From Prauserella isguenensis (GTDB taxonomy: Bacteria; Actinomycetota; Actinomycetes; Mycobacteriales; Pseudonocardiaceae): a stretch of 64,000 nt of DNA. The notes beneath the pieces are model-generated. The model saw nothing but the letters and a program-made list of their open reading frames with translations. It searched no databases and was not told the origin of the DNA. The stretch is taken from contig NZ_JACHWU010000001.1 in the NCBI RefSeq assembly GCF_014191605.1, forward strand, positions 1,612,001 through 1,676,000. The letters are read 5' to 3'. The number at the start of each line of letters is the position of its first letter. The first letter of the stretch is position 1. Both the position numbers and the translations under genes were made by a program. Positions 1 through 64,000 of this stretch are shown piece after piece.

Positions 1-425
1 CAGTCCGGCGCGTAGTCGGCGAGACGAAGGGCGAGGGCGTGTCGGTCGACCGCCTTCGCCCCCGTCTGCTGTCGGGGCTCCATGGGCAGCGAAGGTCCGG
101 CCAGGATTCCCCTGACCCAGCGGGCGACCGTGCGTGGCGATGGAACCGGTTCGTCGCTCAGCCGCGCGATCACGACCGGGCGTTCGGCGGGGTTCGTCTC
201 GACCGCGACCGACCACCCGGCGCGCTCGTCCCAGATCAGCATCAGATCACGGCCCGGCCACGACGGCCTGCGCGTGGACAAGCCGAGATACGCGGTGGCG
301 GTGTCGCTGATCTCAAAGCTCATGCCCTCGGCCGGGACATCCAGTTCGTCGGCGACCGCACGGATGTAGCCGTCCAGGGCGCGTCGTAATGCCGGGGTGC
401 TGTCGACGTCCAGGTCGGTGTCCAT
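1..425 (-). CDS. DUF6292 family protein (partial, 3' end off window)
   Basis: Reading leftward from an ATG at 425, an uninterrupted frame runs off the left edge (at least 141 codons). The protein begins MDTDLDVDSTPALRRAL and contains a region ending in WDERAGWSVAVETNP, which I recognise as the DUF6292 pattern found in Pseudonocardiales proteins. Function is unknown. No signal peptide or membrane segment is visible. The frame shows the strong third-position GC bias of its neighbours, whereas the rightward frames across the same bases look like shadows. It is divergent from the DUF5994 gene, with a 362-nt gap. The C-terminus cannot be assessed. Confidence 0.75.
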   Translation of the reverse strand, partial: MDTDLDVDSTPALRRALDGYIRAVADELDVPAEGMSFEISDTATAYLGLSTRRPSWPGRDLMLIWDERAGWSVAVETNPAERPVVIARLSDEPVPSPRTVARWVRGILAGPSLPMEPRQQTGAKAVDRHALALRLADYAPD

Positions 426-787
426 GTGAGCCTCGATCCTCCGGGGCTTCCACTGCGTATCGCTGCTGCGTATCAGTTCCTGGCCGCCAGGGCGTACATC
501 CGAGGGACGCCCGCCCCGGCAGAGACGCCGCCCGGCCTCCGCGATCGCACGGCCGGGAGCACGCGGCACAGGCAGAGGGAAGTCAGAGCCGCGCTGCGCA
601 GTCTCGTGCGGTAACCGTTCTTGACGACATTACGCCATCCGACAAGGAAAAGCAGGCCCACCGTGGAGGCTGCGCGAGCGCGTAAACTGGGAAGTGCCGA
701 CGGCATTTCGCACGCGAGTAACCAAGCCCGCGTCGCCGAGGGCGAAACATCACGTCGGCCGCATCGCGGCCGGGACGGAGTATCGAC
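426..787. other. Intergenic region between divergent DUF6292 and DUF5994 genes
   Basis: No gene is supported here. A TTGACG box at 621-626 resembles a rightward -35 element but has no good -10 at normal spacing; TAAACT at 683-688 is a possible -10 with a poor -35. GGACGGAG just before the DUF5994 ATG acts as its ribosome binding site. Nothing else stands out. Confidence 0.4.
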
Positions 788-1309
788 ATGACGTCGATCC
801 CGCGCACACTCACCATCGACACACCAACCTCCGTTGCCCCTTCCGCACCACCCGGGAATGCGCGGCTGCGGGTCAAGTCCGAACAGGGCACCACGGGACA
901 CGTCGACGGCGCGTGGTGGCCCTGCTCCCGCGACCTCACCGCGGAACTTCCGGAACTGCTCGAGGCGATGGGAACACCGTGGGGCCCGTGGGAGCGGGTG
1001 ACGTACAACCTGACGACGTGGGAACCCGTCGCGCGCAAGCTCGTCGTCGACGGCGAACGGATCCGGGTCGAGGGATTCCACTCCCAGCCGCCGGAGACCG
1101 TGACCGTCATCGGCGGGCAGGGGCGTGGCCGGGTGACGTTGCTCGTGGTGCCGCCCGAGGCCGCTCCCGTATCGGCGCGCGCATCGCTGACCGCGGCGTC
1201 GCAGGCCGGCAACACGGACGGTGTCGACAGGCTGCTCGGGTTCGTCGGCACGGCCGACATGGCGGCATCGACGCAGCGCTGGGAGCTGGACGGCGGGACG
1301 GTCCGATGA
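788..1309 (+). CDS. DUF5994 family protein
   Basis: 173 aa. Residues about 25-60 contain the GHVDGAWWPCSRDL motif and later GPWERVTYNLTTWEPVARKL, which are characteristic of DUF5994 proteins of Streptomyces and Pseudonocardiales. No biochemical role is established. It looks soluble, with no signal peptide or transmembrane segment. The ATG at 788 follows a GGACGGAG Shine-Dalgarno. Its TGA overlaps an in-frame ATG (1306) of the downstream acetyltransferase frame, so the two are probably co-transcribed and may be translationally coupled. Family assignment rests on motif recall. Confidence 0.8.
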   Translation: MTSIPRTLTIDTPTSVAPSAPPGNARLRVKSEQGTTGHVDGAWWPCSRDLTAELPELLEAMGTPWGPWERVTYNLTTWEPVARKLVVDGERIRVEGFHSQPPETVTVIGGQGRGRVTLLVVPPEAAPVSARASLTAASQAGNTDGVDRLLGFVGTADMAASTQRWELDGGTVR

Positions 1310-1374
1310 ACATCACGCGCGCAACCCGGCGGCCGGACACGGGCCCGGCCGCCGTGGTCGACGAGGAGCTCCGT

Positions 1375-1980
1375 ATGACGGCGCGCGATCGGAACACCGG
1401 GCGGCCACGGCCCGTCCTGATCACATCCAGACTGGTGTTGCGCGGCTGGCACGTCGCGGATGCGCCCGACGCGTTGGCGATCTACCAGCACGCGTCGGTC
1501 ACCCGCTGGCTCAGTCCGGCCATGGCGAGAGTGCCGGATCGAGCGGCCATGCGGCGACTGTTGCAGCAGTGGATCGCTGAGACCGCCTGCCTCGACGTGG
1601 CTGCCGGGCACTGGGCCATCGAACGGCGCAGCGACGGCCGCGTCATCGGCGGAGCGTCGATCCTGCCGCTCCCGCCGGGCAACGACGACCTGGAGATCGG
1701 CTGGCAGCTGCATCCCGAAGTCTGGGGCCGCGGTTACGCGGGCGAGGCGGGCTACGCGCTCGCGAGCCGGGCGTTCTCCCACGATGTGGATGAGCTGTAC
1801 GCGGTCGTGCGACCCGACAACACCCGAGCCGCCGCGAGCGTGCGCCGCAACGGCATGCAGTGGGTCGGCGAGACCGACAAGTACTTCGGGATGACCCTGC
1901 AGGTGTTCCGCCTGCGCCCGGCCGACCTGGAGCGTACGGCGCCGCTAGGAGACCTGCCCCCCGCCTATCGGGACGACTGA
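1375..1980 (+). CDS. GNAT family N-acetyltransferase
   Basis: 201 aa from the ATG at 1375, which has GAGGAG six bases upstream. An upstream in-frame ATG at 1306 overlaps the DUF5994 stop (ATGA) and would add 23 residues; I prefer 1375 for its ribosome site. The fold signature is the RimJ/RimL-type acetyl-CoA-binding segment: TSRLVLRGWHVADA near the N-terminus, then EIGWQLHPEVWGRGYAGEA (motif A, pyrophosphate loop WGRGYAGEA) and VRPDNTRAAASVRRNGM. It should transfer acetyl from acetyl-CoA to an amine; the substrate (ribosomal protein, small amine or antibiotic) cannot be told. Confidence 0.85.
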   Translation: MTARDRNTGRPRPVLITSRLVLRGWHVADAPDALAIYQHASVTRWLSPAMARVPDRAAMRRLLQQWIAETACLDVAAGHWAIERRSDGRVIGGASILPLPPGNDDLEIGWQLHPEVWGRGYAGEAGYALASRAFSHDVDELYAVVRPDNTRAAASVRRNGMQWVGETDKYFGMTLQVFRLRPADLERTAPLGDLPPAYRDD

Positions 1981-2081
1981 CGGCGACACCGCCACCGCGC
2001 CCGCGGATCTTCGTCCGGCGCGACGGCCGTCGTTGCCGGACGATGGACGAGGGCAAGCGACGACACACGCAGGAGGACGGC

Positions 2082-2507
2082 ATGAACGACGCCGCGGACT
2101 TCAACCGCAGGACCATCGAGGAGTTCCGTGCCAATCACGGCAAGGTCGGCGGCCCGTTCGAAGGAGCACCGCTGCTGTTGCTGCACACCCTCGGTGCCCG
2201 CAGCGGCAAACAGCGGGTCAACCCGATGATGTACCTGACCGACGGCGACCGCTATCTCGTGTTCGCGTCCAAGGCGGGCGCCGACTCCCACCCGGACTGG
2301 TACTGGAATCTGCGCGCCAACCCCAGTGCGCGGATCGAGGTCGGCGACATCGACCTGGACGTCGAAGCCACCGACCTCGACGAGCCCGAACGGACCGAGA
2401 AGTACCGCATCCAGGCCGAGCGTTACCCCGGCTTCGCAGAGTACGAGCAGCGGACCGATCGGGTGATCCCCGTCGTCGCGCTCAGCCCCATCGGCCAGAT
2501 CCCCTGA
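2082..2507 (+). CDS. Deazaflavin (F420)-dependent nitroreductase-family oxidoreductase
   Basis: 141 aa. AGGAGG at 2071-2076 precedes the ATG at 2082, so the longer upstream reading frame is not used. The protein shows the Ddn/DUF385 pattern: NRRTIEEFRANHGKVGG, LLLLHTLGARSGKQRVNPM (phosphate-binding region), ADSHPDWYWNLRANP and a C-terminal RVIPVVALSP. Actinobacterial members bind F420 or FMN and reduce quinones, nitroimidazoles or similar acceptors; the physiological substrate is unknown here. It is a compact cytoplasmic or membrane-peripheral enzyme without a signal peptide. It converges on the TetR gene of the phenylacetate locus, 27 nt away. Confidence 0.88.
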   Translation: MNDAADFNRRTIEEFRANHGKVGGPFEGAPLLLLHTLGARSGKQRVNPMMYLTDGDRYLVFASKAGADSHPDWYWNLRANPSARIEVGDIDLDVEATDLDEPERTEKYRIQAERYPGFAEYEQRTDRVIPVVALSPIGQIP

Positions 2508-2534
2508 CCGGCGCGGGCGCAGCCGGCCTGCGCG

Positions 2535-3158
2535 TCAGCCGTCGCGGCGGACGCGCAGGCCGTCGAACGCCACGGTGGCGACGGCGTCGGCCAGCGTGGC
2601 GGCGTCGACGCCACCGCGCGGCCGGTACCACTCGACGAGCGAGTTCACCATGCCGAACAGCAGCCGGGCCGACGTCGCAGGGTCCACGTCGGGCCGCAGG
2701 TCGCCGTCGGCCGCCGCCTTGCTGACCAGGTCCGCCACGATCTGATCGAACTCACGCCTGCGCGCCAGTGCCGCCTTCTCCACCTTCGTGTTCCCGCGGA
2801 TGCGCAGCAGCAGCGTGACGAACGGCAGCTGTTCCACCAGGACACCGACACTGGCCCGCACGAGCCGTTCGAGCTTGTCGATCGCGGGGCCGTCGACCGC
2901 TTCCAGCCGGTCCACCTCCGCGAACAGCCCGTCGAGCGCACGGCCCACGGCCAGCTGCAGCAGTTCGTCCTTGCTGCGCACGTGGTGATAGATCGCCGAC
3001 TTCGTGATCCCGAGCTTGCGCGACAGGTCCTCCATGCTGGTGCCGTCGTAGCCACGCTCGTTGAACAGCTTGACCGCGACCATCAGCAGGGACTCGAGGT
3101 CGTAACCGGGCCTGCCGCGCCGGGTACGGGTCGCCGTGGGTGGTTCGGTCATGGCCAC
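2535..3158 (-). CDS. paaR: TetR family regulator, probable phenylacetate repressor (PaaR-like)
   Basis: 207 aa from a GTG at 3158; an ATG two codons in (3152) is equally possible. The N-terminal helix-turn-helix spans about residues 15-62, with NERGYDGTSMEDLSRKLGITKSAIYHHVRSK typical of TetR. The C-terminal ligand domain is all helical, ending WYRPRGGVDAATLADAV, like TetR proteins of paa loci. It lies 16 nt after paaK on the same strand, so paaI-paaK-tetR form one run. Two 22-bp inverted repeats in the locus (5185-5206 and 6182-6203) match the PaaR operator I recall from Corynebacterium. Release by phenylacetyl-CoA is inferred from family knowledge. Confidence 0.82.
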   Translation of the reverse strand: MAMTEPPTATRTRRGRPGYDLESLLMVAVKLFNERGYDGTSMEDLSRKLGITKSAIYHHVRSKDELLQLAVGRALDGLFAEVDRLEAVDGPAIDKLERLVRASVGVLVEQLPFVTLLLRIRGNTKVEKAALARRREFDQIVADLVSKAAADGDLRPDVDPATSARLLFGMVNSLVEWYRPRGGVDAATLADAVATVAFDGLRVRRDG

Positions 3159-3174
3159 ATCATCGCAGCTCGGA

Positions 3175-4521
3175 TCACTGCGGCGGCCGCTGGTCGACCA
3201 CCCGGCGGAGCTTGCCGACCGAGCGTTCGAGCGACTCCGGATCGACGACCTCCACGCCGACGGTCACCCCGACGCCGTCTTTGACCCGCTCGGCCACCTC
3301 GCTCGACGCGGCCCGCCTGCGTTCCTGCGGCGCGTCGGGATCCGCTTCGACGAGCACCGTCAGGTGGTCCATGCGGTCCTGCCGGGTGAGTCGGAGCTGG
3401 AAGTGCGGCGCGAGGCCGTCGGTGCCGAGGACGATCTCCTCGATCTGCGTGGGGAACACGTTCACGCCGCGCAGGATGATCATGTCGTCGCTGCGGCCCG
3501 TCACCTTGTCCATCCGCCGGTACGCGGGTCGCGCGGTGCCGGGGCGCAGCGCCGTGAGGTCACGCGTGCGGTAGCGGATGATCGGCAGCGCCTGCTTGGT
3601 GAGCGAGGTGAACACCAGCTCCCCCGTGACGCCGTCGGCGAGCACCGTGTCCTCGAGCGGGTCGACGACCTCGGGATAGAAGTGGTCCTCCCAGATGTGG
3701 AGTCCGTCCTTGGTCTCGACGCACTCCTGCGCCACACCGGGTCCCATCACTTCGGACAGTCCGTAGATGTCGACCGCGTGCAGGTTCATGCGCTCCTCGA
3801 GCTCGCGGCGCATGTGCTCGGTCCACGGTTCGGCACCGAAGATGCCGACCTGCAGGGACGTCGAGCGCGGATCGATGCCCTGGCGCTCGAACTCGTCGAG
3901 CAGCGTGAGCATGTACGACGGCGTCACCATGATGACCTCGGGGCGGAAATCGGTGATGAGCTGCACCTGCCGTGCCGTCATGCCGCCGGAGGCCGGGACG
4001 ACGGTGCAGCCGAGCTTCTCGGCGCCGTAGTGCGCGCCGAGCCCACCGGTGAACAGGCCGTAGCCGTAGGAGACGTGGACCTTGTGGCCGGGGCGGCCCC
4101 CCGCAGCGAAGATGGACCGGGCCATGACGCCCGCCCAGTTGTCGATGTCGGTCGCGGTGTAGCCGACGACCGTCGGCTTGCCCGTGGTGCCGCTCGAGGC
4201 GTGGATCCGGCTGACCTCGCTCTCGGGGACGGCGAACATGCCGAACGGGTAGGCGTCACGCAGGTCCTGTTTGGTCGTGTACGGGAACTTCGCAAGGTCG
4301 GCCAGCTCCCGGCAGTCGTCCGGGTGCACGCCTGCTTCGTCGAACTTGCGGCGGTAGAGCGGAACGTTCTCGTAAGCGTGCCGCAGTGTCCATTGCAGAC
4401 GTTCGAGCTGCAGCGCGCGGAGCTCGTCGATGCTCAGCCGCTCCGCCGCCGACAGGTCGTCGAGCGCGGGCGCCGAGCCCCGCCGCCGCGTGTTCGGCAC
4501 CTCGTTGTGCGTGGTGGTCAT
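3175..4521 (-). CDS. paaK: Phenylacetate-CoA ligase
   Basis: 448 aa, normal length for PaaK. It activates phenylacetate with ATP and CoA to phenylacetyl-CoA, the entry step of the aerobic hybrid pathway. The ANL-superfamily P-loop is seen as HASSGTTGKPTVVGYT (about residues 112-127). Adenylate-binding elements follow: YGYGLFTGGLGAHYGAEKLG, GAEPWTEHMRRE and DIYGLSEVMGPGVA. The C-terminal lid contains TGRSDDMIILRGVNVFPTQIE. It sits 13 nt after paaI and 16 nt before the TetR gene, as a leftward operon divergent from the paaH-paaZ-paaABCDE run. Confidence 0.96.
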   Translation of the reverse strand: MTTTHNEVPNTRRRGSAPALDDLSAAERLSIDELRALQLERLQWTLRHAYENVPLYRRKFDEAGVHPDDCRELADLAKFPYTTKQDLRDAYPFGMFAVPESEVSRIHASSGTTGKPTVVGYTATDIDNWAGVMARSIFAAGGRPGHKVHVSYGYGLFTGGLGAHYGAEKLGCTVVPASGGMTARQVQLITDFRPEVIMVTPSYMLTLLDEFERQGIDPRSTSLQVGIFGAEPWTEHMRRELEERMNLHAVDIYGLSEVMGPGVAQECVETKDGLHIWEDHFYPEVVDPLEDTVLADGVTGELVFTSLTKQALPIIRYRTRDLTALRPGTARPAYRRMDKVTGRSDDMIILRGVNVFPTQIEEIVLGTDGLAPHFQLRLTRQDRMDHLTVLVEADPDAPQERRRAASSEVAERVKDGVGVTVGVEVVDPESLERSVGKLRRVVDQRPPQ

Positions 4522-4534
4522 GGTCGCGGGCTCC

Positions 4535-5071
4535 TCAGGACGTGATCTGACCGACTGTTCTGCTGCGGCCGCGGAACTCGGCGACGACCTCGCGCCCCGC
4601 GGTCGTCTCGCGGTGCACGGTGACGTCGTAGATCCCGTTGCGGCCGTACCGGGTGCGCTCGACGGCCTCGGCCACGAGCTCGTCGCCGAGTCTCGCGCTG
4701 GTGACGAACGAGATCTCGGCGCCCGAGGCGACGGTGACGGGGCCGTGACTGTTGCACGCGGCGGCGAACGTCGTGTCCGCCAACAGGAACAGGTATCCGC
4801 CGTGTGCGATGCCGTGGCCGTTCACCATCTGCTCGGTGATCCGCATGGTGGCGACGGCGTTCCCGTCGACGGCGTGGGAGACGTCGATGCCGAGCGCGGC
4901 CGAGGCGGTGTCGGATTCCAGCATGGTGCGCGAAGCGTTGCTGACCTGCGCTGCCGAGGCAGCCGTTACCGAGTCGTCCGCCGCTCGACCGGCTGGTGCC
5001 GCGCCGCCTGGCAGCGCGTCGTCCGGCACCTGGCCGTCCGTCGTGGGCACGTGTGCCGCCGGATGGGACAC
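4535..5071 (-). CDS. paaI: Hydroxyphenylacetyl-CoA thioesterase
   Basis: Hotdog-fold thioesterase. The core NGHGIAHGGYLFLLADTTFA (about residues 85-104) carries the conserved HGG and active-site acidic D, and VASGAEISFVTSARLGDELVAEA follows. PaaI enzymes hydrolyse dead-end CoA esters to free CoA when the ring pathway stalls. The GTG at 5071 gives 178 aa with a low-complexity Ala/Pro-rich extension of about 45 residues. The usual family length of 130-150 aa suggests an internal ATG at 4924 (129 aa) as a realistic alternative; neither has a strong Shine-Dalgarno. First gene of the paaI-paaK-tetR run. Confidence 0.9.
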   Translation of the reverse strand: MSHPAAHVPTTDGQVPDDALPGGAAPAGRAADDSVTAASAAQVSNASRTMLESDTASAALGIDVSHAVDGNAVATMRITEQMVNGHGIAHGGYLFLLADTTFAAACNSHGPVTVASGAEISFVTSARLGDELVAEAVERTRYGRNGIYDVTVHRETTAGREVVAEFRGRSRTVGQITS

Positions 5072-5184
5072 GAGGTTTCACCGCCTTGCCTGTTCGCCGG
5101 GGCTCGCCGCCCACAGCATGCCGGCCGACGTGCTCGCCGACCGGTTTGCTCTCCGAGCCGGTCGATCGCTGACCGGTGTTGCTA

Positions 5185-5206
5185 ACTGACCGAATGGACG
5201 GTAATG
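5185..5206. promoter_or_regulatory. PaaR-type operator 1 (paaI/paaH divergent region)
   Basis: Inverted repeat with left half ACTGACCG and right half CGGTAATG around a 6-nt centre (AATGGA). It agrees at most fixed positions with the ACTNACCG-N6-CGGTNAGT pattern that I recall for Corynebacterium PaaR. It lies between the leftward paaI-paaK-tetR run and rightward paaH, just before a TTGACG box (5214-5219), so it could repress both directions. A second, better copy lies before paaZ. Confidence 0.7.
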
Positions 5207-5261
5207 AATTCGCTTGACGAGTAAAGGCCAGCGCGAGAACCGATGTCAAGAGGAGAATCCC

Positions 5262-6131
<870 letters not shown>

Positions 6132-6181
6132 GGCCCGGCCGATTCGTGGTCTTGTCGCCCGGCGCGGCGCACGCTAGCATT

Positions 6182-6203
6182 ATTTCCCGACCGTTCGGTT
6201 AGT
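6182..6203. promoter_or_regulatory. PaaR-type operator 2 (upstream of paaZ)
   Basis: Left half ATTTCCCG, centre ACCGTT, right half CGGTTAGT. The right half matches the recalled PaaR consensus fully and the left at most positions; the central CG dinucleotide is also present. It lies 61 nt upstream of the paaZ ATG, where it would control a separate promoter for paaZ-paaABCDE. Confidence 0.72.
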
Positions 6204-6263
6204 AATTACACGAGTGCCGGACCCGCCGGACCGCCGGGCTCGTGGTCGAGAGAGCGAGGATCG

Positions 6264-8327
6264 ATGGGCAACGGAGCCGATTCGCACGAGGACGGGCGTC
6301 CCGGCGTTCTGCGCAGCTATGTCGGCGGACGCTGGCAGCGTGGCGGGGGTGACGGCGCGCCGGTGTGCGACGCCGTGACGGGTGCCGAGGTGGCCCGGGT
6401 GTCGTCGGACGGCATCGACATGGCCGCCGCGCTCGACCACGGCCGCCGGACGGGCGGTCCCGCGTTGCGTCAGCTGACGTTCCACCAGCGCGCCGCACTG
6501 CTCAAAGCACTGGGGTCGCACCTGCGTGAGCACCGCGACGAGCTCTACGCGCTGTCCACCCGCACCGGCGCCACACGTGGTGACTCGAAGTTCGATGTGG
6601 ACGGTGGGATCGGCGTGCTGCTCGCATACGCGAGCAAGGGCAAACGCGAACTGCCGAACGACACCGTGTACGTCGACGGCGACGTCGAACCGCTCAGCAA
6701 GGGCGGCACCTTCGTCGCGCGGCACGTCGCCACGCCGTTGCGGGGCGTGGCCGTGCAGATCAACGCGTTCAACTTCCCGGTCTGGGGGCCGCTGGAGAAG
6801 CTTGCGCCCGCCTTCCTCGCCGGAATGCCGAGTCTGATCAAGCCCGCGAGCCAGACCGCTTATCTCACCGAGAAGCTCGTCGAGCTGATCGTCGAATCGG
6901 GAATCCTGCCCGAAGGATCCGTCCAGCTCGTCTGCGGCGGTGCGGGTGACCTGCTCGACCACGTCACCGAACAGGACGTCGTGTCGTTCACCGGCTCGGC
7001 CGACACGGCGCGAAAGCTCCGCGCCCACCCGGCGATCGTCCGCAACTCGGTGCGATTCAACGCCGAGGCCGACTCGCTGAACTGTTCGATCCTCGGTCCG
7101 GACGCCACACCGGGCACCGCCGAGTTCGACCTCTATGTCGACCAGCTCGTCACCGAGATGACTGTCAAGGCTGGGCAGAAGTGCACCGCGATCCGCCGTG
7201 CCTTCGTGCCCGCGGCGCTGCTCGACGACGTCGCCGAGGCCGCGCGGCAGCGGCTCGCGAACGTGACCGTCGGCGATCCGGCGAGCGCCGACATGGGTGC
7301 GCTGGCCAGCCTGGAACAGCGTGAGGAGGTGCGCCGCAGCCTCAAGGCGCTGCAGGGCGCGGCGACCGTCGTGTTCGGTGACCCCGAGAACGTCGAGGTC
7401 ACCGGTGCCGACGCCGAGCGCGGCGCGTTCCTCTCGCCCGTACTGCTCTCCGGTGACCCGGAACGGGCCGAACCCCACGAGGTCGAGGCGTTCGGCCCCG
7501 TGTCGACGCTGCTGCCCTACACCTCCGCCGAACAGGTCGTCGACTTCGCAGCCCGCGGCAAGGGCAGCCTCGCCGGATCGGTCGTGACCGGTGACAAGGA
7601 CTTCGCACGCGACGTCGTGCTGGGTGCGGCCCCCTGGCATGGCAGGCTGCTGGTGCTCGACGCCGACGACGCGCGCGAATCGACCGGGCACGGCTCACCG
7701 ATGCCGCAGCTCGTCCACGGCGGTCCGGGACGCGCCGGCGGCGGCGAGGAGCTGGGCGGCATCCGGGGCGTGTTGCACCACATGCAGCGCACGGCCGTCC
7801 AGGGCAGCCCGGCCGTGCTCGCGGCGGTCACCGGCCGCTGGACCCCTGGCGCCCCGCGGACGACGACGGACGTGCACCCGTTCCGCAAGTCCCTCGCCGA
7901 ACTGCGCGTGGGCGATGCGGTGGTCGCCGGTCCGCGCACCGTCACCGCCGAGGACGTCGCACACTTCGCCGAGTTCACGGGCGACACGTTCTACGCCCAC
8001 ACCGACGAGGCCGCGGCCGCGGAGAACCCGCTGTTCGGCGGCATCGTCGCGCACGGCTACCTCGTCGTGTCGCTGGCCGCGGGACTGTTCGTGTCGCCGG
8101 AGCCGGGGCCCGTGCTCGCCAACTACGGCCTGGAGAACCTGCGCTTCCTCACGCCGGTCAAGCCCGGCGACTCGTTGACGGTGACGTTGACCTGCAAGCA
8201 GATCACCCCGCGCGAGAACGCCGACTACGGCGAGGTGTGCTGGGACGCCGACGTGACCAACGCCGACGGCGACTCGGTCGCCAAGTACGACGTGCTCACC
8301 CTCGTAGCGAAGGAGGCTGCGGCATGA
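6264..8327 (+). CDS. paaZ: Bifunctional oxepin-CoA hydrolase / 3-oxo-5,6-dehydrosuberyl-CoA semialdehyde dehydrogenase
   Basis: 687 aa, close to E. coli PaaZ. The N-terminal aldehyde dehydrogenase domain (about 1-520) contains [31 protein letters not shown] and the catalytic-cysteine segment [15 protein letters not shown]. The C-terminal MaoC-like R-hydratase domain (about 540-685) shows [14 protein letters not shown] and [19 protein letters not shown]. The protein opens the oxepin ring and oxidises the resulting aldehyde with NADP+. ATG at 6264 is preceded by GAGGA. Its stop overlaps the paaA start (ATGA), so the two are translationally coupled. Confidence 0.95.
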
Positions 8328-9301
8328 CCGCCACGGAACCGGCGCCGTCCGAAGCGGACTCGGAGCGGCACTTCGAGCGGTACTTCGAGGACGTGATCGC
8401 CAGGGACCAGCGGATCGAACCACGCGACTGGCTGCCCGAGGCGTACCGCAAGACGATGATCCGGCAGATCGCGCAGCACGCGCACTCGGAGATCATCGGC
8501 ATGCAGCCGGAGGGAAACTGGATCACGCGGGCCCCGTCGTTGCGGCGCAAGGCGATCCTGCTTGCGAAGGTGCAGGACGAGGCGGGCCACGGGCTGTACC
8601 TGTACTCGGCGGCGGAGACGCTCGGCGGTGACCGTGACGACCTCACCGAGAAGCTGATCAGCGGGCGGCAGAAGTACTCGTCGATCTTCAACTACCCGAC
8701 GCTGTCGTTCGCCGACGTCGGCGTGATCGGCTGGCTGGTGGACGGTGCGGCGATCTGCAACCAGGTGCCGCTGTGCCGCAGCAGTTACGGGCCGTACGCC
8801 CGCGCGATGATCCGCATCTGCAAGGAGGAATCGTTCCACCAGCGGCAGGGCTACGAGCTGCTGATGACGATGATGACCGGCACCGAAGCGCAGCGGGAGA
8901 TGGTGCAGGACGCGGTGAATCGGTACTGGTGGCCGTCGCTGATGATGTTCGGCCCGCCCGACGACGATTCGCCCAACACGGCGCAGTCGATGGCGTGGAA
9001 GATCAAGCGCCACACCAACGACGAGCTGCGGCAGCGGTTCGTCGACATGACCGTGCCGCAGGCCGAGGCGCTCGGCGTGACACTGCCCGACCCGGACCTG
9101 TCGTGGAACGCCGACCGTGGGCATTACGACTTCGGCGCCATCGACTGGGACGAGCTCAAGCAGGTCATCTCCGGCGGCGGGCCGTGCAACACCGAGCGGG
9201 TGGAGCGCCGTCGTGCGGCGCACGAGGACGGCGCGTGGGTGCGCGAGGCCGCGGCCGCGCACGCGCGGAAACAGCAGCAGCGGAAGGAGGTCGCGGCATG
9301 A
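8324..9301 (+). CDS. paaA: Phenylacetyl-CoA 1,2-epoxidase catalytic subunit PaaA
   Basis: 325 aa. It is the di-iron oxygenase subunit that converts phenylacetyl-CoA to ring-1,2-epoxyphenylacetyl-CoA with PaaB, C and E. The carboxylate/histidine iron ligands are seen in [17 protein letters not shown] and [16 protein letters not shown] (ExxH motifs). AGGAGG is upstream and the ATG at 8324 overlaps the paaZ stop. The C-terminus ends in a basic/Gln-rich tail ([13 protein letters not shown]) before overlapping paaB by the same ATGA arrangement. Confidence 0.97.
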
Positions 9302-9582
9302 CGGGCGAATGGCCGCTGTACGAGGTGTTCGTACGAGGAAAGCGGGGACTCAACCACGTGCACGTCGGGTCGCTACGGGCCGCCGACGACGACATGGCCC
9401 TGCACAACGCCCGTGACCTGTATACGAGGCGCAACGAGGGCGTGAGCATCTGGGTCGTCAAGGCCGCGGACATCGCCGCGTCCAGTCCGGACGAGAAGGA
9501 CCCGTTCTTCGCCCCGTCCGGTGACAAGGTCTACCGGCACCCGACCTTCTACGACATCCCGGAGAACGTCCCGCACATGTAG
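9298..9582 (+). CDS. paaB: Phenylacetyl-CoA epoxidase subunit PaaB
   Basis: 94 aa, normal for PaaB. Sequence features are [22 protein letters not shown], then [21 protein letters not shown], ending [18 protein letters not shown]. It bridges the PaaAC heterodimers in the epoxidase complex and has no catalytic residues of its own. The start overlaps the paaA stop (ATGA at 9298) with AAGGAGG upstream. Confidence 0.95.
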
Positions 9583-9624
9583 GTCGCCGGGGCGGAGGTC
9601 CGCCTCACGAACGAGGGAACGCAC

Positions 9625-10503
9625 ATGGCTTTCGACAACGCCTACGAGGCGCTCGCCGACGCCCACGACGACGCTCGCTGGGCCTTCGGCACCGGTTTCG
9701 AGGACCCGTTGTCCGGAGTGGACACGACGGTGCCATCCGGTGTGGACGGAGACGACCTCGCGCGCTACTGCCTCATGCTCGGCGACGACGCGCTCGTGCT
9801 GTCGCACCGGCTGCAGCAGTGGTGCACCCGAGCGCCGGAGCTGGAGGACGAGGTCGCGATCGCCAACATCGGCCTCGACCTGCTCGGCCAGGCGCGGCTG
9901 TTGCTCGCACGGGCGGGGAAGGCCGACGGCACCGGCCGGGGCGAGGACCACTACGCCTACTTCCGCGGTGAACACGAGTTCCGCAACGTCCGGCTCGCCG
10001 AACGCGAACAGACCGACTTCGCCCAGCTCGTCGCGACGATGCTGGTGCTCACGACGTGGCGGCTCGCGGTGTTCCAGCGCCTGCGCGAGTCGGCCGACCC
10101 GGTGCTGGCCGCGATCGCGCAGAAGGGCGTCCACGAGCTGACCTACCACCGCGACTACGCGGCGCAGTGGGTCGTGCGGCTCGGTGACGGCACCGAGACC
10201 TCCCGCGCCCGGACCGTCGCCGCGTTCGACGACGTGTGGCCGCTGGTGGCGGAGCTGTTCGAGACGCACGACGTCGAGCGGCGCCTTCGCGGCGTCGCGG
10301 TCGACCCGGTCGAGGTGCGCGACGAGTTCGACGACGTGCTGACGCAGGTGCTGTCGGCGGCGACCCTGGAGACACCGCAGGTCCGCGCGAAGGCGGGCGT
10401 CGCAGGCGGCAAGGGCCGCGACGGCAGGCACACCGAGGCGATGGGCTACCTGTTGGCGGAACTGCAGAGCGTCGCGCGAGCGCACCCGGAGGCGACATGG
10501 TGA
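9625..10503 (+). CDS. paaC: Phenylacetyl-CoA epoxidase structural subunit PaaC
   Basis: 292 aa ferritin-like helical protein partnered with PaaA. Recognisable regions are YCLMLGDDALVLSHRLQQWCTRAPELEDEVAIANIGLDLLGQAR and KGVHELTYHRDYAAQWVVRLGDGT. The N-terminal 40 residues carry a Val/Ser/Thr stretch (VDTTVPSGVDGDD) not usual in E. coli PaaC. It begins 42 nt after paaB and is overlapped at its 3' end by paaD. Confidence 0.94.
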   Translation: MAFDNAYEALADAHDDARWAFGTGFEDPLSGVDTTVPSGVDGDDLARYCLMLGDDALVLSHRLQQWCTRAPELEDEVAIANIGLDLLGQARLLLARAGKADGTGRGEDHYAYFRGEHEFRNVRLAEREQTDFAQLVATMLVLTTWRLAVFQRLRESADPVLAAIAQKGVHELTYHRDYAAQWVVRLGDGTETSRARTVAAFDDVWPLVAELFETHDVERRLRGVAVDPVEVRDEFDDVLTQVLSAATLETPQVRAKAGVAGGKGRDGRHTEAMGYLLAELQSVARAHPEATW

Positions 10504-11042
10504 CGGCCAGGACCGACGAGACCACGGGGGCCGGGGTGTCCACGGGCACCACCGTGACCGCGCAGGAGGTCGCCGAGACGGTGACCGACCCGGAACTGCC
10601 GATGCTCACGCTGGCCGACCTGGGCGTGCTACGCGAGGTCACCGAGACCGCCGACGGCGTCACGGTGTCGATCACGCCGACCTACACCGGCTGCCCCGCG
10701 ATGGACACCATGCGCGACGACCTCGTCCACGCGTTGCATCGGGCGGGTTTCGGCCGCGTCGAGGTCCGCACGGTGCTGCATCCGCCGTGGAGCACGGATT
10801 GGATCACCGCGCGGGGGCGCAGGCGACTCGCCGAGGCGGGGATCGCGCCGCCGGGAGCCGCGCCGCAGCGGGGGAGCGGCCCGGTGCCGGTGCAGCTGTT
10901 CCCGCCGCAGCGCAGGGTCAGCTGCCCCCACTGCGGCGGCGCCGACACCGAGCCGGTGTCCGAGTTCGGTCCGACCGCGTGCAAGGCGCTGCGCCGCTGC
11001 CCGGCCTGCTCCGAGCCGTTCGAGCATGTCAAGGAGATCTGA
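10497..11042 (+). CDS. paaD: Phenylacetate pathway iron-sulfur/metal assembly protein PaaD
   Basis: 181 aa. The N-terminal MIP18/DUF59 domain shows VTDPELPMLTLADLGVLREV and TPTYTGCPAMDTM. The C-terminal zinc-ribbon-like part shows CPHCGGADTEPVSEFGPTACKALRRCPAC with two CxxC pairs. PaaD is needed for epoxidase maturation, probably Fe-S or di-iron insertion. GGAGG at 10488-10492 lies 4 nt before the ATG at 10497 and 7 nt before a GTG at 10500, so either may initiate; both overlap the paaC stop. Confidence 0.93.
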   Translation: MVTARTDETTGAGVSTGTTVTAQEVAETVTDPELPMLTLADLGVLREVTETADGVTVSITPTYTGCPAMDTMRDDLVHALHRAGFGRVEVRTVLHPPWSTDWITARGRRRLAEAGIAPPGAAPQRGSGPVPVQLFPPQRRVSCPHCGGADTEPVSEFGPTACKALRRCPACSEPFEHVKEI

Positions 11043-11043
11043 C

Positions 11044-12132
11044 GTGACCGCATCCACCACACCCGTCCGGTCCCGGCTGCGCGGTGAGTTCCACACACTG
11101 ACCGTCGCGGGCGTCGACCGGTTGTGCGACGACGCCGTCGCGGTCACGTTCGACGTGCCGCCCGAGTTGGCCGACGTCTACGACTTTCGCGCGGGACAGT
11201 CGCTCACCCTGCGCCGCAGGACCGAGGGCCGTGAGGAGCGTCGCTCGTACTCGATCTGCGCGGCGGAGGGGAGTGCGCTGCGGATCGGCGTGCGGGAAGT
11301 CCCGGGCGGCCTGTTCTCCGGCTGGCTGGTGCGCGAGGTGCGGCCCGGCGACGAGGTCGAGGTCGGCGCGCCGACGGGCACGTTCACCCCTGCCGACACG
11401 GCGGGCAGGCACGTGCTGATCGGAGCGGGATCGGGGATCACTCCGCTGCTGTCGATCGCCGCGACCGTACTGCGCGACCCGGCTGCGACCGTGACACTGC
11501 TGTACGGCAATCGCCGCAGCGACACCGTCATGTTCGCCGACGACCTGGCCGACCTGAAGGATCGCTACCCGCAGCGGCTCGAACTGGTGCACGTGCTGTC
11601 GAGGGAACCCCGGGAAGCGGACCTGTTCACCGGCAGGCTCGACGCGGACAAGCTTCGCGGGCTGTTGGCGCTCGTCGGCGAGCCCGGGGAGATCGCCGAA
11701 TGGTGGTTGTGCGGCCCGTTCGACATGGTGGCAGGCGCGCGGGAACTGCTCGGTGACGTGGGCGTGCCGGCCGAACGCGTCCACGCGGAACTGTTCTACG
11801 CGGGCGATGTGCCCCCGGAACCCGTGCGGCACGTCGAACAGCAGCCGGAGGCCGATGCGTGCGACGTCACGGTCGTGCTGGACGGCAGGCGCACCACGAC
11901 GGCGCTGCCCGGCGATGTGTCCATTCTCGACGGTGCGCAGCGCGTGCGGCCCGACCTGCCGTTCGCATGCAAGGGCGGGGTGTGCGGCACCTGCCGGGCG
12001 AAGGTCACCGGCGGGGAGGTCGCCATGCGCCGCAACTTCGCGCTCGAGCAGGCCGAGGTCGACGCCGGATTCGTGCTGACCTGCCAGACCGTTCCCGTGT
12101 CCGGCGAGGTCACGGTGGACTACGACGTGTGA
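11044..12132 (+). CDS. paaE: Phenylacetyl-CoA epoxidase reductase PaaE
   Basis: 362 aa from GTG 11044, which follows AAGGAG by a good distance; an ATG at 11026 would overlap paaD by 17 nt and lacks such a site. Domains in order: FAD-binding (RRSYSICAAE), NAD(P)-binding (IGAGSGITPLLSIA; WWLCGPFDMV), and a C-terminal plant-type 2Fe-2S ferredoxin with CKGGVCGTCRAKV plus a distal LTCQT cysteine. It passes electrons from NADPH to the PaaA di-iron site. Last gene of the rightward paa operon, followed by 3' tandem repeats. Confidence 0.95.
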   Translation: MTASTTPVRSRLRGEFHTLTVAGVDRLCDDAVAVTFDVPPELADVYDFRAGQSLTLRRRTEGREERRSYSICAAEGSALRIGVREVPGGLFSGWLVREVRPGDEVEVGAPTGTFTPADTAGRHVLIGAGSGITPLLSIAATVLRDPAATVTLLYGNRRSDTVMFADDLADLKDRYPQRLELVHVLSREPREADLFTGRLDADKLRGLLALVGEPGEIAEWWLCGPFDMVAGARELLGDVGVPAERVHAELFYAGDVPPEPVRHVEQQPEADACDVTVVLDGRRTTTALPGDVSILDGAQRVRPDLPFACKGGVCGTCRAKVTGGEVAMRRNFALEQAEVDAGFVLTCQTVPVSGEVTVDYDV

Positions 12133-12157
12133 TCGCGTGGTTCCCGACTCTTCCACG

Positions 12158-12220
12158 CGTGTTGCGTTCTGCGGGGGCCGTGTTGCGTTTGGCGGGGGCC
12201 CTGTTGTCGATTCCGGGGCC
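12158..12220 (+). repeat. Three tandem 21-nt repeats downstream of paaE
   Basis: Units begin at 12158, 12179 and 12200. The shared pattern is CGTGTTGCGTT followed by CTGCGGGGGC or close variants; the third copy is degenerate (CCTGTTGTCGATTCCGGGGCC-like). They start 26 nt after the paaE stop in the sense orientation of paaE. The same unit in opposite orientation follows the convergent kinase gene. Confidence 0.85.
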
Positions 12221-12755
12221 CATGTCGTCGGTGATCTCCTCACGGTCGTCCAGACAACCGGCAGTGACCGATAGTGGTGCAATTCTGTGCCCGAGCCTTG
12301 TCGGCCAACCCACGTTCAGCCCTCGGGAGGTCGTCGTCGCGGGCCCACAGGTCACGTGCGGTACACGTCCTGGAACGGTGGGCTGTCATCGTCGTGGTGT
12401 TCCGGGTCTGTGGCTCTCCGGCTCGGCTACCGTGGCTTGAGGGCGTGTCGGTGTCCTGCGTGCCGGGGTAGCGCCTCGTGGGCCGTGTCGTGGTGCCGGG
12501 AGCGGGCAGGTCGCGGATCACCGTGCTCGGTCGTCGTCGGGTGCGGCCCAGGTCGACCGGTTCGCCGGTCCCGGGCTCACACAGCACGTCGCCGCCGCGG
12601 CCGGCGGCGAGACACCCGGGTCGTGGCCCAGCAGCAGCGGACTTGGAATGGCTCCGCCGCGTGGCCGGTCCGCCTCGCCTCCTCGGGTCGCGGTACCCCG
12701 AGAGGCCGTAACCCTCGGCGGAACGGCACGACCGCACGCCCGCGCGCAGAACACG
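12221..12755. other. Gene-free stretch between convergent paaE and kinase genes
   Basis: About 535 nt without a supportable gene. Short frames exist on both strands but have irregular codon use and match nothing I recognise. The segment is bracketed by inverted sets of 21-nt repeats. It could contain a decayed gene, but I see no diagnostic remnant. Confidence 0.4.
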
Positions 12756-12839
12756 CGTGCCCGAAAACGCAACACGGGCCCCCGAAAACGCAACACGGAC
12801 CCCCGAAAACGCAACACGGGCCCCGGAAAGCGCAACACG
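12756..12839 (-). repeat. Four tandem 21-nt repeats downstream of the kinase gene
   Basis: Units start at 12756, 12777, 12798 and 12819. On the minus strand each reads CGTGTTGCGTT then TTCGGGGGCC, with one variant (CTTTCCGGGGCC). They end 24 nt from the kinase stop codon, in the sense orientation of that gene, mirroring the set after paaE. Confidence 0.88.
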
Positions 12840-12863
12840 GGCCCACTGGGGCGGCAAGCGGCG

Positions 12864-14729
12864 TCAGCCTGCCGGGGGCAGGTTTTTCAGCACGGAGTTG
12901 GCGAGGGCCTTGGCGTTCTCGCACGGTTTGGCCTTGTCGTCGTTCGCCGAATAGGTGACGCTGGCCGTCTCGATCGTCGGCAGCACCTGGTCCGACCCCT
13001 CTTCGAAGTCGCGGTGCTTCCAGTCGATGGAGCAGGCCGAACTGCGGCTGTTCTGATACCCGGTGACCCCGTTGAGCTGGACCGGTTCGACGTCGCGGTA
13101 GCTGTTCTCCGGGCCGAACGTCGACGCGGGCGTGAGCTCGGCGCGCAGGGTGCCGTTGCCGTTGATGGCGTCGATGCGGCAGGTGCTCAGATCGTCGGCC
13201 GTTGTGGACTGGACGACACCGAGCTGTTGTTGCACGGCCTGGTCGTCGATCAGCGAGCACAGATCCGCCCGGGCGAGGCTGTTGTCCGGCAGGTCCTGCT
13301 TCGGCGGCTTCGTGCGCAGCTTGTCGACCGCGAGGTCCAGGGCCGCGGTCAGGTGATCGCACATCCCGGAGTCCTCGGAAGCCTCCATCGTGATCGCCTG
13401 TTGCGGCGACGACGGTGACGCGACCGCCCGGCTGCAGCCGGAGCTCGTGCTCTCCTGCAGTACGGCCTGGCCTGCGACCCGGTCTCCGGTGGCGCTCATG
13501 CGGGAGCGGTCGATCGTCGCCCCGAGTTCGAGATTGATCGAGCCGGAGGAGAACCCGCCCTGGCCGAAGCGGCAGCGGTGCAGGTACGTCGAATAGGCCG
13601 ACGGCTCCAACGTCGTGTCGCCGAAGGTCTCACCCTTCAGCAGCGCGCACGCGTCGATGTCGCGCAGGCGGTCGACGCCGAGTGCCTGCGCGACCGGCTC
13701 GCGCTGGTCGGGTTCGATCACGGTGCCCGCCACCGGTGCGAACCCCTGCACGACGGCGAGAGCCACCACGGCGGCGGCCGCGCCGACCAGCGCGGTCACC
13801 TTCGGCCAGCGCGGCTTGCGGGGAGGCGGGGGCGGTTCCGGCGGCGGCAGTGCCAGCACGTGCCGGACCTCCGCCTCCTGGGCGTCGATCAGCTGCTGGA
13901 CCTCGACCGGCCAGACCGGGCCCTCGTGGTCGATCGGGCCGACCAGGTCGAGCAGCTGGGTCGGAGTCGGCCGGGCTTCGGGATCGTGGGCGAGGCAGGC
14001 CTCGATCACCGGCAGGATCTCGGGCGGCACCCCGTCGAGTTGGGGCGGTTCGTGCACCACGTTGTAGAGCGTCTGAGCGGCGGTCGTCCCGGTGAACGGG
14101 CCTTGCCCGGTCGCGGCCATCACGAGCAGCGCTCCCAGCGAGAAGATATCGCTCGCCGGCGTGAGGTCTCTGCCCTCGGCCTGTTCGGGCGACATGTACG
14201 CGGGCGAACCGACCACCGTGCCGGTGCTGGTGAACTCGGCACCCTCGGCGGCCCTGGCGATACCGAAGTCGATCACCCGAGGGCCGTCCGAGGTGAGCAG
14301 TACGTTGCCCGGCTTCAGGTCACGGTGAATCAGCCCGGCGCGGTGCACGTCCGACAACGCGGTCGCCAGGCCGGCGATCAGCCTGCGCATCGACGGCACC
14401 GGCAGCGGCCCGGACGCGTCGATCGCGTCCCGCAGCGACGGCCCCGCCACGTACACCGACGCGAGCCACGGCGCCTCGGCCCCGGGGTCGGCTTCCATGA
14501 CGGCGGCCGTGTAGGCACCGGACACCCGCCGGGAGGCTTCGACCTCCTGCCGGAACCGCACCCGGAAGCCGTCGTCCTTCGAGAAGCTGGGATGGATGCG
14601 CTTGACCGCGGCGACCCGGCCGTCCTGGCTCAGGCACAGGAACACCTGGCCCATGGCGCCCTCACCGAGCAGCACCAGCGGGCGGTAGTGGCCGATCGGG
14701 TGGGACTGTTCCGGCTGGAGTGGCTTCAT
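12864..14729 (-). CDS. Transmembrane Ser/Thr protein kinase (PknB-like) with extracellular domain
   Basis: 621 aa. The kinase domain spans about 12-270: LGEGAMGQVF glycine loop, AVKRIHP lysine (K43), IHRDLKPGNVLL catalytic loop (D137), IDFGIARA (D154) and SPAYMSPEQAEG activation/APE segment. All catalytic residues are present. A Pro-rich linker leads to one transmembrane helix at about 311-330, then about 290 extracellular residues with six or so cysteines in two half-repeats (ACALLKGETFG and ADLCSLIDDQA), resembling actinobacterial DUF3558-like sensor domains. It overlaps the upstream paralogue by 4 nt and is probably its duplicate. Confidence 0.92.
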   Translation of the reverse strand: MKPLQPEQSHPIGHYRPLVLLGEGAMGQVFLCLSQDGRVAAVKRIHPSFSKDDGFRVRFRQEVEASRRVSGAYTAAVMEADPGAEAPWLASVYVAGPSLRDAIDASGPLPVPSMRRLIAGLATALSDVHRAGLIHRDLKPGNVLLTSDGPRVIDFGIARAAEGAEFTSTGTVVGSPAYMSPEQAEGRDLTPASDIFSLGALLVMAATGQGPFTGTTAAQTLYNVVHEPPQLDGVPPEILPVIEACLAHDPEARPTPTQLLDLVGPIDHEGPVWPVEVQQLIDAQEAEVRHVLALPPPEPPPPPRKPRWPKVTALVGAAAAVVALAVVQGFAPVAGTVIEPDQREPVAQALGVDRLRDIDACALLKGETFGDTTLEPSAYSTYLHRCRFGQGGFSSGSINLELGATIDRSRMSATGDRVAGQAVLQESTSSGCSRAVASPSSPQQAITMEASEDSGMCDHLTAALDLAVDKLRTKPPKQDLPDNSLARADLCSLIDDQAVQQQLGVVQSTTADDLSTCRIDAINGNGTLRAELTPASTFGPENSYRDVEPVQLNGVTGYQNSRSSACSIDWKHRDFEEGSDQVLPTIETASVTYSANDDKAKPCENAKALANSVLKNLPPAG

Positions 14730-16603
14730 GACTCCGGCAGCCCTTCCAGCACGGCTTCGCTGAGCTTGCGGGCACGCTCACACGCGAGCTCGGCGGTCGT
14801 GTTCTCGTCGTCGTACCGGCCCCGGTAGGACACTTCGACGACCTGCGCGTAGTAGTCGGAGTCCTCCCCGGACACGGGCGCCTGCGCCCACTCGACGTCG
14901 CACGAGGCGGAGCCGGTCGAACTGGGCCGCTGGTAGGCGTCCGTCCCGCCGATCCGGATCTTCTCGGTGCCGTCCGAGGAGGACTCCGCCGGGTCGCCCC
15001 CGATACCGATGCGGACGACCGCCTCGCCGCCACCGCTGTAGGTGCATTCGCGGAGGTAATCCGACTCGACCGACGGCGTCTGCCCGAACACGTCCTGTGC
15101 CCGCTGCCTGCTGACGAGTAGACACGGATCCGTCTCGGCGAGCGCGCGGTACTGCTCGTCCCACGTGCCGTCGCCCTTCCTGGCCGCCTTCACCGCCGCG
15201 CCGAGGTGCTTCCGCCCCGTCTTGCACGGCGTGTAGTTCTTGCCGGGCTCACCGTCGCCGTACCAGCCGACGCGGACCTCGATGCTGTTCGTCGGTGTCT
15301 GCGGGAGCACCCCCGCCACGGTGCAGCGGCCCTCCCCGGGGCCCCTGACGAGTGTGGCCAGCCCCGCCGTCTCTCCCTCGGACCTGCTGGAACTCGACAG
15401 GACGCGCGCGCCGAGTTCGAGTGTCACCGACACGTTCTCGTTCACGTCGAATCGGCACGAGTCGTACTCGGTACTGCCGTCGGACGTCAGGTTGGGGACG
15501 AGCTTGCACGGGTCGAGTTTGCGCAGCGACGCCGGAGCCAGCGGGCCGGTGGGCGCCTCGGTGGTCGGGATCGGATCGGGAGCCTCCGCGGCCACGGTCG
15601 TCGCCGTGCCGGTCTCGAGTGTGGTCACGCCGACGAGTCCGGTCACGCCGAGCGCCGCGACCATGATCAGAGCGGCGAGCGCGACCACCAGGCCGCCGCG
15701 CGACTTCCGCAGGTCCGACCCGGCGAGCACGGCGTCGACGTCGTCCTCGCAGCGCCGGATCTCCTGCTGGACCCGTTCCGGCCACGGGTTGTTCGTGGGC
15801 GGCAGGCTGCCGATCATGCCGCGCAGCTGGTCCGGCGTCGGCCGCTGCGCGGGATCGCGCGCCAGGCACGGGCCGATGATCGACATCAGCTCCGGCGGAA
15901 CCCTGCTCAGGTCCGGCTCGCCATGGACGACGTTGTACAGCGTTTGCGGGGTCGTGTTGCCCGCGTACGGACTCTTGCCCGTTGCGGCCATGACCAGCAG
16001 CGTTCCCAGCGAGAAGATGTCGCTGGCCGTCGTCAGGCTGCGGCCCTCGGCCTGCTCCGGCGACGTGAACCCGGCCGAACCGACGACCGAACCGGTGCTC
16101 GTCAGCTCGGAACTGCCTTCGACGGCCCGGGCGATACCGAAGTCGATCACCCGTGGGCCGTCGGCGGCCAACAGGACGTTGCTCGGCTTGAGGTCACGAT
16201 GCACCAGGCCGGCCCGGTGGATGTCGGCCAGCGCCGACACCAGCCCCGCGGCGAGGTGCCGCACGGCCGTCGACGGCAACGGCCCCGCGGTGTCGATCGC
16301 GTCCTGCAGCGACGGCCCCGCCACGTACACCGACGCGAGCCACTGCTGCTCCGCGTCCGTGTCGGCGTCCATGACGGCCGCGGTGAAGGCACCGGAGACC
16401 TGCCTGGACGTCTCGACCTCGCGGCGGAACCGCTCCCGGAACCCGTGGTCGTGGGAGAAGGCCGGGTGGATGCGCTTGAGAGCCGCGGGCCTGCCGTCCG
16501 GCGCCATCGCCAGGTACACCCGGCCCATGCCGCCTTCGCCGAGCATCGCCAACAGGCGATACCGCCCCGCGTACTCCTTGTCGCCGTCCCCCAGGACCTT
16601 CAT
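14726..16603 (-). CDS. Transmembrane Ser/Thr protein kinase, paralogue of the adjacent kinase
   Basis: 625 aa. Kinase motifs are complete: LGEGGMGRVYLA, ALKRIHPAF, VHRDLKPSNVLL, IDFGIARA and SAGFTSPEQAEG. A single transmembrane helix lies at about 303-325 (GGLVVALAALIMVAALGVTG). The extracellular part again has paired cysteine modules (LDPCKLVPNL and TDPCLLVSRQRAQDVFGQ). The ATG at 16603 overlaps the trpS stop (TGATG) and the gene overlaps the next kinase by 4 nt, so the three genes should be one transcription unit. The ligand sensed outside the cell is unknown. Confidence 0.92.
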   Translation of the reverse strand: MKVLGDGDKEYAGRYRLLAMLGEGGMGRVYLAMAPDGRPAALKRIHPAFSHDHGFRERFRREVETSRQVSGAFTAAVMDADTDAEQQWLASVYVAGPSLQDAIDTAGPLPSTAVRHLAAGLVSALADIHRAGLVHRDLKPSNVLLAADGPRVIDFGIARAVEGSSELTSTGSVVGSAGFTSPEQAEGRSLTTASDIFSLGTLLVMAATGKSPYAGNTTPQTLYNVVHGEPDLSRVPPELMSIIGPCLARDPAQRPTPDQLRGMIGSLPPTNNPWPERVQQEIRRCEDDVDAVLAGSDLRKSRGGLVVALAALIMVAALGVTGLVGVTTLETGTATTVAAEAPDPIPTTEAPTGPLAPASLRKLDPCKLVPNLTSDGSTEYDSCRFDVNENVSVTLELGARVLSSSSRSEGETAGLATLVRGPGEGRCTVAGVLPQTPTNSIEVRVGWYGDGEPGKNYTPCKTGRKHLGAAVKAARKGDGTWDEQYRALAETDPCLLVSRQRAQDVFGQTPSVESDYLRECTYSGGGEAVVRIGIGGDPAESSSDGTEKIRIGGTDAYQRPSSTGSASCDVEWAQAPVSGEDSDYYAQVVEVSYRGRYDDENTTAELACERARKLSEAVLEGLPES

Positions 16604-17649
16604 CAGCGCGCCACGCCTGTCAGCCCGATCGCCTCGCGTACCTGCGACAGCACGCGGCCCGCGCGGTCCCGTGCCTTCTGCGCACCCTCGGCGAGCACCG
16701 TGTCGAGCTCACTGCCGGGTTCCATCAGGGCGTCGTACCGCTCCCGCAGCGGGGCGATCTCGGTGTTCAGCACCTCGAACAGGACGTTCTTGAGCTCGCC
16801 CCAGCCCATGCCGCCCGCTTCGAGCCGCTTCCGGGTGTCCTCCACGACGTGCGCGTGGTCGGCCGACGCGAACTGCTCGAGGATCCGGAACGGCGCCGAG
16901 GTGCTCGGGTCCTTCGGTTCCTCCACCGGCGTGCTGTCGGTGGGGATGCGCCGCACGAGCTTGAGGAGCTTCTTCTCGGGCAGGAACAGCGGGATCGTGT
17001 TGTCGTACGACTTGCTCATCTTGCGGCCGTCGAGGCCCGGCAGCGTCTGCCCTCGGCTCTCGTCCGGGACGATCGCCTCGGGCACCTTGAACGTGTAGTT
17101 CTTGCCGTACACGTGGTTGAAGCTGCCTGCGATGTCGGCCGCGTACTCGACGTGCTGCAGCTGGTCCCTGCCGACCGGCACGACGTCCGACTCCATGATC
17201 AGGATGTCGACGGCCATGAGGATCGGGTAGTTGTACAGGCCCATGTTGACGCCCGCGTCCGGGTCCTCGCCCGCCTCGACGTTCTTGTCGCGCGCCGCCT
17301 TGTAGGCGTGGGCCCGGTTCATCAGACCCTTGGCCGTCATGCACGAGAGAGCCCAGTTGAGCTCGAAGATCTCGGGCACGTCCGACTGCACGTAGAACGT
17401 GGTGCGCTTCGGGTCCAGGCCCGCGGCCAGCCACGTCGCGGCGACCGAGCGCGTGTACTGCCGCAGCTCCTTCGGGTCCCGCAGGCTGGTGAGTGCGTGG
17501 TAGTCCGCGATGAAGTAGACCGAGTCGTATGCCTCGGTGAGCGTCAACGCCGGCCGGATCGCCCCGACGAGGTTGCCGAGGTGCGGCTCACCGGTCGGTT
17601 TGATGCCGGTCAACGAGACTTTCGCTCCGCTGGTTACGGCCTGTGACAT
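16603..17649 (-). CDS. trpS: Tryptophan-tRNA ligase
   Basis: 348 aa class I synthetase. The HIGH-like motif is in GIKPTGEPHLGNLVGAI (PHLGN), the KMSKS loop is LDGRKMSKSYDN, and tryptophan-pocket residues are in DYHALTSLRD and ESDVVPVGRDQLQHVEYA. I start at ATG 17649 because a TACGAT -10-like box lies seven bases upstream, pointing to a leaderless transcript; an in-frame ATG at 17658 falls inside that box. Its stop overlaps the start of the downstream kinase. Confidence 0.96.
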   Translation of the reverse strand: MSQAVTSGAKVSLTGIKPTGEPHLGNLVGAIRPALTLTEAYDSVYFIADYHALTSLRDPKELRQYTRSVAATWLAAGLDPKRTTFYVQSDVPEIFELNWALSCMTAKGLMNRAHAYKAARDKNVEAGEDPDAGVNMGLYNYPILMAVDILIMESDVVPVGRDQLQHVEYAADIAGSFNHVYGKNYTFKVPEAIVPDESRGQTLPGLDGRKMSKSYDNTIPLFLPEKKLLKLVRRIPTDSTPVEEPKDPSTSAPFRILEQFASADHAHVVEDTRKRLEAGGMGWGELKNVLFEVLNTEIAPLRERYDALMEPGSELDTVLAEGAQKARDRAGRVLSQVREAIGLTGVAR

Positions 17650-17720
17650 GGGGGTCATCGTACTGGCCGCCGCTCGCGCGATTGCCGGAAGGCGGCAACT
17701 CGCACCGCGGCGACCAGCGG

Positions 17721-18533
17721 TCAGGCGGGCCGGGGCGTGTCGCGATCGACGGACAGTAGGTCGTCGAGCACGGGCCGCAGTTGCGGGCGCTTCGGCGTGA
17801 ACCCGTCGCCTGAGCACCGGCCGGTGAGATGGTTCATCACCCGGGTGCGGGCCGTCGGCAGCACCGAGCCCCAGAACCAGCGCGCGTGGGAGAGCGGGCC
17901 CGGCGAGTCGGGGGCACCCGGAAGCGGAGCGAGCCAGCTCGGGTCGTAGCGCACGTCGAGGGTGTCGAGCACGTGCCCGGCCACCCGGCGATGGCCGTGC
18001 TCGCTCAGATGCAGCCGGTCCCGGCCGAAGTAGCGCAGGTCGTGGACGGACTCGTCCGGCCACAGGTCGACCACGCGCGCGCCGTGGGCGTCGGCGGCGC
18101 TGCGCACCGCGTCGTTGAACGCCTCGATGCGCGAGCGCATCCAGCGGACCAGCGGGAGCCGCCCGGACACGTCGGAGAGCGTGAACACCACGACCTCGGG
18201 TGCGACGTCGGTGAGCAGTCGCAGCGCGGCGCGCACCCGGTTCGCCACGACCTCGTGGTCGTAGCCGCGGGTCGCCATGAGGTCGTTGGCGCCGCCGCAC
18301 AGCGCGACCAGGTCGGGTTCGAGGTCGGCCGCCGCGGGAACCTGCTCCACGACGATCTGGTCGAGTCGTTTGCCCCGCACGCCGAGATTGGCGTAGTGCA
18401 GTGCCGGTTCGTCGCAGGCCAGGCGCTCGGCGACGAGGTCGGCCCAGCCGCGGTACATCGGCCTGCCGGGGTACGGGTCGTCGAGACCTTCGGTCAGGCT
18501 GTCGCCGAGCGCGACGAAACGCTGGTAGGACAT
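17721..18533 (-). CDS. SGNH/GDSL-family esterase or lipase
   Basis: 270 aa. The four SGNH blocks are visible: block I VALGDSLTEGLDDP (nucleophile Ser), block II Gly in NLGVRGKRLDQI, block III CGGANDLMAT (Asn), and block V RDRLHLSEHGHRR (Asp-x-x-His). No signal peptide is seen, so it is probably cytoplasmic. A C-terminal extension of about 60 residues (FWGSVLPTARTRVMNHLTG) is less typical. The substrate is unknown; such enzymes deacylate lipids, polysaccharides or small esters. It precedes trpS on the same strand by 71 nt. Confidence 0.9.
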   Translation of the reverse strand: MSYQRFVALGDSLTEGLDDPYPGRPMYRGWADLVAERLACDEPALHYANLGVRGKRLDQIVVEQVPAAADLEPDLVALCGGANDLMATRGYDHEVVANRVRAALRLLTDVAPEVVVFTLSDVSGRLPLVRWMRSRIEAFNDAVRSAADAHGARVVDLWPDESVHDLRYFGRDRLHLSEHGHRRVAGHVLDTLDVRYDPSWLAPLPGAPDSPGPLSHARWFWGSVLPTARTRVMNHLTGRCSGDGFTPKRPQLRPVLDDLLSVDRDTPRPA

Positions 18534-18749
18534 CTTCCGCTCACACCCTGTTCGGTTCGGCTTCGCTCCCGGTTCCTGCGGGATGACCGCTGCCCGGGAC
18601 TGTCGCCACGAATGGGCTAAACGTTACCGGGCTGTGACCGGTGTGGCCGTTTCGGTACGGAATCGGCGGTTTCGCCCGGCCGACGGGGTGACGGATTCCG
18701 CGACCGGGACGAGCCGTGACCCCGGACGGACGGCTCGTCCCGCCCCGTA

Positions 18750-20630
18750 TCATGTGTCGGTGCGCAGCACCGGCTGCAGAGCGGTGAGCACCTCCGGATC
18801 CTCGATGGTCGAGGGCACCGGCTCGTCGCGGCCGTCGGCGATGCCACGCATGGTCTTGCGCAGGATCTTGCCCGAGCGGGTCTTCGGCAGCGCCTGCACG
18901 ATCGACACCTCCCGGAACGCGGCGACCGGGCCGATCTCCGCCCGCACCGCCTCGACCAGCTCCTCCCGCAGCCGTTCCTCGGAGATGTCCACACCCGCCT
19001 TGAGCACGACGAACCCGCGCGGCAGCTGGCCCTTGAGCTGGTCGGCCACGCCGATCACGGCGCATTCGGCGACCGCGGGGTGGGCGGCCAGCACGGCCTC
19101 CATCGAACCGGTCGACAACCGGTGGCCCGCGACGTTGATGACGTCGTCGGTGCGGCCCATGACGAACAGGTATCCGTCGTCGTCGAGGTAGCCGGAGTCG
19201 CCGGTGAGGTAGTAGCCGTCGTAGCGGGAGAGGTAGGCCTCCCTGAACCGCTCGTCGTCGCCCCACAGGGTCGGCAGCGCGCCCGGCGGCAGCGGTAGTT
19301 CGATCGCGATCGCCCCCTCCTTCCCCGCGGGGAGGGACACGCCGCCCTGGTCGAGGATCCGCACGTGCCAGCCCGGCACCGGCATCGTCGCCGACCCCGG
19401 TTTGACCGGCATCGGCTCGAGGCCGCGCAGGTTGGCCGCGATCGGCCAGCCGGTCTCGGTCTGCCACCAGTGGTCGACGACCGGTACGCCGAGCTTGTCG
19501 TGCGCCCAGTGGTACGTCTCCGGGTCGAGACGCTCGCCGGCCATGAACAGTGTCGTGAAGCCGCCGAGGTCGTAGCCGCTCAGTTCCCCCGCGTCCGGAT
19601 CGACCCGCTTGACCGCCCGCAGCGCCGTCGGTGCCGTGAACAGGGCCTTCACCCCGTGCTCGGAGATGACGCGCCAGAACGCGCCGGCGTCCGGCGTGCC
19701 GACCGGCTTGCCCTCGTACAGCACCGTCGTGGCGCCGATGAGCAGCGGCGCGTAGACGATGTAGGAGTGGCCGACGACCCAACCGACGTCGGAGGCCGTC
19801 CACCAGACGTCTCCCGGGTGGATGTCGTACACCGCGCCCATCGACCACGTCAGCGCCACGGCGTGCCCGCCGTTGTCGCGGACGACGCCCTTCGGCTTGC
19901 CCGTGGTGCCGGAGGTGTAGAGCACGTACAGCGGGTCGGTCGCCGCGACCGGCACCGGGTCGGCCGGTGTCGCGCCGGACATCAGCTCCGCCCAGTCGAC
20001 GTCCCGGCCCGTGAGCTCGGCCCGGCTCGCCTCGCGTTGCAGGACGACCACATGGTCCGGCTGGTGCTCCGTGGCCGCGAGCGCGTCCTCGACGATCGGT
20101 TTGTACTCGACGACCCGGCCCGGTTCGATGCCGCAGGAGGCCGCGACGATCGCCTTCGGCTTCGCGTCCTCGACCCGCGCGGCCAGCTCCTTCGGGGCGA
20201 ACCCGCCGAAGACGACGGAGTGCACCGCGCCGAGCCGAGCACAGGCCAGCATCGCGACGACCGCCTCGGGCACCATCGGCATGTAGATGATCACCCGGTC
20301 GCCCTTCCCGACGCCGAGGGAGCGGAGGCCGCCCGCGAACCGGGCCACCTCGTCGCGCAGCTGCGCGTAGGTGTACGTGCGCTGCGACGACGTGACGGGC
20401 GAGTCCCAGATCAGCGCGGCCTGCTCGCCGCGACCGGCCTCGACGTGCCGGTCGAGCGCGTTGTGGGCGGTGTTCAGTTCGCCGTCGGGGAACCACCGGT
20501 ACAGCGGCGCGTGGGAGTCGTCCAGAGCCTTCGTGGGCGCTTTCGTCCAGGTCACTCCGCGGGCGGCGTCGAGCCAGAAACCCTCCGGGTCGTTGATGCT
20601 GCGCTCGTAGATGTCGGCGTACGCGCCCAT
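18750..20630 (-). CDS. prpE: Propionyl-/acetyl-CoA synthetase (PrpE-like)
   Basis: 626 aa from ATG 20630, which has GAAGGAG at proper spacing; longer in-frame starts upstream are unsupported. It is an ANL ligase with an N-terminal ACAS_N segment (YERSINDPEGFWLDAA), P-loop LYVLYTSGTTGKPKGVVRDNGGHAVAL, WQTETGWPIAANLRG, LTGDSGYLDDDGYLFVMGRTDDVINVAGHRLSTG and the catalytic lysine in PKTRSGKILRKTMRGI. The DNGGHAVAL segment and overall form fit PrpE better than acetate-specific Acs. The role is activation of propionate or acetate for central metabolism. Confidence 0.88.
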   Translation of the reverse strand: MGAYADIYERSINDPEGFWLDAARGVTWTKAPTKALDDSHAPLYRWFPDGELNTAHNALDRHVEAGRGEQAALIWDSPVTSSQRTYTYAQLRDEVARFAGGLRSLGVGKGDRVIIYMPMVPEAVVAMLACARLGAVHSVVFGGFAPKELAARVEDAKPKAIVAASCGIEPGRVVEYKPIVEDALAATEHQPDHVVVLQREASRAELTGRDVDWAELMSGATPADPVPVAATDPLYVLYTSGTTGKPKGVVRDNGGHAVALTWSMGAVYDIHPGDVWWTASDVGWVVGHSYIVYAPLLIGATTVLYEGKPVGTPDAGAFWRVISEHGVKALFTAPTALRAVKRVDPDAGELSGYDLGGFTTLFMAGERLDPETYHWAHDKLGVPVVDHWWQTETGWPIAANLRGLEPMPVKPGSATMPVPGWHVRILDQGGVSLPAGKEGAIAIELPLPPGALPTLWGDDERFREAYLSRYDGYYLTGDSGYLDDDGYLFVMGRTDDVINVAGHRLSTGSMEAVLAAHPAVAECAVIGVADQLKGQLPRGFVVLKAGVDISEERLREELVEAVRAEIGPVAAFREVSIVQALPKTRSGKILRKTMRGIADGRDEPVPSTIEDPEVLTALQPVLRTDT

Positions 20631-20826
20631 CGCGGCTCTCCTTCGTGCCATCGCGTGCTCTGCGCTGAGTCTTCGACTCTCGACCGTAGGACGTTGCATG
20701 TGCGCTGCACCAGAGCGACGCCCGGCGAGGCGGATGCGGCCGCGGCCACGGCGGCCGACATACTGTGTGCACCGGCAGGCACATGGGCCGAGGACGTCAT
20801 CAGCGACAGGCACGGAGGCGCGAGAG

Positions 20827-22497
20827 GTGGAATCGATCGCTGGCTCGTTGTTGTCGCTGGCGTACCGGATCTTCCAGCCCGGGTTCTGCCCGGGCGACTG
20901 GGTGTGGGCGACCAGCATGGCCGGCCTGCTCATGGGCCTGTGGCCCGTGTTCGGCGCGCTGGTCATCGCGATCGTCCGCAAGTTCACCGGCAATCGCTAC
21001 ACCGGCGCCCCACTGATCGCCATCGGCGCGATCGCCGTCGTCACGGTGCTGGTGATGCCGTGGCTGCTGGCGACGGGCATATCCGGCATCTACCGCGACG
21101 TCTTCGCGGGCGGCACCGGCGGCCTGACGCAGACCGACGTCGCGAACATGTCGCGGGAGTACTGCTTCGTCGGCCCGCAGACCGAGTACCTCGGCGGCGG
21201 GCAGAACATCTACGAGACACTGTTCTACCCGTCGGGCGACTCGCTGGCCTACGGCTACTACCTCGGAGGTCTCGTCGGCCTGCCGATCCTGACGTTGCTG
21301 GCGGTCATGCTGCTCGGCCGGGTCGCGCTGCGCCGCGGGCCGAAGTGGCCGGGCCGGTTCGTGTGGGGCTCGTACGTCGCCTTCGTCCTGCTGTCGGCGG
21401 GAGTCGAGGCCAACACCGCCATCCACCTGTGGCTGGGCTTCCTGCCCGCCGTGATCCTCGGGATCATCCCGGTGGCGATCGTGGGTGCCCCCAGCTGGTC
21501 GACCATCCAGCGGTCGGACTCCCCACCGGAACCCCGCCCGGCACGGCCCGAACCACAGCGGCGGCCGGAACCGGAACCGCCGCAGCGCCAGTACGCGCCC
21601 ACCGCCGTCGCGCCGCCCCCACCGGTCGCCGCGGCCGCGGCCGTACCTGCGGCGGCGAACGGTTCGGACGGCCGGTTCGAGCGCATCCGCAAGCTCGGCC
21701 AGGGCGGGTTCGGCACCGTGTGGCAGGCGCGGGACACGCAGCTGGGCCGCACGGTCGCGCTCAAGATCGCGCACGTCACGGACCAGGAGACCCAGGAACG
21801 CATGCGGCGCGAGGCCCGTGCGCTGGCGATGCTGTCGCACCCGAACTGTGTGCGCGTCTACGACCTCGTCGAGGAACACGACGGCATGGCGCTGGTCATG
21901 GAATATCTCGAAGGCCGGTCGCTGGCCGACACGGTCGACACGGGTGGTGCGCTCGACGACATGTCCGCGGGCAAGCTGTGGGCGACGCTCGCGGGCGCCC
22001 TGTCGGCGGCGCACGAGAAGGACGTGCTGCACCGCGACATGAAGCCGTCGAACGTCATCCTCGACCCGCAGGGCCTGCCGCACCTGATCGACTTCGGTAT
22101 CGCGCGCAGCGCCGGCGACGCGAAGCTGACCGCCACCGGCATGATGATCGGCACCCCGGACTACACGGCACCGGAAATCGCGGAGGGCTCGACCGCCACT
22201 CCGGCCTCGGACGCCTGGCAGCTGGCCGCGACCGTCAGCTTCGCACTGTCCGGGCACCCGCCGCGCGGCACCCGTGAGACGCCGATGGCCGCGCTGATGG
22301 CCGCTGCCCGTGCCGAACCGGCGAGCCAGCTGCCCCGGCAGAGCGTGCACGCCCGGCTGCTGCGAGCATCGCTCGATCCGCAGCCGCGGAACCGGCCGAC
22401 CCTCGCCGCCGTGGAGCGGGAGATCGGCGGCTGGCTCTCCCGGATCGGTGCGTCCGCCGACGGTCCGGTGACGCAGATCGTGCCGCGCTCGCAGTGA
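20827..22497 (+). CDS. Ser/Thr protein kinase with N-terminal multi-pass membrane domain
   Basis: 556 aa from GTG 20827, with GGAGG eight bases upstream. About residues 28-222 hold four or five hydrophobic segments (MAGLLMGLWPVFGALVIAIV; LIAIGAIAVVTVLVMPWLLA; GGLVGLPILTLLAVMLLG; LWLGFLPAVILGIIPVAIVG), followed by a Pro/Arg linker and a C-terminal kinase at about 284-540: LGQGGFGTVWQA, ALKIAHV, LHRDMKPSNVIL, IDFGIARSAGD and GTPDYTAPEIAEG, all complete. This is the reverse of the usual PknB layout and leaves a loop with FVGPQTEYLGGGQNI probably outside. It is divergent from prpE; the target is unknown. Confidence 0.9.
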   Translation: MESIAGSLLSLAYRIFQPGFCPGDWVWATSMAGLLMGLWPVFGALVIAIVRKFTGNRYTGAPLIAIGAIAVVTVLVMPWLLATGISGIYRDVFAGGTGGLTQTDVANMSREYCFVGPQTEYLGGGQNIYETLFYPSGDSLAYGYYLGGLVGLPILTLLAVMLLGRVALRRGPKWPGRFVWGSYVAFVLLSAGVEANTAIHLWLGFLPAVILGIIPVAIVGAPSWSTIQRSDSPPEPRPARPEPQRRPEPEPPQRQYAPTAVAPPPPVAAAAAVPAAANGSDGRFERIRKLGQGGFGTVWQARDTQLGRTVALKIAHVTDQETQERMRREARALAMLSHPNCVRVYDLVEEHDGMALVMEYLEGRSLADTVDTGGALDDMSAGKLWATLAGALSAAHEKDVLHRDMKPSNVILDPQGLPHLIDFGIARSAGDAKLTATGMMIGTPDYTAPEIAEGSTATPASDAWQLAATVSFALSGHPPRGTRETPMAALMAAARAEPASQLPRQSVHARLLRASLDPQPRNRPTLAAVEREIGGWLSRIGASADGPVTQIVPRSQ

Positions 22498-22610
22498 GCA
22501 GGGACCCGGCGGGCCCGTCCCGTCGCGTTGCCCCCGGCCGTGGTGCCGGCCGTCGCGTACGCCGTGGTCGGCGTCGTGCACCTGGTCGCTAGGTCACCTC
22601 GCGGCCGAGG

Positions 22611-24167
22611 TCACCGCCAGGACGGAAGCCACAGCTCCGCGTTCCACCGTTCCGGAGTGATCGGCTCACCGACGAGGATCGGCCACAGCCACACGAAGTT
22701 CGCCACGACCAGTCCCGTGTACAGCGACACCACGAGCAGTCCCGTGCCGCGGCGTTCGAACCCGGCATTCGCGCGGCCGAGCAGGTGGCCGAGGACGAGT
22801 GTGATGCCGAGGATCAGGAACGGCGCCAGCGGCGTGGCGTAGAAGAAGTACATCTGCCTGTCGAGGTTCACGAACCACGGCAGCAGGCCCGCGCCGTAGC
22901 CGACGAGCACGGCGGCGTAGCGCCAGTCGGCGCGGAAGACCATCCGCCACAGGCCCCAGCCCAGTACCGGCAGCGCAAGCCACCACATCGCGGGCGTGCC
23001 GATGAGCATCGTCGCCTGGACACAGTCGCTCTGCCCGCAGCCGTCGATCTGCCCACCGGACTCGTGGTGATACAGCATCGGCCGCAGGCCCATCGGCCAC
23101 GTCCACGGCTTCGACTCCCACGGATGCGGATCGCCGTCGGGCGTGGCCAGACTGCTGTGGAAGTCGAGGACGTTGAGGGTGTAGAGCACCAGGTTGCGCA
23201 GGGCATCGGGCAGGAACGGCAACGAACCGTCGCCGCTGATCTCGGCGTAGTGCCGGTCCGTCGCGGTCTCGGAGGCGAACCACGCCCACCACGTGGACAG
23301 ATACACCAACACCGAGATCACGCCGATGCTCCACAGCGCCGGTGCCAGGTCGCGGCGCAGCATGCCCGTCCACGGCCGGGCGACGCCCGCGGTGCGCCGG
23401 GCCGCGATGTCGAACGCGATCGTCAGCAGACCGAACGCGACCACCCAGTACATGCCCGACCACTTGATGCCCGTGGCCAGTCCGAGCATCACGCCCGCGC
23501 CGAACCGCCACCATCGGAACCCGAGCCGCGGACCGAACGGTGTGTCCCACGCCCAGCCCTCCCGGACGGCCGTCGCGAGGCGTTCCCGCACCTGGTCGCG
23601 GTCGACCAGGACGCAGCCGAACGCCGCGACGACGAACAGGGCCTGGAAGATGTCGAGCATCCCCATCCGCGACTGGAGATGCAGCACGCCGTCGCAGATG
23701 ACCAGGACGCCGGCGATCGCGCCGAGCAGTGTCGACCGCGTCAGCCGCCGGGCGATGCGGACGACCAGCAGGATGATCAGTGTGCCCGCGAGGGCCGCCG
23801 TGAGCCGCCAGCCCCAGCCGTTGTAGCCCAGCAGCCACTCGCCGACGGCCATGAGCTGCTTCGCCAGCGGCGGATGGACGACCAGCTCGTAGCCGTAGTT
23901 GTCCTCGTAACCGCCGTTGCGCAGCATCTGCCACGCCTGTGGGACGTAGTGCTTCTCGTCGAAGACCGGGGACCCGCCGTCGGTCGGGTGGCCGAGATTC
24001 CACAGTCGCAGAACGCCGCCGACGGTGGTGATGACGAGCGTGACCCACAGTGCGCGCATACGGTCGGTCGGCATCGGGGTGCCGAGCAGTGCGGCCTCGC
24101 GGTCCGACGGCGGCTGCCCGGCCGGACCGGTTCCGGCGCGGTGCGGTCGCGGCAGTACGGCGGTCAC
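22611..24167 (-). CDS. pmt: Dolichyl-phosphate-mannose-type protein O-mannosyltransferase (GT39)
   Basis: 518 aa from a GTG at 24167. Polytopic membrane protein with the GT39 first-loop motif FDEKHYVPQAW (Asp-Glu pair), HPPLAKQLMAVGEWLLGYNGWGWR, then many hydrophobic helices, HPWESKPWTWPMGLRPM and a C-terminal WNAELWLPSWR, matching M. tuberculosis Rv1002c closely. It transfers mannose from polyprenyl-phosphate-mannose to exported proteins at the outer membrane face. The adjacent divergent rsmI is the same arrangement as in mycobacteria. Confidence 0.95.
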   Translation of the reverse strand: MTAVLPRPHRAGTGPAGQPPSDREAALLGTPMPTDRMRALWVTLVITTVGGVLRLWNLGHPTDGGSPVFDEKHYVPQAWQMLRNGGYEDNYGYELVVHPPLAKQLMAVGEWLLGYNGWGWRLTAALAGTLIILLVVRIARRLTRSTLLGAIAGVLVICDGVLHLQSRMGMLDIFQALFVVAAFGCVLVDRDQVRERLATAVREGWAWDTPFGPRLGFRWWRFGAGVMLGLATGIKWSGMYWVVAFGLLTIAFDIAARRTAGVARPWTGMLRRDLAPALWSIGVISVLVYLSTWWAWFASETATDRHYAEISGDGSLPFLPDALRNLVLYTLNVLDFHSSLATPDGDPHPWESKPWTWPMGLRPMLYHHESGGQIDGCGQSDCVQATMLIGTPAMWWLALPVLGWGLWRMVFRADWRYAAVLVGYGAGLLPWFVNLDRQMYFFYATPLAPFLILGITLVLGHLLGRANAGFERRGTGLLVVSLYTGLVVANFVWLWPILVGEPITPERWNAELWLPSWR

Positions 24168-24273
24168 GGAGGCCGATCCTACGGGCGGCGTGTTACACCG
24201 TCCCAAGCCCGCGGTCCGTCGCTGGGGGCACGCGGCCCCGGGGCCCGGGGAATGCGCCCGATAGCCTCGCGGT

Positions 24274-25101
24274 ATGCCGTTGATCCTCGCCGGGACGCCG
24301 CTCGGTGACCGCAGTGATGCCAGTCCCCGTCTCGCGGAGGCGCTGCGGACCGCGGACGTCATCGCCGCCGAGGACACCCGCCGGCTCCGGTCACTGGCCA
24401 CGGCACTGGACGTCACGCCGGCGGCGAAGGTCGTCAGCTTCTACGAGGACGTCGAGAGCGCACGGTTGCCGAAACTGCTCGACGCCGTTCGCGAGGGCGA
24501 GGTCGTGGTGCTGGTGACGGATGCGGGGATGCCGAGCGTGTCCGATCCCGGCTTCCGTCTCGTTGCGGCGTGCGCCCAGGAGGATCTGCCGGTCAGTTGC
24601 GTGCCGGGGCCGTCGGCGGTGACCACGGCGCTGGCGCTGTCCGGCCTCGCGCCGGACCGGTTCTGTTTCGACGGGTTCGCGCCCCGCAAGCCCGGTGAAC
24701 GTGCACGGTGGTTCGCCGAGTTGGCCGAGGAGAAGCGCACGACCGTGTTCTTCGAATCGCCGCACCGGTTGGCCGCGCTGTTGGCCGACGCGGCGCAGCG
24801 GCTGGGGCCGGACCGCCGCGCGGCCGTGTGCCGCGAGCTGACGAAGACGTACGAGCAGGTGCGCCGCGGCACGCTCGGTGAGCTGGCCGAGTGGGCCGCC
24901 GACGGCGTGCGCGGGGAGATCACCGTCGTACTGGCGGGTGCCGCGCCGCGGGACGTGAGCGTCGCCGACCTGATCGGCGAGGTGACGCGCCGGGTCGACG
25001 CGGGGGAGCGGCTGAAAACCGTCGCCGCTGAGGTCGCGAAGGAGACCGGTGTGTCGAAGAAGGAGCTCTACGACGCCGTCGTGGCGGCGCGGGCGGACTG
25101 A
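24274..25101 (+). CDS. rsmI: 16S rRNA (cytidine(1402)-2'-O)-methyltransferase
   Basis: 275 aa. SAM-dependent tetrapyrrole-methylase-fold enzyme methylating C1402 in the decoding centre. Motifs: LAGTPLGDRSDASPR (usually TPIGN), IAAEDTRRLRSL, VLVTDAGMPSVSDPG, CVPGPSAVTTALALSG, FFESPHRLAALL and CRELTKTYEQVRRGTL; a C-terminal helical tail ends VSKKELYDAVVAA. The last 34 nt overlap the 3' end of convergent pabB. Confidence 0.96.
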   Translation: MPLILAGTPLGDRSDASPRLAEALRTADVIAAEDTRRLRSLATALDVTPAAKVVSFYEDVESARLPKLLDAVREGEVVVLVTDAGMPSVSDPGFRLVAACAQEDLPVSCVPGPSAVTTALALSGLAPDRFCFDGFAPRKPGERARWFAELAEEKRTTVFFESPHRLAALLADAAQRLGPDRRAAVCRELTKTYEQVRRGTLGELAEWAADGVRGEITVVLAGAAPRDVSVADLIGEVTRRVDAGERLKTVAAEVAKETGVSKKELYDAVVAARAD

Positions 25102-26447
25102 CGCGGGGCCTGGTCGTCGGCGAGGACGTCGGGTGGCGAGGCGAGCAGCGTTTCCAGCGGAGCGGCCTTGTCGAGACATTCGTTCCATTCGGCGCGAGGG
25201 TCGGAGTCGGCCGTGATGCCGCCTCCCACGCCGACGTGCACCTCGCCCCCCGCGATCTCGAAGGTGCGGATCGCCACGTTGAGTTCAGTGCCCGCGACCG
25301 GCGACGCGAGGCCGACGGCTCCGGTGTAGAGGCCCCGCGGCACCGGTTCGAGCTCGGCGATCAGGTCCAGCGCGCGGATCTTCGGCGCACCGGTGACCGA
25401 GCCGGGCGGGAACGCCGCCCGCAGCAACTCCGTGTCGCCGGTGCCCGTGGGGAGCGTGCCGACCACCGTCGAGTCGAGGTGCCACACGCCCGGCGCGGGC
25501 CGGACGGCGAGCAGTTCCGGTACGCGCACACTGCCGGTCTCGCACACGCGGCCCAGGTCGTTGCGCACCAGGTCGGTGATCATCACGTTCTCGGCGACGT
25601 CCTTGACCGACTCGCGGAGCAGCCGTGCGCCCGCGTCGTCCTGCGGGCCGCGTCGAGGCCGGGTGCCCTTGATCGGGGTGGACCGGACCGTCGCGGCGTG
25701 CCGGGCGACGAACAGCTCCGGTGACATCGACACGGCCGCGCCCCAGTCGCCGGAGAGGTAGGCGGCGCGGGCCGGGTGCAGGCGGCGGGTGCCCTCGGTG
25801 AACAGTGCGAGCGGCGAGCCGTCGAACGTGCCGGTGAAACGGGTGCAGATGTTGGCCTGGAACACCTCGCCCGCTCCGATGGCGCGCACACACTCGGTGA
25901 CCGCGTGTTCGTGGTCGGCGCGGGGCGGCCGGTCGAGCGACGTCGCGCGCCACGTGTGGGCGGGCTCGGTGCCGACCGTCCCGGGCGTGAGCAGATCGCG
26001 GAACTCGGCGGCGTCGACGTCACCGCCGGGGGTGCCGTCGAGGGCCTCGAACCACCAGCACCCGTCGGTGTCGAGGCGCAGCACGTGGCCGGCCCAGCCC
26101 CAGACTGCAGGCGGAAGTGGTCCGCGGCGCCGCGAGGGATCGGACAGGTCGTAGGAGAGGTAGCCGAACCAGCCGCCGCCGACCGCGTGGGGCGGGACGT
26201 CGGCGTCCACGATGATGTCGGAACCGTCGGTACCGGCGGGGAGGTCGGACGGTGCGGCGAGGGCGTCGGCCAGACCGTTGACCGGCTCGATCCGGACGGA
26301 CGGTGCGACAACGGCGCGGGAGCCGAACCAGTCGCCGGTCAGCGCGGCGGGCCCGGCGAGGCCGCGTTCGCGCGCCCGGTGGGACAGCACCGTGAGGACC
26401 TGCTCGGGGGACAGGTCGCAGTCGAGCGCCGTTCGCCGAAGTCGCAT
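25068..26447 (-). CDS. pabB: Aminodeoxychorismate synthase component I
   Basis: 459 aa chorismate-binding enzyme. The C-terminal half shows GEVFQANICTRFTG, SPELFVARH, STPIKGTRPR (conserved Lys), ENVMITDLVRNDLGRV, PPGSVTGAPKIRALDLI and GLYTGAVGLAS, in the order of PabB/TrpE. The PIKGTRPR form and the TGA/VGxASP context favour PabB (4-aminobenzoate for folate) over TrpE. No glutaminase or PabC domain is fused. It overlaps rsmI tail-to-tail by 34 nt, and the same neighbour pair exists in M. tuberculosis. Confidence 0.93.
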   Translation of the reverse strand: MRLRRTALDCDLSPEQVLTVLSHRARERGLAGPAALTGDWFGSRAVVAPSVRIEPVNGLADALAAPSDLPAGTDGSDIIVDADVPPHAVGGGWFGYLSYDLSDPSRRRGPLPPAVWGWAGHVLRLDTDGCWWFEALDGTPGGDVDAAEFRDLLTPGTVGTEPAHTWRATSLDRPPRADHEHAVTECVRAIGAGEVFQANICTRFTGTFDGSPLALFTEGTRRLHPARAAYLSGDWGAAVSMSPELFVARHAATVRSTPIKGTRPRRGPQDDAGARLLRESVKDVAENVMITDLVRNDLGRVCETGSVRVPELLAVRPAPGVWHLDSTVVGTLPTGTGDTELLRAAFPPGSVTGAPKIRALDLIAELEPVPRGLYTGAVGLASPVAGTELNVAIRTFEIAGGEVHVGVGGGITADSDPRAEWNECLDKAAPLETLLASPPDVLADDQAPRQSARAATTAS

Positions 26448-26576
26448 GCGGGCATTGTCACCCGATCGATGGCGGATTCGAGATGAAGGTGTCCGACGTG
26501 ACCGTCGTGTTCGGTTCGCCCTCGGATCTCCACGGCGAAGCGGGCGGAACGGGCCGATCGTGGCTACGTTCGCGGC

Positions 26577-27608
26577 ATGGACATCCGACCCGCGACGACG
26601 GAACGGGTCGCCCCGATCACGGGCGCGGACTCACCCAACCGGACCGCCCAACGGTTCGCGATCGCCGCGACGGACCTGGGCATTCTGTGGGACGCCGGCG
26701 GCGGCAGGGTGTTCGCGCTGTTCGGCGACACCTTCGGCGACGGGTGGGGCGGCCACGGTGCCGGACCGGGGTCGGCGGACTGGCGCAGCAACGTGCTCGC
26801 CTGGTCCACCGCCCGTGACGTCTCCGGCGGGTTGTCGCTGGACGGGGTCGTCGCACGCGGCGACGGTGGGGCCGCGCAGGTCATCCCGTCGGGCAGACGT
26901 GAGGTGACGGTCGTGCCGAACGGCGCGATCACCGTCGACGGGATGCACTACGCCCACTACATGTCGGTGCGCGAATGGGGCGAGCCCGGGCACTGGCGCA
27001 CGAACCATGCCGGCATCGCGGTGTCCCGCGACGACGGGCGCACCTGGAGCAGGCCCCGAGGTGCGCGGTGGAAGAACCCCGGCGGCCGGAGCAGGTTCCA
27101 GGTCGGCGCGTTCGCCCGCGACGGCGAGTACGTGCTGCTGTTCGGCACCACCAACGGCAGGCACGGCCTGCCCTACCTCGCCCGGGTGCGGCCCGCGGAT
27201 CTGTTGCGCGTGCGGGCGTACGAGTACTGGGACGGTTCGGGCTGGCGTGGTCACGAAGACGCGGCGGCACCGGTCTTCGACGGTTCGGTCGGGGAGATGT
27301 CCGTCGGCTACCACCGTGGCTGCGGCCGCTGGCTGATGCTGCACCTCGACGAACCGCGCCGCGGCATCGTGCTCCGCACCGCGCCCGCGCCGACCGGCCC
27401 GTGGAGCGCGGGCGACGTCGTCGTCTCCGGCGACGAACATCCGGCGATCTACGGCGGATTCCTCCACCCCTGGTCGCTCGACGGGACGCTGGGCGGCACG
27501 GCCGGTTCACCCGGCGACCGGCCCGACGGGTTCGACCTCTACTACCTCGTATCCCAGTGGGGCCCGTACAACGTCTTCCTCACCCGAACCCGCCTCGAGG
27601 CCGGGTAG
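26577..27608 (+). CDS. DUF4185 family protein (GH183-type putative D-arabinanase)
   Basis: 343 aa. The beta-propeller-like DUF4185 pattern is visible: an opening TDLGILWDAGG block, ALFGDTFGDGWGG, the RSNVLAWS repeat, an NHAGIAVSRDDGRTWS blade, and a C-terminal YGGFLHPWSL plus YYLVSQWGPYNVFLTRT. DUF4185 members in mycobacteria were assigned to family GH183 as endo-D-arabinanases acting on arabinogalactan/lipoarabinomannan. No signal peptide is evident, which is odd for an enzyme acting on the wall. TACGTT at 26564-26569 ends seven bases before the ATG, suggesting a leaderless message. Confidence 0.85.
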   Translation: MDIRPATTERVAPITGADSPNRTAQRFAIAATDLGILWDAGGGRVFALFGDTFGDGWGGHGAGPGSADWRSNVLAWSTARDVSGGLSLDGVVARGDGGAAQVIPSGRREVTVVPNGAITVDGMHYAHYMSVREWGEPGHWRTNHAGIAVSRDDGRTWSRPRGARWKNPGGRSRFQVGAFARDGEYVLLFGTTNGRHGLPYLARVRPADLLRVRAYEYWDGSGWRGHEDAAAPVFDGSVGEMSVGYHRGCGRWLMLHLDEPRRGIVLRTAPAPTGPWSAGDVVVSGDEHPAIYGGFLHPWSLDGTLGGTAGSPGDRPDGFDLYYLVSQWGPYNVFLTRTRLEAG

Positions 27609-27611
27609 CGC

Positions 27612-28205
27612 TCACAGCAGCACGTCGGCGAGGGTGAACGGGTAGACGAGCGCCGACGTCGCGGCGGGACCGTCGCCGGTGTGCTGGTGCACTCCGAGTC
27701 TGCTGTGGAACCAGCCGGGTCTGCCGGGGATGCCGTTGCGGCGCACGAGCCACAGCACCACGCCGGAGTCGGCCCACTTGTCCGGGTGGAACCGGTGCTG
27801 CCAGTCCTCGAACTCGGCGTACACCAGCACCTTCCCGATACCGGCCTCGCCGCGGATCGTCTTGATCCATGTCTTGACGAACCGGTCGTCGATCCCGGCC
27901 GCGCGGGCGTCGAGTGCGGGCGCGAGCACCCCGGGCGCGAACGCCCCGAGCGGCGCGCCCGTGCGCACGACGTGCCGTGCCTGGTCGACGGCGCCGCCTT
28001 CCCTGGCCAGATGGCGGATCCCCGCGTGCACGCCTGCGTCGAGCGCGCGCGTGAGCTGCCGTGCCGAACCCGAGTCGCTCCAGTTGAGGTTCTCGGTGAC
28101 GGTGATCGACGCGAACGTGACGGCCCTGGCGCGCAGCTCCGCCCAGTCCGGTACGGACTCGCGCGGCTCCAGGCCGACGCCGCTCGCGCCCGCGGGCTCC
28201 GTCAC
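27612..28205 (-). CDS. GH25-like TIM-barrel protein, catalytic residues apparently lost
   Basis: 197 aa. The order of elements follows GH25 muramidases and their Pseudonocardiales relatives: VPDWAELRARAVTFASITVTE, a helix AGVHAGIRHLA, GAVDQARHVVR, LAPALDARAAGIDDRFVKTW, GKVLVYAEFEDWQ, and a C-terminal barrel strand with RLGVHQHTG. The usual N-terminal DVSxxQG Asp is absent and the strand that normally carries LDxE reads LDAR (residues 98-101), so the acid is missing. It may be a non-catalytic binding protein. No signal peptide is visible. Only 3 nt separate it from the convergent DUF4185 gene. Confidence 0.6.
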   Translation of the reverse strand: MTEPAGASGVGLEPRESVPDWAELRARAVTFASITVTENLNWSDSGSARQLTRALDAGVHAGIRHLAREGGAVDQARHVVRTGAPLGAFAPGVLAPALDARAAGIDDRFVKTWIKTIRGEAGIGKVLVYAEFEDWQHRFHPDKWADSGVVLWLVRRNGIPGRPGWFHSRLGVHQHTGDGPAATSALVYPFTLADVLL

Positions 28206-28288
28206 GGGTCCCCCTAGCTGCCGGAAGCGATAGTGACGGCCACCCTACGTGCGTTCGCGCACGTCAGGCGGCCATCACCCGCGGCGTG

Positions 28289-29056
28289 TCAGGCGTTCTC
28301 CCTCCGGAACGTCCGCGCGCCCCAGAACACGCACAGCGACATCAGCACGACGAGCACGATCGACCCGGTGAGCAGCGCGTCGACGGAGAAGTCGCCGCGG
28401 AATCCGGCACGGCCCGCATCGACGATGTGCGTGAACGGGTTGATCCGCGAGATCGCGTACAGCCAGTCAGGTGCGAGGCCGGTCGTGATCGGCACGAGGA
28501 TCCCCGACAGCAGCAGCACCGGCATCATCACCGAGTTCACCAGTGCGGGGAACGCCTGCTCGTTGCGCAGCGTCAATGCGACGGCGTACGACGCGGAGGC
28601 CAACGTCACCGACAGCATCGCCACGATCAGCAGCGTCAGCAGGATCCCGCCGACCGGGGCCGACAGTCCGAACACGAGGAACGCCAGGATCGTGATGATG
28701 ATCGCCTGCGCCACGGTGGTCAGGCCGTTCATCAGGACCTTGCCGAGCAGCAGTGCCACCCGGCTGGCGGGCGTGACGCGGAGCCGTTCGACCACGCCGT
28801 TGCGCAGGTCGGCCAGCAGCGAGAAGCCCGCCGTCGTCGCGCTGAACAGCGCGAGCTGAATGATCAGCGCAGGAGTGAGGATCGTCCAGCTGCTGCCGGG
28901 CGGGAAGCCGGGCGTGCTGGTCACGATCCGCTCCATCAGCGGTCCGAACAGCACCAGGTACAGCACCGGTTGCATCACGCCGATCGCCAGCCACGCGGGA
29001 TTCCGCAGCAGCAGGGTCGCGTCGCGCCGGAAGATCAGCCAGGTGTCACGCAGCAT
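28289..29056 (-). CDS. ABC-2 type exporter permease (DrrB-like)
   Basis: 255 aa. Six hydrophobic segments in the ABC-2 arrangement, including LAIGVMQPVLYLVLFGPLM, LALFSATTAGFSLLADLRNGVVERLRVTP (the conserved E-R-L-R amphipathic coupling helix), and a late VMMPVLLLSGILVPI with INPFTHIVDAGRA typical of DrrB/NodJ. It should form the membrane channel with the ATPase encoded immediately upstream, whose 3' end it overlaps by 11 nt. The substrate (drug, lipid or glycolipid) is not deducible. Confidence 0.93.
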   Translation of the reverse strand: MLRDTWLIFRRDATLLLRNPAWLAIGVMQPVLYLVLFGPLMERIVTSTPGFPPGSSWTILTPALIIQLALFSATTAGFSLLADLRNGVVERLRVTPASRVALLLGKVLMNGLTTVAQAIIITILAFLVFGLSAPVGGILLTLLIVAMLSVTLASASYAVALTLRNEQAFPALVNSVMMPVLLLSGILVPITTGLAPDWLYAISRINPFTHIVDAGRAGFRGDFSVDALLTGSIVLVVLMSLCVFWGARTFRRENA

Positions 29057-30086
29057 GGGTCGGCACCTCGTTCCGCTCGCCGTCGTCGGCCGCCGCCTCG
29101 TCCGCCGAGTCCGCGTCGCCGCCGCTCCCGGAGTCGCGGAGGCTGCGGCCGGTGAGGGTCAGGAACACGTCGTCCAACGTCGGCCGCTGCACCTGCATCG
29201 ACTGCATCGTCAGGTTCTCGGCGTCGAAGGCCCGCAGCAGCGCGGGCAGCGCCGTGTCGCCGCGCGGTACGCGGAACCGCACCTCGCCGGGCGCCGTCGT
29301 CAGCTCGTGGGCGCCCTCGACCCCGCCGACGATCTCCGCTGCCCTCGTCGTGACGTCGTCGTCGACACCGAGCACGACGCTGTCGCCGGACACCCGCGCC
29401 TTGAGCGCGTCCGGCGTGCCTTCGGCGACGATCTCGCCACCGTCGATGACGAGGATGCGGTCGCAGAGCGCGTCGGCCTCCTCCAGGTAGTGCGTCGTGA
29501 GGAAGAGGGTCACGCCCTGTTCGGAGCGCAGCGTGCGGATGTGTTCCCACAGGTTCGCCCGGCTCTGCGGGTCGAGTCCGGTCGTCGGTTCGTCGAAGAA
29601 CACCAGCTTCGGCGAGTGGATCAGCCCGAGCGCGATGTCGAGCCTGCGCCGCTGGCCGCCGGAGAGCGTCTTCGTGAGCCGCTGGTCCAATCCGGACAGG
29701 TCGAGCTGTTCGGTCAGCTCCCTGCCCCGCGCGATCGCATCGGCCTTGCCGAGTCCGTAGAGCCTGCCCTGCAGCTCGATCTCCTCGGCGACCTTGCATT
29801 CGGGCCCGGTGCCGCCGCCCTGCGCGACGTAGCCGATGCGCCCCCGCACCCCGACCGGATCGGCGCGCAGGTCGCGTCCGGCCACCTGCGCTTCGCCCGC
29901 GGTGGGCGTGAGCAGGGTCGTGAGCATGCGCAACGTCGTCGTCTTGCCCGCACCGTTGGGCCCGAGGAAGCCGACGAGTTCGCCTTCGGCGACGTCGATG
30001 TCGACGCCTTTCACCGCGTCCACGGTGCGCCCGCGCGACGTGAACCGTCGCTGCAGGCCACGTGCCTTGATCAAGAAAACCCCCAT
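29046..30086 (-). CDS. ABC exporter ATP-binding protein (DrrA-like)
   Basis: 346 aa. Walker A GPNGAGKTTT, Q-loop in IGYVAQGGG, signature LSGGQRRRLDIALGL, Walker B LVFFDEPTTGLDP and H-loop LTTHYLEEADALCD are intact. A C-terminal DrrA1-like domain (about 240-320) and an acidic tail of about 30 residues follow. The ATG at 30086 has no Shine-Dalgarno; GGGGG inside codons 2-3 could serve an in-frame TTG at 30074. Its leader contains two strong hairpins and the palindrome at 30176-30193. Probably controlled by the PadR protein encoded upstream. Confidence 0.94.
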   Translation of the reverse strand: MGVFLIKARGLQRRFTSRGRTVDAVKGVDIDVAEGELVGFLGPNGAGKTTTLRMLTTLLTPTAGEAQVAGRDLRADPVGVRGRIGYVAQGGGTGPECKVAEEIELQGRLYGLGKADAIARGRELTEQLDLSGLDQRLTKTLSGGQRRRLDIALGLIHSPKLVFFDEPTTGLDPQSRANLWEHIRTLRSEQGVTLFLTTHYLEEADALCDRILVIDGGEIVAEGTPDALKARVSGDSVVLGVDDDVTTRAAEIVGGVEGAHELTTAPGEVRFRVPRGDTALPALLRAFDAENLTMQSMQVQRPTLDDVFLTLTGRSLRDSGSGGDADSADEAAADDGERNEVPTHAA

Positions 30087-30099
30087 CGAAAGAAAGCGG

Positions 30100-30128
30100 G
30101 TCCGCCGCCGTGTGTGGAGGCGGCGGAC
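30100..30128 (-). promoter_or_regulatory. Perfect 10-bp leader hairpin before the ABC ATPase gene
   Basis: Arms GTCCGCCGCC (30100-30109) and GGCGGCGGAC (30119-30128) pair perfectly around a 9-nt loop. The hairpin ends 13 nt from the ATG. A second stem, GCCGGCC/GGCCGGC, follows at 30136-30153. There is no T-run on either strand side. It could be an attenuator, a translation block, or simply mRNA stabilisation. Confidence 0.6.
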
Positions 30129-30175
30129 TACGTGGGCCGGCCGAGCGGCCGGCGATGCTTCAACTGTCCTCCCGC

Positions 30176-30193
30176 CTAGTCAAATTTGATTAG
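30176..30193. promoter_or_regulatory. Palindromic operator upstream of DrrAB-like genes (PadR candidate site)
   Basis: 18-nt inverted repeat, CTAGTCAAA joined to TTTGATTAG, with one mismatch in nine paired positions. It stands out as AT-rich in GC-rich surroundings. It lies 90 nt upstream of the ABC ATPase start and downstream of the PadR gene, where it could sit in the exporter promoter. PadR proteins commonly bind such short AT-rich palindromes. Confidence 0.7.
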
Positions 30194-30315
30194 CAGGCAG
30201 AATCGGAGCTATCATGAGCGTGGCGCCCGGCGATGGGAGATGCGAAGAGTTTTCGCCCGGAGCGATACCGCTGAGAGCGAACGGCCCCCGTGGCCCGGCG
30301 TGCGGCGCCGCGGGT

Positions 30316-30930
30316 TCAGGACGTGGCGCTGGGCGCCGCGGAACCGAAATCGTGGCCGGCGTCGTCGGCCATCACGTACTCGCCCGCACGCAGCCGCGCG
30401 ACGAGGTCCGAGGTCCAGGAGATGTCGGCGTCGCAGTGGGCGAGCCACAGCCGGTACAGCTCGTTGACGTGCGCAGGCTGTCCCCACTCGATGCCCTTGT
30501 CGAGGACGGCCGCGACGTTCCTGCGCTGACCGTCGAGCTGGACGAGGCGGTACTCGAGCAGATCGACCGCCAGCGCGCGCGGCAGTGCCGTGAGGAACAC
30601 CAGCGCGGCCGAGAACTCGTAGGCGCCCCCGGCGGCTCCGTCGACATCGACGATGCGCTGTTGCAGCTCCTGCTGGAACGCGTCCTCGCCCGCACCGGTC
30701 AGCGTGTACGCGAGCCGATCGGGACCCTTCCCCTGCGGAGTCTCCACCTGCTCGAGCAGTCCTTCGAGAGCGAGGCGCTTGAGTGCGTGGTAGATCGACC
30801 CCGGCTGGACGTTGGCCCACTTGTCGGCCGACCACGACAGCAGCTCTCGTCGCACCTGGTAGCCGTGCGCGCCGCCCGTGGCGCCGTGCATTCGCACCAC
30901 ACCGAGCACGAGCAACCGCGTCGCCGACAC
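30316..30930 (-). CDS. PadR family transcriptional regulator
   Basis: 204 aa from GTG 30930, preceded by GGAGG at nine bases; a longer frame starts at 30981 but lacks a site. The winged-helix domain (about 1-85) contains [50 protein letters not shown] and the wing [15 protein letters not shown]. The C-terminal half is helical (Vir_C-like dimerisation arm). PadR repressors often control a neighbouring DrrAB-type exporter and respond to its substrate, and this gene is directly upstream of one on the same strand. Confidence 0.92.
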
Positions 30931-31109
30931 CGCCTCCGGCCTCCGTCCCTGGTCGCGTAGCGAGAGGTGCCATCCTCCCACCCGCAGGAACGCTCACGTC
31001 GCCGAAGGTCGCTCCCAGAGGCGCGCTCGCCCCACGGTGTTGGCCCGCCCGCCGGCCCGGCCCCCGCCCCCCGACGTGGCGCTACGCGCCGCAGTGTTCA
31101 ATTTCAAGT

Positions 31110-32903
31110 ATGAGCACCTCTGTGTTGACCGCGGTGGCCTGGCCTTACGCCAACGGTCCCCGCCACATCGGTCATGTGTCCGGTTTCGGCGTCCCCTCCG
31201 ACGTCTTCTCGCGTTATCAGCGAATGGCCGGCAACCGGGTGCTCATGGTCTCCGGCACCGACGAACACGGCACGCCCATCCTGGTGCAGTCCGACAAGGA
31301 AGGTCTCTCGCCGCAGGAGACCGCCGACAAGTACACCCGCCAGATCAGTCAGGACCTGCGCGGTCTCGGCCTTTCCTACGACCTGTTCACGCGCACCACC
31401 ACCGGCAACCACGCCGAGGTGGTGCAGCAGATCTTCCTGGCGCTGCACCGCAACGGCTACGTCGTGCCGAGGACGACCACCGGCGCGGTCAGCCCGTCGA
31501 CGGGCCGCACGCTGCCGGACCGCTACATCGAGGGCACCTGCCCACTCTGCGGCTACGACGGGGCGCGCGGCGACCAGTGCGACAACTGCGGCAACCAGCT
31601 CGACGCCGCCGAGCTGAAGAACCCGCGTTCCCGCATCAACGGTGAGAAGCCCGAGTTCGTCGAGACCGAGCACCTGTTCCTCGACCTGCCCGCCTTCACC
31701 GAATCGCTCGGCAACTGGCTCTCGACCAAGACCGACTGGCGCCCGAACGTTCTGAACTTCACCAAGAACCTCGTCGACGACATGCGCCCGCGGCCGATCA
31801 CGCGGGACCTGGACTGGGGAGTGAAGGTACCGCTCGACGGGTGGCGCGACCAGCCGCTCAAGCGGTTCTACGTGTGGTTCGACGCGGTCATCGGCTACTT
31901 CTCCGCCAGCGTCGAATGGGCCCGCCGCAGCGGCGACCCGGACGCGTGGCAGCCGTTCTGGACGGACCCCGACGCGCAGTCCTTCTACTTCATGGGCAAG
32001 GACAACATCACGTTCCACGCCCAGCTGTGGCCCGCGTTCCTGCTCGGCCACAACGGCCAGGGCGACAAGGGCGGCGAGCCCGGTCCGTACGGCACGCTGA
32101 ACCTGCCGGGCGAGATCGTCTCGAGCGAGTTCCTCACCATGAGCGGGTCGAAGTTCTCGACCTCGCGCGGCACTGTCATCTACGTCGAGGACTTTCTCCG
32201 CGAGTTCGGCCCCGACACGCTGCGCTACTTCATCAGCGTCGCCGGACCGGAAACGCAGGACACCGACTTCACGTGGGACGAGTTCGTCCGGCGCACCAAC
32301 TTCGAGCTCGCCAACGAGTGGGGCAACCTCGTCAACCGGTCGATCTCGTTGGCACACAAGAACAACGGTGGCGTACCGGCGCCGACCGCGCCCGCGCCCG
32401 CCGACGAGGAACTCAAGGCGCTGTCCCGCGGGGCGTTCGAGACCGTGGGCACGCACCTGCGGCGCTCGCGGTTCAAGCAGGCGGCGGGCGAGGCGATGCG
32501 CGTCGTGTCCGCGGCCAACAAGTACCTGTCCGACCAGGAGCCGTGGAAACTGAAGGAGGACCCGGACCGGCGGGATGCGGTGTTGCACACGGCGCTGCAG
32601 GTCGTGTCCGACGCGAACGCGCTCCTGACGCCGTTCCTGCCGCACGCCGCGCAGAAGGTCCACGAGGCCCTCGGCGGCACGGGTGTGTGGGCGGCGCAGC
32701 CCGAGTGTCACGACGTCGAGGATCTCGACATCCCCGGTCGCACGAACCCGATCCTCACCGGGGACTACTCGAACGAGCAGGCGAAGTGGGAGTCGACGCC
32801 GGTCGAGGTCGGCCGTCCGCTCGAGAAGCCGTCGCCGCTGTTCGCCAAGCTCGACGCGTCGCTGGGCGAGACCGGTCCCGAGTGGGCGCCCATCCAGAGC
32901 TGA
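31110..32903 (+). CDS. metG: Methionine-tRNA ligase
   Basis: 597 aa class Ia synthetase. HIGH motif in [23 protein letters not shown]; knuckle zinc domain with [18 protein letters not shown] (four Cys); KMSKS-equivalent [14 protein letters not shown]; anticodon-binding domain from about 430 ([14 protein letters not shown]). No C-terminal EMAP domain. The ATG at 31110 lacks a Shine-Dalgarno and may be leaderless. It is divergent from the padR gene and followed by a structured intergenic element before tatD. Confidence 0.97.
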
Positions 32904-32916
32904 ACCGACCGTGACG

Positions 32917-33027
32917 CCCCCAGGGCACCTTTGGGGCAGTCAACGCCCCGGATCTTCCCTTCGTTCGGCAGCGCACGCGAGGGGAGGAATGGGGGCGCTC
33001 AACGCCCCCCCATGGTGCCCTTGGGGG
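32917..33027. repeat. Long inverted repeat between metG and tatD
   Basis: Left arm CCCCCAGGGCACC (32917-32929) pairs with right arm GGTGCCCTTGGGGG (33014-33027), one nucleotide apart from perfect. Inside the right part another hairpin, TGGGGGCG-CTCAA-CGCCCCC, is present. It starts 13 nt after the metG stop and ends about 20 nt before the tatD GTG. It could act as a bidirectional or rightward terminator for metG, or be a dispersed intergenic repeat. Confidence 0.65.
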
Positions 33028-33047
33028 GAACCCAGCCGGGAGAAGAC

Positions 33048-33899
33048 GTGAGCCGGAAGAGAGATCGTGACGCGCCGCCGCCGGTGCCGGAACGCCTGCC
33101 CTCGCCCGTGGTGGACGCGCACACCCATCTCGACGCCTGCGGCGACGGCACACCCGAGGCCGTGGCGGGGCTGCTCGACCGCGCGGGCCGGGCAGGCGTC
33201 GAACGGGTGGTCACCGTGGCCGACGACCTCGCCGCCGCCCGATGGGCCGCCGACGCGGCGACGTGGGACGAGCGTGTGTTCGCCGCCGTGGCGATCCACC
33301 CGACCCGCACCGCAGACTTCGGCGACGTCGAACGGGCCGAGATCGAACGTCTCGTGGCGGGAGACCGCGTCGTCGCGGTCGGTGAGACCGGTCTGGACTA
33401 CTACTGGGACTACTCACCGCCGGACGCCCAGCAGGAGGCGTTCCGGTGGCACATCGACCTCGCCAAGCGGATCGGCAAGCCGCTGATGATCCACGACCGC
33501 GAGGCGCACGAGGACATCCTGCGCATCCTCGACGAGGAGGGCGCCCCGGACACCGTGGTGTTCCACTGCTTCTCGGGCGACGGCGACATGGCGCGCCGCT
33601 GTGTCGAAGCGGGCTACGTGTTGTCGTTCGCGGGCACCGTCACCTTCCGGAACGCCAAGGGTCTGCACGAGGCGGCGAAGCTCGTGCCCGCAGAGCAGTA
33701 CCTGGTCGAGACCGATGCGCCGTTCCTCACCCCGCACCCCTACCGGGGACACCCGAACGAGCCGTACTGCGCGGCTTATACCCTTCACGGGCTCGCGGAG
33801 CTTCGCGGGGAGTCGGTCGACGTGGTCGCCGACGCCGTTCGGAGCAACGCCGAGCGGGTGTTCGGCCTCCCCTCGTCGCGGAGGGTCACCTCGGCGTGA
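33048..33899 (+). CDS. tatD: TatD family metal-dependent hydrolase (DNase)
   Basis: 283 aa from GTG 33048, preceded by GGGAGAAG; a longer in-frame start lies in the intergenic repeat. Metal-binding motifs: VVDAHTHLDACGD (HxH), AVGETGLDYYWDYSPP (Glu), KPLMIHDREAHEDIL (His), VFHCFSGDGDMAR (His) and LVETDAPFLTPHPYRG (Asp). It is a TIM-barrel 3'-5' exonuclease of the YcfH/TatD type. Position between metG and rpfB is conserved in actinobacteria. Confidence 0.95.
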   Translation: MSRKRDRDAPPPVPERLPSPVVDAHTHLDACGDGTPEAVAGLLDRAGRAGVERVVTVADDLAAARWAADAATWDERVFAAVAIHPTRTADFGDVERAEIERLVAGDRVVAVGETGLDYYWDYSPPDAQQEAFRWHIDLAKRIGKPLMIHDREAHEDILRILDEEGAPDTVVFHCFSGDGDMARRCVEAGYVLSFAGTVTFRNAKGLHEAAKLVPAEQYLVETDAPFLTPHPYRGHPNEPYCAAYTLHGLAELRGESVDVVADAVRSNAERVFGLPSSRRVTSA

Positions 33900-33943
33900 T
33901 CGCACTGCGACAACCATGGGGGTGCAACCGTCGATCGGCCCAG

Positions 33944-33957
33944 GTGACGAAGGTCAC
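33944..33957. promoter_or_regulatory. Candidate CRP/GlxR site upstream of rpfB
   Basis: GTGA-CGAAGG-TCAC gives the GTGA-N6-TCAC core of cAMP-receptor sites. Its centre lies about 60 nt upstream of the start point expected from the promoter at 33975-34003, which is the usual class I activator position. rpf genes of mycobacteria and corynebacteria are known CRP/GlxR targets. Confidence 0.6.
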
Positions 33958-33974
33958 GGGATCGCGCGCCGTGT

Positions 33975-34003
33975 TTGCGCAACCCCTCGGCACCCGTTAC
34001 GGT
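33975..34003 (+). promoter_or_regulatory. Putative rpfB promoter
   Basis: TTGCGC (33975-33980) and TACGGT (33998-34003) are separated by 17 nt, a good match to housekeeping sigma promoters of actinobacteria. This implies an untranslated leader of about 160 nt before the GTG at 34170. I looked in that leader for a c-di-AMP riboswitch, known before some rpf genes, and could not recognise one. Confidence 0.5.
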
Positions 34004-34169
34004 CCCGTGACCGTGCCGGTTGAGATCGACTGTCTCGATGCGGCACGCCCACAGTCACGTCGGTGTTCGTCGGGGACGGCATCGCCCGCCGGGGCCATGG
34101 CCTCGCGGGAATGTCAGGGGACGACGCTGGCTGCGGGAGTCCTGGCCATGCGTGAAAGGGATTGACCCT

Positions 34170-35603
34170 GTGACTGGTAGCTACGGGCGCGCAGACGCGA
34201 GCTCGTCGTCGGCTCCGGCCGGCTCGACGGCTCTGCTCGACCGACCGAGCGACCCAGAGTTCTCCTCCGACCCGCGGATCACGCGGGACGACATCCTCGC
34301 CGTGCTCGGCCCCGACGCCGACACACTCATGACCGAGGCCAATGTCGGAGTGGACGAGCTCATCCGGCTGATCAATGCCGAGACGACGATGCTCCCGCCG
34401 ATCGTCGACACCCCGCCCGCGCCCGCCGCGGCCGCGGGTACGAGCGTCGAGGAGCCCGAGGACGGCCTCGCGAGCGCGGTCAAGACGTGGAAGAAGCGGT
34501 TCCTCAAGGGGTCGGTTCTCGCCATGCTCATCACGCTCACCGGTGGCGGTGCGGCGGCGCTCGCGATGAACAAGAGCGTCACACTCAACGTCGACGGCGA
34601 GGAGCAGACGGTCCGCAGCTTCGGCGACACCGTCGGCGAAGTGCTGGACGACGCGGACATCGACGTCGGCAAGCACGACGCGCTGTCCCCCTCGCCGCAG
34701 GCCGAGGTGGGTGACGGCGGTGTCATCACACTCGAGCGCGGTCGCCACATGACCGTGTCGGTCGACGGTGAGCAGCGTCAGGTGTGGGTCCGCGCGACCA
34801 CCGTCGACGAGGCGCTCACCCAGCTCGGGATGCAGGACCTCAAGAACGAGGGCGCGAAGCTGTCCGCGCCGCTCGACAGCGAGGTGCCCCTGAAGGGCAT
34901 GACGCTCGAGGTGCGGACGCAGAAGAGCGTCATGATCTTCGACGGCGGCAAGGAGCCCCGGGAGGTCACGACCCACGCCATCACCGCGGGCGACCTGATC
35001 GACGAGCTCGGCATGAAGCTCGGCCCGCAGGACCGCATCCAGAGCGGTAAGCAGATGAGCCTCGAGGACGGCGCAGAGGTCTACATCAGCCGCACCGGCG
35101 TCTCGGTGGTCAAGCAGAAGGAGACCATCGAGCCCGAGGTCCGCACCATCGAGGACCCCGAGCTGGAGCAGGGCAAGAAGGTCGTCGAGAAGCCCGGCAA
35201 GGCGGGCGAGGAGCTCGTCACCTACCGGGTCACCAAGGAGAACGGCGAGGAGATCGCCCGCGAGGAGGTCGACTCCAAGGTTCTCAAGGAGGCCAAGGAC
35301 AAGGTCGTGCGCGTGGGCACCAAGGAGCCCCCGCAGCCGCAGATCACCGGCGGCGCCGTGTGGGACCGACTGGCTCAGTGCGAGTCCGGCGGCGACTGGT
35401 CCATCGACACCGGCAACGGCTACTACGGCGGCCTCCAGTTCGACAAGCAGACCTGGGACGCCTACGGCGGCGACCAGTACGCGGCCTACCCAGACGAGGC
35501 GAGCCGCGAGCAGCAGATCGCCATCGCCACCAAGGTGCGCGACGCCCGGGGTGGCAGCTACAGCGCCTGGCCTGCCTGCTCGTCGGAGCTCGGCCTCCCG
35601 TAA
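34170..35603 (+). CDS. rpfB: Resuscitation-promoting factor RpfB-like muralytic protein
   Basis: 477 aa from GTG 34170 (AAAGGG upstream). Residues 1-105 are hydrophilic and cytoplasmic, with ITRDDILAVLGPDADTLMTE. A signal-anchor lies at about 113-133. Three DUF348 repeats follow (SVTLNVDGEEQTVRSFGDTV; MTVSVDGEQRQVWVRATTV; SVMIFDGGKEPREVTTHAI), then a G5 domain at about 308-385 and the C-terminal Rpf lysozyme-like domain (WDRLAQCESGGDWSIDTG; catalytic Glu405). It cleaves peptidoglycan during resuscitation and division. The long cytoplasmic N-terminus differs from the lipoprotein signal of M. tuberculosis RpfB. Confidence 0.95.
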   Translation: MTGSYGRADASSSSAPAGSTALLDRPSDPEFSSDPRITRDDILAVLGPDADTLMTEANVGVDELIRLINAETTMLPPIVDTPPAPAAAAGTSVEEPEDGLASAVKTWKKRFLKGSVLAMLITLTGGGAAALAMNKSVTLNVDGEEQTVRSFGDTVGEVLDDADIDVGKHDALSPSPQAEVGDGGVITLERGRHMTVSVDGEQRQVWVRATTVDEALTQLGMQDLKNEGAKLSAPLDSEVPLKGMTLEVRTQKSVMIFDGGKEPREVTTHAITAGDLIDELGMKLGPQDRIQSGKQMSLEDGAEVYISRTGVSVVKQKETIEPEVRTIEDPELEQGKKVVEKPGKAGEELVTYRVTKENGEEIAREEVDSKVLKEAKDKVVRVGTKEPPQPQITGGAVWDRLAQCESGGDWSIDTGNGYYGGLQFDKQTWDAYGGDQYAAYPDEASREQQIAIATKVRDARGGSYSAWPACSSELGLP

Positions 35604-35687
35604 CCGGTCGTCGAACGTCCGCACGTTTTCCCGCGGCCCGGTACCCCTTCGCAGGGTGCCGGGCCGCGTTGTGCTGAACTCATCGGT

Positions 35688-36557
35688 GTGACCGCTGAAC
35701 CACCGGGGCTGCTCGGGCCCGCCGAGATCCGGCAGCTCGCCGAGGAGCTCGACGTCCGCCCGACCAAGAAGCTCGGCCAGAACTTCGTGCACGACGCCAA
35801 CACGGTGCGCAGGATCGTCGAGCTGGCCGAGGTCGGTCTCGGCACCGACACCGACCCGCTCGTGCTCGAGGTGGGCCCCGGGCTGGGTTCGCTGACGCTC
35901 GGCCTCCTCGGTACCGGCGCGCGCGTGGTGGCGGTGGAGATCGACCCGGCGCTCGCGGGGCGGCTGGAACGCACGGTGGTGGCACACGCTCCCGACGCGG
36001 CGTCACGGCTGACGGTCGTCGCCGACGACGCTCTGCGCGTCGACAGCGGTCATGTCGGCGAGCCGGACGCGCTCGTCGCCAACCTGCCCTACAACGTCGC
36101 GGTTCCCGTGGTGCTCCACCTGCTCGCCGAACTGCCGTCCCTGCGGCGCGTCCTGGTGATGGTCCAGACCGAGGTGGCCGACCGCATGGCCGCGGGCCCG
36201 GGGGGCCGGGTCTACGGCGTGCCGAGCGTGAAGCTCGCCTGGTACGGCACGGTCCGCAAAGTGGCCGCCGTGCCGAGGTCGGTGTTCTGGCCGGTGCCGA
36301 ACGTCGACTCGTCGCTCATCGCCTTCGACCGCGGTCCCGAGCGCACCGATGTGGACCGTGCCACGGTGTTCGCCGTCGTCGACGCCGCGTTCGCGCAGCG
36401 GCGGAAGACGTTGCGCGCGGCTCTCGCGTCGTGGGCGGGCTCGGCCGAGCGGGCGGGGGAGATCCTGACCGCCGCCGGGATCGATCCGCGGTCCAGGGGA
36501 GAACAGCTCGACATCGACCAGTACGTGGCTATCGCGAGGGCGGCCGCCACGATGTGA
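35688..36557 (+). CDS. rsmA: 16S rRNA (adenine(1518)-N6/adenine(1519)-N6)-dimethyltransferase
   Basis: 289 aa KsgA/Dim1 enzyme. Motifs: [23 protein letters not shown] motif [29 protein letters not shown], the catalytic NLPYN block ([15 protein letters not shown]), [17 protein letters not shown] and [19 protein letters not shown] start at 35688 without a clear Shine-Dalgarno. It dimethylates two adenines near the 3' end of 16S rRNA. Order rpfB-rsmA-ispE is conserved in actinobacteria, but here a riboswitch unit has been placed between rsmA and ispE. Confidence 0.96.
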
Positions 36558-36636
36558 TGCCGGCGTCGCCGTTCCTCGTGTCACCGTCGGTGTGATCTAC
36601 GCCCGTCGGCTTGCCATCACGGCGATGTTTCCGGTC

Positions 36637-36642
36637 TACTAT
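36637..36642 (+). promoter_or_regulatory. -10 box of the riboswitch transcript
   Basis: TACTAT at 36637-36642 would start transcription near 36649, directly at the first base of the riboswitch P1 helix (36651). The only -35-like sequence, TTGCCA at 36611-36616, is 20 nt away, which is longer than ideal. Assignment leans on position. Confidence 0.45.
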
Positions 36643-36650
36643 GTGGGAAT

Positions 36651-36734
36651 TCCATCCCGAGCGACCGAGAGACCTGGCTCGTCGACGTCGCAGCAACCTC
36701 CCTCGAGGACGGTGCTACCGCCAGGAGCGATGGA
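36651..36734 (+). ncRNA. SAM riboswitch candidate (SAM-I superfamily)
   Basis: P1 is TCCATC (36651-36656) with GATGGA (36729-36734). Inside, CCTGGC pairs with GCCAGG (P2). The core reads GAGAGACCTGGCTCG, then GCAGCAACC, then GGTGCTACCGCC, which corresponds to the S-box landmarks GAG, CTGGCxCG, GCAACC and GGTGCTAA. The downstream coding gene is a MetN-like protein with a methionine-sensing NIL domain, fitting SAM control. P1's 3' strand includes the first three bases of the GGAGG site of the leader peptide, so ligand binding should hide that site. Subclass is uncertain; a covariance-model scan would settle it. Confidence 0.75.
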
Positions 36735-36742
36735 GGAACGCG

Positions 36743-36835
36743 ATGTATTTTTCCGAGCCGCTCACCCGGCGTCTGGTCGTTGATCACAGTCGGCGCACCG
36801 TGTCTGCGTGTCGTCGCTCCGCCGCCCTGGTCTGA
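36743..36835 (+). CDS. Sulfur-metabolism-type leader peptide (30 aa)
   Basis: ATG 36743, with GGAGG at 36732-36736 and a 6-nt spacer, encodes a 30-residue basic peptide starting MYFSEPLTRRLVVDH and containing SRRTVSACRRSA. The LTRRL-VD-R-x-SAC arrangement matches the short 'putative leader peptides' that precede cysteine/methionine genes in actinobacteria (pattern LTxRxHVDLxRxxSAxC). The ribosome site overlaps riboswitch P1. Fourteen nt after its stop, CCCGC-GCGGG-CCCGC segments (36849-36870) allow two mutually exclusive small hairpins. Probably a cis-acting regulatory peptide, not a functional protein. Confidence 0.72.
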   Translation: MYFSEPLTRRLVVDHSRRTVSACRRSAALV

Positions 36836-37062
36836 GCGCTGAGCATCGCCCGCCTCGCGGGTGATCCCGCCCGCGGAACCGCCGAATCCGATTAGCGGGG
36901 CCGCGACCGGATCCGACTCGCCCGAGTGGTGAACCGGCCGACGAGCCGGACACCGCAGCGCGAGCTCAGCGCCGCCGTCCGACCCGATCTTCCGCCGTTT
37001 CCCTCCCGGCCCCGGTCCGTGACCGCGCGGCCGGTGAGCCACCGAGCTGTCTTGGAGCTGCT
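36836..37062 (+). promoter_or_regulatory. Leader between regulatory peptide and MetN-like gene
   Basis: 227 nt without a gene. It begins with the alternative hairpins CCCGC (36849-36853), GCGGG (36857-36861) and CCCGC (36866-36870), in which the middle segment can pair with either neighbour. The rest is GC-rich and likely to fold. TTGGAG before the GTG at 37063 is the ribosome site of the MetN-like gene. Confidence 0.4.
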
Positions 37063-38073
37063 GTGATCACCGTCGAGAACGTCAGCAAGTCGTTCCGCAC
37101 CACCGAATCGGATGCCCCCGTGCAGGCACTGCACGACGTCAACCTGGACGTCGAAGCGGGCGCGCTGTTCGGCGTCGTCGGCGAGGAGGGCGCGGGCAAG
37201 TCGACGCTGGCGCGCTGCGTCGCGCTGCGGGAGCGGCCCGACCGCGGCTCCGTCCGCTACGACGGGCTGAACACGACCACCCTCGACGGACGCAAGCTGC
37301 GCGAGGCGCAGAGCCAGGTCGCCGTGGTCGACTCGCGGCTGCGGCCGGAACGGACCGTCGCCGGGAACATCGCCGCCCCGCTCGAACGGGTGGGCGTCGA
37401 CGGCACGCGCAGGAGGCAGCGCGTCGCCACGCTGCTGGATGTCATCGGCCTGAGCCGTGCCGCAGCGCAGGTTCCCGCCGACCTGACGCCGGGGCAGCAG
37501 CGCCGGGTGTCGGTGGCGCGAGCACTCGCGGGCGGGCCCGCATTGCTGCTCGCCGACGACCCGACGTCCGGCGTCGACGCCGACGAGAGCGGCGCGGTGC
37601 TGTCGGTGCTCGACCGTGCGCGCGCGGAACTGGGCGCCACCGTGCTGTTGACGACGTCGGACGCCGGGGTGGCTGGTCGCGTGTGCGACGACGTGGCGCT
37701 GCTCGACCACGGCTCGGTCGTCGAGAGCGGCAACCTGCTGACGCTGGCGGGCACGCGCGGCAGCCGGATCGCCGACGAACTGCTCCCGTCGGTGGAGACG
37801 TCCCCGTCCGAGGCGGCGCGGTTCGACGTGGTGGTCGACGTCGTGCTCGTCGGCTTCGCCTCGGTCGGTGCGCTCCTGCCGGAGGCGGGCAGCCGCTTCG
37901 GCGTCGAGATCGCGACGATCGGCGGCGGCCTGACGCGGTTCGGGGACACGCCGGTGGCGCGATTCCGCATCGGCCTGCGGGGGCAGCGGGCCGATGCGGC
38001 GTTGGCGTGGATGGCCGAGCGCGGCGCCCACGTCACGCACACCCTCTGCGGTCTGCGCACCGTCGCCGCCTGA
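37063..38073 (+). CDS. Orphan MetN-like ABC protein with NIL domain, degenerate ATPase motifs
   Basis: 336 aa. Overall it follows MetN: an ABC domain (about 1-235) then a C-terminal NIL domain (about 252-335; [23 protein letters not shown]) that binds methionine in transporters. Walker A is normal ([10 protein letters not shown]46). The other motifs are altered: the Q-loop position reads VVDSR (Gln replaced by Asp90), the signature is LTPGQ instead of LSGGQ, Walker B is LLLADDP (catalytic Glu to Asp166), and the H-loop is TTSD (His to Ser199). No metI or metQ is adjacent. It may bind ATP without normal hydrolysis. SAM riboswitch and leader peptide lie upstream. Confidence 0.82.
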
Positions 38074-38090
38074 CCCCGGGTCCCGGGGCG

Positions 38091-38153
38091 CGTGTTCTGC
38101 ATTCGGTACGCCGTGGTCTGCACTCGGACGAAACGGCGTTCTCATGGCGATAC
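38091..38153 (+). repeat. 21-nt-period degenerate repeats downstream of MetN-like gene
   Basis: CGTGTTCTGCATTCGG plus TACGC at 38091, CGTGGTCTGCACTCGG plus ACGAA at 38112, and a decayed third copy at 38133. The period (21 nt), the CGTGTT start and the position (17 nt after a stop codon, sense orientation) match the repeat sets after paaE and after the kinase gene, though the second half of the unit differs. Confidence 0.6.
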
Positions 38154-38276
38154 CGCGCCGTCTCGTTCCTGACCGCTGGCGGTGTCGTTCGTGCGTGGGA
38201 GCGCCGGGCAGGCCGGCTCGACGCGCTGACACGCGGCTGCGGCTGTGGTCGTGGGGGAGCCAAGTACCCTGGGTAT

Positions 38277-39269
38277 GTGCTTGCCGTCGTACCGACCCCC
38301 GTGACCGTCACGGTGCCGTCCAAGATCAACGTGCACCTGGCGGTGGGGCCCGCGCGCGACGACGGGTATCACGAGCTGACGACCGTGTTCCAGGCGTTGT
38401 CGTTGACCGACACCGTGACCGTGTCGGCGGCGGAGGAGTCGTCGCTGCACGTGGTCGGCGAGGGCGAGAAGATCGTGCCCCGCGACGAGAGCAACCTGGC
38501 GTGGCGCGCGATCGACGTCCTCGCGGAGCACCTGGACACGACCCCGGCGGAGCTGGGCCCGGTGCGGATCGCGCTGGAGAAGGGCATCCCGGTCGCCGGC
38601 GGTATGGCGGGCGGGAGCGCCGACGCCGCGGGGACGCTCCTCGCTCTGTCGACACTGTGGAAGCTCGATCTCTCGCGCGACGAGCTCACGCGGCTGGCGG
38701 CCAAACTCGGCAGCGACGTACCGTTCTCCCTGCTCGGTGGCACCGCGCTCGGCACGGGCCGCGGCGAGGAGCTGCTGCCGGTTCTGACGCGGCACACGTT
38801 CCACTGGGTGCTCGCGTTCGCGCAGCGCGGCCTGTCGACGCCGCGGGTGTACAAGGAGCTGGACCGGCTGCGCGACGTCGGTGAGCCGCCGCCCGCCGTC
38901 GACGACCACGACGTCGTCATCGAGGCGCTGGCCTCGGGTGATCCGCATCGCCTGGCCGAACTGATCGGCAACGACCTGCAGATCGCGGCGGTGTCGCTGC
39001 GGCCGAACCTGCGGCGGACGCTGCGGGCCGGTGTCGAGGCGGGGGCCCTCGCGGGCTTGGTGTCCGGCTCCGGTCCGACGTGCGCGTTCCTGTGCGAGGA
39101 CGCCGAGTCCGCGGTGCAGGTGTCGGCGCGGTTGTCCGGTGCGGGGGTGTGCCGCACGGTGCGCGTCGCGAGCGGTCCGGTGCCAGGGGCGCGGGTGGTC
39201 GAACCGGACGGCGGCCCGTCGGGCGGCGAGCCGCCGTGGGGCCCGAACCCGCCGCAGGCGCACGCATGA
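38277..39269 (+). CDS. ispE: 4-diphosphocytidyl-2-C-methyl-D-erythritol kinase
   Basis: 330 aa GHMP kinase of the MEP isoprenoid pathway. Motifs: [29 protein letters not shown] (substrate Lys and His), [20 protein letters not shown] (ATP-binding glycine loop), [21 protein letters not shown] (Asp) and [16 protein letters not shown] start at GTG 38277 because TACCCT (38265-38270) ends six bases upstream, giving a leaderless transcript. A Pro/Gly-rich tail of about 35 residues follows the kinase fold. The 197 nt before the ABC-F gene contain only short unconvincing frames. Confidence 0.94.
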
Positions 39270-39466
39270 CCTACGCCGAGCCTCGGGTCCCGCCGGACCC
39301 GCTGGGCTCGGTCCCGCCGAGGTCCTCGGTGAGTTCCCACCCGGGAAACCGCGCGTGGACCTGCGGGAGCACCTGCCGGTGACGGCAGGCCGCACTGTCA
39401 CCATCGACCACGTGACCCGCGTGGTCGTACAGCGTTTCCGCATCGCGTGAGAGGTTTGTCTGACGC

Positions 39467-41260
39467 ATGGCCAACCTGGTCAATCTCGAATCGGTGAGCA
39501 AGTCCTACGGCGTCCGGCCGCTGCTGGACGAGGTGTCCCTCGGCATCGGCGAAGGGCAGCGCATCGGCGTCGTCGGGCTCAACGGCGGCGGCAAGACGAC
39601 GCTGCTCGAGGTGCTCTCCGGCATCACCGACCCCGACTCCGGGCGGGTGAGCCGCCTGCGTGACCTGCGCTTGGGCGTCGTCACGCAGCGCACCGACCTG
39701 CCCGAGGGCAGTACCGTCGGTGACGTCGTGCTGGCGGGCTTCGACGCCGAGCACGAGTGGGCCGCCGACGCGCGGGTGCGGTCCATCGTCGACGGGCTCG
39801 GCATCGGGGCCATCGGCCTCGACACGGCGACGGCCAACCTCTCCGGTGGTGAACGCCGCCGGGTCGCACTGGCTGCCACGCTCGTCGGCGAGCTCGACCT
39901 GATCGTCCTCGACGAGCCGACCAACCACCTCGACGTCGAAGGTGTCCGCTGGCTCGCCGACCACCTGCTCGCGAGGAAGTCCTCGCTCGTGGTCGTCACG
40001 CACGACCGCTGGTTCCTCGACACCGTGTGCGGCCGGACGTGGGAGGTCACGTCGGGCCGGGTCGAGCAGTACGAGGGCGGCTACGCGGACTGGGTGTACG
40101 CCCGCGCCGAACGCGCCCGGCTGGCCCAGGCCGCCGAGGAGAAACGGCAGAACCTGGCCCGCAAGGAACTCGCGTGGTTGCAGCGCGGTGCGAAGGCGCG
40201 CACCTCGAAGCCGAAGTTCCGAATCGAGGCGGCCGAGGCGCTGATCGCCGATGTCCCGCCGCCGCGCGACACCGTCGAGTTGATGAGCTTCGCCAAGCGG
40301 CGACTCGGCAAGACCGTGCTGGAGCTGGAGGACGTGTCGCTGAGTGTCGGCGACCGGACGCTGCTCGACCACGTCACGTGGCGGATCGGCCCCGGCGACC
40401 GGATCGGTCTCGTCGGCGTCAACGGTTCCGGCAAGACGAGTCTGCTCAAGCTGCTCGCCGGGGAACGCGAACCCGAGACCGGCAGGCGCATCGAGGGCAA
40501 GACCGTCCACCTGGCGCACCTGAAGCAGGAGCTCGACGACCTGCCTGCCGACCTGCGGGTGCTGCAGGCCGTCGAGCGTGTCGCCGCGCGGGTGCAGTTC
40601 GGCAAGCACGAGCTGTCCGCGTCGCAGTTGGCCGAGAAGCTGGGTTTCCCGCCGAAACGACAGTGGACACCCGTCGGCGACCTGTCCGGCGGTGAGCGCC
40701 GCAGGCTGCAACTGGTGCGGCTACTCATGGCGGAGCCGAACGTGCTGCTGCTCGACGAGCCCACGAACGACCTGGACATCGATACGCTGCAGCAGCTCGA
40801 GGACCTGCTCGACGGCTGGCCGGGCACGCTGATCGTCGTCTCGCACGACCGGTATCTGACCGAGCGGGTGTGCGACGACGTCGTCGCGCTCTTCGGCGAC
40901 GGCGCGATCACCGACCTGCCCGGTGGCATCGACGAGTACCTGCAGCGCAGGCAGACCATCGCGGACCGGCCCGCGGCCGCCGCACCCGCCGCGGACGGTG
41001 CGGCGACGCAGGCGAGCACCGGGCAGAGCGCGCCGAAGCTGTCCAACGCGGAGTGGCGGGCCATCACCAAGGAACTCGGCAAACTGGAGCGCAAGCTCGA
41101 CGCGCTCGGCGAGAAGGAGTCGAAGCTGCACGCGGCGCTCGCGGACGCGGCGACCGAACCGGACCGGCTGATGGAACTGAACAACGAGCTGAAGGCGTTG
41201 CAGGCCGAGAAGGACGAGCTCGAACAGCGCTGGCTGGAGGCGTCCGAGGCGGTGGAGTGA
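39467..41260 (+). CDS. ABC-F family ATPase (Uup/EttA-type, ribosome-associated)
   Basis: 597 aa with two ABC domains and no membrane segment. Domain 1: GLNGGGKTT, LSGGERRRVALAATL, LDEPTNHLDVEG. Domain 2: GVNGSGKTS, LSGGERRRLQLVRLL, LDEPTNDLDID. The interdomain linker (about 205-275) is charged with AWLQRGAKARTSKPKFRI. A C-terminal coiled coil (about 525-597; WRAITKELGKLERKLDALGEKESKL) is Uup-like. ABC-F proteins act at the ribosomal E site or give antibiotic protection; Uup-like housekeeping action is more likely. ATG 39467 follows GAGAGG. Confidence 0.93.
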   Translation: MANLVNLESVSKSYGVRPLLDEVSLGIGEGQRIGVVGLNGGGKTTLLEVLSGITDPDSGRVSRLRDLRLGVVTQRTDLPEGSTVGDVVLAGFDAEHEWAADARVRSIVDGLGIGAIGLDTATANLSGGERRRVALAATLVGELDLIVLDEPTNHLDVEGVRWLADHLLARKSSLVVVTHDRWFLDTVCGRTWEVTSGRVEQYEGGYADWVYARAERARLAQAAEEKRQNLARKELAWLQRGAKARTSKPKFRIEAAEALIADVPPPRDTVELMSFAKRRLGKTVLELEDVSLSVGDRTLLDHVTWRIGPGDRIGLVGVNGSGKTSLLKLLAGEREPETGRRIEGKTVHLAHLKQELDDLPADLRVLQAVERVAARVQFGKHELSASQLAEKLGFPPKRQWTPVGDLSGGERRRLQLVRLLMAEPNVLLLDEPTNDLDIDTLQQLEDLLDGWPGTLIVVSHDRYLTERVCDDVVALFGDGAITDLPGGIDEYLQRRQTIADRPAAAAPAADGAATQASTGQSAPKLSNAEWRAITKELGKLERKLDALGEKESKLHAALADAATEPDRLMELNNELKALQAEKDELEQRWLEASEAVE

Positions 41261-41332
41261 CGCCGTCGTCCGCCCGATTCGCCGCGTGGCCGATCGCCGC
41301 AGCGGTGTGACCCGCGGTTACAGTCATGTGTC

Positions 41333-43012
41333 ATGAGCCGGTTCGTGGACACGATGGTCGCCACCGCACAGGCGGGCGGCACGCAGCGGGGGATGGTCAC
41401 GGGTGAGCCTTCGGAGCCCGTGCGCAGGACGTGGAGGGACGTGCACGAACGTGCTCGGCACCTCGCGGGTGGTCTGGCAGGGGACGGGTTCGAGCCCGGC
41501 GGCGCCGTGGCCGTCCTCGCCGCAGCACCGGAGCTGATCGCACCGACCGTGCAGGGCGTGTGGCTTGCCGGTGGCAGCGTGACGATGCTGCACCAGCCGA
41601 CGCCCCGGACCGATCTCGCGCACTGGGCGGCCGACACGCTGCAGGTGCTGCGGATGATCGGGTCGGACCTGGTGCTGCTCGGCGAGCCGTTCGGCCAGCT
41701 GGCGCCGGTGCTGGAGGAGAACGGTATCCAGTACCGCACCATCGAGACGTTGCTCGACGCCGAGCCGATCGCTGAGCCGGTGCCGACCGCGGAGGACGCC
41801 CTGGCGCTGTTGCAGCTCACCAGTGGTTCGACCGCCGAGCCCAAGGCCGTGCGGATCACCCACGGCAATCTCTACAGCAACATCAGCGCCATGGCACGGC
41901 GTTCCGAACTGGACCCGGCGAGCGACGTGATGGTGTCGTGGCTGCCGACGTTCCACGACATGGGCATGGTCGGCTTCCTGACCGTTCCCATGACCTTCGG
42001 TGTCGAGCTGGTCAAGGTCACGCCGGTCGAGTTCCTGAGCTCGCCGCTGCTGTGGCCGGACCTGATCTCCCGGTACGGCGGGACGATCACCGCCGCGCCG
42101 AACTTCGCCTACGCCGTCGTGGGCCGCAGGCTCGCCCGGGTCGACGACGGCGATGCCTACGACCTGTCGAAGCTGCGCATCGCGCTCAACGGCGCCGAGC
42201 CGATCGACGAGGCCGCGGTGGCGGCGTTCACCGATGCGGGCGGCCGGTTCGGCATGCCCGCCGAATGCGTGTTCCCCGCGTACGGGCTGGCCGAGGCCAC
42301 GCTCGCCGTGTCGTTCGCGCCGCTGTCGACGGGGTTGACGGTCGACGTCGTCGAGGCCGGGCCGTTGGAGGCGGAGAACCGTGCCGTAGCGGTGCCGGAG
42401 GGCGACGTGCGACGTGGCACCGAGCAGGTCCGCGGGTTCGCCGTGCTGGGCAGGCCGCTCGACGGCATCGAGGCGCAGATCGCCGGTGACGACGAGGTGC
42501 TCGGCGAACGCGAGGTCGGCGAGATCCGCCTGCGCGGCGAGGCGATCACGCCGGGATACCTGACGGTCGACGGGCCGGTCGAAACGCAGGACGCCGAGGG
42601 CTGGTTCGCCACCGGCGACATCGGATACCTGGTCGACGGGCAGATCGTCATCTGCGGCCGCAGCAAGGACGTCATCATCCTGGGTGGTCGCAACGTCTAC
42701 CCGACCGACGTCGAGCGGGCGGCGAGCGAGGTGGACGGCGTCCGGGCGGGCAACGCCGTGGCCGTGCGGATCGACGCGGGCACCCGCCGCGAACGGTTCG
42801 CCGTCGTGCTGGAGTCCAAGGCCGCCGGTGATGAGGCCGAGGAGTCGCGCATCGTCAAGGAGGTCACGGCGCGCGTGCGCGACGCCGTGGACGCGCGGCC
42901 CTACGCGGTGGTCGTGCTGCCGACGGGCAGCCTGCCGAAGACGCCGTCCGGCAAGGTGCAGCGTGGCGCGACCGCGGAGCAGTACCGCGACAGGATGGAC
43001 GCCGGCGCCTGA
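41333..43012 (+). CDS. Fatty-acyl-AMP ligase / acyl-CoA synthetase (Pks16/FadD-like)
   Basis: 559 aa ANL enzyme. P-loop LLQLTSGSTAEPKAVRITHGN, FAAL-type core SWLPTFHDMGMVGFL, IALNGAEPID, FPAYGLAEATLAVSF, WFATGDIGYLVDGQIVICGRSKDVIILGGRNVYP and the catalytic Lys in GSLPKTPSGKVQRG. The WLPTFHDMG form favours an acyl-AMP ligase over a plain CoA ligase. It occupies the position of M. tuberculosis Rv1013 (pks16), which despite its name is an acyl-activating enzyme. No acyl-carrier protein or PKS is nearby, so the acceptor is unknown. Confidence 0.9.
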   Translation: MSRFVDTMVATAQAGGTQRGMVTGEPSEPVRRTWRDVHERARHLAGGLAGDGFEPGGAVAVLAAAPELIAPTVQGVWLAGGSVTMLHQPTPRTDLAHWAADTLQVLRMIGSDLVLLGEPFGQLAPVLEENGIQYRTIETLLDAEPIAEPVPTAEDALALLQLTSGSTAEPKAVRITHGNLYSNISAMARRSELDPASDVMVSWLPTFHDMGMVGFLTVPMTFGVELVKVTPVEFLSSPLLWPDLISRYGGTITAAPNFAYAVVGRRLARVDDGDAYDLSKLRIALNGAEPIDEAAVAAFTDAGGRFGMPAECVFPAYGLAEATLAVSFAPLSTGLTVDVVEAGPLEAENRAVAVPEGDVRRGTEQVRGFAVLGRPLDGIEAQIAGDDEVLGEREVGEIRLRGEAITPGYLTVDGPVETQDAEGWFATGDIGYLVDGQIVICGRSKDVIILGGRNVYPTDVERAASEVDGVRAGNAVAVRIDAGTRRERFAVVLESKAAGDEAEESRIVKEVTARVRDAVDARPYAVVVLPTGSLPKTPSGKVQRGATAEQYRDRMDAGA

Positions 43013-43049
43013 TCGGCAGCCCGATCAGGCGCCGGGCGGGCCGTGGGGA

Positions 43050-43439
43050 TCAGCCGTCCCGGGAGCGTTCCGGCGTCTGATCGGCTGGGGGAAGGTGCAC
43101 GACAGGGATGTCGGCCGTGGGAACGTCGGTGACCGTGGGCGACTCGGTGCGGGCGGAGGGCACGTGGTGTGCCCCGGCGGCGCCGGTGCGTGCCAGTAGC
43201 GTGTCCTCCACGGCGTCGAGGAACTCGTCGACGCTCTTCTCGTCGTACCCGCGCCTGCCGATCGGCGGCCGTCCGAACTGGATGTGGTGCACCTCGGCCG
43301 CCGTCAGGTCGTCCTGGTCGGACAGGGTTGCCGTGATCCGGTCGAGCAGCGCGTCGACCTCGCGCTTGGCGTACCCGCGCCTGCCGAAACCGGAATCGGG
43401 GAAGGCGACGGTGCGCGCCTCGTCTGCCGTGATCGCCAT
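43050..43439 (-). CDS. DivIVA-domain-containing small protein
   Basis: 129 aa from ATG 43439, with GGAGG eight bases upstream. It has two short DivIVA-like repeats: FPDSGFGRRGYAKREVDALLDRI and FGRPPIGRRGYDEKSVDEFLDAVE. Each has the F-x-x-RGY-x-x-x-VD-x-F/L signature of the DivIVA lipid-binding region. The C-terminal 45 residues are Pro/Thr-rich and probably disordered; a long coiled coil is absent, so it is not Wag31 itself. A role in polar growth or septation is inferred from the domain only. Confidence 0.85.
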   Translation of the reverse strand: MAITADEARTVAFPDSGFGRRGYAKREVDALLDRITATLSDQDDLTAAEVHHIQFGRPPIGRRGYDEKSVDEFLDAVEDTLLARTGAAGAHHVPSARTESPTVTDVPTADIPVVHLPPADQTPERSRDG

Positions 43440-43660
43440 GACCTGCACCTCCACGTCGGGTCACTCGCGGCTCTCTGTGATAGCCGCGGTGGTGAGACGT
43501 CCGGAAGAGCGCAGCTATGATGCGACTCGTTCAGGGGTACGGGAAGACCCTGTCGGGCTAGCTTGCGTGTCCGATGTGACTCTCCGTGCCTGCGCCGGCC
43601 GGGGGTGGCCTGCGGCGCCCGCGCCGGATGCTCGGCTCGGGGGCCGCTCGAGGAGTCCTG

Positions 43661-44254
43661 TCAGGAACCGTGGAAGGCGTTCTGGGCCGCCGTCAGCCCC
43701 CGGGCGAGGAGTTCCTCGACGGCGTCGGCGCAGCGATCCACAGTGAGCGGCAGCTCGCGGCGCTCGGTCGTCGAAAAGTCCTTGAGCACGAAATCCGCGG
43801 CGTCCATCCTGCCCGGCGGCCTGCCGACGCCGAACCGCACGCGGAAGTAATCCTTGGTGCCGAAGGACTTCGTGACGGAACGCAGTCCATTGTGTCCGTT
43901 GTCGCCGCCGCCGAGCTTCAGGCGCAGCGACCCGTAGTCGACGTCGAGCTCGTCGTGGATCACGACCAGGCCGCTCGCGTCGATCTTGTAGAAACGGGCG
44001 GTGCCCACGAGCGGGCCGCCGGAGAGGTTCATGTACGAGCGAGGCTTCGCCAGCACCACTTTGCGCCCGCCGAGACGTCCTTCGAGGACCTCGGCACCAC
44101 CCTTGTGCGCCTTGAACTTCCCGCCGACGCGGGAGGCCAACTCGTCGAGGACCATGAAGCCCACGTTGTGCCGGTTGCCGGCGTAACGGGGCCCGGGATT
44201 ACCGAGGCCGGCGAGCAGCACCTGCTCGCCGGCCCCGGGAAGATCGTTCGTCAT
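43661..44254 (-). CDS. pth: Peptidyl-tRNA hydrolase
   Basis: 197 aa. It hydrolyses peptidyl-tRNA released by abortive translation. Motifs: [28 protein letters not shown] (catalytic His in NRHNVG), [13 protein letters not shown] (Asn), [29 protein letters not shown] (Asp, His). It follows rplY by 21 nt on the same strand, the common actinobacterial rplY-pth pair. Confidence 0.97.
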
Positions 44255-44275
44255 GTTCGACGACAGGAGTGGGTG

Positions 44276-44920
44276 TCAGCTCTCCGAGTTGCCGCCCTCG
44301 TCGTCGGAGGGCTCCTCGGTCACACCGGCTCCCTCGGCGTCGACGTCGGCTTCCATGGCCTCCTCGGTCGGCGCCTCGTTCACCGCGACGACCAGCGTTT
44401 CCGGGTCGGTCACCAGCTCGGCGCCACGGGGCAGCGTGACGTCCGAGGCGTGCACCGTGTGACCCGCCTCGACACCGTCGATGTCGACGTCGAACTGCTC
44501 CGGGATGTGCAGCGCCTCGACCTCGATCTGGATGGTGTCGACGTCCTGGTTGACCAGGGTGCCGGGGGCGGCGGTGCCGTTCAGGACGATCGGCACGTCG
44601 ACCGTGACCTTCTCGCCGCGGCGCACGACGAGGAGGTCGACGTGCTCGATGTAGTTCTTGAGCGGGTGGACCGTGATGGTCTTGGTCAGCGCCAGCTCGG
44701 TCTTCTTGTTGTTCGAGCCGTCGACGTCGAGGGTCAGGACGGCGTTCTGGCCGTTCTCACGCACGACGCGGGCGAAGTCGACCGCGGGCAGCGCGAGGTG
44801 CCGCGGGTCCTCGCCGTGGCCGTACAGCACCGCGGGGATCTTGCCGGCACGGCGGGTGCGGCGAGCCGCTCCCTTGCCGAACTCGTTACGGGGTTCGACG
44901 GTCAGGCGTACCTCGGACAC
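44276..44920 (-). CDS. rplY: 50S ribosomal protein L25 / general stress protein Ctc
   Basis: 214 aa, the long Ctc form: an N-terminal L25 5S-rRNA-binding domain (about 1-95; [34 protein letters not shown]) and a C-terminal TL5-type domain ([37 protein letters not shown]), then a very acidic tail ([18 protein letters not shown]). GTG start at 44920, with GAGGAG about ten bases upstream. A TACACT -10-like element at 45141-45146 on the minus strand may drive rplY-pth. Confidence 0.95.
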
Positions 44921-45282
44921 GGTGATGCACTCCTCGCGGTGGGGCCCTGGTGGGTGGGGCTTACTTGCTTGGGCTTACTGGGGCGTTGTCGGCTGCTGGT
45001 CGGCACCAGCGGTTGTCGCTTGTGGCTGTCCGGCGGCGAGTACCACGACGTGCGCGCACGGGTGGCCTCTCAAGCCGCCGCGTCGATCACGTCGGGCGCC
45101 GGACTCGCATCCGGCCCCGCCTCGCCGAGACAACTCGCCCAGTGTAATCCAGCCGGCACCGGTGCTTGACCCCCGCCCCGCGTTGTGCAAACGGTGACCA
45201 CCCAGCACGGGTGCGGCTCGGCCCGAAAGAACGGCCGGGCCCGACCCCCGGCGTGCGCCGGCAGGCCGGCACCTGACACGGA
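44921..45282. other. Intergenic region between prs and rplY
   Basis: No gene is supported. On the minus strand TACACT (plus-strand 45141-45146) is a good -10 for rplY-pth, with a poor -35 beyond it. The proximal 200 nt form a long rplY leader without a riboswitch that I recognise. The lpqT gene found here in mycobacteria is absent. Confidence 0.45.
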
Positions 45283-45322
45283 ACGACCCCGTGGCGGAAC
45301 CGTTCGGCCGCCACGGGGTCGT
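45283..45322 (-). terminator. Strong terminator hairpin downstream of prs
   Basis: Perfect 15-bp stem (arms 45283-45297 ACGACCCCGTGGCGG and 45308-45322) with a 10-nt loop, 48 nt after the prs stop codon. No T-run follows, as is common for actinobacterial terminators. Confidence 0.8.
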
Positions 45323-45370
45323 CCCGTCACGTCGTTCGCCGCAGCGGATTGCCGGGCGATCGGAACAGGA

Positions 45371-46351
45371 TCAGGCGCTGCCGTCGAACAGGCTCGTCAC
45401 CGAGCCGTCCTCGAAGACCTCCTGGATGGCCCGCGCCAACAGCGGGGCGATCGACAACACGGTCATCGTCGGGAAGCGCTTCTCCTCCGGGATCGGCAGC
45501 GTGTTGGTGACGATCACCTCGCGTGCCTTGGAGTTGGACAGCCGCTCGGTCGCCGGGTCGGACAGGATCCCGTGCGTCGTGGCGATGACGACGTCCGAGG
45601 CGCCCTGGTCGAGCAGCGCGTCCACGGCCTTACTGATCGTGCCGCCCGTGTCGATCATGTCATCGATCAGCACACACAGCCGGCCCTTGACGTCACCCAC
45701 GACGCGGTTGGCCACCGCCTGGTTCGGCTTGTCCGGATCACGCGTCTTGTGGATGAACGCGATCGGCCGGTCGCCCAGCTGCTGCGCCCACTTCTCGGCG
45801 AGCCGCACCCGGCCGGAATCGGGCGAGACGACGGTGATGTCGTGATCGCTGTAGTGCTCGTTGATGTAGTCGGCGAGCACGTTCTGCCCGTGCAGGTGGT
45901 CGACCGGGCCGTCGAAGAAGCCCTGGATCTGCGCCGTGTGCAGATCGACCGTCAGGATGCGGTCGGCACCGGCCGTCTTGAGCAGGTCCGCCACCAGGCG
46001 CGCCGAGATCGGCTCACGACCCTTGTGCTTCTTGTCCTGCCGCGAGTACGGGTAGAACGGCACGATCGCCGTGATGCGCTTCGCGCTACCCCGCTTGAGC
46101 GCGTCGATCATGATGAGCTGTTCCATCAGCCACTCGTTGATCGGCGGGGAGAAGCTCTGGATGACGAAGGCGTCGGTGCCGCGCACGGACTCCTGGTACC
46201 GCACGTAGATCTCGCCGTTCGCGAACGTGTGCACCGTCTGCGGGGTGACCGTCACGTTGAGGTTCTTCGCGACCTCTTCGGCGAGCTCGACGTGTGAACG
46301 CCCCGAGAAGAGCATCAGGTTCTTCTTGGGTGTTCCGGACTTCGGACTCAT
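45371..46351 (-). CDS. prs: Ribose-phosphate pyrophosphokinase
   Basis: 326 aa class I PRPP synthase, making PRPP from ribose 5-phosphate and ATP for nucleotides, His, Trp and decaprenyl-phospho-arabinose. Motifs: [44 protein letters not shown] (ATP loop), [34 protein letters not shown] and the PRPP loop [13 protein letters not shown]. The ATG at 46351 overlaps the glmU stop (ATGA), so the two are coupled. Confidence 0.97.
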
Positions 46352-47820
46352 GCTGGCGACTCCCCGTCGGTGTCGGTTTCCTCCTGGTCGGCGACGGCCT
46401 GCTCTGCGGCCTCCGCCGCTGGGGTACCCGGCCTACGCCGCGGCACCCAGCCTTCGATGTTGCGCTGCGGTGCCCCTGATACCGCGAGCGCGCCGGGCGG
46501 GACGTCCTCACGGATCACCGTGCCTGCGCCGCTGTAGGCGCCGTCCCCCACGGTGACCGGGGCGACGAACATGGTGTCCGAGCCCGTGCGGACGTGCGAA
46601 CCGATCGTGGTGTGGTGCTTGGAGATGCCGTCGTAGTTGACGAACACGCTCGACGCCCCGATGTTGCTGTGCTCGCCGATCGTGGCATCACCGACGTACG
46701 TCAGGTGCGGCACCTTCGTCCCGGAGCCGATGTCGGCCTTCTTCGTCTCGACGAACGTGCCGATTCTGCCCGCCTCGCCCAGTTTCGTACCGGGGCGCAG
46801 ATAGGCGAACGGCCCGACCGAGGCGCCGTCGCCGATGACGGACTCGCTGCCGTGGGTGCGCACGACGCTCGCACGCTCGCCGACGCGCACGTCCGTCAAC
46901 GTCGAGTCCGGGCCGACGGTCGCGGCCGGGCCGACCGTCGTGGCGCCGCGGAGCTGCACGCCGGGCTCGATCACGACGTCGCGGGAGAGCGTGACGTCGA
47001 GGTCGATGCGCGTCGAGGCCGGGTCGACGACCGTGACGCCCTCGCGCTGCCAGCGCGTGACGATGCGGCGGTTGAGCTCGGTGCCGAGGGTCGAGAGCTG
47101 GACACGGTCGTTGACGCCTTCCGTCAGCCACGGGTCGGCCACCGGGAGGGCGCCGACGCGGCGACCGTCGCCGCGGGCGATGCCGAGGATGTCGGTCAGG
47201 TAGAGCTCGCCCTGCGAGTTGTCGGTCGACAGGCGGGACAGGCCGTCGGCGAGGACTGCGGCGTCGAACGCGTACACGCCGGAGTTGATCTCGGTGATGG
47301 CGCGGTGGGCGTCGTCGGCGTCCTTGTGCTCCACGATGCCAGTGACGTCCCCTGCGGCGTCACGCACGATGCGGCCGTATCCCGACGGATCGTCGACCAC
47401 CGAGGTGAGCACGGTGACGGCGTTGCCGTCGCGTTCGTGCGCGGCGAGGAAATCGGTCAGCGTCGGGGTGTCGAGCAGCGGTACGTCCCCGTAGGTGACC
47501 AGCACCGTGCCGGTGTCGCCCGCGGGCAGTGCCTCGAGCGCGCAACGCACCGCGTGACCGGTGCCGCGCTGCTCCTCCTGCACCGCCGTCTTGACCGTGC
47601 GGCCGATCACGTCGGCGACGACGTCCAGATGAGCGCCCACCTTCTCGCGCCCGTGGCCGACGACGACCACGAGCTCGTCGGGCCCGAGTCCCGCCGCGGC
47701 GCGGACGGCATGCTCGACGAGGGGACGCCCCGCGATGGGGTGCAGCACCTTCGGAAGATCCGAACGCATGCGGGTGCCCTCGCCTGCGGCGAGGACGACT
47801 GTGCTCAGCGGCCCGGTCAC
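46348..47820 (-). CDS. glmU: Bifunctional UDP-GlcNAc pyrophosphorylase / glucosamine-1-phosphate N-acetyltransferase
   Basis: 490 aa. The N-terminal uridyltransferase has [35 protein letters not shown] and VTYGDVPLL; the C-terminal left-handed beta-helix acetyltransferase (about 250-450) has [42 protein letters not shown] and [13 protein letters not shown]. It supplies UDP-GlcNAc for peptidoglycan. GTG start at 47820 after AAGGAG. The leader carries a perfect 16-bp tandem duplication. A 30-residue acidic tail extends beyond the usual C-terminus. Confidence 0.97.
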
Positions 47821-47830
47821 GGTACTCCTT

Positions 47831-47862
47831 GGGATTCACCGGGGATGGGATTCACCGGGGAT
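47831..47862. repeat. Perfect 16-bp tandem duplication in the glmU leader
   Basis: GGGATTCACCGGGGAT occurs twice without interruption (47831-47846, 47847-47862), immediately upstream of the AAGGAG site of glmU on the minus strand. Because both copies are identical it is probably a recent slippage event and may vary between strains. Confidence 0.85.
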
Positions 47863-47884
47863 TAATCTCGGCCGGTTAACGATC

Positions 47885-49744
47885 CTACGTCGGTTGGCCC
47901 GCGTCGGACGTGGGGCCGCCCTCCGATGCGGTCTCGGTCTCGTCGGCCGCCTCTCCGCACGAGGCGATTTGGTTCCCGCCGCGGCGTTTCGCCTGGTACA
48001 TGGCGGCGTCGGCGCGGGAGAGGACCTCCTCGCCGCGCTCGCCCGTCCGGAGGGCGACCAGCCCGACCGACAACGTCACACCGTGCGACAGGTGGTGGGG
48101 CAGTTCGTCGACCGCCGTCACCGCGCGGTTCATGGCTTGGTGGGCCGCCGATAACGTCGCGCCCGGAAGGAGTGTGATGAATTCGTCGCCGCCGTAGCGC
48201 GCGACGATGTCGTCGCCGCGCAGCGAGTCCCTGAGCGTGCTGGCAACCACGCGGAGCACGTCGTCGCCGTCGGCGTGCGAGCGCTGATCGTTGACTCCTT
48301 TGAAGCCGTCGAGGTCGATCAGCGCGACGGCGAGCGGGTCGCTCGACGCCGATGTGGCGAACGTGCGGAGCCGGTCGTCGAGTGCGCGGCGGTTGGGCAG
48401 ACCGGTCAGCGGGTCCTGCAGTGCCTGCTGGGTGATCGCTCCGTGTGCGGCCGACAGCCGCTCGTGTTCGCGGCGGGTATCGAGGGCCGCGCTCTGGGAT
48501 TCACGCATCGACCAGAGCTCGGCCTCGAGCGCACCTGCGTAGTCGGCGAGCGTGGCGCGAGGGTCCCCGAGGTCGTACCGGTCGGCGAACCGGGCCAGCT
48601 CGTGGATGAGGCCGATGCGCATGGACGGTTGTGGATACTCCTCGGGGATGTGGTGGCGATCCTCCATGAGCAGGCGGAACGCTTCCTTGTGCTCACCGAT
48701 CGACTCCAGGCAGCGGGCGAGCGCGATCGACAGCAGCGGGTTGTCGTACGGGTACAGCGGCGCGGCCCGCAGACTGCGGAGCCGCTCGATGTGCGCGTCG
48801 CTCGGCGCGGCGAGGGCCAGTGCGGACGCCAGCGACGCGACCTGGTCGACCGCGGCGACCCCGGCTTTGCGGGGAAACAGCGATTCGGCGAACGGCGCTT
48901 CGACGGCGATCGCCATCGACGCGGCCGTCCGGAACCGTTCGCCCGCCTGGTCGCTGCGGCCGATGCGTTCGAGTCGCAGGCCCCAGCCGAGCAGCATCTT
49001 CACCCGGTTCATCAACAGCATCGTGATCTCGTGCGGCCCCGCGCTGTCCCGGACGGCCTGGTGGGCGCGGGTGATCACCTCTTCGGCGACCTCGTAGACA
49101 CCGAGCTGGTTGAGCACGATCCAGCAGTCGTTGAGCGCCGTCGACAACAGGCGGTCCCAGGCACGTCTGCCCAGGCCCAGCTCCTGTGACGGCGGGTCGT
49201 CGAGCAGTGCCAGCGCCCTGGCGATCTCGGTCAGGGCCGCGTCCTCGTGACCTGCGAGCACGAGACGGCGCCCGCGCAGCGCGTGCGCGTCCGCGCGCAG
49301 GAGAGTGGCGCCGTGCCTGCGCGTGTGCGCGAGCATCTCGTCGAGCTGACGCCCCGCCTCGTCGGGGGCGCTCGCGCTGATGAGTCGTGACAGCGCCGCG
49401 GCTCGCAGTATCTGAGCGACCAGCAGCGGTTCGCCGCGTCGCTGGGTCTCGTGGAGCAGCTCGTCCAGTCTGGTGATGATCTCCTGCTGCTCGTGCTTCT
49501 CGCTGCGTTGGACGAGGGCGATCAGTTCGCGGGCTCGCCCGAGCAGCCAGGCGTCCGACTTGTCGCCGAGCGGCGGGGCGGCGGGGTCCTGCGCCGTCGC
49601 AGAGGTGGGCGCGCCGGGGTCGGCCGTGAACCCGGCGCCTGAGGTCGCAGCGGATGGGCCCGCGCCGCGTTCTGCGGCCGCACCGCCGGGGGCGATGCCG
49701 GGCTCGGCCGCGACCTTGGACTCTTCGCCGTCCAGCGGACACAC
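47885..49744 (-). CDS. GGDEF-domain diguanylate cyclase with TPR-like sensory region
   Basis: 619 aa, soluble. Residues about 1-60 are low-complexity, 65-420 form an all-helical TPR/SARP-like region, followed by a coiled coil (SAALDTRREHERLSAAHGAITQQ) and a GGDEF domain at about 445-600: DPLTGLPNRRALDDRL, LIDLDGFKGVNDQRSHADGDDVL and active site ARYGGDEFITLLPG. The inhibitory I-site RxxD is present (RGDD five residues before GGDEF). It should make c-di-GMP with product inhibition. Its GTG lies 29 nt downstream of the tRNA-Gln on the same strand. Confidence 0.92.
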   Translation of the reverse strand: MCPLDGEESKVAAEPGIAPGGAAAERGAGPSAATSGAGFTADPGAPTSATAQDPAAPPLGDKSDAWLLGRARELIALVQRSEKHEQQEIITRLDELLHETQRRGEPLLVAQILRAAALSRLISASAPDEAGRQLDEMLAHTRRHGATLLRADAHALRGRRLVLAGHEDAALTEIARALALLDDPPSQELGLGRRAWDRLLSTALNDCWIVLNQLGVYEVAEEVITRAHQAVRDSAGPHEITMLLMNRVKMLLGWGLRLERIGRSDQAGERFRTAASMAIAVEAPFAESLFPRKAGVAAVDQVASLASALALAAPSDAHIERLRSLRAAPLYPYDNPLLSIALARCLESIGEHKEAFRLLMEDRHHIPEEYPQPSMRIGLIHELARFADRYDLGDPRATLADYAGALEAELWSMRESQSAALDTRREHERLSAAHGAITQQALQDPLTGLPNRRALDDRLRTFATSASSDPLAVALIDLDGFKGVNDQRSHADGDDVLRVVASTLRDSLRGDDIVARYGGDEFITLLPGATLSAAHQAMNRAVTAVDELPHHLSHGVTLSVGLVALRTGERGEEVLSRADAAMYQAKRRGGNQIASCGEAADETETASEGGPTSDAGQPT

Positions 49745-49773
49745 ACCCCCTGGGCTACCGGGATTCCGCTCTG

Positions 49774-49845
49774 CTCCGCCGCCAGGGCTCGAACCTGGAC
49801 TGTCAGAACCAAAATCTGAAGTGCTGCCAATTACACTACGGCGGA
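49774..49845 (-). tRNA. glnU: tRNA-Gln (anticodon UUG)
   Basis: 72-nt cloverleaf on the minus strand: acceptor TCCGCCG with CGGCGGA and discriminator G; anticodon stem TCAGA/TCTGA with loop TTTTGGT, giving TTG; T-arm CCAGG-TTCGAGC-CCTGG. CCA is not encoded. A TATCCT -10-like box lies upstream (plus-strand 49858-49863). The same tRNA sits between glmU and mfd in mycobacteria. Confidence 0.95.
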
Positions 49846-49944
49846 TCGCGCCTGGTCAGGATATCCACTGCAGGTTGCACGCTGCGGGCAGGTCCGAAGC
49901 GGCCCGTTTTCGCCTCTCCCCCGGGTGGGAAACCTCCTGTACCG

Positions 49945-49966
49945 TAACTTACGCAATCGTAGGTTA
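49945..49966. promoter_or_regulatory. Palindromic operator upstream of the desaturase gene
   Basis: TAACTTACG-CAAT-CGTAGGTTA, nine-base arms with one mismatch. It is AT-rich against its surroundings and lies 76 nt before the desaturase ATG. The TetR gene immediately downstream of the desaturase is the obvious candidate to bind it, giving feedback on fatty-acid desaturation. Confidence 0.72.
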
Positions 49967-50042
49967 GGTGACCCTTCCGTCGCCGTCCCCGGCCCGTTCG
50001 CGGGCGTGGTGGCGGCGGTCCTCGTGGAAAGAAGTGACGTGC

Positions 50043-50987
50043 ATGACGGCAACTCTGGACGCGGACGAGACACCGAAGTCCGGTCGTAAGCCGATCCTGG
50101 ACGGCCAGCGCGGGCCCGGCGTTCAGTTCGCGGTCTATCTCGGCGTGCTGGCGCCGCTGGTGGCGCTCGTGGCCGCGGTCCCCTTCGCGTGGGGCTGGGG
50201 TCTTTCGTGGGTCGATGTCGGCCTCTTCGTTGTGTTCTACGCCTTCTCCGGGCTCGGCATCACCGTCGGATTCCATCGGTACTTCACGCACGGTTCGTTC
50301 AAGGCGAAGCCGTGGCTGCGGGCCCTGCTCGCCATCGCCGGCAGCAGCGCGGTGCAGGGGCCGGTGATCACGTGGGTCGCGGATCACCGCAGGCACCACG
50401 CGTTCTCCGATCGTGAGGGCGACCCGCATTCGCCGTGGCTGTTCGGTACTACGCCGTTGGCCGTGGCGAAGGGGTTCTGGCACGCGCACATGGGCTGGCT
50501 GTTCCAGCGGGACAAGAGCAACCACGAACGGTTCGCGCCCGACCTGGTCAAGGATCCGGCCATCAGCAGGATCGACAGGCTGTTCGGGGTGTGGACGCTG
50601 CTCAGCTTCGTGCTCCCGGGCATCATCGGGGGCCTGGTCACCTGGTCCCTGTGGGGCTTCGTGACGGCCTTCTTCTGGGCCGGACTGGTGCGAGTCTGCG
50701 TGCTGCACCACGTGACATGGTCGGTGAACTCGATCTGCCACATGATCGGGGAACGGCCGTTCAGCGCGCGTGACCGGTCGGCCAACTTCTGGCCGTTGGC
50801 CATCGCCTCGTTCGGCGAGTCGTGGCACAACCTCCACCACGCCGATCCGACGTCGGCCCGGCACGGTGTGCAGCGCGGCCAGATCGACATCTCGGCCCGC
50901 GTGATCTGGGCGTTCGAGAAGTTCGGCTGGGCCCACAAGGTGCGCTGGCCCACGGCCAAGCGCCTGGAGAAGCTCTCGACCGCGTGA
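50043..50987 (+). CDS. Membrane fatty acid (acyl-lipid/acyl-CoA) desaturase
   Basis: 314 aa from ATG 50043. The three histidine boxes of stearoyl-type desaturases are present: FHRYFTHGSF (HxxxxH), DHRRHHAFSDREGDPHSP (HxxHH) and ESWHNLHHADPTSARHG (HxxHH), between four hydrophobic segments. It introduces a double bond (most likely delta-9) into acyl chains in the cytoplasmic membrane using di-iron and electrons from a reductase. Arranged with the next TetR gene (30-nt gap) and an upstream palindrome as a self-regulated pair. Confidence 0.94.
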   Translation: MTATLDADETPKSGRKPILDGQRGPGVQFAVYLGVLAPLVALVAAVPFAWGWGLSWVDVGLFVVFYAFSGLGITVGFHRYFTHGSFKAKPWLRALLAIAGSSAVQGPVITWVADHRRHHAFSDREGDPHSPWLFGTTPLAVAKGFWHAHMGWLFQRDKSNHERFAPDLVKDPAISRIDRLFGVWTLLSFVLPGIIGGLVTWSLWGFVTAFFWAGLVRVCVLHHVTWSVNSICHMIGERPFSARDRSANFWPLAIASFGESWHNLHHADPTSARHGVQRGQIDISARVIWAFEKFGWAHKVRWPTAKRLEKLSTA

Positions 50988-51017
50988 GCGGGTCGGGGTG
51001 CCTGTACGGTTCGGCGA

Positions 51018-51695
51018 ATGGCAGGTCGACGGCGCGCTAAGCGAGACGCGGCCGCCGCGGGGACGCAACCCGATGCCCCTGCGGCGGCCCGCGTGCGCAT
51101 GACGGGCACCGAGCGTAGGCAGCAGTTGCTCAACGTCGCTCGGGCACTGTTCGCGGAGAAGGGCTACGACGGTACGTCCGTCGAGGAGATCGCGCGACGA
51201 GCGAACGTCTCCAAACCGGTGGTGTACGAGCACTTCGGCGGGAAGGAAGGCGTCTACGCGGTCGTGGTGGACCGGGAGGCGCGGGCGATCCTCGACCGCA
51301 TGGTGTCGAGTCTGCACGCGGATCACCCGCGGGCGATGCTCGAGCAGGCCGCCAACGCCTTGCTCGGCTACGTCGACGAGTCGCACGAGGGTTTCCGCAT
51401 CCTGGTGCGGGACTCCCCGGTCGCGAGCTCGACGGGCACGTTCTCCACGCTGCTCAACGACATCGCGAGTCAGGTCGAGGACATCTTCGGCGAGGAGTTC
51501 TCGGCCAGGGGTTACGACGGCAAGCTCGCGCCCCTGTACGCACAGGCGCTCGTCGGCATGGTCGCGCTCACCGGCCAGTGGTGGCTCGACGCGCACAAGC
51601 CGAAGCGGGACGAGGTCGTGGCCCACCTGGTGAACCTCGCGTGGAACGGCCTGTCGAACCTGGAACACAAGCCGAAGCTGCGTGTGACCGACTGA
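51018..51695 (+). CDS. TetR family regulator, probable desaturase repressor
   Basis: 225 aa. The helix-turn-helix lies at about residues 34-80: ARALFAEKGYDGTSVEEIARRANVSKPVVYEHFGGKEGVY. The C-terminal region includes FRILVRDSPVASSTGTFSTLLNDIA. It resembles M. tuberculosis Rv1019, which occupies the same place before mfd. TACGGT at 51005-51010 lies seven bases before the ATG, so it may also have its own leaderless transcript inside the desaturase 3' end. Acyl-CoA sensing is an inference. Confidence 0.9.
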   Translation: MAGRRRAKRDAAAAGTQPDAPAAARVRMTGTERRQQLLNVARALFAEKGYDGTSVEEIARRANVSKPVVYEHFGGKEGVYAVVVDREARAILDRMVSSLHADHPRAMLEQAANALLGYVDESHEGFRILVRDSPVASSTGTFSTLLNDIASQVEDIFGEEFSARGYDGKLAPLYAQALVGMVALTGQWWLDAHKPKRDEVVAHLVNLAWNGLSNLEHKPKLRVTD

Positions 51696-51799
51696 ACCGC
51701 CCCCTCGGCCATCGGTCGCCGCGCGAGGCGCCGTCGCCGGGTGGCCGCCGCTCAGGACGTAGGCTGGGAGCCATAACCCCATAGTTCGACGATTCGAGT

Positions 51800-51829
51800 A
51801 CCTGTGCCCGGTTTTGTCCGGGCACAGGT
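51800..51829 (+). terminator. Perfect 12-bp hairpin in the tetR-mfd intergenic region
   Basis: ACCTGTGCCCGG (51800-51811), loop TTTTGT, CCGGGCACAGGT (51818-51829). It lies 105 nt after the tetR stop and 34 nt before the mfd GTG. It may terminate the desaturase-tetR transcript or form part of an mfd leader; no T-run follows. Confidence 0.65.
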
Positions 51830-51863
51830 GTGTCCGCGCGTTCGCACCCGAGGGAGACGCTCC

Positions 51864-54800
51864 GTGTCCCAGCCGACGTTGGCCGGTTTGCTGTCGGCCG
51901 TCCTGCCCGATTCCGCCCTGCGCACGGTTCTCGAGCGTGCGGGTGCACCGATGCTCGACCTCGACGGCGCGCCGGCGACCCGGCAGCTGGTGCTGTCTGC
52001 GCTCGCATCCGACGCAGGAGCGGGCAAGCCGGTACTGGCGGTGACCGCCACCGGCAGGGAGGCCGAAGAGCTGACAGCGGCGATCGGAAGCCTGCTCGGC
52101 GACGACGTCGTCGCCGACTTCCCATCGTGGGAAACCCTGCCGCACGAGCGGTTGTCGCCGCGGGCGGACACGGTCGGCAAGCGCTTGGCGGTGCTGCACC
52201 GGCTCGCTCAGCCCGGACACGGTGGTCTGCGCGTCGTGGTGGCGACGGTGCGGAGCCTCATCCAGCCGATGGCGCCCCGTCTGGGCTCGCTGGCTCCCGT
52301 CGAGTTGAAGGTCGGGGAGGAGCTCGACTTCGAAGGAGTGCTCGAGCGGCTCGTCGAGCTCGCCTACACACGCGTCGACATGGTCGAGAAGCGGGGCGAG
52401 TTCGCGGTGCGCGGCGGCATCCTCGACGTCTTCGCACCGACCGACGAACATCCGCACCGTGTCGAGTTCTGGGGCGACGAGGTCAGCGAGATCCGCGCCT
52501 TCTCGGTCGCGGACCAGCGTTCCCTGCCCGGCGAGATTCCCGAGGTGACCGCATCGCCGTGCCGGGAGCTGCTTCTGACCGGCGACGTCAAGGCGCGGGC
52601 CGGCGAACTGGCCGAAGAGCACGCCGCCGATGCGCAGCTCGCAGAGATCCTCACCAAGCTCGCGGACGGCATCCCCTCCGAGGGCATGGAGTCGCTGATC
52701 CCCGTCCTGTGCGCGGGTGAGCTCGAACTGCTCACCGACGCGATGCCGGAGGCTACGCACGTCGTGCTCTGTGACCCGGAGAAGGTGCGCGCGCGTGCCG
52801 CGGACCTGGTGCGCACCGGGCAGGAGTTCCTGGAGGCGTCGTGGACCTCCGCCGCCGACGGAGGGCGCGCCCCGATCGATCTGGGTGCGTCGGCCTACCG
52901 GGGCCTCGGGGAGGTACGCACCCATGCGACCGAGTCGAATCGCGCATGGTGGACGCTGTCGCAGCTGACCAGTGAGGACGACGCGGTGCACGTCCCCGTC
53001 GAGCAGGCGCCCTCGTATCACGGCGAACTCGAGAAGGTCGTCGCCGACCTGCGCGCCCACACCGCGGCCGGCGGCGCGGCCGTCGTGGTCGTCGCGGGTT
53101 CGGGTACGGCGCAGCGTGCCGTCGAGCAGTTGTCGGCGGGTGAGGTGCCCGCGAGCTACGCCGAGTCGCTCGCCGAGGCGCCGAGGTCCGGCGTCGTCAC
53201 GGTCACCTGCGGTGCGATCACCGACGGGTTCGTGGCTCCGGAGAGCGCGCTCGTCGTCCTGAGCGAATCGGACATCACCGGCCGTGGTGCGGCCACCGGG
53301 CGTTCCGGACGTGATCTCAACACGAAGATGCCGTCGAGGAGGCGCAACGCGGTGGATCCGCTCGCGCTCAAGGCGGGCGACTACGTCGTGCACGACCAGC
53401 ACGGCATCGGAAAGTTCGTCGAGATGGTCCAGCGCACCATCGGCGGGGCGACGCGGGAGTACCTCGTGCTCGAGTACGCGGCGTCCAAGCGCGGACACCC
53501 CGGCGACCGGTTGTTCGTGCCCAGCGACCAGCTCGACGAGGTCTCCCGCTACGTGGGCGGCGAGCTGCCCACGCTGAACAAGCTCGGCGGCTCCGACTGG
53601 AAGAACACGAAGGCGAAGGCCCGCAAGGCGGTCAAAGAGATCGCGGCCGAGCTGGTGCAGCTCTACGCCGCGAGACAGGCCGCACCCGGCCATGCGTTCG
53701 GACCGGATTCGCCGTGGCAGGGCGAGTTGGAGGACGCCTTCCCGTTCGTCGAGACCAACGATCAGCTCGCTGCCATCGACGAGGTCAAGACCGACATGGA
53801 ACGCAGCGTCCCCATGGACCGGGTGATCTGCGGTGACGTCGGCTACGGCAAGACCGAGATCGCGGTGCGTGCGGCGTTCAAGGCGGTCCAGGACGGCAAG
53901 CAGGTCGTGGTGCTGGTGCCGACGACGCTGCTCGCGCAACAGCACCTCAACACCTTCACCGAGCGGATGGGTTCCTTCCCGGTGACCATCCGCGGCATGT
54001 CGCGATTCACCGAACCCGCGGAGGCGGACAAGACGCTCGAGGGGCTCGCCGCAGGCGAGATCGACATCGTCATCGGTACACACCGCCTCCTGCAGAGCGG
54101 CGTGCGGTACAAGGATCTCGGACTGGTGATCGTCGACGAGGAACAGCGGTTCGGTGTCGAACACAAGGAGCACATCAAGGCGCTCCGGACGCACGTCGAC
54201 GTGCTCACCATGTCGGCCACGCCGATCCCTCGCACGCTCGAGATGAGCATGGCGGGGATCCGCGAGATGTCGACCATCCTGACCCCGCCGGAGGATCGCC
54301 ACCCGATCCTGACCTACGTCGGCTCGTACGACGACAAGCAGGTCGCCGCGGCCATCCGGCGTGAGTTGCTGCGCGATGGTCAGGTGTTCTTCGTGCACAA
54401 CCGGGTCTCGTCGATCGAGAAGGCCGCGACACGGCTGCGCGAACTCGTCCCGGAGGCGCGGATCGTGACCGCGCACGGACAGATGCCCGAGCACAAACTG
54501 GAACAGGTCATCCAGGGCTTCTGGCAGCGCGATTTCGATGTGCTGGTCTGTACCACCATCGTCGAGACCGGCCTGGACATCTCGAACGCCAACACGCTGA
54601 TCGTCGAGCGCGGTGACATGATGGGCCTGGCTCAGCTGCACCAGCTGCGTGGCCGGGTCGGCCGTGGCAGGGAGCGGGGTTACGCGTACTTCCTGTATCC
54701 GCCGGAGAAGCCGCTCACGGAGACGGCCCACGACCGCCTCGCCACCATCGCGCAGAACACCGAGCTCGGTGCCGGCATGGCGGTGGCCATGAAGGACCTC

Positions 54801-55430
54801 GAGATTCGCGGTGCGGGCAACATTCTCGGCGCCGAGCAGTCCGGTCACGTCGCCGGTGTCGGCTTCGATCTGTACGTCCGGCTGGTGGGCGAGGCGGTCG
54901 ACGCGTTCCGGCGGAGTGCGGGCGACGAGTCGACCGAGGACGAGGCGCCCGCCGAGGTACGTGTCGACCTGCCGGTCGACGCACATCTGCCGCACGACTA
55001 CGTGCCCGGCGAGCGGTTGCGGCTCGAGGCCTACCGCAAGATCGCGGCGGCGACCGACCAGTCCGAACTGGACAGCGTGCTGGACGAACTCGTGGACCGC
55101 TACGGCCAGCCGCCGGAGCCGGTGCGCAGGTTGCTTGCGGTGGCGGCCTTCCGGCAGGCGTGCCGGAAGGCGGGCGTGACCGAGGTGACCGTGCAGGGCA
55201 ACACCATCCGTTTCACGCCGTTGCCACTGGGCGATTCGCAGTTGGTGCGGTTGAAGCGGCTCTACCCCAAGGCCGTGTACAAGGCGGTGACGCACACGGT
55301 GTCGGTGCCGAAACCGACCGAAGGGCCCGCGGGTGGCCGCATGGGCGCGCCTCCGTTGCGCGACGAGGCGCTGCTCGACTGGTGCAGCAACCTCCTGACG
55401 TCGATGACGCAACAGCCCGCGGCGGTGTGA
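51864..55430 (+). CDS. mfd: Transcription-repair coupling factor
   Basis: 1188 aa from GTG 51864 after GGGAGA. Domains in order: UvrB-homology ([27 protein letters not shown]), RNA polymerase-interacting CarD-like domain ([17 protein letters not shown], about 505-600), a DEAD/RecG-type translocase ([20 protein letters not shown] Walker [30 protein letters not shown]; helicase motifs [12 protein letters not shown] and [17 protein letters not shown]) and the C-terminal TRCF domain. It displaces stalled RNA polymerase and recruits UvrA. Confidence 0.97.
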
Positions 55431-55441
55431 GCGCGGGTGAT

Positions 55442-55478
55442 GCCTGCCGCGGCCTCTCCGCGCGCGGTCGCGGCAGGC
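55442..55478 (+). terminator. Terminator hairpin downstream of mfd
   Basis: GCCTGCCGCG (55442-55451) pairs perfectly with CGCGGCAGGC (55469-55478), 10 bp with a 17-nt loop that can itself pair partly (CGCGCG). It starts 12 nt after the mfd stop. Confidence 0.7.
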
Positions 55479-55544
55479 TACTCGGGCAGGTAGCGTTTCG
55501 AACACGTCGTCGCATGTCGGCTGTTGTGAAACTCGGTGCATGGC

Positions 55545-55632
55545 TCAACGGTAATCGTTGATTCGATTCGAAAGAACTCCCGGAAATAGTGTTTGTTTCC
55601 GGAAAGAATTCGACACTCGTGACACGTCGAAT
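55545..55632. ncRNA. Candidate structured RNA in an AT-richer island
   Basis: Three successive perfect stems: TCAACG-GTAAT-CGTTGA (55545-55561), CCGGAAA-(9 nt)-TTTCCGG (55580-55602) and ATTCGAC-(11 nt)-GTCGAAT (55608-55632). The base composition drops sharply compared with flanking genes. No convincing reading frame is present. Strand and promoter are not determined; it may be a small RNA, a regulatory region, or a relic. Confidence 0.4.
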
Positions 55633-56001
55633 CATGCTGGCTGTTCAGTGCGTGCAGGTGGAATCCGTTGTGTGCCAACAGGTTCAGCGTTGCATTCCAT
55701 TGTCAAACGCGGCGATCGGGGATGCCGGCGCGCGTCCCATGGGCCGACCGCGTCGTGCTCGCGCCACCCTTGTCGGGTGAACGACGTGTGGCACCGCGCC
55801 CGTCGGGTTGTGAATCGCCTCCGGTTCGGGCTTCCGGTGCCCGGGCGTTGTCGCTCGCGCCCGGGCGATGTCCGGTCCGGCACCACCGCGGGCGCACCCG
55901 GTCGTCGCCACGATTCGGAACGGAAGTCGGGCGGTGCGGCCGCGGTCGTGGTTGCGTGAGGCGGTGGGGTGTGTGCGAAGCTGCCGCCTGTGATCCGGAT
56001 C
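55633..56001. other. Intergenic region before the SurA-like gene
   Basis: About 370 nt with no supported gene. Composition returns from AT-richer to GC-rich across the stretch. Frames on both strands are short and have irregular codon use. No clear promoter could be assigned for the lipoprotein-mazG-transglycosylase run. Confidence 0.35.
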
Positions 56002-56937
56002 ATGCGTCGCCCCATCGCGTTGTTGACCGCCCTGCTCGCAGGTCTCGTGCTGGCCGGTTGCGGCTCGGGGCCGAGCCAGGTGCACTCGGCGGCCATCGTC
56101 GGCGACCGGTCGGTGCCGCTGGACGACGTGCAGCACGAGATCGACTGGCTGCTGGACAACGTGCCGCAGGCGCAACAGGCACAGCGGCAGGGCAAGGTGG
56201 ACATGTTCGCGCGCGAGATCGTTCGCGGGCGCGTGATCCACGAGCTGGCGCAGATCGCGGCGAAGCGCGAAGGTGTGAAGGCCGGTCGCGGCGAGATCGA
56301 CGAGCTGATCCGCGGCAGCGGCGGGGTCGACGAGGTATCCCGGTCGGCGGGGGTGGAGCCGAGCAGGGTGCGGGACCTCGCCTCGGACCAGATCGTGCTG
56401 CAGGAGCTGGCGCGCAAGTACATCGGCAGGCTGTCGGTGAACCTGGTCGGCACCGTCATCAGCGGTGACGAGCCCGGCAACAGTGCCAAGGAGCAGGCGA
56501 CCGCGCTCGGCAGGCGGATCGCGGACGATCCGGAGCGGGTACGGGCCATCGCGAGGGACGCGGGTCATCAGCTGGTCGACGAGGAGCTCGACTTCGCCGA
56601 GGCGCTCCAGAACGATCCGGAGCTGGCGACGAGCGCGGTGTTCGGTTCGCAGGAGGGCACGGTCGTCGTGGTCCAGCCGAGCAGGCAGCAGGCGGGCTGG
56701 CTGGTCGGTCTGGTGGACGAGCGCCGGACCGCCGGGCAGGCCGATGCCGCCGAGCCCCAGGTCAATCCCGAGTACCTCTACTTCGCGGGCCTGCGGATGC
56801 TGCAGCCGGTCGCCGAGGACGTCGGCGTGCGGCTCAACCCGCGTTACGGGCTGTGGGACGAGGCCGCGTTGTCGCCCGCGCCCAACGAGGACGAGTTGAC
56901 CGGAAGGCTCCTGCGGTCACGTACCGTGAACTCATGA
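56002..56937 (+). CDS. SurA N-terminal-domain lipoprotein (peptidyl-prolyl isomerase/foldase-like)
   Basis: 311 aa. The signal peptide MRRPIALLTALLAGLVLAGC ends in a lipobox (LAGC), so it is anchored outside the membrane. Mature residues about 28-150 follow the SurA N-terminal chaperone pattern (VGDRSVPLDDVQHEIDWLLD, REIVRGRVIHELAQIAAKREGV). No clear parvulin domain was recognised in the C-terminal half. A GTG at 55990 would add four residues. ATGA overlap with mazG. It probably assists folding of exported proteins. Confidence 0.82.
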   Translation: MRRPIALLTALLAGLVLAGCGSGPSQVHSAAIVGDRSVPLDDVQHEIDWLLDNVPQAQQAQRQGKVDMFAREIVRGRVIHELAQIAAKREGVKAGRGEIDELIRGSGGVDEVSRSAGVEPSRVRDLASDQIVLQELARKYIGRLSVNLVGTVISGDEPGNSAKEQATALGRRIADDPERVRAIARDAGHQLVDEELDFAEALQNDPELATSAVFGSQEGTVVVVQPSRQQAGWLVGLVDERRTAGQADAAEPQVNPEYLYFAGLRMLQPVAEDVGVRLNPRYGLWDEAALSPAPNEDELTGRLLRSRTVNS

Positions 56938-57899
56938 CCTGGCGATCGGCGACCGTGGTGCTGTGCAGTCCGGCCTTGCCCGACCACGTGCCCGCCGCCG
57001 CGCTGAGCGTGGTCCGCGGGGCGGAACACGTCTACACGGCAGCGGGCCTGCCCGACCCGCTCCGTGCGGCGTTGGACGCGAAACCCGCTCCGCATCCCGA
57101 CGAACTCACGCGGCAGAGCGGCGTGGTCCTCCTGGCGTGCGATGCCGGCGAGTCCGGCGCGGCGGAACTCATCGCCGAGGGGGCCACGGTGATCGAGGCC
57201 CCGGCACCTCCGCTGGAACGGGCCGTCGAGGTGATGGACCGGCTCCGTTCGCCGGGCGGTTGTCCGTGGGACGGCGCCCAGACGCACGAGTCGCTGCGCC
57301 GATACCTCGTCGAGGAGACCTACGAGTTGCTCGAGGCGATCGAGGACGGCGACCGGACAGCGCTCCGCGAGGAACTCGGCGACGTATTGCTGCAGGTGCT
57401 GTTCCATGCGCGCGTCGCGGCCGAGCACGACGCCGACGCGTTCGACATCGACGAGGTCGCGACCCAGCTGGTGACGAAGCTGGTCGGCAGACACCCGTAC
57501 CTGTTCACCGGTGTGGGGCGGGTCGACTCGGCGGAGCAGCAACAGGTTTCCTGGGAAGAGCTGAAACAGCAGGAGAAACAGCGCGAGTCGCTCGTGGACG
57601 GGGTCGCGCTCGGCCAGCCCGCCGCCGCACTCGCGGGCAAGCTCGGCCAGCGGACCGGCCGCGCCGGGGTGCCGTTCGACTTGATTCCCGGCGGTGCCGA
57701 CGACGGATCGCGGCTGTTCCGGATCGCCGCCGCGGCCGCACGTACCGGTACGGACGCCGAGGGCTCGCTGCGCGCTGTCGCGAAGGACTTCGCCGAGCGC
57801 GTCCGGGAAGCCGAACGTGCCGCACGGGCCGCGGGCCGCGATCCGGCCGAGCTCGATGCCGACGGATGGCGGGATTTCTGGCCGGTGTCGCCCGCGTAA
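56934..57899 (+). CDS. mazG: Nucleoside triphosphate pyrophosphohydrolase
   Basis: 321 aa from ATG 56934, overlapping the previous stop. The all-alpha NTP-PPase domain has the ExxE-x12-ExxD magnesium motif in YLVEETYELLEAIEDGD and LREELGDVLLQVLFHARVA, preceded by MDRLRSPGGCPWDGAQTHESLRRYL. The N-terminal 95 residues are a short actinobacterial extension. It removes aberrant NTPs such as 5-OH-dCTP. Located after mfd as in M. tuberculosis (Rv1021). Confidence 0.94.
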   Translation: MTWRSATVVLCSPALPDHVPAAALSVVRGAEHVYTAAGLPDPLRAALDAKPAPHPDELTRQSGVVLLACDAGESGAAELIAEGATVIEAPAPPLERAVEVMDRLRSPGGCPWDGAQTHESLRRYLVEETYELLEAIEDGDRTALREELGDVLLQVLFHARVAAEHDADAFDIDEVATQLVTKLVGRHPYLFTGVGRVDSAEQQQVSWEELKQQEKQRESLVDGVALGQPAAALAGKLGQRTGRAGVPFDLIPGGADDGSRLFRIAAAAARTGTDAEGSLRAVAKDFAERVREAERAARAAGRDPAELDADGWRDFWPVSPA

Positions 57900-57908
57900 C
57901 CTGGCCGG

Positions 57909-58781
57909 GTGAGCGAACGCCCTTCGTCCTCTACACCCGGTGGCGATGGCGGGCCGTCGTGGCCGCTGCCCGGTCCGGCGCTGTCGCGCATCGCTCTGAC
58001 CCTCGGACTCGTCGCGACCGGCCTGCTCCTGGTGTTCACCGTCGGTATGGATCGTGGGGAGCAGCCGAACGCCGAAGGCGCCACGCGGTCGCCTCAGCCC
58101 CAGTCCCAGCCGCAGTCACGGCCGCGAGCCCAGCCGACCGTGCCCGCGGCCGCGACTGCTGCGCCGGTCGACCGGCCTGCGCAGTCCGACGAGGACGAGC
58201 TCGACAAGTGGTCCCGGCAGGTGGGCCGCGCCACCGGGATCCCGGCACGGGCCGCGGCCGCGTACGGACGCGCGGAGATGTGGATGCGGGGTGAGCGCCC
58301 CGGCTGTCACCTGTCGTGGAACACGCTCGCGGCGATCGGGCAGGTCGAATCGCAGCACGGAGCGGCGGGCGGCGAACCGGGAATCGGGCCGGACGGAATG
58401 CCCGCCGCGCCGATCACCGGCCCGTCGCTGGACGGCTCACAGGGGCGCGCCCAGATTCGTGACACCGACCGTGGCGAGATCGACGGTGATGCGACGTGGG
58501 ACCGGGCGGTCGGGCCGATGCGATTTTTGCCTGCGCACTGGCAGCGCTGGGAAAAGCGGGCGACCGGCGACGGGCGCGGTCCCAACCCGCAGGACATCGA
58601 CGACGCCGCGCTCACGGCGGCGCGGTACCTCTGCGCCGACGGACGCGACCTGGCCACGGCCGGGGGTTGGTGGAAGGCGGTCGGCGGGTTCAGGGAGCCC
58701 GCGACCCGAGGTGGCCCGGACGAGTACGCACGCCGGATCGCCGACAAGGCCGGCGGCTACGCGGACCGGGCCCCGGGCTGA
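57909..58781 (+). CDS. Lytic murein transglycosylase (LpqU-like)
   Basis: 290 aa from GTG 57909. A signal anchor lies at about 26-46 (RIALTLGLVATGLLLVFTVG), followed by a Pro/Gln/Ser-rich linker. The SLT_2/MltB-type catalytic domain covers about 98-285: LSWNTLAAIGQVESQHG (catalytic Glu in QVESQH), ITGPSLDGSQG, TWDRAVGPMRFLPAHWQRW and DIDDAALTAARYLCADGRDL. It cleaves glycan strands to 1,6-anhydroMurNAc. Position between mazG and eno equals that of lpqU (Rv1022), but there is no lipobox here. Confidence 0.92.
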   Translation: MSERPSSSTPGGDGGPSWPLPGPALSRIALTLGLVATGLLLVFTVGMDRGEQPNAEGATRSPQPQSQPQSRPRAQPTVPAAATAAPVDRPAQSDEDELDKWSRQVGRATGIPARAAAAYGRAEMWMRGERPGCHLSWNTLAAIGQVESQHGAAGGEPGIGPDGMPAAPITGPSLDGSQGRAQIRDTDRGEIDGDATWDRAVGPMRFLPAHWQRWEKRATGDGRGPNPQDIDDAALTAARYLCADGRDLATAGGWWKAVGGFREPATRGGPDEYARRIADKAGGYADRAPG

Positions 58782-58800
58782 CGACCTCCGGCGCGGCAGG

Positions 58801-59247
58801 TCAGTTGCCGCCGAGCGCGAGCCTGGCCGACACCTCGCCGATCGCGTCCTGGTACTCGGCCTGCGAATGCATCGCCGAGGCCATCCGCAGCTGTCCCAAC
58901 GCCTCGGCGAACCGGCCGAGGCGTTGCAACGTCTTGCCGAGCACGAACCGGGCGTAGTGGTCGGACGGGTCGTGCTCGATGACCTTGCTCAGTGCGTGCT
59001 CGGCCCGCCGTAGCTGCGCGGAATGGAAGTAGGCCCGGCCGGCGAGCAGCTGGACGCTCGGCTTGTCGGGTTCGGCCTCGAGGACCGGTTCGAGGGCCTT
59101 CAGCGCGTCGAGTGGGCGACGCCGTTTGACGAGTGCCTCGGCTTGCCGGAACGCGTGGACGGGCGAATCGCCCGTGTGTGCCGCCGATCGGCCGGACGGC
59201 GTCGGTAGGCCCGCCGGAGGTGGATTCGATGGCGTCGAGTCACCCAT
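58801..59247 (-). CDS. Small tetratricopeptide repeat protein
   Basis: 148 aa. Two or three TPR units at about 30-130: ALVKRRRPLDALKALEPVLEAEPDKPSVQLLAGRAYF, RRAEHALSKVIEHDPSDHYARFVLGKTLQRLGRFAEALGQL. The N-terminus is Pro/Ser/Thr-rich. It is likely a protein-protein adaptor; the partner is unknown. Convergent with the transglycosylase gene (19-nt gap). Confidence 0.88.
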   Translation of the reverse strand: MGDSTPSNPPPAGLPTPSGRSAAHTGDSPVHAFRQAEALVKRRRPLDALKALEPVLEAEPDKPSVQLLAGRAYFHSAQLRRAEHALSKVIEHDPSDHYARFVLGKTLQRLGRFAEALGQLRMASAMHSQAEYQDAIGEVSARLALGGN

Positions 59248-59401
59248 GGTTCAGCGACGGTACCCGCGTCGCAGGCGCTAATCGAGACCTTGACCGGGCA
59301 CCCGTCCGATGATCAACCTGGTGGCGGAGTGTGTGCCGGCTCGCGGCGACCGGCCGGGGCCATGACAGGCGGCGATCATCCGTGTGGTGGACTAGCCCGC
59401 C

Positions 59402-60007
59402 ATGAGCGACCCCGCGATGAGCAACGAAGACCCGAGGTATCTCGGCATCGCGCCGTACCTCTACTACACGGACGCCACCGAGGCGGTGGAGTGGCTCACC
59501 CGCGTGTTCGGGTTCACCGAGAAGGTCCGCTACGTCGATGCGGCCGGCGAGGTGTTCCAGGCGACGCTGAGTGCGGGTGGCTCGGACATCCACCTCGCCG
59601 GTGTCGGCGACGAGTACTGGCCCGCGAAGGGCGTCGACGGGCCGGTCGGCCAGCTGAACGTGGTGTACGTCGACGACGTCGACGCCCAGTTCGAGCGGGT
59701 GGACGAGGCCGTCGGCGACGGCGTCGAAGTGTCCCGACCGCAGGACCAGCCGTACGGGGCGAGGCTGTTCACGGTGCAGGACGTCGGCGGTAACAGCTGG
59801 ACGTTCTGGCAGCACATCTCGGACACCGCGGACCTGCCCGCGGGCTGGCGCGAGATCCGGAACGGGGAAGTCGTCTCCGGCAGCGGAGCCGAGGGCAGCG
59901 GAGCCGACGGCAGCGGAGCCGACGGCAGCGGAGCCGAGGGCGGCGAGGACGTGGGCGACGGGGAGCCCGGCAACGCCGAAGGTGCTGGAGAGCCCGCCGC
60001 AGGCTGA
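59402..60007 (+). CDS. VOC-family (glyoxalase/bleomycin resistance-like) protein with acidic repeat tail
   Basis: 201 aa. Residues about 15-145 are a VOC domain of the PhnB-like type (APYLYYTDATEAVEWLTRVFGF, SDIHLAGVGDEYW, YVDDVDAQFERVDEAVGDG, RLFTVQDVGGNSWTFWQH). The C-terminal 50 residues contain four GSGAE/GSGAD repeats encoded by a 15-bp tandem repeat, then an acidic stretch. Function unknown; the fold suggests metal-dependent isomerase or dioxygenase, or ligand binding. Confidence 0.88.
   Translation: MSDPAMSNEDPRYLGIAPYLYYTDATEAVEWLTRVFGFTEKVRYVDAAGEVFQATLSAGGSDIHLAGVGDEYWPAKGVDGPVGQLNVVYVDDVDAQFERVDEAVGDGVEVSRPQDQPYGARLFTVQDVGGNSWTFWQHISDTADLPAGWREIRNGEVVSGSGAEGSGADGSGADGSGAEGGEDVGDGEPGNAEGAGEPAAG
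59879..59938 (+). repeat. Four 15-bp tandem repeats inside the VOC gene
   Basis: Unit GGCAGCGGAGCCGA plus G or C, starting at 59879, 59894, 59909 and 59924. It encodes GSGAE/GSGAD pentapeptides in the C-terminal tail. Confidence 0.9.
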
Positions 60008-60133
60008 CCCGATCGGGCGTTGAGACGTTTGCCACTGCCCGCTCGAGCCGCCATCTGTGCACGTCGACGTGCGCGTGCCTCCAACGGGTGATCTACAACG
60101 CCCGATACGCTCCCTTCCAGGCGACTACGTTGA

Positions 60134-60151
60134 GTGCCGTCAGAACGGCAC
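60134..60151 (+). promoter_or_regulatory. Leader hairpin upstream of eno
   Basis: GTGCCGT-CAGA-ACGGCAC, a perfect 7-bp stem ending 19 nt before the eno GTG, just before the GAGGAG ribosome site. It may stabilise the mRNA or affect initiation. Confidence 0.45.
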
Positions 60152-60161
60152 AACCGGGTGA

Positions 60162-61457
<1,296 letters not shown>

Positions 61458-61464
61458 CGCGACC

Positions 61465-62004
61465 GTGGCCGACCGGGGGAGAACGCGCACCAGGCGCGGT
61501 GGGGGCCGAGCAGGCGGCTCGGCCCCCCGCGACCTGCGGTCGTCGCAGCGCACTCGGCGTTCCGGCGACCGCAGGTCGGCCCTGCGCCGCCCGACGGCCT
61601 CGAAACGCGCCGCGAGCGCGGCCAGGGTGCTGGGGATGTCCACGACGCGCCGAGCTGCCGTCGTGGCGATCGTGGTGTGCGCGCTGGCGTTCACCATCGC
61701 GGTTCCGTTGCGGACGTATCTGTCGCAGCGCGCGGAGGTCGCCGAGCAGGAAGCCCGGCAGGAGCAGCTGCAGCAGCAGGTCGAACGCCTCGAGGAGCGC
61801 CGGGCCGAACTGTCCGACCCGGCGCTCCTCGAGGCGGAGGCGAGGCGCAGACTTCGGTACGTGATGCCGGGCGAGACGCCGTACATCGTGCAGCTTCCCG
61901 AGGACAAGGCGGCCGACCGCGAGCCTGCGCCGGAGGACGGCGAGCCGAAGCGTCACGGGGCCTGGTACGAGCAACTGTGGAATGGCGTGACCGAAGGTGA
62001 ATAG
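61465..62004 (+). CDS. FtsB/DivIC-like septum formation protein
   Basis: 179 aa from GTG 61465. A very basic Arg/Gly-rich cytoplasmic N-terminus of about 55 residues leads to one transmembrane helix (AAVVAIVVCALAFTIAVPL, about 65-83), a coiled coil (QRAEVAEQEARQEQLQQQVERLEERRAEL) and the conserved DivIC tail with RRRLRYVMPGETPYIV. It joins FtsQ/FtsL in the divisome. The N-terminal extension is longer than in E. coli FtsB but normal for actinobacteria. Confidence 0.92.
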   Translation: MADRGRTRTRRGGGRAGGSAPRDLRSSQRTRRSGDRRSALRRPTASKRAASAARVLGMSTTRRAAVVAIVVCALAFTIAVPLRTYLSQRAEVAEQEARQEQLQQQVERLEERRAELSDPALLEAEARRRLRYVMPGETPYIVQLPEDKAADREPAPEDGEPKRHGAWYEQLWNGVTEGE

Positions 62005-62503
62005 GACCGACTTCGAACCGGTGACCGCTGCGGACCGGGAGATCATCGCGGAGCAGCTGGGCAGGCCGCCGCGGGCGCTGCGGGCGGTCGCGGCGCGATG
62101 CCCGAGCGGGCATCCCAGCGTCGTCCAGACCAGTCCGCGGCTCGAGGACGGCACTCCGTTCCCGACGCTGTACTACCTGACGTGCCCGAACCTGAACTCG
62201 CTCGTCGGCGGGCTCGAGGCGCGCGGTGTGATGCGGGAGATGACCGAGCGGCTCGATTCCGACGAGGAGCTCGCCGCCGCGTATCTCCGTGCCCACGAGG
62301 AATACCTGGCCGAACGTGACGCGATCGACCCGCTCGGCCACGAGGTCACCGCGGGCGGAATGCCGAAGCGGGTCAAGTGCCTGCACGTGCACCTCGCGCA
62401 CACGCTCGCGCGCGGCGAAGGTGTGAACCCGTTCGGGGACGAGACGCTGCAGTTGCTGCACGACCTCGGCTGGCCGAACGGCGACTGCGCGGCCCACGAC
62501 TGA
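61997..62503 (+). CDS. DUF501 family protein
   Basis: 168 aa. Conserved features of DUF501: IIAEQLGRPPRALRAVAARCPSGHPSVVQTSP, PTLYYLTCPNLNSLVGGLEA and MPKRVKCLHVHLAHTLARGEGVNPFGDE. The CPSGHP and KCLHVHLAH cysteine/histidine pairs could bind a metal. Function unknown. GTG 61997 overlaps the FtsB-like gene by 8 nt; the eno-ftsB-DUF501 order is conserved (Rv1023-Rv1025). Confidence 0.92.
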   Translation: MNRTDFEPVTAADREIIAEQLGRPPRALRAVAARCPSGHPSVVQTSPRLEDGTPFPTLYYLTCPNLNSLVGGLEARGVMREMTERLDSDEELAAAYLRAHEEYLAERDAIDPLGHEVTAGGMPKRVKCLHVHLAHTLARGEGVNPFGDETLQLLHDLGWPNGDCAAHD

Positions 62504-62645
62504 CGCCCCACATCGCGGCGACACCGGTACGGGTAGCCCGACCGGACCAACCTCACGAGTAGCCACTCGTTCGCGTGTGGAAGCCGTTTCCGTTGGGCAT
62601 TCCTCCGGCGGACACGAGCGTCGCAGGCGCACGCGAGGAGGGGGC

Positions 62646-64000
62646 GTGAACAGACCGCGAAGAGCCCGGTTCCGGCACAAGTCGGCGGCCATCCTGCTGA
62701 CGGTATCGCTGGCGGTGGTGCCCGCGGCGTTGCTGAGTGACCGGGCCGAACACGCGTACGGATCGACTGATCCGACCGCTGCGGCCGAACCCGGCGACGG
62801 CGCAGGCAGTACCGAGAGCGGTAATCCGGTGGGAGTCGACGGCAGCCTGCCGTCCCCTCCTGCGCTCGACGAACTGATGATCGAGATGCCCACACCGGGG
62901 CCGTTGGGAATCCCCGGGAGCATGCTCGAGGCGTACCGCCAGGCGGCGCGCACTCTGGGTGCCGAACTGCCGGACTGCGGTGTGGACTGGGCCCTCCTGG
63001 CCAGTGTCGGACGCTCGGAGTCGAACCACGCGCGGGGCGGGTTCGTCGACGCCGACGGCACGACCCGGGAACGCATCACCGGGCCGGTGCTGAACGGTGG
63101 CCCCGGGGTCGCCGCCATCCGGGACACCGACGGTGGGGTGCTCGACGGCGACACGACGTGGGACCGGGCCGTCGGCCCGATGCAGTTCGTGCCCGACACG
63201 TGGAGGAAGTACGGCGCGGACGGCAACGGCGACGGCCGGGCCGACCCGAACAACATCCATGACGCGACGCTCACCGCAGGGCGGTACCTCTGCGCGGGCG
63301 GGACGGACCTCCGGAACGGCGGCGAATTGCGCGCGGCCCTGCACCGCTACAACGACTCGCGCTCGTACGTCGAGACCGTGATCCGCTGGGCCCAGGCTTA
63401 CCGCGACGGTGTGCTGCCCATCCCGGACAGCGACGTGCCCCTCGGCGTGCCCCCGGACCTCGTTGCCGAGCCCCCCGAGCCGAAACCCGACCGGCCGCCT
63501 CCGCCCGACGTCATGGCAGCGCCCGAACCGCAGAACGGCGGTCCGCGGCCCGGCGGTGGCTCCGGTGGCCATGCGGACGGTTCTGCGGAGGGCTCTGCGG
63601 GCGACGCCGGCAGACCCGGAAGCGGCAGCGGCGAGGCCACGGCGCCGAAACCGGGACCGCACCGTCCGAACCAGCCCGGCAACGGCGGCAACGGCGGTCA
63701 CGGAGACAACGGCGGCCACGGTGGTGGCTCCGGTAGCCACGCCCCCGATCACGGCAACGGAGCCGGTAGGCCCGGCCCGGGCGGCGGCCACGGTGACGGT
63801 TCCGGCGACGCCGGTCCTGGTACCGGTAACCCTGGGACCGGCAACCCGGGGACTGGCAACCCGGGCACGGGTAACCCTGGGACGGGGAACCCGGGCACCG
63901 GTAACCCTGGGACGGGGAACCCAGGGACTGGCAACCCGGAGACCGGCAACCCGGGGACCGGCAACCCTGGGAACGGTGGGGGCCACGGAGACGGCGGTGC
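62646..64000 (+). CDS. Secreted lytic transglycosylase with PGTGN repeat region (partial, 3' end off window)
   Basis: GTG 62646 follows a GAGGAGGGGGC site; at least 451 codons are present before the right edge. N-terminal signal/anchor (SAAILLTVSLAVVPAALL, about 13-30). The SLT_2 domain lies at about 85-255: WALLASVGRSESNH (catalytic Glu), ITGPVLNGGPGVA, TTWDRAVGPMQFVPDTWRKYGADGNGDGRADPNNIHDATLTAGRYL. Afterwards come Pro-rich and Gly/His/Asn-rich segments and ten PGTGN-type pentapeptides. It is paralogous to the 57909 gene but has a large low-complexity extension that may span the wall. Confidence 0.88.
   Translation, partial: MNRPRRARFRHKSAAILLTVSLAVVPAALLSDRAEHAYGSTDPTAAAEPGDGAGSTESGNPVGVDGSLPSPPALDELMIEMPTPGPLGIPGSMLEAYRQAARTLGAELPDCGVDWALLASVGRSESNHARGGFVDADGTTRERITGPVLNGGPGVAAIRDTDGGVLDGDTTWDRAVGPMQFVPDTWRKYGADGNGDGRADPNNIHDATLTAGRYLCAGGTDLRNGGELRAALHRYNDSRSYVETVIRWAQAYRDGVLPIPDSDVPLGVPPDLVAEPPEPKPDRPPPPDVMAAPEPQNGGPRPGGGSGGHADGSAEGSAGDAGRPGSGSGEATAPKPGPHRPNQPGNGGNGGHGDNGGHGGGSGSHAPDHGNGAGRPGPGGGHGDGSGDAGPGTGNPGTGNPGTGNPGTGNPGTGNPGTGNPGTGNPGTGNPETGNPGTGNPGNGGGHGDGG
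63816..63965 (+). repeat. Ten 15-bp tandem repeats encoding PGTGN
   Basis: Ten in-frame 15-nt units, nine encoding Pro-Gly-Thr-Gly-Asn and the ninth PETGN, with a partial eleventh. Codon choice varies between units (GGG/GGC/GGT, ACC/ACT/ACG) while the peptide is kept, showing selection on the protein repeat rather than recent DNA duplication. Confidence 0.92.

Follow-up and report, generated by a model that had tools for sequence, protein, structure and literature searches.

What does the ATPase of a methionine importer do when no importer is encoded beside it? The question is raised by a gene at 37063..38073 on the forward strand of the window (the whole 64,000-nucleotide stretch of Prauserella isguenensis DNA that was analysed). 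In relatives the order at this locus is ksgA, SAM riboswitch, metN, metI, metQ and ispE, and comparison of loci identifies the window gene as its one remaining transporter gene, that of the ATPase. A first-pass annotation had recognised a lone MetN-like gene with altered motifs; neither the riboswitch nor the metNIQ operon of relatives figured in it. That the protein has ceased to be a transporter subunit is well supported by genomic evidence of three kinds: the genome holds no MetQ and no convincing MetI, the catalytic motifs are changed, and the integrity of those motifs tracks the presence of metI and metQ in 167 genomes.

The gene and its product

The open reading frame begins with GTG and encodes 336 amino acids. 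It is full-length and shares its start with close relatives, ruling out an assembly or frame artefact. Its product consists of an ABC_tran domain (E 1.8e-25) followed by a C-terminal NIL domain at residues 257-325 (37831..38037, forward strand; PF09383, E 1.9e-7, 31.3 bits against a cut-off of 24), both above the Pfam cut-offs. An AlphaFold2 model (mean pLDDT 91.4, 58 aligned sequences) agrees with this, as the top six PDB fold matches are E. coli MetN chains aligned over the whole length, with 3tui_D first at a TM-score of 0.81. The protein thus shares the whole-length ABC and NIL fold of MetN from MetNIQ (3TUI, 3DHW, 6CVL), which ranks first by fold and third by sequence among its PDB matches, and the first-pass description of a MetN-like protein with a NIL domain holds. 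The best model match is TIGR02314, the NCBIfam MetN equivalog, at 172 bits against a cut-off of 499.7. A canonical MetN from a complete locus, with metI and metQ behind it (L043; families checked), likewise falls short at 270, and the cut-off therefore does not discriminate here.

Residues were mapped by pairwise alignment with E. coli MetN (3dhw_C) and by an alignment of 138 family members. Walker A is intact, as had been noted (GEEGAGKS, residues 40-47, 37180..37203), and the Walker B Asp165 is retained. The four hydrolysis motifs are all changed. In the Q-loop, which is two residues shorter than in complete transporters, Asp90-Ser91 (37330..37335) replaces Pro-Gln; the lost Gln had been placed at Asp90 and aligns instead with the adjacent Ser91, the one shift needed in motif placements that the alignments otherwise bear out. 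The signature reads LTPGQ in place of LSGGQ (residues 141-145, 37483..37497), the catalytic Glu is Asp166 (Walker B pair at 37555..37560) and the switch His is Ser199 (37657..37659), all on the forward strand. Residue numbers equal those of 3dhw_C in this ungapped stretch, placing Asp166 opposite E. coli Glu166, whose change to Gln is described as hydrolysis-deficient (PMC12357092). Among seven genomes of the genus, the window's included, Asp occupies position 166 in all seven, and the signature is LTPGQ in six and LSPGQ in one.

The neighbours of the gene fix the locus. Upstream lies ksgA, also called rsmA (35688..36557, forward strand), and downstream, after a gap of 216 bases, lies ispE (38289..39269, forward strand, start approximate). 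The absence of a permease or binding protein from the locus, already remarked in the first pass, extends to the genome. Genome searches returned no match to MetQ, nothing convincing for MetI (best match E 9.7e-4, 27% identity) and one NIL protein with no second; the idea that metI and metQ are encoded elsewhere in this genome, and with it an intact metNIQ, was therefore set aside. The missing partners and the four changed motifs set the protein apart from MetN of MetNIQ. ABC cassettes themselves are plentiful, with 101 matches to the MetN model.

Complete and orphan loci in the family

The bacterial family of the window was sampled with 200 genomes, of which 167 match the C-terminal domain at E 1e-4; loci were obtained for all 167, in a first batch of 138 and a second of 29. 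The remaining 33 genomes have no match at this threshold, and the gene is therefore dispensable. Both metI and metQ follow metN in 75 of the 167 loci, where they sit between metN and ispE, and neither does in 92, hereafter called orphans; just one of the two was never found. Family members at the very same locus thus remain in metNIQ operons. Every one of the 75 complete loci (19 genera) has the four catalytic motifs intact, whereas motifs are altered in 90 of the 92 orphans (25 genera). Among the orphans the Q-loop Gln survives in 4 cases, LSGGQ in 2, the catalytic Glu in 20 and the switch His in 3. All four motifs are gone from 71, and the alignment shows a rebuilt or shortened Q-loop. Nevertheless, protein length stays at 331-354 amino acids in 90/92, with ksgA upstream in 92/92 and ispE downstream in 87/92. 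For one orphan (G045) the contig stops 143 bases past the gene, making the absence of metI less certain; for another (G087) only 417 bases follow, with ispE already visible.

Prauserella halophila, aidingensis, alba and salsuginis come nearest among the best 80 of 184 named loci. Within the same 80, metI and metQ are lacking in Prauserella, Qaidamihabitans, Amycolatopsis, Saccharomonospora, Kibdelosporangium, Labedaea, Herbihabitans, Tamaricihabitans and Umezawaea tangerina, and both are present in Lentzea, Umezawaea endophytica and Umezawaea beigongshangensis.

This motif loss bears on whether the orphan could be a multitask ATPase that powers the permease of another importer. ATPases of this kind are already known, MsmX and MsmK being genes without a permease of their own whose products energise several permeases encoded elsewhere (PMC7658222), and the window genome has many ABC cassettes. 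The same source gives MsmX the usual catalytic motifs, which the window protein does not have and of which 71 orphans keep none; the altered Q-loop and the lack of a convincing MetI in the genome also argue against such a role, which we regard as quite unlikely.

The pattern has exceptions. Two genomes (G022 and G060) lack metI and metQ and yet have all four motifs, while a congener (G089) has the whole operon; this looks like a recent loss caught before the motifs eroded. At the other extreme, the Walker A Lys is gone from six of the 92 orphans, in genera g4 and g39 (L312, L313, L342, L343, L344 and L346, which read SGTS or AGTS), with NIL domain and riboswitch kept, and two of these have also lost the Walker B Asp. 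ATP binding is therefore not needed everywhere, and the invariant Walker A suggested by 138/138 members of the first batch did not hold in the second, where 6 of 29 genomes depart from it. Two congeners of the window have shortened proteins, one of 298 amino acids with a broken NIL domain (G149, a draft genome that also carries a second, complete transporter) and one of 282 (G148).

No partner gene for the orphan protein was found in the loci. A new common partner between metN and ispE was ruled out, as the genes in the gap differ among the orphans read (four of eleven loci). In L066 (5583-7733) an opposite-strand MFS transporter and TetR regulator occupy the gap (Pfam); by eye, L067 and L068 resemble it, and L069 carries an opposite-strand histidine kinase there (Pfam). 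In a separate case (G010), a complete metNIQ stands in the locus and a half-degenerate metN copy lies elsewhere (L352 719-1735; LSRGER, DDPTSALD, THDM), adjoining an opposite-strand helicase-like gene and with no riboswitch match within 8 kb. This copy is an orphan by duplication.

A second canonical metQ-metN-metI operon was observed elsewhere in five orphan genomes (L321-L325), with no Rfam SAM match in the flanks examined. Degenerate catalytic sites in heterodimeric ABC exporters commonly carry Asp for Glu. It could be supposed that a second, complete methionine transporter uses the orphan protein as a catalytically degenerate partner or as an allosteric subunit, in an asymmetric MetN/MetN2 dimer; the Asp-for-Glu change counts in favour of this, as do the canonical operons of the five orphan genomes in which a second MetN was read (G014, G027, G062, G092 and G149) and a MetQ at E < 1e-20 elsewhere in 34/92 orphans. 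The other 58 have no MetQ at that threshold (some have weaker or partial matches) and the window genome has no MetQ at all, leaving this arrangement very unlikely.

The trees call for a minimum of about four changes in the state of metI and metQ. A KsgA and IspE tree (78 of 137 rows) gave six changes, four of them forced by well-supported branches, or nine losses on the best tree if regain is disallowed (midpoint rooting, with weak branches); a tree of MetN, built after removal of the motif columns, gave five changes, again four forced. Since a single clade (support 92, under the star level) takes in 36 of the 43 orphan rows of the MetN tree, one large old loss and several younger losses are possible. 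As to direction, a 200-genome draw of the order yielded five matches outside the family (E 1e-8 or less, best 6.7e-13). The two nearest of these MetNs, when read, had canonical motifs and ordinary metN-metI-metQ operons without an Rfam SAM hit. These outgroups favour loss as the direction, and we infer that metI and metQ were lost rather than gained. Descent of the window gene from the metN of a metNIQ operon is likewise indicated by the locus and riboswitch that it has in common with complete operons and by the canonical outgroup MetNs. A strict test of independent pairs found four on well-supported branches, three concordant, none discordant and one unchanged (p 0.25), so that the link between motifs and metI/metQ is strong by count and not significant when relatedness is fully removed.

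Riboswitch retention and selection

Between ksgA and the gene lies a SAM-I (S-box) riboswitch aptamer at 36649..36736 on the forward strand, ending 326 bases before the start codon. It scores 55.3 bits with Rfam RF00162, above the gathering score of 44.4 and over the full model (1-108), and is thus assigned to the SAM-I class by sequence match. No terminator or promoter was found in the leader by consensus scan. When the loci were surveyed with a model derived from 14 Rfam hits, all 167 family loci, the 92 orphans included, had a riboswitch upstream of the gene and on its strand. The window genome has one other SAM riboswitch, at C3:302390-302522 (L192 1501-1633). It lies where a threonine synthase gene begins (TIGR00260, 285 bits against a cut-off of 167), an unexpected target.

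Selection was compared as dN/dS (Nei-Gojobori) for pairs within genera, summarised as genus medians. Taken as a comparison and not as absolute values, since synonymous sites saturate in GC-rich genomes, the median for the ABC domain was 0.135 across 16 orphan genera and 0.059 across 13 genera of complete transporters, and the corresponding medians for NIL were 0.111 and 0.099 (Mann-Whitney p 0.0017 for ABC and 0.46 for NIL). All 16 orphan genera stand well below 1, the highest median being 0.52, and the window gene gives 0.056-0.143 against five congeners. Orphans are under purifying selection, and their relaxation relative to complete transporters is limited to the ATPase domain. We dropped the notion that NIL is held more tightly than ABC as a rule in orphans, because this is so in just 10/16 genera; NIL is much looser than ABC (0.41-0.52) in g32, g36 and g45.

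These data weigh against two other accounts. According to the first, the gene is a decaying relic, an ATPase gene left after loss of metI and metQ and on its way out. Several observations fit, among them the relaxed ATPase domain, the two shortened copies in congeners, the two genomes resembling recent loss with motifs intact, the 33 genomes without a match and the two genera without the Walker A Lys. A dying gene would sit poorly with near-constant protein length in 90/92 orphans, dN/dS well below 1 in every orphan genus, a NIL domain not relaxed overall, a riboswitch retained in every orphan and a main orphan group that covers many genera. We conclude that this is mostly not a dying gene, and decay as the explanation is unlikely. 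The second account holds that the riboswitch is what matters, through control of ispE or as a leader RNA, with the reading frame merely carried along. The universal presence of the riboswitch and the placement of ispE only 216 bases behind the gene in the window would suit it, but selection acts on the protein itself, and the riboswitch is kept in L066-L069, where an opposite-strand gene separates metN from ispE and the riboswitch is therefore not kept for ispE. We consider this account highly improbable.

A candidate role for the orphan protein

The anatomy of the protein and its locus shows that it cannot work for a transporter of its own. Purifying selection and riboswitch retention together point to a new or residual function of the orphan protein, and the riboswitch and NIL domain suggest that the function is linked to methionine or SAM. 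The best reading, at a probability of roughly 0.55, is that a transporter ATPase has been recycled into a methionine- or SAM-linked protein that regulates or binds. Sequence comparison shows several lineages that lack metI and metQ and retain metN with its riboswitch; their proteins, nearly always of full length and under purifying selection, have changed hydrolysis motifs and a relaxed ATPase domain, with NIL under about the same constraint as in complete transporters. What was retained may be a soluble protein whose regulatory or binding role is based on NIL. SAM-I riboswitches are generally OFF switches. If this one is too, the protein would be made at low SAM, and in most lineages it might hold ATP without turnover. 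By analogy with trans-inhibition of E. coli MetNI, NIL might report a methionine-related ligand by opening or closing the dimer. L-Met bound to the NIL (C2) domain of E. coli MetNI inhibits the ATPase (PMC12357092, PMC10710835); the switch mechanism is an extrapolation from that trans-inhibition (PMC10710835).

Some observations count against this reading of a recycled regulatory or binding protein, namely the Walker A Lys and Walker B Asp losses, the loose NIL of three genera, the short proteins of two congeners, the 33 genomes without a match, the less certain state of G045, the absence of a partner and the p of 0.25 in the pair test. The ligand site does too. Asn295 is described as required for L-Met binding at the E. 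coli NIL domain (PMC12357092), and its counterpart in the window protein, by alignment with 3dhw_C, is Ala284. That position holds N in 23, S in 18 and A in 18 of 59 complete transporters, and A in 49, S in 18, T in 8, N in 2, G in 1 and D in 1 of 79 orphans. The first-pass suggestion of a sensor or regulator rather than a transporter subunit therefore fares unevenly. Its negative half is well supported by the missing partners and changed motifs, and its proposal of another job is supported by selection and riboswitch retention. A specific role as methionine sensor would be a candidate at most, given Ala284 and a position that varies even in complete transporters.

A bolder proposal, which we put forward tentatively and hold to be doubtful, is that MetN-NIL has a non-transport job, probably already in complete transporters, as a soluble, SAM-riboswitch-controlled, methionine- and ATP-gated switch without need of hydrolysis. 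That job alone would keep the gene after loss of permease and binding protein, and the motifs would be shed convergently.

Partial precedents exist. Soluble ABC proteins are already known, and PhnK/PhnL and others like them use the ABC fold outside membrane transport, 7z15 being among the fold matches of the window protein. PhnK and PhnL lack a NIL domain and work together with C-P lyase. Use of NIL in methionine metabolism without transport is described for MA1822-type NIL/ferredoxin proteins, including its presence in a homocysteine-synthesis protein (PMC5764234), although these have ferredoxin where the window protein has its ABC domain. Among the open-access papers listed in the literature searches, no title or opening of an abstract named an orphan MetN, or a transporter ATPase that persists by itself in several lineages together with its metabolite riboswitch.

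The finding amounts to a natural replicated experiment, in which several lineages of one family have each kept the same ATPase without its transporter, and in every case with the RNA switch. Because the catalytic residues changed and the regulatory domain stayed, a separate cellular role of that domain becomes directly testable. The group, with Prauserella, Amycolatopsis, Saccharomonospora and Kibdelosporangium, includes antibiotic producers. For annotation it carries a warning, since these genes resemble methionine transporter ATPases though the transporter is gone.
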